NCBI GenBank assembly: GCA_027314515.1
Contig: DAHVAR010000249.1
Location: 1 to 36,801 of the forward strand
DNA from: Actinomycetota bacterium
GTDB taxonomy: Bacteria; Actinomycetota; Actinomycetes; Streptosporangiales; Streptosporangiaceae
Length of the DNA stretch: 36,801 nucleotides
Reading direction: 5' to 3'
Shown here piece after piece: positions 1 through 36,801 of this stretch (position 1 is the stretch's first letter; each line of letters starts with the position of its first letter). Made by a program: the position numbers and the translations under genes. Below the pieces are notes generated by a model. The model saw only the letters and a program-made list of their open reading frames with translations. It ran no database searches and was not told where the DNA came from.

Positions 1-396
1 GCCTGCGGCCGTCTCCGATGCTGTGACAAGGCAGTCCTTCCGTCGGCCAGGCGCGACTGAGCGGAGCGCCCAGCGCGCGGACCGCTGCGGTGACAGGGCA
101 GCGAGTCGCATGACGGCCGGGCTCAACCGCCGGGCCCGGGACCGTCGCCGCAATACGTTGCCAGAACTGCGCTCGACTACAAAGCGTTTCCGCCGAAAAA
201 GCTGCGACGGAAACCCGTAATTGGCCTGACGCAGATCACAACTTGGCGATATGTAAGCTAACAATTACCTGCCGTAACGAGCGGTGCCGCGCGCCCGGCC
301 GCCAGAGCTTCCCCGTATCCCTGCCGAGCCGCTAGCTTGTGAGGCAAGGCCGGCCAGGTCAGCGAGCGTGGGCGGGAACGGGCAGGGACGGATGAT
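1..396. other. Intergenic leader, no gene recognised
   Basis: Short reading frames here have no recognisable product. The stretch from about 217 to 268 is AT-rich for this genome and carries the distant inverted pair GTAATTG (217-223) and CAATTAC (262-268). It may hold the promoter of the rhomboid gene, but no convincing -35/-10 pair is visible. Confidence 0.4.
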
Positions 397-1224
397 ATGA
401 GCAGCCCCAAGCACCGGGCATGGACTCTCGGCGCCAGCGACGCCGAGTCCCTGGTGGCCGAAGCCCGCAAGGCCCTGTTCGTGATGGTGGGCTTCCTGGC
501 CATCTTGTGGCTCGTCCAGGTTGTCAACTGGGCTGACCATTACAAGCTCAGCTACTTCTACGGCATCATCCCGCACGATGTGCACACTCTGCCGTACCTG
601 CTGACGGCTCCGTTCCTGCACGTAAGCTGGACTCACATCGAGTCCAACTCCGGCCCGCTGTTCATCTTCGGCTTCCTGGCCGCCTACCGGGGCGTTGGCC
701 GCTTCCTCTGGCTGACCGCACTGGTCATCATCACCAGCGGGGCCACCGCCTGGCTCATCGGCTCCCCCGGCACCATCGGGGTCGGCGCGAGCGGAGTGGT
801 CTTCGGCTATCTCGGCTACGTGCTGGTGAAGGGCTTCTTCGACCGGCACGGCATCGACATCTTGATTGGCGCGGTGATGGCGCTGTGCTTCGCCTACCAG
901 TTCACCGTGCTGCTGCCGAAAGCGGGCATTGGCTGGCAGGATCACATCGGCGGTCTGGTCGGCGGAATCGCTGGCGGCTGGCTCTTCCGCGACCGCGCCA
1001 TGGCCGCAGCGCGCTCGAGGTTGCGGCCGGACATCGCGGCCGCCGGCGGGGCGCCGGCGGCGAGCGGCAGCAGTCGGGCGACCGCGGTCTCCGCGGCCGC
1101 TCACACCACCGCGGCGGCTGCTCCGCCGGCTCCCGGCGGGGCCGGGACGACACAGCACGATGCGGGCAGTTACGCCGGGCCGCGCGCCGACCTGCACAAG
1201 CAACTGGATGACCTGGGCCTGTGA
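397..1224 (+). CDS. Rhomboid family intramembrane serine protease
   Basis: Predicted polytopic membrane protease of 275 residues that would cleave transmembrane substrates within the membrane. The catalytic dyad is visible: Ser132 in the GVGASG motif and His183 in the HIGG motif. The helix-2 signature H-x3-N (His80, Asn84), which in rhomboids stabilises the oxyanion, is also present. About six hydrophobic segments lie between residues 25 and 198. The C-terminal 75 residues are Ala/Gly/Pro-rich and probably a disordered cytoplasmic tail. The stop overlaps the GTG start of the amidohydrolase gene (GTGA), so the two are probably co-transcribed. Substrate unknown. Confidence 0.88.
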   Translation: MSSPKHRAWTLGASDAESLVAEARKALFVMVGFLAILWLVQVVNWADHYKLSYFYGIIPHDVHTLPYLLTAPFLHVSWTHIESNSGPLFIFGFLAAYRGVGRFLWLTALVIITSGATAWLIGSPGTIGVGASGVVFGYLGYVLVKGFFDRHGIDILIGAVMALCFAYQFTVLLPKAGIGWQDHIGGLVGGIAGGWLFRDRAMAAARSRLRPDIAAAGGAPAASGSSRATAVSAAAHTTAAAAPPAPGGAGTTQHDAGSYAGPRADLHKQLDDLGL

Positions 1225-2090
1225 CCAGGATGGCAACCCCCGTTCCCGTCATCGACGCGCATCACCACGTCTGGGATCCGGCCGTCCGGGCACAGCCCTG
1301 GCTCGACTCCGCTGACGAGCTCGCGCCGTTGCGCCGGCCGTTCGCGGTAACCGACCTCACGCCGCTCGCCGCGGCAGCCGGCGTGACGGCCACCGTGGTA
1401 GTGCAGACCGTCGCCGAGCCGGCGGAGACTCCGGAACTGCTCGCGCTGGCGCGCACCGGCTCGCTGGTGGCCGCGGTCGTCGGCTGGGCCGACCTGACGC
1501 GACCCGGCATCGGTGACGCGATCGCCGAACTGCGCGCCGCGCCTGGCGGGGAGTTCCTGGCCGGCCTTCGGCATCCGCTGCTCAGCGAGCCCGATCCCGG
1601 CTGGCTCGCCCGCCCGGACGTCAGGCGCGGCCTGAGGGCGCTGGCTGCCGCCGGGCTGACGTTCGACCTCGTGCTGCAGCCCGGTCAGCTCGCCGCCGCG
1701 GTGCAGGCGGCTGCCGCACTGCCAGAGCTGATCTTCGTGCTGGACCATCTCGGGAACGTCGACGTGACCGCGGGAATCGCGCCGGACGAGACATGGGCCG
1801 CGTCGTTCGGCGCGCTGGCCGCGCTGCCGAATACCGTGTGCAAGCTGTCGGGAATCCTCGGCGAGGCGCCCGCCGACCAGCTCCGGCCGTATGCCGACCT
1901 GGCTCTCGCGGCCTTCGGGCCGCAGCGGCTGATGTTCGGGCCTGACTGGCCGGTATGCACTCTGCGGGCCGGCTACCGGGACGTGGTGGCGAGAGCCGTC
2001 GCGCTCACCGCCAGCCTGAGTCCGGCCGAGCAAGCCGCCATCCTGGGCCGGCACTGCCCGCGCCGTCTATCAGCCGCTGCGCCGCGCTGA
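1221..2090 (+). CDS. Amidohydrolase family protein (metal-dependent TIM-barrel hydrolase)
   Basis: A 289-residue protein of the Amidohydro_2 type, the group that includes L-fuconolactonase and 2-pyrone-4,6-dicarboxylate lactonase. The N-terminal metal motif D-A-H-H-H-V-W-D and the C-terminal G-P-D-W-P motif, with the metal-binding Asp, are both present. These enzymes hydrolyse lactones or C-C/C-N bonds of small acids; the substrate cannot be told here. The GTG start at 1221 overlaps the rhomboid stop. An in-frame ATG at 1230 is an alternative start. No transporter or pathway partner is adjacent. Confidence 0.85.
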   Translation: MTRMATPVPVIDAHHHVWDPAVRAQPWLDSADELAPLRRPFAVTDLTPLAAAAGVTATVVVQTVAEPAETPELLALARTGSLVAAVVGWADLTRPGIGDAIAELRAAPGGEFLAGLRHPLLSEPDPGWLARPDVRRGLRALAAAGLTFDLVLQPGQLAAAVQAAAALPELIFVLDHLGNVDVTAGIAPDETWAASFGALAALPNTVCKLSGILGEAPADQLRPYADLALAAFGPQRLMFGPDWPVCTLRAGYRDVVARAVALTASLSPAEQAAILGRHCPRRLSAAAPR

Positions 2091-2176
2091 GAGTGACCCT
2101 GTAGTGCCGCGTTCCCGCCGGTATTAGGGTGGGCCGGTCGGCTGTCACCCGGAAGGCGATCGGCCGTCGGCGCTCA

Positions 2177-2232
2177 GCGACGAGCACTGCGCGACGAGCA
2201 CTGCGCGACGAGCACTGCGCGACGAGCACTCA
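2177..2232. repeat. 14-bp tandem repeat, about 3.9 copies
   Basis: The unit GCGACGAGCACTGC is repeated head to tail from 2177. The first three copies (to 2218) are identical and the fourth diverges at its last two bases. It lies between the amidohydrolase and the DUF3311 gene, outside any credible reading frame. The unit is not a multiple of three, which argues against coding. Confidence 0.9.
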
Positions 2233-2359
2233 GCGATCGGCTTCTTCGCCCTGACCGAGGCCGATGGGCTCACCATGCCGGCTGGCTGCAAGCGGCCGAT
2301 CCGGTCATGGCTCGCTCACCTTGCCGACCGCGGCTAGTCGCTTTCCAGTCGGGAAACGG

Positions 2360-2388
2360 TTGTCAAGCGGGCGCGATCGGTGGAAAAT
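2360..2388 (+). promoter_or_regulatory. Candidate sigma-70-type promoter for the DUF3311/symporter operon
   Basis: TTGTCA at 2360-2365 is followed, after exactly 17 bases, by GAAAAT at 2383-2388. This is 77 bases before the start at 2466. Just upstream is a small inverted repeat TTTCC-N5-GGAAA (2342-2356) that could bind a regulator. Assignment is from pattern only. Confidence 0.4.
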
Positions 2389-2465
2389 GCCGCATAGGGG
2401 GGGCTGCGCCATGAGTCGCAACAAAAGCTGTCACGGCGAAAGTTGGACCGGCAAGGAGGCTCGAC

Positions 2466-2678
2466 ATGGATCAGCAACCCGCACCAGGTCGCCGGAACCG
2501 GCTCGTACTGCTGCTCTTACTGCTACCGCTGGTCGCGACACTCGTACCGGAGTTCTATAACTTCGACAAGCCATCGATCGGCGGCATGCCGTTCTTCTAC
2601 TGGTGGCAGCTGCTCTGGATCGCCGGCGTCGCGGTGTGCGTCGGAATCGTCTACCTCGCGACGAGGAGCACACGATGA
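2466..2678 (+). CDS. DUF3311 small membrane protein, symporter partner
   Basis: A 70-residue protein with two hydrophobic segments (about residues 13-28 and 44-64) and a positively charged N-terminus. DUF3311 proteins are commonly encoded directly ahead of sodium/solute symporters and are thought to be accessory subunits. A strong Shine-Dalgarno AAGGAGG (2454-2460) precedes the ATG. The stop overlaps the next start (ATGA at 2675-2678), indicating translational coupling and probably fixed stoichiometry. Confidence 0.82.
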   Translation: MDQQPAPGRRNRLVLLLLLLPLVATLVPEFYNFDKPSIGGMPFFYWWQLLWIAGVAVCVGIVYLATRSTR

Positions 2679-4273
2679 TCCCGGCATTCAACGGCCTCGA
2701 GTTCGGCATCGTGCTCGGCATGTTCGTGGTAGTGGCGGTGATCGGCTTCGCGGCGACTCGCTGGCGCCGCGGCACCTCGCTCGCCAGCCTTGAGGAATGG
2801 GGCCTCGGCGGCCGCAGGTTCGGCACCGTGGTCTCCTGGTTCCTCATCGGCGGTGACCTGTACACCGCCTACACCTTCGTGGCCGTGCCCGCGCTGCTGT
2901 TCGGGGTCGGAGCGGCCGGCTTCTTCGCTGTGCCGTACACGATCGCCGTCTTCCCGCTGGTCATGTTCGCGGCCGCACGGATGTGGTCGGTCTGTCACGA
3001 GCACGGCTACGCGACCGCGGCCGACTTCGTCCGCGGACGGCACGGCTCCTCGATCCTGGCGCTGCTGGTGGCGATCACCGGCATCGTCGCGACCATGCCG
3101 TACATCGCGCTGCAGTTGACCGGGATCAGGGCCGTCATCGAGACCATGGGCATCGGCGGGGACTGGCCGCTGTGGATCGCGTTCGTCGTGCTCGCGGCCT
3201 ACACCTTCACCTCGGGTCTGCGGGCCCCGGCAATGGTCGCGTTCGTCAAGGACATCCTCATTTACGTCATGGTCCTTGTCGCGGTCATCTACATTCCCTA
3301 CAAGCTCGGCGGCTATAACGTCATCTTCCACGGCGCGCAGTCCGCGCTTGCCGCGAAGGGCTACAGCACGCTGCTGAGCGGATCGCAGTACCTCGGCTAC
3401 ACCACGCTTGCGCTCGGCTCGGCGCTTGCGCTGTTCCTGTACCCGCACGCGGTCACCGGCGTGCTGGCCGCCCGCAGCAGGAACGTCGTGAAGAAGAACA
3501 TGTCGCTGCTGCCGGCCTACTCGCTGATGCTGGGCTTCATCGCGCTGCTCGGCTACATGGCGCTGGCTGCCCACGTGAAGCCGGTGGGCGGCACGGCGGC
3601 GAAGCCCGACACCACCACGATCGTTCCGGTGCTGTTCAACGACGAGTTCCCGCACTGGTTCGCCGGGATCGCCTTCGGCGCGATCGTCATCGGCGCGCTG
3701 GTGCCCGCGGCAATCATGGCGATCGCCGCGGCCAACACCTTCGCCCGTGACATCTACAAGCCCTATATCCGGCCGGCCGCAAGCGACCGGGAGGAAGGGC
3801 TCGTCAGCCAGATCGTGTCGGTGCTGCTCAAGCTGGGCGCGGTGGCCGTCATCGTCAGCCTGAAGCTGACGTTCGCGCTGGAGTTCCAGCTGATCGGCGG
3901 CGTCATCGTCATCCAGATCCTGCCGTCGGTGGTGCTCGGCCTGTACACCCGGTGGTACCACCGCTGGGCGCTGGTGGCTGGCTGGATCGCCGGCATGGGA
4001 CTGTCCGTCTACATGCTCTACGTCACGCCCAGCGCGACGACCGCGCACTTCGGCAATGCCTCGTTCGCGCTGTCCACCTGGGGGCTCCACACCAAGATGA
4101 CGATCTGGACCGGGATCGTCGGGGTGGTCGCCAACCTGGTCGTCGCCACCGTGCTCACTCCGCTGCTCGCCCGGCTGCCGCGGGGCAATGACGAGACCAA
4201 GCCTGGCGACTTCGGCGAGGCGGAGGCACCGCCGATCCCGTTCGGGCCGGGACCGGTGGTCAGCCAGACCTGA
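2675..4273 (+). CDS. Sodium:solute symporter (SSS) family permease
   Basis: A 532-residue polytopic membrane protein of the SSS family (LeuT fold, about 13 transmembrane helices), which uses the sodium gradient to import organic solutes. Pairing with DUF3311 is typical of the monocarboxylate/organic-acid branch (MctP-like), so a carboxylate substrate is likely but not proven. The start at 2675 is chosen over upstream in-frame codons because it overlaps the DUF3311 stop and begins directly with the first membrane segment. The C-terminal tail is acidic and proline-rich. No catabolic gene lies next to it in the same orientation. Confidence 0.85.
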   Translation: MIPAFNGLEFGIVLGMFVVVAVIGFAATRWRRGTSLASLEEWGLGGRRFGTVVSWFLIGGDLYTAYTFVAVPALLFGVGAAGFFAVPYTIAVFPLVMFAAARMWSVCHEHGYATAADFVRGRHGSSILALLVAITGIVATMPYIALQLTGIRAVIETMGIGGDWPLWIAFVVLAAYTFTSGLRAPAMVAFVKDILIYVMVLVAVIYIPYKLGGYNVIFHGAQSALAAKGYSTLLSGSQYLGYTTLALGSALALFLYPHAVTGVLAARSRNVVKKNMSLLPAYSLMLGFIALLGYMALAAHVKPVGGTAAKPDTTTIVPVLFNDEFPHWFAGIAFGAIVIGALVPAAIMAIAAANTFARDIYKPYIRPAASDREEGLVSQIVSVLLKLGAVAVIVSLKLTFALEFQLIGGVIVIQILPSVVLGLYTRWYHRWALVAGWIAGMGLSVYMLYVTPSATTAHFGNASFALSTWGLHTKMTIWTGIVGVVANLVVATVLTPLLARLPRGNDETKPGDFGEAEAPPIPFGPGPVVSQT

Positions 4274-4351
4274 CCGGCCGACCACGACAGCAGCCGCTGG
4301 CGGGCGATCGCTGCGGGCGGCTAGGACGATGCCGACGACTACCCCGGCACC

Positions 4352-4396
4352 GTTCTAGCCGTCCCCGCTCTAGCCGTCCCCGCTCTAGCCGGCCCC
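4352..4396. repeat. Three 15-bp direct repeats at a convergent gene junction
   Basis: Copies at 4352-4366, 4367-4381 and 4382-4396 follow the consensus GCTCTAGCCGTCCCC, with one change in the first copy and one in the third. The third copy contains the stop codon of the RidA gene (minus strand, 4385-4387). The array fills the gap between two convergent operons, where a bidirectional terminator would be expected, but it forms no obvious hairpin. Confidence 0.85.
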
Positions 4397-4855
4397 GCTG
4401 GCCGGCTCTACCGCCGCCAGCAGGGACACCTCCACCGGAGCGCCTCCGGGCAGGGAGGCCACGCCGATCGCGGCCCTGGCCACCCGGCCGCGATCGCCAA
4501 GCGCCTCAGCCAGCGCCTGCGATGCCCCGTCAGCGACGGTCGTGTGCTCGGTGAACCCGTCCACGGCCGCTACATACACGGTGAGGTGCAACGCGGCGGT
4601 CACCCGATTCAGCCCGCCTGCCGCCGCCGCCAGTGCGGACAGGGCTCGGCGGGTGGCGATGCCGGCCGCCAGCTGCGCCGCCCTGGCATCCAGGTCGGCG
4701 CCCACCCGGCCGGTGACCACCAGCTCGCCGTGCTCCCGCGGGGTCATGCCGGCGACGAAAGCGAGCCCGCCATGCAGCCGCACCGGGACGTAGTCGCCCT
4801 GCGGGGCCGGGGGCGGCGGCAACGGACCCGGCGGCAACGGACCCGGCTCGGCCAT
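4385..4855 (-). CDS. RidA family enamine/imine deaminase
   Basis: A 156-residue member of the YjgF/YER057c/UK114 family. RidA proteins hydrolyse reactive enamine/imine intermediates, releasing ammonia and a carbonyl compound. The family arginine (Arg127) lies in the block R-x3-G-x3-LPGG-x2-VEV near the C-terminus. The N-terminus carries a Pro/Gly-rich extension of about 20 residues. The ATG overlaps the stop of the livF-like gene by one base (TGATG), so it is the last gene of the importer operon. Location beside an amine-type importer and an oxidase suggests it clears an imine made in that pathway; this is inference. Confidence 0.85.
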   Translation of the reverse strand: MAEPGPLPPGPLPPPPAPQGDYVPVRLHGGLAFVAGMTPREHGELVVTGRVGADLDARAAQLAAGIATRRALSALAAAAGGLNRVTAALHLTVYVAAVDGFTEHTTVADGASQALAEALGDRGRVARAAIGVASLPGGAPVEVSLLAAVEPASGAG

Positions 4856-5643
4856 CAGTCCTCGCCGGCGAGCACCGACGACGACCCGCCGAGGAAGACC
4901 TCGCCGATGTCCGGACGGCTCAGGATCGTGCTGGCCGGCTCGGAGACGTGGACCTGCCCCGACACCAGGATGTAGCCCCAGTCCGCGACCCGGAGCGCCT
5001 CGGTCGCCTTCTGCTCCACCAGCAGCACGCCGACCCCGGTGGCGCTCAGGGCCGGGATGTAACGTTCGAACAGTTCGGTGGTCAGCGCGACGGCGAGCCC
5101 GGCGGTGGGCTCGTCGAGGATGAGCAGGCGCGGGCGCAGCATGAGCACCCGGCCGATGGCCACCATCTTGCGCTCGCCACCGGACAGCCGGGACACGTGG
5201 CGCTTGCGCATCCGCCCGAGCGCCGGGAAGACCTCCATGACCTCGGCGATCCGCGGCCCGACCGCACGCTTCTTGAGCAGGTAGCCGCCGATCTCGAGGT
5301 TCTCCAGCACCGTCATGGTCCCGAACGCGTCCTCGTTCTGGGGGACATAGCCAACGCCGCCCCTGGCGATCTTCTCGGGCGGATGGTTGGTGATGTCCCG
5401 GCCGCCGGCCGTCACTGACCCGCTGGCGCACCGCAGGTGGCCGACAATCGACTTCACCAGGGTCGACTTGCCCGCGCCGTTCGGTCCGGCGATCACGGCC
5501 ACCTGCCCCTGGCCGAGGCCGAGTGAGATCCCGCGGACGACCGGCGGGCCACCATACCCGGCCGTGAGGTCGCGTACCTGCAGGCAGTCGGCTGCGCGGG
5601 CAGGCGCGGCGCTGGCCGGCACGTGCTCTGAAGCGGGCATCAT
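4855..5643 (-). CDS. livF: Branched-chain amino acid-type ABC transporter ATPase, LivF-like
   Basis: Cytoplasmic ATPase of an importer for amino acids or similar compounds. Numbered from the upstream GTG at 5658, Walker A (GPNGAGKST) is at 58-66, the signature LSGGE at 158-162 and Walker B (LLILDEP) at 178-184. The switch position reads VEQ, as is usual for LivF. The ATG at 5643 is preferred because GGTGG lies upstream of it; GTG 5658 would overlap the livG-like gene by 11 bases and lacks a clear ribosome site. It powers uptake together with the LivG-like subunit encoded just upstream. Confidence 0.9.
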   Translation of the reverse strand: MMPASEHVPASAAPARAADCLQVRDLTAGYGGPPVVRGISLGLGQGQVAVIAGPNGAGKSTLVKSIVGHLRCASGSVTAGGRDITNHPPEKIARGGVGYVPQNEDAFGTMTVLENLEIGGYLLKKRAVGPRIAEVMEVFPALGRMRKRHVSRLSGGERKMVAIGRVLMLRPRLLILDEPTAGLAVALTTELFERYIPALSATGVGVLLVEQKATEALRVADWGYILVSGQVHVSEPASTILSRPDIGEVFLGGSSSVLAGED

Positions 5644-5647
5644 CTTT

Positions 5648-6481
5648 TCATCCACCACCTAGATAGGCGCGCAGGACTTCCTCGCGCGACCGCAGCTGCC
5701 CCATGTCCCCGTCGGCGATCTGCCGCCCCTCTGCCATGACGATGACCCGGTCGCAGAGCCGCTCCACCGACCCGAGCTCGTGCTCCACGAGCAGCAGCGT
5801 CAGCCCTTCGTCCCGCAGCGCCTTCAGCGCTTCCTCGATGTGCCGCGCCAGGCTCCGGTTCACTCCCGCCATCGGCTCATCCAGGACCAGCATCTTGGGC
5901 CGCGCCATCAGCGCCCGGCCGATCTCGGCGAGCTTGCGCTGCCCGCCCGACAGGTCCCTGGCAAACGCGTCGCACTTGTCCGTCAGATCCAGCCGGGACA
6001 GCACGTCCCTGGCGCGGCGGACTTCGGCATCCTGCGCCGCCGCCCACCATCTCCGTCCCGCCAGCGCACCCCAGATGCTCTGGCCGCGTAGCCGGGGGAC
6101 GGCAACCAGCAGGTTCTCCATGACCGTGAGCCGGGCGAACTCGCCGCCGAGCTGGAAGGTCCTGATGAGCCCATGGCGGGCCGCGACGTGCGGCGGCCGG
6201 CCGGCCAGATTCACCCCGTCGAACAGGACCGCGCCCGAGGTGGGCTTGACCTCCCCGCCGATCGCCTTCAGCGCGGTGCTCTTGCCCGCGCCGTTCGGGC
6301 CGATGAGGCCCACCGCGGTCCCCGGCATGATCCCGAAGGACACGTCGTCGACGGCGACGACCCCGCCGAACCTGACGGTGAGCCCCGCCAGCCGGAGCAA
6401 CGGCTCGCCGTCCTGGCCTCCGGACGCCGGGCTCACCGCGGCGGGCACCTGCTGCTTCGATACCACCGAGTTCTCAGGCAC
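5648..6481 (-). CDS. livG: Branched-chain amino acid-type ABC transporter ATPase, LivG-like
   Basis: A 277-residue ABC ATPase, partner of the LivF-like protein. Walker A GPNGAGKST is at 61-69, signature LSGGQ at 177-181, Walker B MLVLDEP at 197-203 and the switch histidine at 234 (VEH). The N-terminal 25 residues are a non-conserved extension. The start is a GTG that overlaps the end of the livM-like gene by 8 bases. The insertion between Walker A and the signature motif (about residues 130-155) is typical of LivG. Confidence 0.92.
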   Translation of the reverse strand: MPENSVVSKQQVPAAVSPASGGQDGEPLLRLAGLTVRFGGVVAVDDVSFGIMPGTAVGLIGPNGAGKSTALKAIGGEVKPTSGAVLFDGVNLAGRPPHVAARHGLIRTFQLGGEFARLTVMENLLVAVPRLRGQSIWGALAGRRWWAAAQDAEVRRARDVLSRLDLTDKCDAFARDLSGGQRKLAEIGRALMARPKMLVLDEPMAGVNRSLARHIEEALKALRDEGLTLLLVEHELGSVERLCDRVIVMAEGRQIADGDMGQLRSREEVLRAYLGGG

Positions 6482-7490
6482 CTTGCTGCCCCCTGCCGAC
6501 TCGCGCGAAAGCTTGCGCGGGCAGCAGGCCGCGCAGCGGCCCCGCCTGACCCTCGCGGAACTTCCGCTGGCGTTCCGGGATGACTCCCTGCGGGCGGAAC
6601 CAGAGGAAGAGCAGGATCAGCGTCGCGAGGCTCATCCACTGGACCGCGCCGATGACGTCCGGGTTGCCGAAGTCGGGCAGCAGCACAGTGCCCTCAAGGA
6701 ACAGGCCCTGCACCAGGAACGCACCCACGGCAACCCCGCCGAGGTTGCCCCTGCCGCCGACGATCACCGCGGCAAACAGCCCGAACGTCTCGGGGTAGGT
6801 CCACCCGGCCGGCGCCCACGCGCCGATGAACTGAACCTCGATGGCGCCGGCCAGCGCGGCCACCGCCCCGCCGACGACCATCACCAGCAGCTTGGTCGCC
6901 GCCACGTTGTGGCCGACGGCCTCGGCGGCCTGCTCGTTCTCGCGTACCGCGCGGAGCACGCGGCCGAGCGGCGAGGCGTTGATGCGCCGCAGCGCCTCGA
7001 AGATGATCAGCGCGGTCACGACCGACAGCCCGAGGTAGAAGAGCTCGTAACCGACCTGGCCGGTGTGCAGCTCGCTCTTGAACGGCGCCGGGATGCTGGC
7101 CAGACCGATGCTCCCGTTCAGCAGGCCGGGATCCGCCGACACCAGGTAGGTGCCCATGGTGGATACGACCAGCAAGACCATGGCCTGGTAGTCGCCGCGC
7201 AGCCGGCGCAGCACGAGCAAGCCGACGAGCAGGCCGAGGGCGCCACCGGCCACCCCGGCGGCCAGCCAGGGCAGCGGCCAGGGCAGGCTCGTCCCCCAGA
7301 AGTACTGCTGGTAGCTGGCCGGGGTGGGGTGCCCCAGGCTGAACAGGCTGGCGGTGTAGGCGCCGACTGCCACGAAGAGGACGGCGGCGAAGTTCAGCAC
7401 GCCCGTCTCCCCGAACTGCAGGTTGAGCCCCCAGCAGGCGATGATGCCCACCACCACGTAGATGCAGACGGTGAGCAGGTAGTAATCCAT
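6474..7490 (-). CDS. livM: Branched-chain amino acid-type ABC permease, LivM-like
   Basis: A 338-residue inner-membrane permease with about nine or ten hydrophobic helices. The cytoplasmic coupling region reads ASPLGRVLRAVRENEQAAE, the block that contacts the ATPases in this family. The start at 7490 is chosen because ATG overlaps the livH-like stop by one base (TGATG) and the protein then begins at its first membrane helix. Longer reading frames upstream run through the livH gene. The C-terminal 40 residues are basic and cytoplasmic. Confidence 0.9.
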   Translation of the reverse strand: MDYYLLTVCIYVVVGIIACWGLNLQFGETGVLNFAAVLFVAVGAYTASLFSLGHPTPASYQQYFWGTSLPWPLPWLAAGVAGGALGLLVGLLVLRRLRGDYQAMVLLVVSTMGTYLVSADPGLLNGSIGLASIPAPFKSELHTGQVGYELFYLGLSVVTALIIFEALRRINASPLGRVLRAVRENEQAAEAVGHNVAATKLLVMVVGGAVAALAGAIEVQFIGAWAPAGWTYPETFGLFAAVIVGGRGNLGGVAVGAFLVQGLFLEGTVLLPDFGNPDVIGAVQWMSLATLILLFLWFRPQGVIPERQRKFREGQAGPLRGLLPAQAFARVGRGQQGA

Positions 7491-8374
7491 CAGCTGACTC
7501 CCTTTGCCTTCGCCGCGCCCGCCAGTATTCCGGTCGGCCGGATGAGCAGGACCAGGATGAGGACGGCGAACGCACTGATCGGCGCATAGGCACCACCGAG
7601 CACGATGGCGCTCTCCTGCAGCAGGACGCCGATCACCAGGGCTCCGAGCATGGCCCCGTACACCTGGCCGACCCCGCCCAGCACGGCCGCGGCGACGATC
7701 TCGAGCAGGAACGTGTCGCCCATGGTGTAGGAGACACTGGACAAGCTGATCCCGAGCATGACGCCGGCCGCCCCGCCCATCAGTCCCGACACGAGCCACG
7801 CCAGGTCGGTGATCCGCTGGGCGGAGATGCCGCTGCTGCGCGCCAGGTCCCGGTTGTCGGCGACCGCGCGGATCGCCTTGCCGGCCCTGGTGTAACGCAG
7901 CAGGGCGTGCGTCCCGATCGCGAACACCACTCCGATCGCCAGCACGACGAGCTGGGAGTGGGTAAAGGACATCGGGCCGACGTGCACGAGGCCAGGCGCC
8001 GTGAGCGGATAGGAGACCGGCAGCGGCCCCCAGATCAGCTCAACGGCATACTCGACCAGCAGGGCGAGCGCGATCGTCACCACCACCATGCCGAAGAACG
8101 TCGTGCCCCGGCGGGCGAACGGCGTGAGCAGGAACCGGTTCAGCAGGGCCGAGGCCAGCGCTCCGCACACCGCGGCCGCCGCCATCGCCAGCCAGATGCT
8201 CAGTCCCGCCTGGGTGCAGACGTAGGCGATGAACGCGGCGAACGTCATCTGGGCGCCGAACGCGATGTTGAGCACGCCAGTGGCACTGAACTGCAGGGTG
8301 AACCCGACGGCGGCCGGCAGGAGGGTGGAAGCGGTGATGATGCCGAATCCCAGTGAAGGCAGCACCAGATTCAT
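7490..8374 (-). CDS. livH: Branched-chain amino acid-type ABC permease, LivH-like
   Basis: A 294-residue permease with about eight hydrophobic helices, the partner of LivM. The early segment (TGVLNIAFGAQMTFAAF) and the coupling helix (TRAGKAIRAVADNRDLA) match the family pattern. GGGAGGG lies upstream of the ATG. It follows the binding-protein gene after only 40 bases, so the importer genes form one transcript. Confidence 0.9.
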   Translation of the reverse strand: MNLVLPSLGFGIITASTLLPAAVGFTLQFSATGVLNIAFGAQMTFAAFIAYVCTQAGLSIWLAMAAAAVCGALASALLNRFLLTPFARRGTTFFGMVVVTIALALLVEYAVELIWGPLPVSYPLTAPGLVHVGPMSFTHSQLVVLAIGVVFAIGTHALLRYTRAGKAIRAVADNRDLARSSGISAQRITDLAWLVSGLMGGAAGVMLGISLSSVSYTMGDTFLLEIVAAAVLGGVGQVYGAMLGALVIGVLLQESAIVLGGAYAPISAFAVLILVLLIRPTGILAGAAKAKGVS

Positions 8375-8414
8375 GACTGTCCCAGCCCTCCCGCCGGCCG
8401 CACGAAACCGATCG

Positions 8415-9758
8415 TCATCCAGCTGCCCCGACCATCAGGTTGGTAGGCACCGTGCCGATCTGCTTGGGGTTAGAACCCTCGGTCAGCGCGACGAACGGCG
8501 CGGCGATGTTGTGGTACTTGTCCAGCGTGATCGTCCCGAGTGCGCCGACATACTGGATCTGCTTGCCCTCCGCGATGGCCTTCTTGCCCGCGGCGAAGTT
8601 GGTCACGACTACCTTCCCGGCGCCCGGCTCGGTCAGCCCCATGATGTACTTGTTGAAGACCGCTGGCTTGGTCGAGTGCGCCTCCAGCATGGCGAGGGCA
8701 ACCAGGTTCGATGCGTCGTAGTAGGAGAGCGTGAACGGGTCGTTGAGGTACTGCTTGTAGTCGGGCACCTGCGAGGCCACCGCGCTCAGCGACGTGCTGA
8801 ACGCCTTCCAGCCCGGCACGGTGGACGCAGGCGTCGCCGACTCGAACGCCGTGAAGCTGCCCAGCGCCTTCGCACCGATAGCGCCCGTGACGGCCGTGAT
8901 CCAGCCGGGCTCCTCCTCGGTCTCCACGACATAGACCGGGGGCAGCTTGCCCATCTGCTGCACGAGCTCGGCCAGGAACGTCGCCGATTCCGGCGCGCCC
9001 GCGTCGTAGAAGATGACCTGCGGGTGCGAGGCCGCGACCTGCGCTGCTTCCGTGCTGTACGACGGCTGCCCGGGGGTGAGGCTGACGCTGGCCACGATCG
9101 AGCCGCCGAGGGCCTTGAACCCGGACTGTGAGGCCGGGCCGTCGGCCTGCGCCTGGCTACCGCTGGCGAATACCGCTGCCGCGCGAGTGTATCCGTGGTC
9201 CTTCGCCCACGCCGCCATCGCGTAGCCCTCGTCAGCGTCCGGTGGCACCAGCCGCCAGAAGTACGGGTTCGTCTGGTGGTCGTACTGCGAATCGCCGCTC
9301 ATCGGGAACGACGGCAGCTTCGCCTGCTCGAGGATGCCCATGACAGACAGGATCTCGTCCGAGCTGGGGCCGAGCACAGCCACCACGTTGGAACTGTTGG
9401 CGACGAGCGCGTTCGCGGCCGGCACGGCGTCCTGCGGGTCGCCGCGCGTGTCCGAGCTGGTGCACTCGAGCTGGTGGCCGAGCACGCCGCCGGCCGCGTT
9501 GATGAGATGCACGGCCGGGTAGCAGCCCGACAGCGCGAGCGGCCCGTACGATGCGTCGGATCCGCTGAACGGGTCGAGCGCGACAAAGTCGAGCTTGCCG
9601 CTGGCCGAACCCGAGCCACCGCTCGCGGACGAGCCCGGCGAACTGCCACAGGCCGCGAGGGTCAATGCGCCGACGGCGGCCGACGCCACCAGGGCCGCCA
9701 GGTGTCTCTTGCCGTGGGCGGGCCGGCGCGGGCCGGCATTGTGCTGCGATAGTCTCAC
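8415..9758 (-). CDS. ABC transporter substrate-binding lipoprotein (periplasmic-binding type 1, LivK-like)
   Basis: A 447-residue secreted lipoprotein. The N-terminus has a basic stretch, a hydrophobic core and a lipobox L-A-A-C with Cys37 as the lipidation site, followed by a Ser/Gly linker to about residue 53. The mature part follows the two-lobe Peripla_BP_6 fold used by Leu/Ile/Val, amide and urea receptors; AALDP-like and GPSSDE segments line the first lobe. The ligand cannot be inferred from sequence. The start is GTG at 9758, with GGAAAGGA upstream. This is the first gene of the importer operon and is preceded by a 557-base regulatory region. Confidence 0.9.
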   Translation of the reverse strand: MRLSQHNAGPRRPAHGKRHLAALVASAAVGALTLAACGSSPGSSASGGSGSASGKLDFVALDPFSGSDASYGPLALSGCYPAVHLINAAGGVLGHQLECTSSDTRGDPQDAVPAANALVANSSNVVAVLGPSSDEILSVMGILEQAKLPSFPMSGDSQYDHQTNPYFWRLVPPDADEGYAMAAWAKDHGYTRAAAVFASGSQAQADGPASQSGFKALGGSIVASVSLTPGQPSYSTEAAQVAASHPQVIFYDAGAPESATFLAELVQQMGKLPPVYVVETEEEPGWITAVTGAIGAKALGSFTAFESATPASTVPGWKAFSTSLSAVASQVPDYKQYLNDPFTLSYYDASNLVALAMLEAHSTKPAVFNKYIMGLTEPGAGKVVVTNFAAGKKAIAEGKQIQYVGALGTITLDKYHNIAAPFVALTEGSNPKQIGTVPTNLMVGAAG

Positions 9759-9934
9759 GTTGTCCGCGTCCTTTCCCTCAGCTGGGGGATTGTCGGAGGC
9801 TTGTGCCTGCCATGACGGCGACAGGGGGGAAGGCCAGCCGAGACGGGCACTGCCGCGGTCTCAGCTGCCTCTCCTGTCCGCCGCTCGTTCGCTGTTTGGC
9901 GGAAAGACTGCGCCACCCTGCCGGGAGGCGTCCA

Positions 9935-9948
9935 TGTACACAGTGCAC
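9935..9948 (+). promoter_or_regulatory. Candidate operator, motif TGTA-N4-RTGCAC (copy 1)
   Basis: TGTACACAGTGCAC, within the common context GTCCATGTACA. It lies about 180 bases upstream of the binding-protein start. The same ten fixed positions occur at the PucR-type gene (17802-17815). Confidence 0.45.
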
Positions 9949-10160
9949 GTCTCCACGGCTGCAGCGTGGGCGCGGCGCCCAACCCTGGCAGGTGGCACGA
10001 TGTGCCGCGGGCTGGCACCCGCGCAGGCCGGGCCTGGCCGCGGGCGCTGGAGCGCTGGTTGAGCACGCCGGACCTCCTGCCTGCCGCGCGTTGGGAAGCC
10101 GGTCTACTGCCGGCCGGTTCTTGTTGGTCTAGCGTCGGGTCGGTCGGCTTGCGCGGTCCA

Positions 10161-10174
10161 TGTACAAGATGCAC
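10161..10174 (+). promoter_or_regulatory. Candidate operator, motif TGTA-N4-RTGCAC (copy 2)
   Basis: TGTACAAGATGCAC, again preceded by GTCCA as in copy 1. It lies 403 bases upstream of the binding-protein start and about 140 bases from the end of the DUF1275 gene. Confidence 0.42.
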
Positions 10175-10315
10175 ACATAGCTCGGTCGGTAGTAGGCGGT
10201 CTGCTGTCAGACGGGCAGATCGGTCTCAGGGGCTGGCCCCGCCCGCGATGGCGGCGGATCCGGCTGCGGTCGACGCTGGCCGCTACATCGCCGGAACGTG
10301 GTGGCTGCTGAGATC

Positions 10316-11044
10316 TTAGTGACTGGAGAGGCTGGTGGTGACTAGCCGGCTCGGTTCGCCGGTCCGGGCACTCGGCCACCAGCGGCTGGCGGTGAGTATC
10401 ACGCTGGCCAGGGCAGCGAGCTGAAGGAGCGGGACGAGCCGCGGCGCGAACAGGACGCCTGCGGCGGCAGCCGCGGCGCCCGCCAGCATGGCGCCGATGA
10501 TCCAGAGGCTGCGCGCCACATGACTCACCGGCCGGCCGGAAGCCAGGCTGGTGACCACGGTCGTCAGCGTGCCGGTCATGTAGGTCGTGGACAGGCCCTT
10601 CACGCCGAAGCGGTTGATCGCCGTGCTCTGCAGCCCGAGTGCCACCGCATTCAGCATCAGCAGGCCGACTTGGCCGGGGCGGCTCGGGTGGCCGCCGGCC
10701 CACTCCCAGCCAGCCGCATAGACGGCGACGACGCAGATCTCGGCGATCAGGGTGCGGGTGACCGCCCGCGGCCAGACCGGATCGCCGGCGCGCGGCTCGC
10801 CCGCCAGGCGCGCTCCGGCCGCCGTCCCCGCGATATAGGAGAAGATGGCCGCGGCAGTCAGCACCGCCAGGCCCGGCTTAGCGACCGACATGCCGAGCAG
10901 CACCAGGTTTCCGGTCATCACGCTGGTGAACGCCCCGCCGAGGGCGAGGAAGCCGATTGCGTCGGTGGCGCCGCTGTTGAGCGCCAGGGCCACGATCAGC
11001 GTGTCCCGCGCCCGGATGCCTGCAGCGGCACGGGAGGTCCTCAT
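10316..11044 (-). CDS. DUF1275 (YoaK) family membrane protein
   Basis: A 242-residue membrane protein with about six hydrophobic helices. The family signature is seen at residues 24-52: a conserved SGATDAIGFLALGG block followed by TSVMTGNLVLLG. A second copy of the TGTL-type motif occurs near residue 155 (YMTGTLTTVVT). The biochemical role of the family is not established. AAGGGA precedes the ATG. It is transcribed in the same direction as the importer operon but separated by over 500 bases, so it is probably an independent unit. Confidence 0.8.
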   Translation of the reverse strand: MRTSRAAAGIRARDTLIVALALNSGATDAIGFLALGGAFTSVMTGNLVLLGMSVAKPGLAVLTAAAIFSYIAGTAAGARLAGEPRAGDPVWPRAVTRTLIAEICVVAVYAAGWEWAGGHPSRPGQVGLLMLNAVALGLQSTAINRFGVKGLSTTYMTGTLTTVVTSLASGRPVSHVARSLWIIGAMLAGAAAAAAGVLFAPRLVPLLQLAALASVILTASRWWPSARTGEPSRLVTTSLSSH

Positions 11045-11124
11045 CTACGTCCCTTCAGTTAGCGCGGCCTTCCGGCCGCCGGTGCGGTTCTCCGGTGTTA
11101 TCGGCCGGCGAGAAGATCACCCTC

Positions 11125-11138
11125 GTGCATGGTGCATA
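11125..11138 (-). promoter_or_regulatory. Weak third-type copy of the shared operator motif
   Basis: Plus-strand GTGCATGGTGCATA resembles the reverse of the motif (GTGCAY-N4-TACA) with two mismatches. It lies 128-141 bases before the di-iron oxidase start. The overlapping GTGCAT/GTGCAT direct repeat makes chance resemblance possible. Confidence 0.25.
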
Positions 11139-11265
11139 GCGACTCACATCGAATCATGTGCGGTCTCACCCTGGGAAGCCAGCCGCCGGCTGTCTTAGTT
11201 TCGTGGAGTCAGGACCCCCGGCGGCAGACGGCGGGGTCGCTCGCGCAGGCACGGAAGGTGATCAT

Positions 11266-12018
11266 ATGGCCGCGCTCCTTTCCAAGGATGAGTTCCGCAC
11301 GGCGCTGCAGGACGCGATCAAAGGCCGCGAGGCCAAGAACGCCTCGTTCAGCCAGGCCTGGGCGGATGGGAAGCTCAAGCGCCATCACTTCGCGCGCTGG
11401 GCCGAGAACCACTACCACTACGTGGGGCCGTTCGCCGACTATCTAGGCTACATCTACGCCAACACTCCGGATGAGAACACGTTCGCCAAGGACTTCCTGC
11501 TGCAGAACATGTACGAGGAGGAGCTGGCAGACATCCGGCACACCGATCTGCTGATCCGGTTCGCCGAGGCCTGCGGGACCACCAGGGCGCAGATTGAAGA
11601 CCCGAACAGCATGAATGCGGTCACCCGCGGCCTGCAGGCGTGGTGCTACGCCATGGCCATGCGCGAGCACTTCGTGGTCGCGACAGCGGCACTGGTTGTC
11701 GGCCTGGAGTCGCAGGTGCCCAGCATCTACAAGAAGCAGATCGTCCCGCTGCGCGAGGTCTACGGCTTCACCGAGGACGAGATCGAGTTCTTCTCGCTGC
11801 ACATCACCTCCGACGAGGTGCACGGCGAGCGCGGCTACCAGATCGTGCTCGACAACGCCACCACGCCCGAGCTGCAGCAGCGCTGCCTGCAGTTCGTCCG
11901 GTGGGGCGCCGAGATGCGGTTCGCCTACACCAAGGCGCTCTACGACACCTACGTCGCGCCTGACGAGGACGGCCTTGCGCCAGTCTCAGCCGGAACCGAG
12001 GGATGGGGAAGCGTCTGA
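11266..12018 (+). CDS. Haem-oxygenase-like di-iron oxidase (TenA/PqqC/CADD-type iron-containing redox enzyme)
   Basis: A 250-residue all-helical protein. The six ligands expected for a CADD-type dinuclear iron site are all present with matching spacing: Glu85-x6-His92, Glu148, and His179-x3-Asp183-x2-His186. Family members use O2 to hydroxylate, desaturate or cleave amino-acid- or fatty-acid-like substrates. The ATG at 11266 has GAAGG upstream; longer frames reach back into non-conserved sequence. It opens an operon with two Rieske ferredoxins and a ferredoxin reductase, which would deliver the electrons that such enzymes need to form the diferrous state. Substrate not identifiable from sequence. 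Confidence 0.85.
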   Translation: MAALLSKDEFRTALQDAIKGREAKNASFSQAWADGKLKRHHFARWAENHYHYVGPFADYLGYIYANTPDENTFAKDFLLQNMYEEELADIRHTDLLIRFAEACGTTRAQIEDPNSMNAVTRGLQAWCYAMAMREHFVVATAALVVGLESQVPSIYKKQIVPLREVYGFTEDEIEFFSLHITSDEVHGERGYQIVLDNATTPELQQRCLQFVRWGAEMRFAYTKALYDTYVAPDEDGLAPVSAGTEGWGSV

Positions 12019-12072
12019 CCGGCGCCGTCCGGCGCTGCGGCAGGCTGCGGCGGACCGGGGCCAGGAGGCGCG

Positions 12073-12453
12073 ATGGGTGAGTGGGTGCAGGTCGCCGACC
12101 TGGCCGAGCTGGCCCGCCGCAAGCGCAAGCTGGTGATGGTGGGCGGCGAGGACATCGCCCTGTTCCTGATCGACGGCCAGGTGTACGCCCTGCGCGATAC
12201 CTGCATCCATAAGCAGCGGTCGCTGAGCAAGGGCGTGGTGCTGCGTGGCCGCGTCATCTGCCCCGGCCATCAGTGGGCCTTCGATCCCGCGACCGGGCAA
12301 GTCGACGACCAGGAGCAGTGTCAGCCGACCTACGACGTGCTAGTCGAGAACGACAAGGTGTATGTCGGCCCGGCCCGGCGGCTCGGCGGTACCGGGCGGG
12401 CGACCGGCGGCGAAGGGCAGTACGAGCTGTCGCCGTCACCCGCGCAGCCGTGA
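12073..12453 (+). CDS. Rieske-type [2Fe-2S] ferredoxin
   Basis: A 126-residue electron carrier. The cluster ligands are Cys44-x-His46 and Cys63-x2-His66, in a CIH and CPGH context typical of oxygenase ferredoxins. The C-terminal 25 residues are a Gly-rich extension. A perfect AGGAGG precedes the ATG. Placement between the di-iron oxidase and the ferredoxin reductase suggests it passes electrons from reductase to oxidase. Confidence 0.92.
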   Translation: MGEWVQVADLAELARRKRKLVMVGGEDIALFLIDGQVYALRDTCIHKQRSLSKGVVLRGRVICPGHQWAFDPATGQVDDQEQCQPTYDVLVENDKVYVGPARRLGGTGRATGGEGQYELSPSPAQP

Positions 12454-12484
12454 CCGGTGGCACGCAAGGCGAAAGGCAGTTCAC

Positions 12485-13732
12485 GTGATCGAGGCTGTGG
12501 CCACCATCGGCGCCGGCCAGGCCGCAGCCGTGGCGGTCAGGACGCTGCGGCGCGCCGGATTCGAGGGCCGGATCGAGATGATCGGCGACGAACCGGACCG
12601 TCCGTACCAGCGGCCGCCGCTGTCTAAGGAGTACCTGGCAAGCGGCGACGACGAGGGGCTGTTCCTCCTCCCCGAGCACTGGTGCGAGGAGAACGACGTC
12701 CGGCTGCGGCTCGGCCAGCCGGCGGTACGTATCTCGCCTGCCGACGCCGGAGTCGAGCTCGCCGACGGAACGCTGGTGGCGGCCGACGCGGTGCTGGTGG
12801 CCACCGGCGGACGGCCGCGGCGGCTGCCGGCGGCTGCCGGGGAGCGGATCTGCTATCTGCGCACGATCGCCGACAGCGACCGGCTCCGCTCGCACCTGCG
12901 CCCCGGCGCGCGGCTGATCGTGGTCGGCGGCGGCTTCATCGGCGCCGAGGTAGCCGCCACTGCCCGGGGCCTCGGCTGCCAGGTCACCGTGGTCGAGGCG
13001 CTCGCGGTGCCGCTGCTGCCGGTGCTCGGCCCGGCAGTCGGCGCGGCGTGCGCCAGGCTGCACCAGGCGCACGGGGTGGACCTGCGGCTGGCGGAGTCGG
13101 TCGCCGAGGTGAGCGAGAGCACCGCCGGGGTGGTGGTGACCACCAGCAGCGGGGCGCGGATCGAGGGCGACGTGCTGGTTGTCGGCATCGGCTGCGAGCC
13201 CAACGTGGAGGTGGCGGCCCGGTCTGGCCTGGCGGTCGGCAACGGGGTCATCGTCGACGAGCACTGCCGCACCTCTGTCCCCAACGTCCTCGCGGCCGGC
13301 GACATCGCCAGCCACTGGCACCCGCTGTTCGGCGAGCGGATGCGGGTGGAGCATTTCGACAACGCCAGCAAGCAAGCGGCAGCCGCCGCCCGCTGCTTGC
13401 TCGGCCGCGGCGGCCCGTACGCCGACCCGCATTGGTTCTGGTCCGACCAGTACGACGTCAGCCTGCAGTACGCGGGCCATGCCAGCGGAGCTGACGAGCT
13501 AGTCGTCCGCGGCTCGCTGGACGATCTGGATTTCTGCGCTTTCTACCTGCGCGACGGGCTGATCCGGGCGGCCTTCGGCGTGGACCGGGGAGCCGAGGTG
13601 ATGGCAGCCAAGGAGCTGATAGCCGGCCAGGTCCGGGTGCCGGCGGGCGTGCTCGCGGATGAGGACGCCGACCTAGCCGAGCTTGCCGAGGCGGCGCTGC
13701 TCGATGAGTCCCTTGAGGAGGAACTGGCATGA
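12485..13732 (+). CDS. FAD-dependent ferredoxin reductase (pyridine nucleotide-disulfide oxidoreductase family)
   Basis: A 415-residue flavoprotein that would take electrons from NAD(P)H to the Rieske ferredoxins. The FAD-binding G-x-G-x2-A lies at 9-14, the hallmark YQRPPLSKEYL at 41-51, the ATG motif at 106-108 and the NAD(P)H-binding GGGFIGAE at 148-155. AAGD near residue 278 closes the FAD site, and the C-terminal domain is reductase-type. The GTG at 12485 is chosen: GAAAGG lies upstream and the protein then begins at its first beta strand. The stop overlaps the aldehyde dehydrogenase start (ATGA). Confidence 0.92.
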   Translation: MIEAVATIGAGQAAAVAVRTLRRAGFEGRIEMIGDEPDRPYQRPPLSKEYLASGDDEGLFLLPEHWCEENDVRLRLGQPAVRISPADAGVELADGTLVAADAVLVATGGRPRRLPAAAGERICYLRTIADSDRLRSHLRPGARLIVVGGGFIGAEVAATARGLGCQVTVVEALAVPLLPVLGPAVGAACARLHQAHGVDLRLAESVAEVSESTAGVVVTTSSGARIEGDVLVVGIGCEPNVEVAARSGLAVGNGVIVDEHCRTSVPNVLAAGDIASHWHPLFGERMRVEHFDNASKQAAAAARCLLGRGGPYADPHWFWSDQYDVSLQYAGHASGADELVVRGSLDDLDFCAFYLRDGLIRAAFGVDRGAEVMAAKELIAGQVRVPAGVLADEDADLAELAEAALLDESLEEELA

Positions 13733-15174
13733 ATCCCGTGAAGGGCAACTTCATCGCGGGCGAGTGGACCGGATCGGCGAGCGGGCGGACCGCCGAGCGG
13801 CGCAATCCCGCCGACGAGCGCGAGGTGGTCAGCGTAGCGCCCGACTCGACCGCCGACGATGCCCGTGCCGCTGTGGGTGCCGTCAGCGACGGCTACCGGG
13901 AGTGGGCCCGGCGCAGCCCGGAAGCGAGGGCCAGGGCGCTGGAGCGGGCTGCTGACATCATGGAACGCGGCGCGGACCAGCTAGCCGTGGAGCTGGTGAG
14001 GGAAGAGGGCAAGACGCTGAGCGAGGCCCGGATGGAGTCCACCAGGACCCCGGCGAACCTGCGGTTCTACGCGGGCGAGGCGCTGCGCCTGGCCGGCCAG
14101 ACCTTCCAGCCGGCCGGCGAGGGCCTGGTCTTCAGCTCACGGGAGCCGGTGGGGGTGGTGGTCGCCATCACCCCGTGGAACTTCCCGCTCAACATCGCGG
14201 CCCGCAAACTTGGCCCGGCGCTTGCCGCCGGCAACGGGGTGGTGTTCAAGCCGAGCGAGGTGACGCCGCTGATGGGCCAGCGGCTGGTGGAGGCGCTGCT
14301 CGAGGGCGGTGTCCCGGCCGGCGCGCTCGCCCTCGTGCAAGGCGGCGCTGAGGCCGGGGCCGCGCTGGTCGACGACGAACGGGTGGGGGCGGTCACGTTC
14401 ACCGGGTCGTACCTGGTCGGCTCGGCCATTCACCGGGCCGCCGGCCCGGCCAAGCGCTGCCAGCTCGAGATGGGCGGCAAGAACGCGGTAGTAGTGCTGG
14501 ACGACGCCGACCTGGACCAGGCCGCTGACATCATCGACCGCGGCGCGTTCGGCCTGTCCGGCCAGGCCTGCACGGGAACCAGCCGGGTGATCGTGCACGA
14601 CGCCGTGCACGAAGAACTGCTCAAGCGGCTGCTCGAGCGGGCCCGGCGGCGCCGGCTAGGTAACGGGCTGGACGACGGCGTCGACTTCGGGCCGCTCGCC
14701 ACCCGCGGCCAGCTCGAAAAGGTCCACCGTTACCTGGAGAAAGCGATCGCCGACGGCGGTCGGCTGCAAAGCGGCGACGAGCCGCTGCCGGACGCCCTCG
14801 CGGCCGGCTATTTCGCCCGGCCCGCCATCTTCACCGACGTCGAGTCCTCCTCACGGCTGGCCCAGCAGGAGGTATTCGGTCCCGTGCTGAGCATGCACCG
14901 GGCCAGCTCGTTCGAGGAGGCGGTCGAGATTGCCAACCACAGCGAGTACGGTTTGTCGGCCGGCATCGTGACCGGCAGCCTGGAGCGGGCGCTGCGCTTC
15001 GCGCGGGAGGTAGAGGCCGGGGTGGTGAAGGTCAACCAGCCCACCACCGGTGTCGCCATCAACGCGCCGTTCGGCGGCATCAAGCACTCCAGCAGCCAGA
15101 CCTACAAGGAGCAGGCAGGCGACACGATGATGAAGTTCTACACCATCGACAAGACCGTCTACATCGGTACGTGA
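13729..15174 (+). CDS. NAD(P)-dependent aldehyde dehydrogenase
   Basis: A 481-residue ALDH superfamily enzyme oxidising an aldehyde to the acid. Visible residues are Asn151 (PWNFP oxyanion motif), Lys174 (KPSE, cofactor), Glu247 (ELEMGG-type motif, here QLEMGGKN) and nucleophile Cys281 in GQACTGTSR. The ending, with GGIKHSSS and FYTIDKTVY, resembles the branch with 2,5-dioxovalerate/semialdehyde dehydrogenases, so a carboxylated aldehyde is plausible. It is translationally coupled to the reductase upstream (ATGA) and to the second Rieske gene downstream (GTGA), tying aldehyde oxidation to the oxidase reaction. Confidence 0.92.
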   Translation: MNPVKGNFIAGEWTGSASGRTAERRNPADEREVVSVAPDSTADDARAAVGAVSDGYREWARRSPEARARALERAADIMERGADQLAVELVREEGKTLSEARMESTRTPANLRFYAGEALRLAGQTFQPAGEGLVFSSREPVGVVVAITPWNFPLNIAARKLGPALAAGNGVVFKPSEVTPLMGQRLVEALLEGGVPAGALALVQGGAEAGAALVDDERVGAVTFTGSYLVGSAIHRAAGPAKRCQLEMGGKNAVVVLDDADLDQAADIIDRGAFGLSGQACTGTSRVIVHDAVHEELLKRLLERARRRRLGNGLDDGVDFGPLATRGQLEKVHRYLEKAIADGGRLQSGDEPLPDALAAGYFARPAIFTDVESSSRLAQQEVFGPVLSMHRASSFEEAVEIANHSEYGLSAGIVTGSLERALRFAREVEAGVVKVNQPTTGVAINAPFGGIKHSSSQTYKEQAGDTMMKFYTIDKTVYIGT

Positions 15175-15614
15175 GCGGGCGCGACATGATCGAGAGTGAC
15201 AGCGCCGGGAGCGACGCGGCGGACGGGCAGGCGGGCGGGGGCCGGGAGTTCATCCGGGTCGCCCGCTCGGGCCAGGTGCCGGAAGGCTGGGTGCGGCGCT
15301 TTTACGCCGGCGAGGTCGAGTTGTGCGTGGCCAGGCTGCGCGGCAAGGTATACGCGACCACCAACTATTGCTCGCACCTGGACTGCCTGCTGTCGGCTGG
15401 CAAGCTGGTCGACGACGGGATCGGCTGCTCGTGCCACGGCAGCGTATTCGATCTGGAGACTGGCGAAGCGGTCTACCCGCCGGCGACCGAGCCGATCCGC
15501 ACGTTCCCGGTCCAGGAGACCAGCGGCGAGATCTTCGTCGGCATCGCCCCCGGCGACGCCGGCCAGTCAGGCCCGCGCCGGCGGCCGCGAGTCGCAGGCC
15601 CCGGAACGTTGTGA
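15171..15614 (+). CDS. Second Rieske-type [2Fe-2S] ferredoxin
   Basis: A 147-residue protein with Rieske ligands Cys67-x-His69 and Cys86-x2-His89. It differs from the first ferredoxin in having SCHG instead of PGHQ around the second ligand pair and an N-terminal extension of about 25 polar residues. The GTG at 15171 overlaps the dehydrogenase stop; an ATG at 15186 is an alternative. Two Rieske proteins in one operon suggest either a second redox partner or a split role with the first. Confidence 0.88.
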   Translation: MSGRDMIESDSAGSDAADGQAGGGREFIRVARSGQVPEGWVRRFYAGEVELCVARLRGKVYATTNYCSHLDCLLSAGKLVDDGIGCSCHGSVFDLETGEAVYPPATEPIRTFPVQETSGEIFVGIAPGDAGQSGPRRRPRVAGPGTL

Positions 15615-17223
15615 CCGAGCGCGGCCCGGACTGGCCAGCCCGGCCGGCGGCGCTGGCCGGCGAGCACATGGCGGCGGCCAGCCACCCGGCGGTCGCCGCC
15701 GTGGGATCACAGGTACTGGCGGGCGGCGGCAACGCCATTGACGCCACCCTCGCGATGGCGGCTATGTGCTGGGTCGCCCTGCCCGGCCAGTGCGGCGTCG
15801 GCGGCGATGCGTTCGCGCTGATCCGGGAGCCGGACGGCGCGGTGTGGACGGTCGGGGGCAGCGGCTTCGGCCCGGACGGCGCCGATCCGGGCTTCTACCG
15901 CGAGCTGGGCCTGCCGACGATCCCACTGCGGGGCCCGCTGGCCGTCGCCGTGCCGGGCGCCATGGCCGCAGTGGCCGCGCTGCACGCAACCGGTGCCACC
16001 CGGCCGCTTTCGGAACTCTGGCTGGCCGCGGTCCGCGCGGCCGAGCGAGGGCTGCCCTGCACCGCGAAGACTCGCGCCGACATCATCGAGCACGCCGCTG
16101 ACCTCGCCGACGACGACGGCGCCCGCCAGTCCTTCCTGCCCGGCGGTCGCGCGCCGGAGACCGGGGAAGCGCTCAGGCAGGACCAGCTCGCGACATCGAT
16201 GCGGCTGCTTGCGGCCGACCCCGCCGCGTTCTACCGCGGCAGCCTTGCCGAGCGGGCCGTCTCGGCGCTGCGAGCAGGCGGCGCCCCGTTTAGCGGGCAG
16301 GAGTGGGAGGCGTGCGGCGAGGCCGCCATCGGGCCCGCGCTGACCGGCGGCTACGGCGGCCTCGTCCTGCACCAGACACCGCCGCCGTCGGCGGGCTGGA
16401 TGGTCGTGCAGCAGGCGGCCCTGTGCGACGGCGAGCTGGCGGGGATGTCGTGGCTGAGTGCCGCCGCGGTGCACTGGCTCGCGGCCGCCGCTCGGCGCGC
16501 GTTCGCCGATCGCTACGAGCGCTGCGGCAGCGACAGCCCCGGCTGGCGCGAACTGCTCACCGAGGTGGCGGTGGCGCAGGCCAGGCGGCAGCTGCGGGCC
16601 AAAATCGCCGCTCCGGCGGCCGGCCTGGTGGCCGACGGCGACACCACCTCAACCGTGGCCGTGGACGGCCACGGCCGGGCGGTGAGCTTCATCCACTCGC
16701 TCGCATTCACCTTCGGCGCCCGGATGACCATCCCCGGCACCGGGATCATGCTGAACAACCGGCTGGGCCGGGGGCCTACCTGCTGTCCGGCCACCCCAAC
16801 GAGGTGCGGCCCCGGCGGCGACCGCTGCACACGCTGAACGCCTGGCTGCTGACCGACCAGGCGGGGCGGCTGCGCCATGTCGGCAATACCCCTGGCGGCG
16901 ACGGCCAGGTGCAGTGGAACATGCAGCTGATCTCGCACCTGGCCGATCACGGCCTCGACCCGCAGCAGGCGGTGTCCGCCCCCAGGTTCACCGCCTTCCC
17001 CGGCAGCGACGCGAACGTGATCGGCGCACCGGCCGAGCTGCGCTGCGAATCCCGGCTCGGGGATGCGGTCCTGGCCGGGCTCCGGCAGCTCGGCGAGCAG
17101 GTGCGCACACTCGGCCCATGGGAGGCGGGCGGCTCGGCGCTGGTGATCTCCGCAGACCACGACCGGGGCTGCCTGGCCGGCGGAGCCGATCCCCGGCAGG
17201 AGGGGGTGGCGCTTGGGGTGTGA
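15611..17223 (+). pseudogene. Gamma-glutamyltransferase-like N-terminal nucleophile hydrolase, interrupted by a frameshift
   Basis: Member of the gamma-glutamyltransferase superfamily, whose enzymes self-cleave ahead of a Thr and transfer or hydrolyse gamma-glutamyl groups. Here Asp344-Thr345 (DTTSTVAVD) is the predicted cleavage site and nucleophile. The frame is intact from GTG 15611, overlapping the previous stop, to the NNRLGRG motif, then shifts at a run of five G (16770-16774). Adding one G restores AYLLSGHPNEV and the rest of the small subunit to 17223, giving 537 residues, a normal length. As written, the product would stop at 16837. It may be a true lesion or a base-calling error in the G run. 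Confidence 0.82.
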
Positions 17224-17248
17224 GCGGGCTCGCCTCCCGCCCCGTGCG

Positions 17249-17698
17249 CTAGTGGCCCGTGCCGGCGACGTGCCTGGCGAACGCCTCCAGTGCGGCTGCG
17301 CCAACGGCCTTGTCTTGCGCCCCGTTGCCGCCGCTTACCCCTACCGCGCCGACGATCTGCCCCTGGTATTCGATCGGGAAGCCGCCGACGAAGATGGCGA
17401 ACTTGCCCGGAAGCATGTGGCTGATGCCGAACGCCTCGTTGCCAGGCAGCGCGGGCCCGTCCGGCGGCTCGTTGAACTTGTGCGTCGCGCGCTCGTGGCC
17501 GGCCGCGGTGAAAGCCTTCGCCATCGCTATCTCCACGCCGGTGAGCCTGGCGCCGGGCAGCCGGTGCAGCGCCAGCACGTGGCCGCCGTCGTCGCAGACG
17601 CAGATCGTCTGCCTGACCCCGAGCTCCTCCGCCTTCGCCCTGGCCGCGGCCAGCATCGGCAGCGCGTCGTCGAGCGTTATCCGGAATACCTTATGCAT
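17249..17698 (-). CDS. GlcG/HbpS family heme-binding-type protein
   Basis: A 149-residue protein of the DUF336 family. Relatives include GlcG of glycolate-utilisation operons and the Streptomyces haem-binding HbpS; others are small accessory proteins in catabolic clusters. The family block GGFPIEYQGQIVGAVGVSGG is seen as residues 111-130. GAGG lies upstream of the ATG at 17698. It is divergent from the PucR-type gene and convergent with the oxidase operon. No signal peptide is seen, so it is probably cytoplasmic. Confidence 0.85.
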   Translation of the reverse strand: MHKVFRITLDDALPMLAAARAKAEELGVRQTICVCDDGGHVLALHRLPGARLTGVEIAMAKAFTAAGHERATHKFNEPPDGPALPGNEAFGISHMLPGKFAIFVGGFPIEYQGQIVGAVGVSGGNGAQDKAVGAAALEAFARHVAGTGH

Positions 17699-17801
17699 CT
17701 TTGTCCTCGAAGTGAGCGGTCCCGATGGCTGAGTCCATCGTGACCGAGCCTGCCGCCCTCGCCGGCCAGCAGGCAAGGGCAATCCGGCCAGGTCACTCCG
17801 G

Positions 17802-17815
17802 TGTAATATGTGCAC
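17802..17815 (+). promoter_or_regulatory. Candidate operator, motif TGTA-N4-RTGCAC (copy 3), over the regulator's -10
   Basis: TGTAATATGTGCAC. The internal TAATAT (17804-17809) could serve as the -10 of the PucR-type gene, so a protein bound here would block its own transcription. The site also sits in the divergent gap shared with the GlcG/HbpS gene. Confidence 0.45.
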
Positions 17816-17833
17816 TCTGCCCAAGGAGTGACC

Positions 17834-19633
17834 GTGGCCCAGTTGTCTGCTGAGCACACCGAGCCAGAGCTCACCGAGCCGGAACGCACCGATTCGGGGC
17901 GACCTGGACCAGGCCGGATGAGCGCGCCCGCGCTGTCCGAAGGCCACCTCACGCTATCTCGCCTGCTGCTAGTGCGCGCCGTCAGGCCCGCCGCGCTGGT
18001 GGCCGCCGGCGCCGACGCGGACCCGGTGATCTCCTGGTGCCTGCCTCTGGATGAGGCACTGGCGACGGACGGCCGCCTGGACGAGGTCGCGGTCTACGCT
18101 CGGGCCGGCGAGCTCGGCACCGACCCGGTAGCGCTGCTATCCGCGCTGGCGGCCAGGGGCGCGGTCGCGGTCATCGTCGCTTCGGACGCGGGCGCAGATG
18201 CCGCGGCGGAGGTGGACGCGGTGCGTCCGGGATGGCTGTCTCAGGCGGCGATCCCGGTCGCGGTGCTGCCGACCAGCGTCGGCTACCTGCGGGTCAGCCG
18301 CCTGATCGGAGAGCTGTCGCTGGCGCGCGAGACCCACGAGCTCCGGTACGGCCTGACGGTGCACCGAGCGCTGGCAGAGCTGCTGCACACCGGGGCGGGC
18401 CTGACGGCGCTGTGCTACCAGCTTTCGCGGCTATCCGGCTGCCCGGCAGCGATCCTGGACCGGCAGCGGCGGCTGCTCGCCTTCGAGGAGAGCCAGGGCC
18501 GCGGCCTCAGCCCGCTGGCGGTCGGCCAGGCGATGCGCGAGGCCGCCGTCGAGCTGTTCCCTGAGGTCTCTCCTGCCGAAGCCGACCCGATGATCGGGGT
18601 GGTGGACTTCGGCGGACTGCGCGCCACCTGCGTCGTCGAGCCGATCGTGCTGGCGGGCCGGCACGACGGCTGGGTGGTCGTGATCGAGTCCGGTGACCCT
18701 CCGCACCCGCACGACCTGGCCGAGCACCGCGTCGTCGTCGAGCAGGCGGCGATGATCGTCGGTACCGAGATGCTGCGGATGCGCAGCGTGGAGCAGGCTG
18801 AGGAGCGGGCGCGCGGCGACTTCGTCCAGGCGCTGCTGCACGGGCGGTTCACCACCGCGCACGACCTGCAGGTGCGCGCGGCGTACTACGGATTTCCGGT
18901 CAGCGGCGCCTACGGCGTCGTGGTGGCCAGCGGCCTGGCCGATCTGGTCAGCAGCGAGTCGCCAGCCGCCATGTTCCAGCTGGCCAGGGACGCCGCGAGG
19001 CTGCATGCCACGCCAGGCAGGCAGACCCTGGCCACGGTCGTCGGCGACGTGCTGGTGGTGATCCGCGAGGTGAGCCACCCGGAACGCGGCGGGCCGGCCG
19101 ACGCCGATGGCCAGGCACTCGCCGAGTACGCGAACAAGCTGGAGTCTGAACTCGCCCGCCGGGCCGGCCGGTCGGTCCTGGTCGCCTACGGCCGTGTGGT
19201 CGGCCAGGCGGCAGCGATCCCGCAGAGCTACCGCGATGCGCGGGTCGCGCTCGGCCTGCGCCAGCGGCTGCGGATCGACCGGGTGTGCGGCTTCGGGGAC
19301 CTGCGCATCTACGCGACGCTGGCGGACCTGGCGGTCAGCCCGGCCGGGAAGGCATTCGCCAGCGAGATGCTGAGCCCGCTGCGGAGCGGCAGGGCGGAGG
19401 ACCTGGAGCGTGTCGTGATCGAGTACATCGAGACTGGCGGCAACGTGAACGCCACAGCCAGGAACCTGCACATCCACCGCAACACGATGCTGTACAAGCT
19501 GGACCGCGCCTCCCGCGCGCTGCGGCTGGACCTACGGCAGGCCGAGCATCAGTTCTCGGTCTGGCTTGCCTACAAGATGGCAATGCTGGCCGAGGCAACG
19601 GAGAAGGCCGACCACGACGTCAGACCGCACTGA
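17834..19633 (+). CDS. PucR-type transcriptional regulator (PucR/CdaR family)
   Basis: A 599-residue regulator. An N-terminal PucR-like ligand domain spans about residues 30-160, a central CdaR/GGDEF-like region follows, and the C-terminal HTH_30 domain starts near residue 525. Its recognition region reads NVNATARNLHIHRNTMLYKL (537-556). Such proteins control purine, amine or amino-acid catabolism. The start GTG at 17834 is chosen because AAGGAG (17823-17828) lies five bases upstream; the in-frame GTG at 17810 falls inside the putative operator. The last 14 bases overlap the convergent MFS gene. It is the likely regulator of the importer and oxidase operons. Confidence 0.88.
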   Translation: MAQLSAEHTEPELTEPERTDSGRPGPGRMSAPALSEGHLTLSRLLLVRAVRPAALVAAGADADPVISWCLPLDEALATDGRLDEVAVYARAGELGTDPVALLSALAARGAVAVIVASDAGADAAAEVDAVRPGWLSQAAIPVAVLPTSVGYLRVSRLIGELSLARETHELRYGLTVHRALAELLHTGAGLTALCYQLSRLSGCPAAILDRQRRLLAFEESQGRGLSPLAVGQAMREAAVELFPEVSPAEADPMIGVVDFGGLRATCVVEPIVLAGRHDGWVVVIESGDPPHPHDLAEHRVVVEQAAMIVGTEMLRMRSVEQAEERARGDFVQALLHGRFTTAHDLQVRAAYYGFPVSGAYGVVVASGLADLVSSESPAAMFQLARDAARLHATPGRQTLATVVGDVLVVIREVSHPERGGPADADGQALAEYANKLESELARRAGRSVLVAYGRVVGQAAAIPQSYRDARVALGLRQRLRIDRVCGFGDLRIYATLADLAVSPAGKAFASEMLSPLRSGRAEDLERVVIEYIETGGNVNATARNLHIHRNTMLYKLDRASRALRLDLRQAEHQFSVWLAYKMAMLAEATEKADHDVRPH

Positions 19634-21140
19634 CAAGTCCGGCCTCATCCGCGCCCGGGCCGGGCTCCGTCGCGCCGGGCTGCGGCCAGGTCGGGTCTGG
19701 GCCGGCGAAGCTGGCCAGCAGGCCTACCCCGGCCATCACGGCGCAGCCCGCGAACAGCAGCAGGAGCGCCGCTCGCGGGTAGGTCAGCGCCACCCAGGCG
19801 GCACCGATCGCCGAGCCGGCGAATCGCACCATGTTGAACAGCCCTAGCGCGGCCCCTGCCGTGGCGGCCGGCGACTGGGTGGCGCCCGCGGCGGCCGGAG
19901 TCTGCACGAGCGCGACACCGACCCCGACGGCCATCAGGACCGGCGCCAGCACGAGCATGCTCGAGCCATGGCGGGCCAGGATCTCCCCGAGCGTCAGGCT
20001 GGCGGCGATCAGCACCAGCAGGCCGGAGCGCAGGGTCCAGCGCGGGCTGGCCCGTTCACAGAGCAGGCCGGCGGCAGGCGCGAGCACGGCCATCGTGGCA
20101 GGCAGCGCGAATACCACCGCCCCGGCGATGGCGACGGAGCGCCCCAGCGAGCCGACCAGGTACAGCGGGACCGTCACCAGCACAGCCGACAGGCAGAACA
20201 TCTGGGCGAACGCGGCGACCCCGCTGCGGAGGAACCGCGACTCCACGATCAGGCGCGGCCGGATCAGCGGGCTGTGATGCCGTGCGGAAGTGACCGCGAA
20301 GGCGCCGAGGGCGATGGCGCCCGCCGCGGCGAGGCCGACGTCGGCCAGCGCCGGCACGCCGCGTTGCGGCACGGCGGTGGCCGCGGTCATGATCAGGGCC
20401 GTGCCCGTGGTGAGCGTGATCGCCCCGCTGCGATGCAGCGGCACCACCCTGGCCGGGATGCGGGGCAGCACGCGCAGCGCGGCAAGCAGCAGCAGTCCGG
20501 CCAGCACGGCGAGCACGACGAAGATCCAACGCCAGCCGAGGGTACTGGCAAGCAGCCCGCCAAGCGGCGGGCCCACAGCCTGGCCGGCTCCGTTGGCAGC
20601 GGCCCAGCCGCTCATCACCCGCGCCCGGTGACCCCGGCCGAAGCGGCTCGACAGGGTGCCCATCACCGACGGCGGAATGGCAGCGCCGGCCAGTCCCTGC
20701 ACGGCGCGGCAGGCGACCAGCGTCCACAGGTCCGGCGCGAACGCCGCGGCGATCAGGCCCGCTGTCATGACCGTCAGCGCCACCGCCAGCACGCGACGCG
20801 GGCCGATGCGGTCGCCCACCCATCCGGTGACCGGCATCGCCGCGGCAAGGACCAGGACGAAGGCGCTGACCACAAGCACGCCCCTGGACACCGGCGCCGC
20901 GAGATCCCTGGTGATCGTGGCGAGCGGCACGTTGAGAACGTTGTTGCTCACCGTGCCGAGGAAAGTAATGCCCAGCAGCACTGCCAGCAGCGCCGGCGGC
21001 CCGCCCGCGATGCCGGGGTGGTCCGCCGCCGCGGGCTTCGGGTGGCCGGCCGCCGCCGAACCGCAGTCGCCCGCGGCGCGCAGATCCTCCGCGCGGCCAG
21101 CGGGACGCCAAACATGCGCGCGTCCTCGGCCCGTTTCCAT
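19620..21140 (-). CDS. MFS transporter, DHA2/EmrB-QacA type
   Basis: A 506-residue drug:proton antiporter-like protein with about 14 hydrophobic helices. Motif A is seen in the loop after helix 2 (GWVGDRIGPRRV) and motif C-like GxxxGPPLGG in helix 5. It probably exports a small hydrophobic compound. The first 45 residues are polar and not conserved, and ATG 21140 lacks a good ribosome site, so the true start may be downstream. Its end overlaps the PucR-type gene by 14 bases. Confidence 0.87.
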   Translation of the reverse strand: METGRGRAHVWRPAGRAEDLRAAGDCGSAAAGHPKPAAADHPGIAGGPPALLAVLLGITFLGTVSNNVLNVPLATITRDLAAPVSRGVLVVSAFVLVLAAAMPVTGWVGDRIGPRRVLAVALTVMTAGLIAAAFAPDLWTLVACRAVQGLAGAAIPPSVMGTLSSRFGRGHRARVMSGWAAANGAGQAVGPPLGGLLASTLGWRWIFVVLAVLAGLLLLAALRVLPRIPARVVPLHRSGAITLTTGTALIMTAATAVPQRGVPALADVGLAAAGAIALGAFAVTSARHHSPLIRPRLIVESRFLRSGVAAFAQMFCLSAVLVTVPLYLVGSLGRSVAIAGAVVFALPATMAVLAPAAGLLCERASPRWTLRSGLLVLIAASLTLGEILARHGSSMLVLAPVLMAVGVGVALVQTPAAAGATQSPAATAGAALGLFNMVRFAGSAIGAAWVALTYPRAALLLLFAGCAVMAGVGLLASFAGPDPTWPQPGATEPGPGADEAGLVSAV

Positions 21141-21261
21141 CGCCGTGTCCAGAATGCCCGTGCGGCAGGCCCGGGCCTACGGCAATGCGCACAGAACAAA
21201 CCCGTCGCGCCAGTGCAGTATGACCGGACTCCGCCGGATGGATCGGGCACTGAGCCGCGCT

Positions 21262-21867
21262 TCAGGAAGCGCCGTGATCGTCCTCGTGCGGTGCCGCAGT
21301 GAGCCTGCGTTCCAGCCGCGGGTCCGGTATCAGCCACATCAGTGCCACCACGACGTAGATCGCGATACCGAGCCAGCGGCCGGCGAACGACAGGCCGATG
21401 CCCAGGCAGTACAGCAGCGGGGAAGCCTTGCCCTTGATGTCCGCGCCGATCGCGGTCGCCAGCAGCGAGTGGTCACCCTCGGTGCGCAGCAGCGCCCCCT
21501 GCAGGATGTAATAAGCCAGCGCGGCGGCCAGCAGCACCATGCCATAGGCGGCGACCGGGCTGGCCGGGAAGCGGTTCTCGCTCATCCACGCGGTGGCGAA
21601 GGGGATCAGCGACAGCCAGAACAGCAGATGCAGATTCGCCCACAGCGCCGCGCCGGAGACCCGGGACACCGCCGCCAGCATGTGGTGATGGTTGTTCCAG
21701 TAGATGCCGAGGTTCACGAAGCTGAGCAGGTACGCCAGCAGTACCGGCAGGTCCCCGCGAAGGGCGGCCCACGTGGTGCCATGCGGGGTGCGCAGTTCCA
21801 GCACCATGATCGTGATGAGAATGGCGATCACGCCATCGGTGAACGCCCTGAGCCGGTCCGCGGACAC
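21262..21867 (-). CDS. TMEM175-like (DUF1211) potassium-channel family membrane protein
   Basis: A 201-residue protein with about six hydrophobic helices. The defining R-x3-F-[ST]-D motif of helix 1 is present as Arg5, Phe9, Thr10 and Asp11. Bacterial members of this family are potassium-selective channels. The start is GTG at 21867. The H-H-H stretch after helix 2 (WNNHHHM) is common in the family. It is divergent from the GntR-type gene and seems unrelated to its neighbours. Confidence 0.85.
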   Translation of the reverse strand: MSADRLRAFTDGVIAILITIMVLELRTPHGTTWAALRGDLPVLLAYLLSFVNLGIYWNNHHHMLAAVSRVSGAALWANLHLLFWLSLIPFATAWMSENRFPASPVAAYGMVLLAAALAYYILQGALLRTEGDHSLLATAIGADIKGKASPLLYCLGIGLSFAGRWLGIAIYVVVALMWLIPDPRLERRLTAAPHEDDHGAS

Positions 21868-21981
21868 GGGCCCAAGGCTAACCCCCGGTAGCCCGGTGGG
21901 TACGCGCGCCGCGTGCGTGGCTTCGCTGTTAGCCGCCCTTGCCCGAGGGGCGGGGCGGGCAGCACTTGGCAGCTAGCGTAT

Positions 21982-21993
21982 TTTGGATACAAA
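21982..21993. promoter_or_regulatory. Candidate GntR operator TTTGGATACAAA
   Basis: A near-perfect palindrome 38 bases before the GntR-type start. Regulators of the FCD group often bind TTGTATACAA-like sites and repress themselves. A related half-site (ATTGTATAC) lies in the promoter of the oxidoreductase operon at 27623-27631. Confidence 0.45.
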
Positions 21994-22031
21994 GGGCCCT
22001 AGGGTCCGGGCTTCGTCGTGGGGAGCGAGTC

Positions 22032-22718
22032 ATGGCCGTCGACATGCGGTCCGCCGGGGAAGCCGACCTTATCCGCCCTGTGCAGCGCGCCGTCCCGCTG
22101 CGCCAGGCCGTCTACGAGTCGATGGTCGAGCTGGTGGTGAGCGGCCGGCTCAACCCCGGTGAGCACCTGGTCGAGACCGACCTGGCCCGCCAGCTCGGAG
22201 TCAGCCGCCAGCCAGTGCGGGAAGCGCTGCACCGGCTGCAGGCCGAGGGCTGGGTGGACCTGCGCCCCAACCAGGGCGCGTTCGTGCATGAGCCCACCGA
22301 CAACGAGGTCGACCAGCTGCTCGACGCGCGAGAACTGCTGGAGGTGGAGACCGCCCGGCTGGCCGCCCGGTCCGCGGACGCGCAGGCCGCGGCGCGGCTG
22401 CGGGTCATCTGCCACGAGGGCGAGGCGGCGGTGAAAGCCGGCGACGCCGAGGGCTTCATCACCGCCAACAACCACTTCCACGCCGCGCTTGCCGACGTCG
22501 CTGGCAACGCGGTGCTGGCCGAGCTGGCGGCCATCGTCGGCCGCAGGATGCGCTGGTACTACCGGCTGGCGGCCCCGCTGCGCGGCGAGACATCGTGCGC
22601 CGAGCACCTCGAAATGATCGACGCCATCGCAGCCGGCGACGAGAAGCGGGCAGCGAAGGCGGCACGCCAGCACACCGAGCGGACCAGGGTCGCCTACCAC
22701 CGGACCGTCCAGTCATGA
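22032..22718 (+). CDS. GntR family transcriptional regulator with FCD ligand domain
   Basis: A 228-residue FadR-subfamily regulator. The winged helix-turn-helix is at about residues 20-86, with the segment ETDLARQLGVSRQPVREAL. The C-terminal FCD domain has the acid/histidine set that binds a metal and a carboxylate ligand: Asp98, His150, His192 and His214. FCD regulators often sense organic acids, which fits a neighbour acting on an oxoacid. ATG 22032 is chosen for the upstream GGGGAG. It is convergent with the oxidoreductase operon, whose promoter carries a similar half-site. Confidence 0.88.
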   Translation: MAVDMRSAGEADLIRPVQRAVPLRQAVYESMVELVVSGRLNPGEHLVETDLARQLGVSRQPVREALHRLQAEGWVDLRPNQGAFVHEPTDNEVDQLLDARELLEVETARLAARSADAQAAARLRVICHEGEAAVKAGDAEGFITANNHFHAALADVAGNAVLAELAAIVGRRMRWYYRLAAPLRGETSCAEHLEMIDAIAAGDEKRAAKAARQHTERTRVAYHRTVQS

Positions 22719-22819
22719 TCGTGACGCGGCAGGCCTGCCGCGGGGACGACCGCAGCCGCTCGCCGCGGCGTGAGGTGCGGGCCTGACAGACGCCGGCCCG
22801 CACCCCCGCTCCGGTGCCC

Positions 22820-24046
22820 TCAGCCCACCGGAGCGGCCACCTGCTCCCCGCCCGCCCGCGGGCTCCCCGTCAGGTCCGGCGCGCTGGTCATCGCCATGCT
22901 GGCGGCGGTGTCTAGCAGGGTGCAGATGCCCTTGTGACGGTGCTCGGCCGCCATCGCGGTCACCTCCGCGACCTCCGCGGGCGCCAGCGGCTGGCCAACC
23001 GCAGGCCGGAGCAGCTGCGCCAGGCGAGCCGTGCCGGTGACGCAGATAGGGCAGGTCTGGCAAGTCTCCCGGGCAAAGAACGCGGCGATCCGTGCCGCCG
23101 CCAGCCCGAGTCCCTGCTGCTCGCCGACCACTATCACCGACGCGCCCAGAGCTGTGCCGGCCGCCTCCAGCGCCTCCGGAGTCATCGCCACGTCCAGTTG
23201 GTCCGCGCGCAGCCACGGCAGCGAGTACCCGCCGGGCAGCACCGCCGCTACCCGGTCGCCCGGCAGCGGCCCGCCCGCCTGCTCGAGGAGCTCGGCAACC
23301 GTGAGGCCGAGCGGCAGCTCGAACACTCCCGGCCGGGCCACGTCCCCGCTGACCGAGAACAGCGTGGGCTGGTGCTGGCGATACCAGTCCCCGCCCCGGC
23401 GCAGGATCACCGGGACGTGCGCGAGCGTCTCCACGTTGTTGACCACGGTCGGCTGGTCACGGTACCCGCGCTCGGTCGGGTACGGCGGCCTCGGCCAGGG
23501 CCAGGCCGGGCGGCGCATGAGGACGGCGAGCAGCGCGGTCTCCTCGCCAGCGACGTAGACGTGATTTTCCAGCAGCAGCCGCACCGGGATCAGGGCGTCC
23601 GCCAGGTCGCTACCGCGCAGCGCCCCGATCGCTTCGGCCAGGGCGTCGTGCGCGGCGCCGAACTCGCTGTTGATATAGACGACGATCTCGTCGGCTTCGA
23701 CCGCGCGGGCAGCGATGAGCGCCCCCTCCAGCACCTGGTGCGGTGCCCTGGCCAGCAGGTGGCGGTCCTTGTAGGAGCCCGGCTCGCCCTCGGCGCCGTT
23801 CACCACCAGGTACCTGGGCCCCGGGTGCGCGCGTGCGGCCTCCCATTTCGCTGCGGCCGGGAAGCCCCCGCCGCCGCGCCCGGTGAGCCCGGCGTCGCGC
23901 ACCGCGGCGATGATGTCGATGGCGGCTGCCGAGCGTGCGGAGCGGAGCGCCTCGTAGCCGCCGCGGGCGGTATACGCGGCCAGCGTCTCCGCCGGGCCTA
24001 GCACGTCGAGATCGGTGACCGGTGCGCCCGGCAGCAGTTCAGCCAC
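22820..24046 (-). CDS. NuoF-like NADH/FMN-binding flavoprotein subunit
   Basis: A 408-residue homologue of the 51-kDa subunit of complex I. The FMN loop GRGGGGFP is at 56-63, the NADH loop GAEGEPG at 84-90, a SLBB region near 225-275, and an N3-type [4Fe-4S] site is formed by Cys329, Cys332, Cys335 and Cys375. The usual CGEETAL reads AGEETAL. The GTG at 24046 is chosen because GGGAGG lies five bases upstream; it overlaps the beta-subunit stop by 8 bases. No NuoE-like or other complex I gene is adjacent, so it probably links the oxidoreductase's iron-sulfur clusters to NAD. Confidence 0.9.
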   Translation of the reverse strand: MAELLPGAPVTDLDVLGPAETLAAYTARGGYEALRSARSAAAIDIIAAVRDAGLTGRGGGGFPAAAKWEAARAHPGPRYLVVNGAEGEPGSYKDRHLLARAPHQVLEGALIAARAVEADEIVVYINSEFGAAHDALAEAIGALRGSDLADALIPVRLLLENHVYVAGEETALLAVLMRRPAWPWPRPPYPTERGYRDQPTVVNNVETLAHVPVILRRGGDWYRQHQPTLFSVSGDVARPGVFELPLGLTVAELLEQAGGPLPGDRVAAVLPGGYSLPWLRADQLDVAMTPEALEAAGTALGASVIVVGEQQGLGLAAARIAAFFARETCQTCPICVTGTARLAQLLRPAVGQPLAPAEVAEVTAMAAEHRHKGICTLLDTAASMAMTSAPDLTGSPRAGGEQVAAPVG

Positions 24047-25169
24047 GGTTGCCTCCCACAGCGGCGATCGGCGCAGCGGCGGCGGCGCTGCCGTTTCCGT
24101 TGCCGGACGCGCCGTCCTGGCCCGCATGCCCGGCGTGCCCCGGCGAGGAGCTGTCGACCGGCAGCCGGCCGAACGGGGTCTGGTTCACCCGGAGGACGCC
24201 GGGCAGGATCCAGTCCTCCCACATCTCGTCGATCCGGGACTGGAAGAAGTCGACGTCCTCGTCGACGAAGTGCGCAAAGCGGCCCTGCCGCCGCAGGTAG
24301 TCGGCGACCGGCTTGCGCCGCACCTTGCCTTCCACCTGCTGCTTGGTCAGACCCTGGTAGCGAAGCTCGCCCTCCAGGCAGTCCCACAGCACGGTGATGC
24401 CGGATTCCACCGCGAGGATCGCCAGCTCATGCGACATCCGCGGATCGAAGTCCCAGCCCTTCGGGCAGGGGTCGTGCGTCTGGACGAAGGTGGGCCCGCC
24501 CACGTCCAGGGCGATGCGGACCTTGTCCATCAGGTCCATGCCGAATCCGGAGGAGGCGTTCGCGAAGTACCGGCCGGTCGGGTGACCGGCCATGAGCAGC
24601 GCCGGCACGTTCTTCTTCCAGCGGTGCTGGGTGATGCGCTGCTCGCTGCCCGAGGGCGTGAACGAGGTGACCGCGCCCCACGGGGTCATCCCAGATGCCT
24701 GGATGTCGGTGTTGGCGTAGGACTCGTTGTCATACAGCAGGATCAGCAGGTTGTAACGGGTGTCCTGGAGAGCCGCCGAGAGGGTGGCCAGGCCCATGTC
24801 GCCGCCGCCGCCGTCGCTGCAGAACGCGATGACATTGATCCTCTCCTCGGCGATCTTGCCCTTGCGCATCAGCACCTTGAGCGCCGCGGCAGTGCCGATC
24901 GCCGAGGAGCCCGCGGAGCCGAGTTGCGTGTGCGCCCACGGCAGTGCCCACGGCGTGGAGTTGTAGCTGGTGTTGGCCACGTACATGCAGCCGGTGGTGC
25001 CGGTCACCAGGGTCCGCGGACCCGCCACCTTCGCCATGTAGCGCATCACCAGCGCGCTTTCGCAGCCCTGGCAGGTGCGGTGACCGGAGGTGTAGTACTC
25101 CTGCATCGGCAGGATGGTGAGCCGGCGGTTGATCTCAAGGTCGGGGATGACCAGTTCCTGTGCGGCCAT
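24039..25169 (-). CDS. 2-oxoacid:ferredoxin oxidoreductase beta subunit (thiamine diphosphate-binding)
   Basis: A 376-residue subunit binding thiamine diphosphate and one [4Fe-4S] cluster. Cluster ligands are Cys33, Cys36, Cys61 and Cys235. The cofactor/Mg motif reads SDGGGGDMGLAT (118-129), with Asn148 in the following YDNE segment. The C-terminal 40 residues are a low-complexity Gly/Ala/Ser tail and likely disordered. The ATG overlaps the alpha-subunit stop (TGATG). Together with alpha it forms the active site that decarboxylates the oxoacid. Confidence 0.92.
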   Translation of the reverse strand: MAAQELVIPDLEINRRLTILPMQEYYTSGHRTCQGCESALVMRYMAKVAGPRTLVTGTTGCMYVANTSYNSTPWALPWAHTQLGSAGSSAIGTAAALKVLMRKGKIAEERINVIAFCSDGGGGDMGLATLSAALQDTRYNLLILLYDNESYANTDIQASGMTPWGAVTSFTPSGSEQRITQHRWKKNVPALLMAGHPTGRYFANASSGFGMDLMDKVRIALDVGGPTFVQTHDPCPKGWDFDPRMSHELAILAVESGITVLWDCLEGELRYQGLTKQQVEGKVRRKPVADYLRRQGRFAHFVDEDVDFFQSRIDEMWEDWILPGVLRVNQTPFGRLPVDSSSPGHAGHAGQDGASGNGNGSAAAAAPIAAVGGNRG

Positions 25170-26443
25170 CAGCGCGCACCCCCTTCTGCGGTAGAAGCCT
25201 CGTCGCGCGGGTCCTCATCGGGCCCGCGCACGCCGATCCACTGGCAGGTGAGATCGGCCACGCCGTCGGCGGTCGCCCGCTCGACGGTCTCCTCCATCTG
25301 GAGCAGGTTGTCCACGGACACCTCGCGCCCGCCCAGCCCCGCGATGAACGGGACGAGCACGGGCCTGCGGGCCTCCGGATACAGCGCCGCGGCGACCTCG
25401 GTGTAGAGAACGCCGCCGTAGGAGTTCGATCCAAAGGAGTAGTCCCGGTCCACGACACCCACGCCCTTGACGCCGCGCAGCAGCGCGCGCAGTTCGGGCT
25501 GGGGGAAGGGCCGGAACCACTTCACGCGGACGAAGCCCACTTTCTTGCCGGCCGCGCGCATCCGGTCCACGGCGACTTTGCCGACCATGCCGACCGTCCC
25601 CATGCCGATGAGCGCGTATTCCGCGTCCTCCATCCGGTAGGTGTCCACGAACGGGTCGGCGGGCCCCCGGCCGAATACCCGGTGGAAGTCCGCGGTGGCT
25701 TCGGCGATGACCGCCCGGGCGCGGCGCATCCCGGCGTCGGACTGGCGCCGGGCCTCCATCACCCAGTCCTCGTTGAACTGCGGTGCGATGGACACCGGGT
25801 TGTCCGGGTGAAATCGCCGGTCGCCCAGGTCGTAGGGCGGCACGAACGCGCCGACGGTGTCCTCGCCGGGCACTCGCACCATGTGCTGGCTGTGGGTGAG
25901 GAACGCGCCGTCCATGGACAGCGCGCACGGCAGCATGACCCGCTTGTCCTCAGCCACCCGGTAGGCCATCAGCGTGGTGTCCAGCGCCTCCTGCGCGCTC
26001 TCCACCCAGTACAGCAGCCACCCGGTGTCGCGGACCATCATCGCGTCGTTGTGCTCCACGCCGAAAGCGCCGGGGTCGTCCAGCGCCCGGTTGCCGACAA
26101 GTGCGACCACGGGCAGGCGCAGGGAGGCGGTGACCACCAGTGCCTCCATGCCGTACATCCAGCCGACTCCCGAGGAGCCGATGAACGCGCGGGCGCCCAC
26201 CAGTGAGGCATGCTTGCCGATCTCGAACTGGGAGTGCTCGGACTCGGCCACGATGAACTCGGCGTCCATCTGGCCATTGGCGATCATCTTGCTGACCGCC
26301 GTCATCACACTGTCGTACGGCCGGATCGGGTAGCCGGCCAGCACGTCGACGTCCAGCAAACGGAGCGCCTGTGCGACCGCGTCGCAGCCGGTGATGATCT
26401 CTTCGCGCTCGGGCGCGGGGGCAGTCTCCTGCGTTGTTGTCAT
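25169..26443 (-). CDS. 2-oxoacid oxidoreductase alpha subunit, oxalate oxidoreductase-like
   Basis: A 424-residue alpha subunit (pyrimidine-binding and transketolase C-terminal domains). The substrate motif, YPITP in pyruvate:ferredoxin oxidoreductases, reads YPIRP (38-42, Arg41). The next binding loop has Arg119, Asp122 and Phe127. These match, at a constant offset of ten, the residues I recall for oxalate oxidoreductase of Moorella thermoacetica (Arg31, Arg109, Asp112, Phe117). Gln222 is near the expected fifth position. The predicted reaction is oxalate to two CO2 with release of two low-potential electrons. GAGGAGG lies upstream of the ATG. Another small dicarboxylate or oxoacid cannot be excluded. 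Confidence 0.85.
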   Translation of the reverse strand: MTTTQETAPAPEREEIITGCDAVAQALRLLDVDVLAGYPIRPYDSVMTAVSKMIANGQMDAEFIVAESEHSQFEIGKHASLVGARAFIGSSGVGWMYGMEALVVTASLRLPVVALVGNRALDDPGAFGVEHNDAMMVRDTGWLLYWVESAQEALDTTLMAYRVAEDKRVMLPCALSMDGAFLTHSQHMVRVPGEDTVGAFVPPYDLGDRRFHPDNPVSIAPQFNEDWVMEARRQSDAGMRRARAVIAEATADFHRVFGRGPADPFVDTYRMEDAEYALIGMGTVGMVGKVAVDRMRAAGKKVGFVRVKWFRPFPQPELRALLRGVKGVGVVDRDYSFGSNSYGGVLYTEVAAALYPEARRPVLVPFIAGLGGREVSVDNLLQMEETVERATADGVADLTCQWIGVRGPDEDPRDEASTAEGGAR

Positions 26444-26464
26444 GGCAGCCTCCTCGCGCCGGCC

Positions 26465-27547
26465 TCAGTAGATCCCATAGTGGGGGTTGGCGCCGCCGGC
26501 CTGCGCGACCTTTTCCGCCCGCAGCTCCTCATAGGCGGCGGGATCGCTCTCGAACACGCCGTGCAGCGGTTCGTTCGATTCGAAGACGGACTCGTCCACC
26601 ATCTCTATGCATCCGGAGACGGGACAGGACTGGGCGCAGATGCCACATCCGCAGCAGTGCTGGTAGTTGATGTCGTAGTGGCCCTCGGGCGTCGGGATGA
26701 AGCACTCGTCCGGGCAGACGGTGTAGCAGATCTGGCACTTCACGCAGGCGTCGAATTTGACCAGCGGGCGGGTCGTGCGGGTGGTGTACTTCATGAACAG
26801 CGTGTTGTTCTTGCCGACCTCGATGGCCGGGACGACCAGGCCCTCGCGCATCTGGGTCCAGCCCGGCATCTCGACCGGCACGTAGGCGTCCTCCGCGCCC
26901 ACGCCCGCCCCGATGGGATGCATCTGGACCGATTCGTAGCCCTCCCGCAGTTGCGCCGTGCGCAGGTCCCCGTCCTTGGCGGAGCCGGCCTGGGCAATCA
27001 GGCTGTCGAGCGAGACTAGCCCGCCGGTGACCTTGGCCACCGCTCCCATGGTGCGGTAGTCGGTACCGTCATCGTTATAGACCCACAGGCCGCCGAACGA
27101 CGGCTCGCCGGGCATGACCGCCAGGTTCCAGTCGTAGGTGCGACGGGGAATCCAGTGCAGCAATTCCTCGGGGGAGCGACGGGAGATCACTAGCAGCGTG
27201 CCGCCCGGGGCCAGGTTCAGGTTGATCGGGCGGACCCCGTACCAGGCCCAAGACTCCACGCCCTTGGTCAGCGTGTCGTCCATCACGCAGACCACCACCA
27301 CGTTCTCCGGCTCGTACTTGGTCATTTCGACCCGGAGCGAGTCCATGTCGTCGGCGATCACCGCGAACTGCTTCGCGGGGATCCCGTTGCGCTCGGGGGA
27401 GTCCCCGTAGCGCTGGACGGTGCCGCCGACCTTGTCCTCGCGCCGGGCTGCTTTCACCAGTTCCTTGGTGATGACGCCAGCGAGGTTCTTCTGGAAGATC
27501 CCTCGGTAGGTGACGTCAACAGCGCCGACAGACGTCTCATCGGACAT
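26465..27547 (-). CDS. 2-oxoacid oxidoreductase fused gamma-delta subunit
   Basis: A 360-residue fusion. The gamma (catalytic, CoA/substrate-side) domain spans about residues 8-185, and a delta ferredoxin domain spans 260-325. The latter carries two [4Fe-4S] sites, Cys268/271/274/278 and Cys298/301/304/308, each as C-x2-C-x2-C-x3-CP. A gamma-delta fusion with separate alpha and beta genes is the subunit plan known for oxalate oxidoreductase. GAGGAG lies upstream of the ATG. It is the first gene of the four-gene operon and is followed by alpha after 21 bases. Confidence 0.9.
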   Translation of the reverse strand: MSDETSVGAVDVTYRGIFQKNLAGVITKELVKAARREDKVGGTVQRYGDSPERNGIPAKQFAVIADDMDSLRVEMTKYEPENVVVVCVMDDTLTKGVESWAWYGVRPINLNLAPGGTLLVISRRSPEELLHWIPRRTYDWNLAVMPGEPSFGGLWVYNDDGTDYRTMGAVAKVTGGLVSLDSLIAQAGSAKDGDLRTAQLREGYESVQMHPIGAGVGAEDAYVPVEMPGWTQMREGLVVPAIEVGKNNTLFMKYTTRTTRPLVKFDACVKCQICYTVCPDECFIPTPEGHYDINYQHCCGCGICAQSCPVSGCIEMVDESVFESNEPLHGVFESDPAAYEELRAEKVAQAGGANPHYGIY

Positions 27548-27622
27548 GCTGTCTCCTCTGCGTCGAGCGATTCCGACGGCGCGCAGCCATGGAGCCGGAC
27601 TGGACGGGCCTGGTCGCCAAAG

Positions 27623-27673
27623 ATTGTATACCGTCGGCAGGATACCTCCATCCTAAGGATATGCCTGCCGACG
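27623..27673 (-). promoter_or_regulatory. Promoter/operator region of the oxidoreductase operon
   Basis: Minus-strand TACAAT (27628-27623) is a good -10 about 75 bases before the gamma-delta start; no clear -35 is seen. Just upstream lies a 10-base perfect inverted repeat, CGTCGGCAGG (27632-27641) and CCTGCCGACG (27664-27673), with a 22-base spacer. The spacer contains the near-palindrome ATCCTAAGGAT (27650-27660). ATTGTATAC (27623-27631) resembles half of the GntR site at 21982. Confidence 0.5.
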
Positions 27674-27852
27674 TCAAGAGCGGAGCGGGGGTAGGAAGCG
27701 CGTTCCGGGCCGCCCCGGCCACGCGGAGCCATCGCAGTCGATGTCGTCACGACGCCATCGCGGCAGGCGGCGGCAATGCCCTGGTTGATCGCATGGCACA
27801 GGCCGAAGCCGTCGCCGCGCCCCGTCAGCCTGATCTCCTCCGACGCGTTCAC
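27643..27852 (-). pseudogene. Relic of a ChbG/HpnK (YdjC-type) deacetylase gene, N-terminal part
   Basis: About 70 codons from GTG 27852 resemble the N-terminus of this carbohydrate/hopanoid deacetylase family: FGLCHAINQGIAAA, then GVVTTSTAMAP, then LDVGRH with the metal histidine. The family motif ADDFG has become GDGFG, removing one metal ligand, and the homology ends at 27643. The frame then runs out of phase into the oxidoreductase operon. It is a decayed fragment whose DNA now carries the operon's regulatory sites. Confidence 0.6.
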
Positions 27853-28018
27853 TCATGCATCATCGGCTTAACCGGGCCGTGCCGGCAACGGCCGGGTCGG
27901 CGCCGGGCCGCAGCGGTGCAGCCATCTCGCCGGCCCTCCCGACCAGGCTCGCCGGCCAGCACGGCAGCGGCGCCGTCGCGCCTTTCGCGCCCACGACCTA
28001 CGGCCTAAGCGAGCTCCC
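27853..28018. other. Intergenic, nothing recognised
   Basis: Between the deacetylase relic and the antitoxin promoter. Short frames on the plus strand are Arg/Ala/Pro-rich and look like translated non-coding GC-rich DNA. Confidence 0.4.
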
Positions 28019-28048
28019 TTGCGAGAGCACGTATCTGACCACTATGAT
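28019..28048 (+). promoter_or_regulatory. Candidate promoter of the toxin-antitoxin pair, leaderless
   Basis: TTGCGA (28019-28024), an 18-base spacer and TATGAT (28043-28048). The antitoxin ATG at 28055 sits seven bases after the -10, where transcription would start, and no Shine-Dalgarno is visible, so the mRNA is probably leaderless. Confidence 0.5.
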
Positions 28049-28054
28049 GACTAT

Positions 28055-28282
28055 ATGACTAGAACTTTGACCGCAACCGAAGCCAAGGCGACGATACTCT
28101 CGCTGCTTGACGACGTCGCGGCCGGTGCAGAAGTTGAGATCACCAAGCATGGCCGGGTCGTTGCGCGACTGGTCCCGGCAAGGGGAGCGCCGTCCCTGAA
28201 GGGGCTGCTGACCGGCGTGGCGATGAGCGCAGCCGAAGAGGACGACCTCTTCTCAACCGGACTGACCTGGAACCTGACGTGA
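28055..28282 (+). CDS. Type II antitoxin, Phd/YefM family
   Basis: A 75-residue protein. The N-terminal half has the Phd/YefM DNA-binding pattern (TATEAKATILSLLDDVAAG, then EITKHGRVVARLVP), and the C-terminal half would wrap the toxin. It neutralises the PIN-domain toxin encoded next and usually represses the shared promoter. ATG 28055 is chosen over GTG 28019 because it matches the family start and the promoter spacing. The stop overlaps the toxin's GTG (GTGA). Confidence 0.87.
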   Translation: MTRTLTATEAKATILSLLDDVAAGAEVEITKHGRVVARLVPARGAPSLKGLLTGVAMSAAEEDDLFSTGLTWNLT

Positions 28283-28674
28283 CGACCACCATCCTGCTGG
28301 ATACCCATGTCGTGCATTGGTGGTCCGCCGAGCCGGACAGGGTGAGTGCCGCCGCCGCCAGAGCTATCAGCGGTGCCGACGAACTGGCGATCGCGGCGAT
28401 CTCATGGTTCGAACTCGCGTGGCTGGCCAGGCACGATCGGATCACGGTGACAATCCCGCTGCGGTCGTGGCTGGAGCGGCTGTCTGCTCAGATCCGCACC
28501 ATCGGGATCACCACAGCGATCGCCGATACGGCAGTCTCGCTGCCGTCCATTTTCCCTGGCGACCCGGCCGACCGCCTCATCTACGCGACGGCAATCGAGA
28601 CGGGATGGCAGCTCGTCACGAAGGACGGTAAGCTCCGCGAGCATCGGCACCCGCGGCCCATCACCGTCTGGTGA
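28279..28674 (+). CDS. Type II toxin, PIN-domain ribonuclease (VapC-like)
   Basis: A 131-residue PIN-domain RNase. The acidic metal-binding set is visible: Asp8 (LLDTH), Glu45 (SWFELAW), Asp98 (GDPADRLI) and Asp116 (TKDGKL). When freed from the antitoxin, such proteins cleave specific RNAs and stop growth. The GTG start is coupled to the antitoxin stop. The pair is complete, with no frameshift. Confidence 0.88.
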   Translation: MTTTILLDTHVVHWWSAEPDRVSAAAARAISGADELAIAAISWFELAWLARHDRITVTIPLRSWLERLSAQIRTIGITTAIADTAVSLPSIFPGDPADRLIYATAIETGWQLVTKDGKLREHRHPRPITVW

Positions 28675-29343
28675 GTTGTCGGGCAACCCTGCCCGCGCGG
28701 AGTTCTGGCTACAGCCAGCTGCGCCGCGCATACCCGCCCGGCGGACCACCCGCCCGGCGGATCACCCGCCCAGGTCGGGGCGCCGCCCAGCACGAACGAC
28801 AGGCCCGCTACTTCAGCAACTGCCGGGCCATGACAACGCGCTGGATCTGGTTGGTGCCCTCGTAGATCTGGGTGATCGTCGAGCGGCGGTCAGTTTGCGC
28901 AGGTAGATGGGGTGCGGCGGGGTGTACAGTCAGCACCGATCCAGCACCCAGGCCAGTTTCGGGCGAAGTAGTCAGCCGCGCAGGAATCGCACGCGGCGGC
29001 CCCGTCGGCCTTACGATGGGTGAGGATCCCGTGCCGGCCACAGTGGTCCAGGTCCTCGTCGGTGCAAACGTACCTGCACCCGAAGCACGCCCAAGACGAT
29101 TAGTCGTGTGCAGCATCGACTTCCTCGACGCCACGGACGAACGATGTCGCCGTCGGCGCACGCACGTGCGGTGAAAGCCATCAAGTCGATGCTGCTGCGG
29201 CCTGGCTGGTAGTCGCCGAGTGCGACGGACCGGTCAGGTATAGGGCGCGGATGAGGCCGGGCGCGGATGAGTCGGCCGCGTCCAGGTGCTGCCGCGTTGC
29301 TGCGGCTACATCTGCGGGCTATGGGGGCATACCTGCTATCCCA
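28675..29343. other. Gene-poor scar between the toxin gene and the XRE gene
   Basis: No intact gene is visible. It begins with GGCGGACCACCCGCC-type short repeats (about 28739-28770) and contains an acyl-CoA dehydrogenase fragment (28808-28891). Farther on (about 28900-29125), one minus-strand frame reads a Cys/His-rich peptide (CFGCRYVC, then DSCAADYFARNW) that lacks a start and is closed by stops. It may be another relic, but I cannot name it. Confidence 0.5.
28808..28891 (-). pseudogene. C-terminal fragment of an acyl-CoA dehydrogenase gene
   Basis: The last 25 or so codons before the TAG at 28808 read ITQIYEGTNQIQRVVMARQL, the hallmark ending of acyl-CoA dehydrogenases (flavin-binding, adenosine side). 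Upstream in the same frame there is no homology. Only the 3' end of the gene has survived, which indicates deletion or rearrangement at this spot. Confidence 0.75.
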
Positions 29344-29799
29344 TCAGCCCGGCAGCGGCGGATGCACCCCGATCAGCAGCAGTGCGTCCAGCAACCGGCC
29401 CCAGCCAGATTCGCCGGGGTCGGTGCCCAGACCAGCTGCCAGTCCGGCGAGCGCACCGATGAGTTGCACCGACAATTCCGCTGGGTCGGCGCCGAGCGAC
29501 TCGGCCAGCAGCCCTGCGTCGCGCTGGAAGCGCGCGCTGCGGCCGAGGCGGACTAGCGATGGCGGCAAGGCGGTGGTCGCGGCCGACCCGGCTGCCGGCT
29601 CCAGCGTGACGTCAAGCCGGGCGCCAAGCGCCGTGGCCAGCCGGTCGAGTGCGGACAGCGTCGGGTTTCCCCGCCCGTTCTCCAGGTTGGCGATGTAGGG
29701 GACGGACAAGCCAGCGTCACCTGCGACCGAGGCAACGGTACGTCCGGCAGCAGCCCGCAGCCCGCGCAGTTGATGTCCGAGGAGCGCCGGATCCATCAT
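29344..29799 (-). CDS. XRE-family helix-turn-helix regulator
   Basis: A protein of about 151 residues with a Cro/C1-type DNA-binding domain in its first 70 residues (LRGLRAAAGRTVASVAGDAG, then LSVPYIANLENGRGNPTLSAL). The remainder is Leu/Ala-rich and may dimerise. Start choice is uncertain: ATG 29799, ATG 29796 and GTG 29808 are in frame, and none has ideal spacing to a ribosome site. It is divergent from an MFS exporter and most likely regulates it. Confidence 0.85.
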   Translation of the reverse strand: MMDPALLGHQLRGLRAAAGRTVASVAGDAGLSVPYIANLENGRGNPTLSALDRLATALGARLDVTLEPAAGSAATTALPPSLVRLGRSARFQRDAGLLAESLGADPAELSVQLIGALAGLAAGLGTDPGESGWGRLLDALLLIGVHPPLPG

Positions 29800-29812
29800 C
29801 CTGCCCACAATC

Positions 29813-29843
29813 TTGACAAGACACTGACTCTAAAAACTATTCT
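29813..29843 (+). promoter_or_regulatory. Candidate promoter for the MFS gene
   Basis: Consensus TTGACA (29813-29818) and TATTCT (29838-29843) with a 19-base spacer, in an unusually AT-rich stretch. It overlaps the start region of the divergent XRE gene, so the regulator could control both. Confidence 0.42.
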
Positions 29844-29951
29844 ATAGGAACAGTCCCGGCGACTGCGCCGCGCGGCGAGTGTGCCCGGTTGCCACGGTCA
29901 GCGGCGTCGCGAACTCGGCACAGTCGTTGAGCAGATCCCGGAGGACCGTCG

Positions 29952-31340
29952 TTGCGGTGGCTCGCCAGCACGATACGCAAAGTGATCATCTGCAGGAACC
30001 GGCCCTTCGGGCTGCTGTGGACCAGCCAGCTGCTATCCAACGGCGGCAATTGGCTGCTCCAGGTCGCGGTCCCGGTCTACGTCTTCCGCCTCACGCGGTC
30101 ATCCACCGACACCGGTCTGACTGTCGTGGCGGAGCTCGTGCCGCTGCTATTCCTCGGCCCGGTCGCGGGCGTCTTGGCCGATCGCTGGCCGCGGCTGCGC
30201 ATCATGATCAGTACCAACGTGGTGTGCGCGGGAGCGGTGTCGCTGCTGATGCTCGCCACTCGCCCCGGCCAAGTGTGGCTGGTGCTGCTGGCGGTCGTCG
30301 CCGAGAACTGCTCCGCTGCGTTCTTCGGGCCGTCATATCAGGGGGTGGTGCCCGCGCTCGTGGGCCGCCAGGGCGAACTGGCGGCGGCCAATGCCTGGTC
30401 GGCGGCAGCCGGGGGAGCCGTCCGGCTGACCTGCGCGCCGCTCGGCGGTGCGCTCTACGCGGTTGGCGGATTCCGGCTGCCGGTGGCGATCGATGCAGGG
30501 ACGTACCTGGCTGCAGCGCTGCTCGTTTGCCTGATCCGCATGCCTCCGCGGGCGGCAACTCGCCCGGCCCCGGCTCGGTCGGATGCTCGGCCAGATGCTC
30601 GGTCGGATGCAGGGCCGGCTGGCCAGTCAGCTACGCCGTGGTCGTCGTCCGGCGACGCGGTTTCGGCTCGCCTGACTGATGTCGTCGCGGACCTGCGGGC
30701 CGGTGTCGCGGCGCTGCTTGCCGACCGGGCGCTCACAGTGCTGCTGGCGGTCTCCGCGCTGTTCCTGCTCGGCAACGGTGCCTGCTCGGCCCTGCTCGTC
30801 CCGTACGTCGTGAGCACGCTTGGTGTGCGGGCCGCGAGCATCGGCGGGCTGTACTCCGCGCTCGGCGTCGGCTACGTGCTGAGCAGCTACGTCGGGCGGT
30901 GCGCAGCGTCAAGCCAGCGGCTGCGCGCCACGGTCATGGGGCTGATCGGGCTGCTGGTGCTGTCGTTCGCTGGCCTGTTCGACGTGCACCACTTCGCTAC
31001 CGCCCTGATCTTCATCGCGCTCATGGGGCTCGGCGGTGGCTCGTTCCTCCTGCTCGAGCAGACCATCCTGCAGCGGCGCGCACCGGATCAGGTGATCGGG
31101 CGGATCAGCTCGGCATACTCGACCGTTGTGATGGCCGCCACGCTCGCGGGCGCGCTGCTCGCAAGCCTGACGGTGTCCTGGATCGGCCGGCCAGCGGCGC
31201 TGAACGTCGCGATCGCGGTGATCGCTAGCGGCGGCCTAGTCGCGACATTGCTGCCCGCGAGGGTGAGCATGGATAGTGCCGCGCCGTCGCCGCCCGCGGC
31301 GACGACTGCGCCGCTCGGCGCGGCCAGTGCTGGTTCCTGA
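29952..31340 (+). CDS. MFS exporter, MFS_3/EntS-like
   Basis: A 462-residue transporter with about 12 hydrophobic helices in two halves. The first half includes the loop GVLADRWPRLRI, a motif A variant. The halves are joined by a long linker (about residues 196-232) with a short internal repeat. Relatives export siderophores or macrolides. The start is TTG at 29952 with GGAGG (29940-29944) seven bases upstream. It pairs with a divergent XRE regulator, a common drug-efflux arrangement. Confidence 0.85.
   Translation: MRWLASTIRKVIICRNRPFGLLWTSQLLSNGGNWLLQVAVPVYVFRLTRSSTDTGLTVVAELVPLLFLGPVAGVLADRWPRLRIMISTNVVCAGAVSLLMLATRPGQVWLVLLAVVAENCSAAFFGPSYQGVVPALVGRQGELAAANAWSAAAGGAVRLTCAPLGGALYAVGGFRLPVAIDAGTYLAAALLVCLIRMPPRAATRPAPARSDARPDARSDAGPAGQSATPWSSSGDAVSARLTDVVADLRAGVAALLADRALTVLLAVSALFLLGNGACSALLVPYVVSTLGVRAASIGGLYSALGVGYVLSSYVGRCAASSQRLRATVMGLIGLLVLSFAGLFDVHHFATALIFIALMGLGGGSFLLLEQTILQRRAPDQVIGRISSAYSTVVMAATLAGALLASLTVSWIGRPAALNVAIAVIASGGLVATLLPARVSMDSAAPSPPAATTAPLGAASAGS
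30573..30608 (+). repeat. Three 12-bp repeats inside the MFS linker
   Basis: Units of the type GCTCGGTCGGAT encode an S-D-A-R/P-D-A-R/S-D-A pattern in the loop between the two membrane halves. The unit is a multiple of three, so copy-number change would keep the frame. Confidence 0.7.
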
Positions 31341-31537
31341 CGATCACCGAGTGGAGTGACGCCCTGGTATGCATGCTCTGACCAGGTCGGACGCGCTTTG
31401 GTAGGGGCTAGGGACAGCCGTGGCAAAGTCTGCGGATTGCGGTAAAGCCGGACCCGGCATATCGGCTTCGGGATCATCGTCGTCCTGCTCAGCTGCCCAC
31501 TGGTGGCTATTTCGCCTCGCCGACCGGCAGGAACTGC

Positions 31538-32488
31538 TCAATGACTGCTGCCTTCCAGGGTGATCGAGACGTAGTCAGACTCGAAGATCTTTTCGCCGTC
31601 CTTGACAGCGAGGCGCTGAAGGCAGTGCAGCTGCCAGTACATCTGCCAGACCGGGTCGTCCGCAGAGAGGTACTCCACCGATAGGCCGATGGTCGGATCC
31701 TGGGCGTCCTGCCAGGAAATCATCTGGGCGTGCGACCTCCAGCGCTTGGTGTCGAGCAGTTCATTCACCGTCGCCGACCAGTTCCCGCCGTTCGTCCGGA
31801 ACATCCCGCGCTTGAGCTGTGCCTCAGCGAAAGTCCGGGAACGTTCTTTCACGCCCTCGAAGAGCTTGATGGTGGCCGGGTCCAGTTTTCCGAGCATGAT
31901 CTGCGCCGTCACGTTGCCGGGATCGGTCCTGAGCGTCTCCTTGTGCTCCTCATACGCATCCAGGTGGCACTGGATCGAGTGCCGGATCAGGTTGCCCTTC
32001 CCGTCGCTGAGAATGACCTGCGGGTCGATGGGGCCAAGTTCTGACGTGTCGCTCATGACCACGAAGTCCGCTCCGAGGGCCATCAGCGTGCCCGCGCTCT
32101 TGGCGAAATCTGGTACCACGACGCGGAGGATCGCATTACCGACCTTGGTCCGGACCATGGTGATGATCTTCTCGGCAGCGTCCATGTCGCCGCCGCCGGT
32201 GTGCAGGAGCAGGTCGACGTCTGCGTTCGCCGGCAGGTTGTGCAGGAGGTCGACGAAGCCGACGATGTCGTCGCGCTCTACGGATGCCGCGGTACCTGCG
32301 ACGTAGCAGATCAGGACGCGCCCAGTCTCCTTCTCGATCTGGCGGATCAGCGCTTGCCGCTGGTAGCGCGGCGCATGGATCGCCTGGAACAGTGGCGTCT
32401 TCGTCGGCGCCGGGACGACGCTCGCCAGCGCATTGTCCCCGCCGGCCGGCGGTTCACCCGTGGTCGACCCGTCTTCCGGGCTCGTCAT
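31538..32488 (-). CDS. SDH-family Clp-fold serine protease of the conjugation operon
   Basis: A 316-residue protein of the serine dehydrogenase proteinase family (PF01972-like, ClpP/SppA fold). The oxyanion/strand motif LLLHTGGGDMDAAEKI (93-108) and the nucleophile region FAKSAGTLMALGAD, with Ser131, are present, followed by SELGPIDPQ. No signal peptide is seen, so it is probably cytoplasmic and could degrade or process modified proteins. ATG 32488 is chosen for the upstream AAGGA; the longer frame adds a non-conserved leader. It is the last gene of the ubiquitin-like operon, 22 bases after DUF6527. Confidence 0.82.
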   Translation of the reverse strand: MTSPEDGSTTGEPPAGGDNALASVVPAPTKTPLFQAIHAPRYQRQALIRQIEKETGRVLICYVAGTAASVERDDIVGFVDLLHNLPANADVDLLLHTGGGDMDAAEKIITMVRTKVGNAILRVVVPDFAKSAGTLMALGADFVVMSDTSELGPIDPQVILSDGKGNLIRHSIQCHLDAYEEHKETLRTDPGNVTAQIMLGKLDPATIKLFEGVKERSRTFAEAQLKRGMFRTNGGNWSATVNELLDTKRWRSHAQMISWQDAQDPTIGLSVEYLSADDPVWQMYWQLHCLQRLAVKDGEKIFESDYVSITLEGSSH

Positions 32489-32510
32489 CGTCGCTGTCCT
32501 TCCCTGTAAG

Positions 32511-32849
32511 TCAGACCCATCTGATGCGCCCGTCGCGGACCCAGAAATGACACCGGCGGGTTGCCGTGATGGCATCGACGCTTGGGGCCAGGGTCAGCGG
32601 CGCGAGATTAGTAACCTGCCAGCGCGGCCGGCGCGAGACATCCAGATTCAGCATGACGCGATGCCGCTGGCGGCAGGGGCAGTCGAAGACCGCCCATGTC
32701 GGCTTAGCCTGCGGGCCAACCAGCATCACTCCCCTGCGGGTGAGGCGCTCGGGCAGCTCGTCTGCGGTATCCACTCGCCCGGCAATTCGCCAGCGGCGCC
32801 ACGGCAGCCGCAGCCACGCGGGCACGCGGATCCGGGTTACGCCTGCCAT
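32511..32849 (-). CDS. DUF6527 family zinc-binding-type protein
   Basis: A 112-residue basic protein. Potential zinc ligands are Cys57, Cys59, His63 and Cys100/His101, in the blocks FDCPCRQRH and CHFWVRDGRIRW. Proteins of this type are repeatedly encoded with bacterial E1/E2/ubiquitin-like genes; a treble-clef or RING-like adaptor role is possible but unproven. It overlaps the end of the JAB-E1 gene by 13 bases. Confidence 0.72.
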   Translation of the reverse strand: MAGVTRIRVPAWLRLPWRRWRIAGRVDTADELPERLTRRGVMLVGPQAKPTWAVFDCPCRQRHRVMLNLDVSRRPRWQVTNLAPLTLAPSVDAITATRRCHFWVRDGRIRWV

Positions 32850-34219
32850 GTCTGGTCCAGGAACGGTTCTGTCAGGCCCCGGCCGAGCTTTCCCGAATAT
32901 GCGTGGCAGTAGTGCCCGTCGCGAGGGCGCTGCTGATTGGTGGAGATCTCGCGGTCGTGCAGCCGGAGCAGGATTTCACTCGGCACAGGCTCTGGCCCGA
33001 AGCCCGTTAGCCGCTCAAGCAGCTCCGTGACTGCCGCGGCGGCCACTGCCGTGGTGAAGGTGACGACGGCCGGCTCGATGCCGGCCAGGTCCGGGGCGTA
33101 GCCCTCGTCGACCCGCCGCGCCCGCTCGGCCGGCGTGAGCATCTCGCTGGCCGCCCGCGCGACGTCGATGCGGTCCCGGCAGACGAGGCAGGCTGCGCCT
33201 GGGTACAGGGCCGTCACCCGGCCGTTGATCCCAGCGATATGGCCGTTTTCGTCGCTCGTTACCAGTACCCCGCAGTCGATGACAAGAGTGAGCATGTAGG
33301 TCGCCAGGCGAGAGAGCACTAGGCGTCCCGCGTTGTCGTCGGTGCAGCCGAAGATGACATCCGCGCTCGTCAGCTGCCGGGCAGCATGCTGCACAGTGAT
33401 CATTTCCTGGACGCGGTCAAGCTCGGCGTCCGGGGCTATCCGCTGCAGGTAGTCAGCCAGTACATCGACCTTCGGGCGACCAACGTCCGCAGGGGTAGAG
33501 CCGTACACCCGGGTCACATTGCTGTCGGAGAGCTTGTCCGGATCGATCAGGGTGAGTTCCCGTACTCCGAGGCGTACCAGCTGCTCTGCTACGGCGGAGC
33601 CGGTGCCACCGCATCCGACAACCGCGACGCGCAGGCTGGCGAGGACCTGCTGCACCGGGCCACCGAGCGCGCGGATGTTGCGGTCGAACAGCGAAGGCAG
33701 CGGGGATAGCTTCTCGTCGGTGTTCCAGGCTAGCTTGACCCGCGGCCCGGCCGTCAGCAGGCGGTCGATGGGCATGCTGGATGCTGCTGAGTCGAGGTGC
33801 CCGGTGAAGGTCAGCTCACCGTCGGCCGGAGCCAGAATCAGCGCGCCATAAAAGTCACTTCCCGATCGGAGCCGGAAGAGGTCTGCGAGCTGCTCATCGA
33901 CAACGTGATCGTGCCTGCTTGGCCGCGGTGATGAGCCGTCACCTGGATGTGTGTGCAGCCAGATGGGAACGGTGGTGGTCTCTTCGGCTCGCTGTAGTGC
34001 TGGCACGTAGCCGGCCGAGGTGATCTTCAGCGAGTGGCGGTCGCGCTGCTCGTAGGCCTCTTCAGGTACCCAAAGCACGTCGGTGCCGAGAAGCCGGATG
34101 CCGTCGTGCGGAGTGGTGACAGGGCGCGCGAGCAGCACGCCGCCGGACTCGACATCCAGGCTGGTGACGGCGCTGAGGTCAGTCGCGAGCGATTCCGGTA
34201 TGACCAGGGTGCTCTTCAT
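32837..34219 (-). CDS. JAB peptidase-E1 (ThiF) fusion protein
   Basis: A 460-residue bifunctional protein. The N-terminal JAB/JAMM metalloprotease domain has Glu24, His89-x-His91, Ser101 and Asp104; the His-to-Ser spacing is nine residues rather than the usual seven. The C-terminal E1/ThiF adenylation domain has nucleotide loop GCGGTGS (202-208), Asp226, Arg237, Lys250 and Asp294, plus a C-x2-C pair (344, 347). It would trim the modifier and activate its C-terminus with ATP. ATG 34219 overlaps the E2 stop (ATGA). Confidence 0.9.
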   Translation of the reverse strand: MKSTLVIPESLATDLSAVTSLDVESGGVLLARPVTTPHDGIRLLGTDVLWVPEEAYEQRDRHSLKITSAGYVPALQRAEETTTVPIWLHTHPGDGSSPRPSRHDHVVDEQLADLFRLRSGSDFYGALILAPADGELTFTGHLDSAASSMPIDRLLTAGPRVKLAWNTDEKLSPLPSLFDRNIRALGGPVQQVLASLRVAVVGCGGTGSAVAEQLVRLGVRELTLIDPDKLSDSNVTRVYGSTPADVGRPKVDVLADYLQRIAPDAELDRVQEMITVQHAARQLTSADVIFGCTDDNAGRLVLSRLATYMLTLVIDCGVLVTSDENGHIAGINGRVTALYPGAACLVCRDRIDVARAASEMLTPAERARRVDEGYAPDLAGIEPAVVTFTTAVAAAAVTELLERLTGFGPEPVPSEILLRLHDREISTNQQRPRDGHYCHAYSGKLGRGLTEPFLDQTWQA

Positions 34220-34608
34220 GCGGCTGACCCAACCGCGCACCGGGCCAGCTCGCGCCCGATGAGCGCGATGAAGCTTTCGAGGCCGTCGATACCAGACCGC
34301 CACTGGCCGGGCTGGAAATGACGCGACCAGCGCTGCCAGCTGCGGCCCAGGAAATACCCGGTTGCCTCGGTCGCAGGAACGGCCCGGCCGTCGGCCAGCC
34401 GCACCGCTGGATCGAACCACCACATGTCGATCGGGACGTCGGGGTAGCCCGGTGAGAGCTGGATGAGAAGGTCAGCAGCTGACCGGTCGTATCCAGGGGG
34501 CAAGGGCCATTGCGGGAACATAATGCAGGTCATGCCTGAGTCCTGCGAGATGTGGTAGGCCAGGCTCCGCTCGGCCAGGTAAGCGAGATCCGCGTCAGGG
34601 ATCGGCAT
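34216..34608 (-). CDS. E2/UBC-like protein, prokaryotic E2 family E type
   Basis: A 130-residue protein with the E2 core pattern PPGYD then PGYPDVPIDMWWFDP (residues 53-67). The C-terminal block WSRHF-x4-W-x3-GIDGLESF is conserved in this group. It would accept the activated modifier from E1. The only cysteines are Cys28 and Cys124, neither at the place of the classic E2 nucleophile. The gene lies between the modifier and E1 genes and overlaps the latter by four bases. Confidence 0.83.
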   Translation of the reverse strand: MPIPDADLAYLAERSLAYHISQDSGMTCIMFPQWPLPPGYDRSAADLLIQLSPGYPDVPIDMWWFDPAVRLADGRAVPATEATGYFLGRSWQRWSRHFQPGQWRSGIDGLESFIALIGRELARCAVGSAA

Positions 34609-34626
34609 GGTGATGTGGCTCCAGGA

Positions 34627-34914
34627 CTAGGTAGCGGCGTGACCCGGGTTGATGTGTGCCGGTGCCGTGAAGAAGCGCTTGCCGTTGCTGATCTCGACCT
34701 CGGTGTCGTTCTCGATCTTCCGGTCCGGGTGGCCGGGCACGACCTCGAAAAGGTCGCGGTCCGGGCCTATGGGGGGTGTCGGCACCTGGCGCAGCTCCGC
34801 CCCGGTCATCCGCGCTTGGTGCACCACATACTCGGTACGGTCGATCTTGATGTGGAACGTGTCGTCTACGTGGTGATGCTCGCCGTGACGATCCTCGGTG
34901 GCGCTCTCCGTCAT
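34627..34914 (-). CDS. Ubiquitin-like modifier (multiubiquitin-domain protein)
   Basis: A 95-residue protein with a single beta-grasp domain (residues 19-85) of the multiubiquitin family: FHIKIDRTEYVV, then GPDRDLFEVVPG, then ISNGKRFFTAPAHINPG. The N-terminus is a His/Glu/Asp-rich tail. There is no Gly-Gly end; the protein finishes INPG-HAAT, so trimming after Gly91 by the JAB domain is a reasonable prediction. ATG 34914 is chosen because GAGGAG lies seven bases upstream; the ATG at 34929 abuts that ribosome site. First gene of the operon. Confidence 0.83.
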   Translation of the reverse strand: MTESATEDRHGEHHHVDDTFHIKIDRTEYVVHQARMTGAELRQVPTPPIGPDRDLFEVVPGHPDRKIENDTEVEISNGKRFFTAPAHINPGHAAT

Positions 34915-34967
34915 AGTCCAGCTCCTCATCGCGGTGTATTGGTATCACGGTAGCAGGATGCATCAGA

Positions 34968-34998
34968 CGTTGACAACCACGGTGCAACGACACACACT
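34968..34998. promoter_or_regulatory. Overlapping divergent promoters around GTTGACAAC
   Basis: The near-palindrome GTTGACAAC gives TTGACA on the plus strand (34970-34975), followed after 17 bases by CACACT, for the ribbon-helix-helix gene. On the minus strand it gives TTGTCA, followed after 18 bases by TACCGT, for the modifier operon. The two polymerase sites would exclude one another. The -10 elements are weak matches. Confidence 0.4.
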
Positions 34999-35004
34999 GG
35001 CGAC

Positions 35005-35223
35005 ATGAAACCTGCCAAGGCCATGACGATACGGCTGTCGGCCGAGCAAGCCGAGGAGCTGGAGACCGTCGCGTCGGTGGACAACCAGCCCGTGTCTGAG
35101 GTCATCCGCGCTGCCATCGCTGGTCACATCGAGACCAGGCGCCGCGATGATCAGTTCCAGCAGGGCCTCAGAGAGCGGCTTCAGCGTGCTGAGCGGCTGC
35201 TGAAGGACCGAGACTCGGAGTAA
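35005..35223 (+). CDS. Ribbon-helix-helix protein (CopG/Arc-type, antitoxin-like)
   Basis: A 72-residue protein with an N-terminal strand TIRLS, then helices EQAEELETVASV and VSEVIRAAIAGHI, the ribbon-helix-helix fold. The C-terminus is charged and helical. No toxin gene follows; instead a hairpin terminator closes the unit. It is divergent from the ubiquitin-like operon and may regulate it. There is no Shine-Dalgarno, and the ATG lies seven bases after the putative -10, so the message is probably leaderless. Confidence 0.8.
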   Translation: MKPAKAMTIRLSAEQAEELETVASVDNQPVSEVIRAAIAGHIETRRRDDQFQQGLRERLQRAERLLKDRDSE

Positions 35224-35228
35224 AGGTC

Positions 35229-35249
35229 GGCCTGGTCCGCCACCAGGCC
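35229..35249 (+). terminator. Hairpin terminator after the ribbon-helix-helix gene
   Basis: An 8-bp perfect stem, GGCCTGGT (35229-35236) with ACCAGGCC (35242-35249), and a 5-base loop. It lies six bases after the stop codon. There is no T-run, as is common for terminators in GC-rich actinomycetes. Confidence 0.7.
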
Positions 35250-35307
35250 CCAAATAACGGCCCGCGAGCCGAACAAATTCCAGGCCGTGGGCCGTGTCCG
35301 CAGGTAG

Positions 35308-35361
35308 TGGCAGGGTTGGGTTCGAACCAAAGTAGGCTGGGCCGACGGTTTTACAGACCGC
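35308..35361 (-). tRNA. tRNA-Tyr 3' half (GTA anticodon), fragment
   Basis: Read on the minus strand, there is a 5-bp anticodon stem (GCGGT/ACCGT, one G-T pair) with loop CTGTAAA, anticodon GTA at 35354-35352. Then come a 13-base class II variable arm and a T arm (TTTGG, TTCGAAC, CCAAC, one mismatch), ending CCTGCCA. The sequence upstream reads as the methyltransferase relic, so no D arm or 5' acceptor can be paired. This is the portion of a tRNA gene that integrases leave at an attachment site. Confidence 0.65.
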
Positions 35362-35983
35362 CATCAGGTCCCGCTCGGCGGGCCAGACATACCGGAACGG
35401 CACCGACAGCACCTCGGTATGGCCATTACGCGGCCAGTGTTAGTGGGACACCAGGCCCTGCGCGGCGACGTCGTACTCGTCGAAGCCGAGATGGTCCGGC
35501 GTGACGGTGAACGGGCGGACGGTCTCGCCGGGGGCAGCCGCTGTAGTTCCAGGACCATCACCTCGATGACGAAACAGCCGCCGGACTCGAGCTGGGTAGC
35601 GACGGTGGCGAAGCACTCGACCTGGGCATCCTGCGTTGCCAGGTTCATGATCGTGTTGCGCAACAGGTAGGCGAGCCCGAACGGTCCGTTAGCTCTGGTC
35701 GTCGCGAAGTCGCCGATGATGACGTCGACCACGTCGGCCCCGGCTTGGTAGGTAGGCGCGCCACCATCGCCGACGACAGGTCGATGCCGTGCACGCGAAT
35801 GCCGCGCTGGCTGAGCGGCAGCGCGATGCGGCCCGTTCCGATGCCCAGTTCAAGCGCCGGACCTAGCCCGGCCAGGTCGGCGAGGAAGTTCACCACGGCA
35901 TCGATGGCATCCGGCCCGAACAGCTCGGGCCACCGAGTCTCGTAGCTCGCCGCGACCGGCTCGTCGAAATAGTCCACGGGCAC
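35362..35983 (-). pseudogene. SAM-dependent methyltransferase pseudogene, multiply broken
   Basis: The 5' part is intact, with the SAM motif ALELGIGTGRIALPL and GIDLSSAMV. The frame then shifts near 35730-35755, resumes as GDFATTRANGPFGLAYLL, and shifts again near 35520-35545. It resumes as PDHLGFDEYDVAA, meets a TAA at 35440-35442 within what reads as SH-stop-HW, and continues as SVPFRYVWPAERDLMA before ending at the tRNA-Tyr fragment. Two frameshifts, a stop and a 3' truncation show that it is dead. It was a class I methyltransferase of about 240-260 residues. Confidence 0.85.
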
Positions 35984-36049
35984 GCCGCCAGGCTGTCAGG
36001 GGACCGGCCAGACGGCCACCGGTTTCCGGCCGTCAGCGACAAGCACGTG

Positions 36050-36234
36050 TGTGCTTGCCTGCACGCTGGCCTCGTCGACGAGGTGCGCATCCACCTCGCT
36101 CCGGTCCTACCCGGAGCCGGCACCCGCCTGCTCGACGACGACAGCCACATCCGCCTGCAACGACCCGCATCACCGAGAGCAGCAAGGCGAACCACCTTCG
36201 CTACCGGGTGCTGACAGTCGACGGGACGGGCTGA
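36050..36234 (+). pseudogene. Relic of a RibD-C/dihydrofolate reductase-family gene, C-terminal part
   Basis: The plus frame from about 36050 reads LHAGLVDEVRIHLAPVLPG, then AGTRLLDD, which is the characteristic C-terminal block of this reductase family. After a shift of frame near 36150, the ending ITESSKANHLRYRVL follows, to a stop at 36234. The N-terminal two-thirds are missing, and the relic is tail-to-head with the methyltransferase relic. Confidence 0.65.
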
Positions 36235-36296
36235 CGTGTCCGCTCGGTGTCGCAGTCGGACAGGAAAGAGGTTGTGGCGGCACGAAGTTAGGGCTG

Positions 36297-36659
36297 ATGC
36301 AGAGCACGAGCGGAAGTTCGGGCGCTGGCCGGTTGACCGTTACGACTCCACCAGTATCTTCCTGTTCGATCAGGAAGCGTTCGTTTGCGGCTCTTGAGTC
36401 CGGCTGCCAGGCTTGGAGCGTGGAGTTCCGTAATCAGGCGAGACGGCTGGCGCTCACGCAAGGGGTCGATGACCGGAAGCTGCGTGACGCCGCCGACGCC
36501 CATATTCAAATGGCGCATCCCGACCTCGACGACCAGCTGACCGAGTCCTACGGCCTGGGCCTCGACGACCAGATCGACGAGCTGCTCGATCTCATCGAGA
36601 AGGCCGGGTCAGGCGCAGACTTCCTCGGCTACATCGAGTTCCTCGGCCCCGACAAATAA
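36297..36659 (+). CDS. Hypothetical protein, possibly degenerate
   Basis: The frame from ATG 36297 to the TAA at 36659 would give 120 residues. The last 80 are credible: acidic, helical, with DDQIDELLDLIEKAG and FLGYIEFLGPDK. The first 40 are Ser/Thr-rich and unconvincing. In another plus frame, 36300-36395 reads a better-looking peptide (ERKFGRWPVDRYDSTSIFLF) that ends in a stop, so an old frameshift may divide one gene. No family recognised. The stop abuts the transposon end. Confidence 0.35.
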   Translation: MQSTSGSSGAGRLTVTTPPVSSCSIRKRSFAALESGCQAWSVEFRNQARRLALTQGVDDRKLRDAADAHIQMAHPDLDDQLTESYGLGLDDQIDELLDLIEKAGSGADFLGYIEFLGPDK

Positions 36660-36801
36660 GGGGTTCTCCGGCTGGTTCCGTGGGTGGTTTTATCGTCCGG
36701 GGAGGCTGGGCCGGAGGCCGCCGAGGGCGAGCATTCCGAGCGCGATCATGGGTTCGGGTCCGTGGAATCCGAACGCGGCGCGTGTGATGGCGCGCAGTTT
36801 G
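36660..36801 (-). mobile_element. End of an ISL3-like insertion sequence (cut by the window edge)
   Basis: The element appears to begin at GGGGTTCTCCGG directly after the hypothetical ORF's stop and to extend beyond the window. Its terminal inverted repeat cannot be checked because the other end is missing. It contains the 3' end of a transposase gene on the minus strand. Confidence 0.55.
36690..36801 (-). CDS. Transposase C-terminus, ISL3-like, partial
   Basis: The final 36 codons read KLRAITRAAFGFHGPEPMI, then ALGMLALGGLRPSLPGR and a TAA at 36690-36692. The AAFGF-type ending with a downstream LGG-PGR tail is familiar from actinobacterial ISL3 DDE transposases. The catalytic residues lie outside the window. 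Confidence 0.6.
   Translation of the reverse strand, partial: KLRAITRAAFGFHGPEPMIALGMLALGGLRPSLPGR

Follow-up and report, generated by a model that had tools for sequence, protein, structure and literature searches.

A candidate NAD-linked oxalate oxidoreductase operon in Streptosporangiaceae, from a clade sister to the Moorella-type enzymes

A four-gene oxidoreductase operon lies on the minus strand of the window, the stretch of 36,801 nucleotides of Streptosporangiaceae DNA (contig DAHVAR010000249.1) that was analysed, in the order gamma-delta, alpha, beta and a NuoF-like gene. We consider it likely that this operon encodes an NAD-linked, CoA-independent ThDP oxalate oxidoreductase (OOR) of a separate clade, sister to the Moorella-type OOR. 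Judged from its sequence, the enzyme probably oxidises oxalate to CO2 and forms NADH. Arg41 and Arg119 of alpha would bind oxalate for attack by ThDP where alpha and beta meet, yielding two CO2. From there the two electrons would travel through the proximal cluster of beta and the two delta clusters to the NuoF-like subunit, whose FMN would reduce NAD+. What the sequence itself shows is the subunits, their cofactor ligands, the clade, the shared operator and the setting of regulator and transporter genes; the substrate, NAD+ as acceptor, repression, the protein that binds the operator and CoA independence are inferences.

Subunits and active-site residues

The original prediction was of a candidate OOR operon with the Moorella gene plan of fused gamma-delta, alpha and beta. 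That plan is present, and the three open frames are on the minus strand where they had been placed: gamma-delta at 26465-27547 (360 aa, with eight Cys for two [4Fe-4S] clusters), alpha at 25169-26443 (424 aa, with YPIRP at 38-42 and the plug loop RALDDPGAFG at 119-128) and beta at 24039-25169 (376 aa, with a ThDP domain and Cys33, Cys36, Cys61 and Cys235 for the proximal [4Fe-4S]). The interval then described also contains the NuoF-like gene, which went unmentioned. All 12 cluster cysteines, making three [4Fe-4S], are kept in the complex. In sequence searches the best solved relative of alpha, beta and gamma-delta was in each case Moorella OOR, with 5c4i_B the best match of gamma-delta (E 2.1e-22). 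By phmmer, alpha matched 5c4i_A, the Moorella OOR alpha chain, at E 6.7e-91, the runner-up being a pyruvate enzyme at 4.8e-61, and 5c4i_A was also the top Foldseek match of the predicted alpha model (E 7.1e-44). The NCBIfam OOR cut-offs were all missed (alpha 350.8 of 500, beta 322.5 of 590 and delta 104.5 of 230 bits), yet the OOR models were still the top NCBIfam match for all three proteins. The window complex thus shares with the Moorella thermoacetica OOR (PDB 5c4i; NCBIfam NF045790-NF045792) its alpha, beta and fused gamma-delta subunits, YPIRP and three [4Fe-4S] clusters, and differs from it in an identity of about 40% in alpha, in the sub-cut-off scores, in the extra NuoF-like subunit and in one plug-loop residue, Asp116, discussed below. 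The host also differs: the window genome has a haem-copper oxidase and no CdhC match.

The active-site residues had been predicted exactly: when alpha is aligned with 5c4i_A by phmmer, its residues 41, 119, 122 and 127 pair one to one with Moorella R31, R109, D112 and F117, so that the spacings of 78, 3 and 5 are equal in the two proteins; we take D112 and F117 to have active-site roles in the Moorella enzyme. Arg41, the equivalent of Arg31, lies in YPIRP, an OOR feature, and the YPITP or YPISP of pyruvate enzymes is absent. R, R, D and F stood at the four positions in 91 of 91 OOR-like rows, comprising the window, Moorella, 82 window-type rows (two of them duplicates) and 7 Moorella-side actinomycete rows, versus 0 of 17 pyruvate-type rows, a type assigned by motif, where the four residues are SRGI, TRGI or TRAI. 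The match is therefore not due to chance. Arg119 is not in itself diagnostic for OOR, since its equivalent is Arg in 17/17 pyruvate-type rows too. PMC5020499 gives roles for Arg31 and Arg109 of Moorella OOR and names Asp116 as part of that enzyme's bait-and-switch mechanism.

Asp116 was omitted from the residue list of the original prediction. Its position is occupied by Ala126 in the window alpha, so that this OOR feature is missing. Ala is found there in 83/83 window-clade rows (two duplicates), and Asp in Moorella and in 7/7 Moorella-side rows; a further row set showed the same split, with 8 Ala and 2 Asp. Other clade-specific changes, alpha D123 and W95 and beta D155, lie next to the Asp116 position and near ThDP. 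The loss of Asp116, together with acidic residues newly present next to the active site throughout the clade, would fit the use of another small acid that resembles oxalate at one end (glyoxylate, mesoxalate or oxamate, for example), with regulation shared because such acids co-occur. We think this unlikely: the equivalents of Arg31 and Arg109 are both kept, and evidence from the operator and neighbouring genes, given below, bears on it further. The clade-wide loss makes the bait-and-switch mechanism proposed for Moorella OOR testable by comparison.

Position of the window clade among oxalate oxidoreductases

A tree had been suggested as a check, and both alpha and beta fell on the OOR side. 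In the alpha tree the window clade, a Moorella-side clade and Moorella grouped together, apart from the pyruvate enzymes, with SH-aLRT 100; the beta tree gave the same grouping with support 93. The window clade is sister to the Moorella-side clade, lying outside rather than within it. A pyruvate- or 2-oxoglutarate-type enzyme of the usual kind, carrying YPIRP by chance, would have the same superfamily, fold and Arg119, but R41, D122, F127 and other OOR-side residues are invariant, and each tree sets the window apart from 18 pyruvate-type rows. Residues and trees together contradict this reading, which we hold to be very improbable. The designation as a candidate OOR operon is thus upheld as to relationship, by residues and two trees, and needs qualifying in that the enzyme is of a distinct clade, misses the family cut-offs and lacks Asp116.

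The original prediction also held that the gene would extend the range of OOR to actinomycetes. This the window gene does not do, because closer relatives of Moorella OOR are already present in other genera of the same family (L036-L039, L041 and L042); another such operon, L040, is from the same order. The L036 alpha, the single Moorella-side alpha scanned, passes the NCBIfam OOR cut-off (509 over 500). These Moorella-side actinomycete enzymes have alpha subunits 39-42% identical to the window's, and, unlike the window enzyme, they keep Asp116 and have a separate gamma and a delta fused to a GltD-like FAD/NAD(P) protein (typed in L036). Weaker matches of the window alpha, beta and delta, with scores below those of the OOR models, were to the NCBIfam PadEFGHI models of NADH-dependent phenylglyoxylate dehydrogenase, which is likewise a pyridine-nucleotide-linked 2-oxoacid oxidoreductase. 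Its flavoprotein is different from the window's NuoF-like subunit.

The NuoF-like subunit and the electron acceptor

The NuoF-like gene (22820-24046, minus strand) would encode about 408 aa from a GTG at 24046 with GGAGG 5 nt upstream, so that the gene shares 8 nt with the end of beta. An alternative upstream ATG start is possible at 24127. The protein has an FMN/NADH domain, an SLBB domain and one [4Fe-4S] site, with the motifs GRGGxGFP, NGAEGEPGSYKDRH, GEETAL and CxxCxxC...C, which we presume to serve FMN, NADH and the cluster. Such motifs are common to complex I NuoF and the NAD-linked formate dehydrogenases; unlike these, the window protein scores about half the NuoF family cut-off (286 of 559 bits), and no NuoE-like gene was seen in the window operon.

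The gene is next after beta in the window and in L043, L044, L045 and L046. Its distribution bears on a second reading, that the complex oxidises oxalate with free ferredoxin as its electron acceptor, like the Moorella enzyme, while the NuoF-like protein does some other job. No NuoF-like gene was seen in 75/80 window-clade loci, and an FdxA-like ferredoxin was found in 7/80 and a flavoprotein read as FNR-like in 8/80, both by weak Pfam matches. Against this, in the actinomycete sub-clade the gene overlaps beta in the window and directly follows it in the four nearest loci, its FMN/NADH and Fe-S motifs are intact, and the Moorella-side actinomycete OORs carry their own pyridine-nucleotide flavoprotein, fused to delta. 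We judge the ferredoxin route rather unlikely here, and continue to favour NAD+ as the probable acceptor. Among 20 non-OOR oxidoreductase loci a NuoF-like gene was near one (L132, 38%). The NuoF-like match in L071 was rejected as the same partner; it is a longer NuoE-NuoF-type fusion, read by eye as probably a formate dehydrogenase, beside oxc and frc genes.

Regulation, neighbours and distribution

The NuoF-like subunit, the shared operator and the GntR and OxlT context, all absent from the original prediction, are the best evidence for oxalate, and the strongest of it is regulatory. A sigma-70-like promoter (27650-27677, minus strand; TTGACG, 16 nt, TAGGAT) stands directly upstream of a 22-bp operator-like element, TATCCTGCCGACGGTATACAAT, at 27623-27644 on the minus strand, 76 nt ahead of the start codon of gamma-delta. 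A GntR-FCD regulator gene is convergent with the operon (plus strand, 21939-22718 as the longest frame, the true start probably being near 21999). Its product may act on the element to keep the operon repressed for as long as oxalate, or a closely related metabolite, is absent.

Apart from one C/G position, the element has the same sequence before the window-type operon in three closely related genomes and before the Moorella-side OOR operon in five others (5/7), though the alpha proteins of the two types are only about 40% identical. With up to 3 mismatches, 12 copies were found in 9/100 genomes, standing before OOR operons (8), OxlT genes (2) or another membrane-protein gene (1), or at a contig end (1); the reversed pattern gave 0 matches in the 100 genomes. 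TTGACG stands at the same distance from the operator, within one base, in the aligned operator rows. The operator argument rests on three near-identical window-type genomes, because only two of 80 window-clade loci, L043 and L044 (the genomes G006 and G054), have it with at most 4 mismatches; the next nearest loci, L045 and L046, have 8 mismatches at best, and their available DNA gave no GntR match. GntR homologues of at least 63% identity were confined to 9/100 genomes, each with OOR or the operator, and those of 52-59% are common in genomes with neither. GntR presence alone was rejected as a marker, since homologues at E 1e-60 or better occur in 32/100 genomes; the 57% match in G064 is within this background.

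Because the same element precedes both operon types, the window-type enzyme appears to have taken over from a Moorella-side OOR with the control left unchanged. That the operator also serves Moorella-side OORs, one of them represented by the alpha over the curated cut-off, argues against the other-acid reading, as do frc and OxlT neighbours. An OxlT-like gene comes directly after NuoF in L045, follows the same operator at a distance of about 0.3 kb in G054, and neighbours the same GntR in G006. Among the Moorella-side actinomycete loci, 4/7 have an OxlT-like gene and 3/7 the GntR. In the window clade, 11/80 loci have an OxlT-like gene, 6/80 a strong frc and 16/80 either, versus 0/20 non-OOR loci; neither was seen in the other 64/80, many of whose contigs are short. 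For another acid speak the Tct transporters (TctA in 20/80 loci, not oxalate-specific), FMN hydroxyacid-oxidase genes near 6/80 loci (two members typed) and, in L169 and L170, a gene after beta read by eye as an aminotransferase.

In L071, gamma-delta-alpha-beta comes immediately after an oxc that scores 1023 bits against a cut-off of 739 and an frc that scores 665 against 504. Two of nine genomes tested, that of L045 included, have oxc over the cut-off; the window genome has neither an oxc over the cut-off nor an OxlT homologue. The missing OxlT may be a true loss or may stem from a mis-assembly around 22700-22830. A TPP-enzyme cluster was rejected as oxc, since only L071 passed among four members scanned; no oxc match was among the 25 of 50 matches listed for the L120 member. 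The L118 CoA-transferase fell below the frc cut-off.

In soil, oxalate is one of the main products of plants and fungi. A recent survey of oxalotrophy (PMC10192776) tracks oxdC, oxc, frc and oxlT, and its main text nowhere uses a word that starts with oxidoreductase. Should oxalate be the substrate of the window clade, lineages that lack oxc could be counted among the oxalate consumers, and some would make NADH directly from oxalate; the operator offers a clean genetic test in culturable relatives. No prior description of the clade was found in the literature searched, whose coverage was mostly without subscription papers. A bolder proposal has two parts: that a large unrecognised OOR class, without the plug-loop Asp116 and with varied pyridine-nucleotide partners, is a widespread means of oxidising oxalate among bacteria, and some archaea, from soil, groundwater and ocean, missed by oxc/frc/oxdC/oxlT surveys, and that in this actinomycete family it took the place of a Moorella-side OOR at the same site while the older promoter, regulator and transporter were kept. 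We find the two together possible, leaning slightly against. The search gave 421 encoded relatives, the best 80 of which were examined, and window-clade enzymes occur in genomes whose labels span many bacterial phyla and include some archaea. Among the bearers are genomes of one family, two of them on single contigs, that is probably Rubrobacteraceae to judge by the named loci L086 and L094. Three plasmid records carry relatives of 32-36% identity.

The window operon and its enzyme

On the minus strand of the window, open frames for gamma-delta (26465–27547), alpha (25169–26443) and beta (24039–25169) are co-directional, with one base common to the alpha stop and the beta start. A NuoF-like gene follows beta on the same strand, its likeliest start being GTG 24046, which has GGAGG 5 nt upstream and overlaps the beta stop by 8 nt; the product contains Complex1_51K, SLBB and NADH_4Fe-4S domains. 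A GntR-FCD regulator gene (21939–22718) lies on the opposite strand, convergent with the operon. Elsewhere in the window, a gamma-glutamyltranspeptidase domain (15323–17223, plus strand) is split over two overlapping frames (profile positions 2–369 and 384–512) by a frameshift or sequence error.

The original prediction matched window alpha residues 41, 119, 122 and 127 to residues 31, 109, 112 and 117 of Moorella thermoacetica oxalate oxidoreductase (OOR; PDB 5c4i), and these residues do align. Among solved structures, the top relative of window alpha is Moorella OOR alpha (308 bits), followed by a pyruvate enzyme (210 bits), and OOR chains are also the top match for both beta and gamma-delta. 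An AlphaFold2 model of window alpha, built from 27 rows (mean pLDDT 81, loop 120–130 below 50), retrieved 5c4i_A first in Foldseek (E 7.1e-44), with a Methanosarcina pyruvate enzyme after it (4.1e-38). All 12 cysteines of the three [4Fe-4S] clusters are kept in the window proteins.

For Moorella OOR, PMC5020499 names Arg31, Arg109 and Asp116, and links Arg31 and Asp116 to a bait-and-switch movement of the plug loop. Asp116 corresponds to Ala126 of window alpha, and Ala is found in 83/83 rows of the window clade, i.e., OOR-like operons akin to the window's, whereas the residue is Asp in Moorella and in 7/7 rows of the Moorella-side group, actinomycete operons nearer Moorella OOR. Close to Ala126, all window-clade alphas have Asp123, a site otherwise occupied by Pro. 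Trp95 and Gly117 of alpha are also specific to the clade, and beta has Asp155 where Gly is fixed in other groups. Further, the NCBIfam OOR models are the top match of all three subunits, each below cut-off (350.8/500, 322.5/590 and 104.5/230). Given the loss of Asp116, the clade-specific residues and the missed cut-offs, we did not file the window enzyme under Moorella-type OOR.

Placement and spread of the window clade

Scanning alignment A1 against named genome contigs gave at least 596 pattern stretches, among which at least 421 encoded relatives; the best 80 of these, 57–98% identical to window alpha, served as the window-clade sample. Beta adjoins alpha in 80/80 of these loci and gamma-delta in 78/80. 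Labels among the best 80, nearly all of them MAGs, include Actinomycetota, Bacillota, Chloroflexota (SAR202 among them), Methylomirabilota, Rokubacteria, Pseudomonadota, Acidobacteriota, Myxococcota, Nitrososphaerota and others. One Thaumarchaeota MAG and one Gammaproteobacteria MAG (loci L109 and L111) carry an identical alpha, a probable case of binning contamination, and phylum labels of single MAGs are therefore to be taken with care. Bacillota MAG Bu54 has the operon twice (L047, L048) with identical alphas, and closely upstream of each copy is an OxlT-like transporter gene, the two being 38% identical.

Support in the 107-row alpha tree was 99 for the window clade (81 rows), 97 for the seven Moorella-side rows together with Moorella, and 100 for the union of these two groups, which separates them from 18 pyruvate-type rows. 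A beta tree of 104 rows was concordant, with supports of 99, 88 and 93; long branches were flagged in both trees. The trees thus set the window enzyme with OOR rather than with the pyruvate enzymes, as predicted. The OOR identity itself holds in part: residues and trees are on the OOR side, but the clade is separate, lacks Asp116 and misses the NCBIfam cut-offs. Judged from sequence, the window enzyme most probably works like Moorella-type OOR, though it is not classed with that type.

Among 396 Actinomycetota genomes, own included, window-type alphas at ≥60% identity were confined to the window's own genome and eight others, all of one family. The 19 other loci from this search read RRDAF, as in the window (8), RRDDF (2) or were pyruvate-type (9). 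In the ten OOR-bearing genomes, the OOR-like matches were of the window type only in three and of the Moorella-side type only in seven.

Operator, regulator and transporter

In the window's genome (G000), G006 and G054, a 22-bp operator-like element, TATCCTGCC[C/G]ACGGTATACAAT, precedes the window-type operon without mismatch, 75–81 nt ahead of its first start codon. It also occurs, again without mismatch, close upstream of the Moorella-side gamma gene in G010, G021, G025, G036 and G043; in the flanking sequence, little besides TTGACG is common to both operon types. At ≤3 mismatches there were 12 copies in 9/100 genomes, own included, and a reversed-pattern control gave none in the 100. The remaining OOR-bearing genomes, G028 and G064, had no copy at ≤3 mismatches. 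Nor is the element clade-wide: at ≤4 mismatches it was found in 2/80 window-clade loci, those of G006 and G054 again.

Of the 12 copies, four are not at an OOR operon: one is some 0.3 kb upstream of OxlT in G054, and three are in G048, before OxlT with GntR, before a membrane-protein gene and at a contig end. The G048 copies have one mismatch (L192, contig C214, 210–231 and 4077–4098; L193, 177–198). Behind the membrane-protein gene (501–2075), by eye a transporter, come a small membrane protein and, also by eye, a cation/Ca2+ exchanger-like gene. OOR alpha was not detected in G048 (82% complete).

GntR homologues at ≥63% identity occur in 9/100 genomes (G000, G006, G054, G036, G048, G021, G043, G010 and G028), all of which also have OOR or the operator. 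At E 1e-60 or better, 32/100 genomes have a homologue, mostly at 52–59% and mostly without OOR; therefore we counted GntR only at high identity or beside an operon. A GntR gene is near the Moorella-side operon in 3/7 loci (L036, L039, L041).

The Moorella-side order (L036, L041) is operator, gamma, delta-GltD, alpha, beta, OxlT and reversed GntR. The window-type order is operator, gamma-delta, alpha, beta and NuoF, then OxlT (L045, no operator) or reversed GntR (window). From this layout, the catalytic core and flavoprotein seem to have been exchanged, and operator, regulator and transporter retained.

OxlT was not found in the window genome. In sister genome G006 (L147, L034) OxlT comes next after the same GntR; in the window GntR (22723) leads directly to the operon (22737), at the point where both G006 contigs end. 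The missing OxlT is either a real loss or a mis-assembly. Directly upstream of the G006 operon and on its strand, L034 5282–11519 carries a dihydroorotate-dehydrogenase-like gene, a full-length pyruvate:ferredoxin oxidoreductase and a GltD-Fer4 protein; this segment does not align with the window.

Oxalate-gene neighbours and electron acceptor

OxlT-like genes lie after NuoF in L045, divergently in L046, and beside GntR in G006 and G054. Among the 80 window-clade loci, 11 have an OxlT-like gene, six a strong frc and 16 either, compared with 0/20 non-OOR oxidoreductase loci, the comparison being of 1.11 Mb with 0.27 Mb and the controls few and actinomycete only. The oxalate/formate antiporter cut-off was passed by 3/5 scanned window-clade OxlT-like proteins, the frc cut-off by 2/3 CoA-transferases and the oxc cut-off by 1/4 scanned TPP enzymes. 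Over cut-off, oxc was present in 2/9 genomes tested (those of L071 and L045) and absent from the window genome (97.9% complete; best 197/739 bits). Operator, GntR, transporter, locus neighbours and the lack of an oxc over cut-off in the window genome are offered as grounds for oxalate as the predicted substrate.

In L071, from an alphaproteobacterial MAG, two oxalate routes stand side by side: oxc and frc share the locus with gamma-delta, alpha and beta, together with Tct transporter genes, GntR and a NuoE-NuoF-type fusion. Downstream of the window-type operon in L169 and L170 (G115, G143) are an aminotransferase-like gene, by eye of the serine-glyoxylate kind, and a membrane protein that, by eye, looks like the operator-associated one in L192.

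The window's NuoF-like protein keeps its FMN, NADH and Fe-S motifs. Among the loci examined, the L071 fusion aside, a NuoF gene behind beta is confined to the actinomycete sub-clade (window, L043–L046); elsewhere in the clade there is an FdxA-like ferredoxin (7/80 loci) or, by reading, an FNR-like flavoprotein (8/80), with scores below or near cut-off. The Moorella-side actinomycete OORs have delta fused to a GltD-like protein. Such varied pyridine-nucleotide partners would suit oxygen-respiring bacteria: COX1 was over cut-off in 5/5 genomes tested and CdhC (acetyl-CoA synthase) in 0/5.
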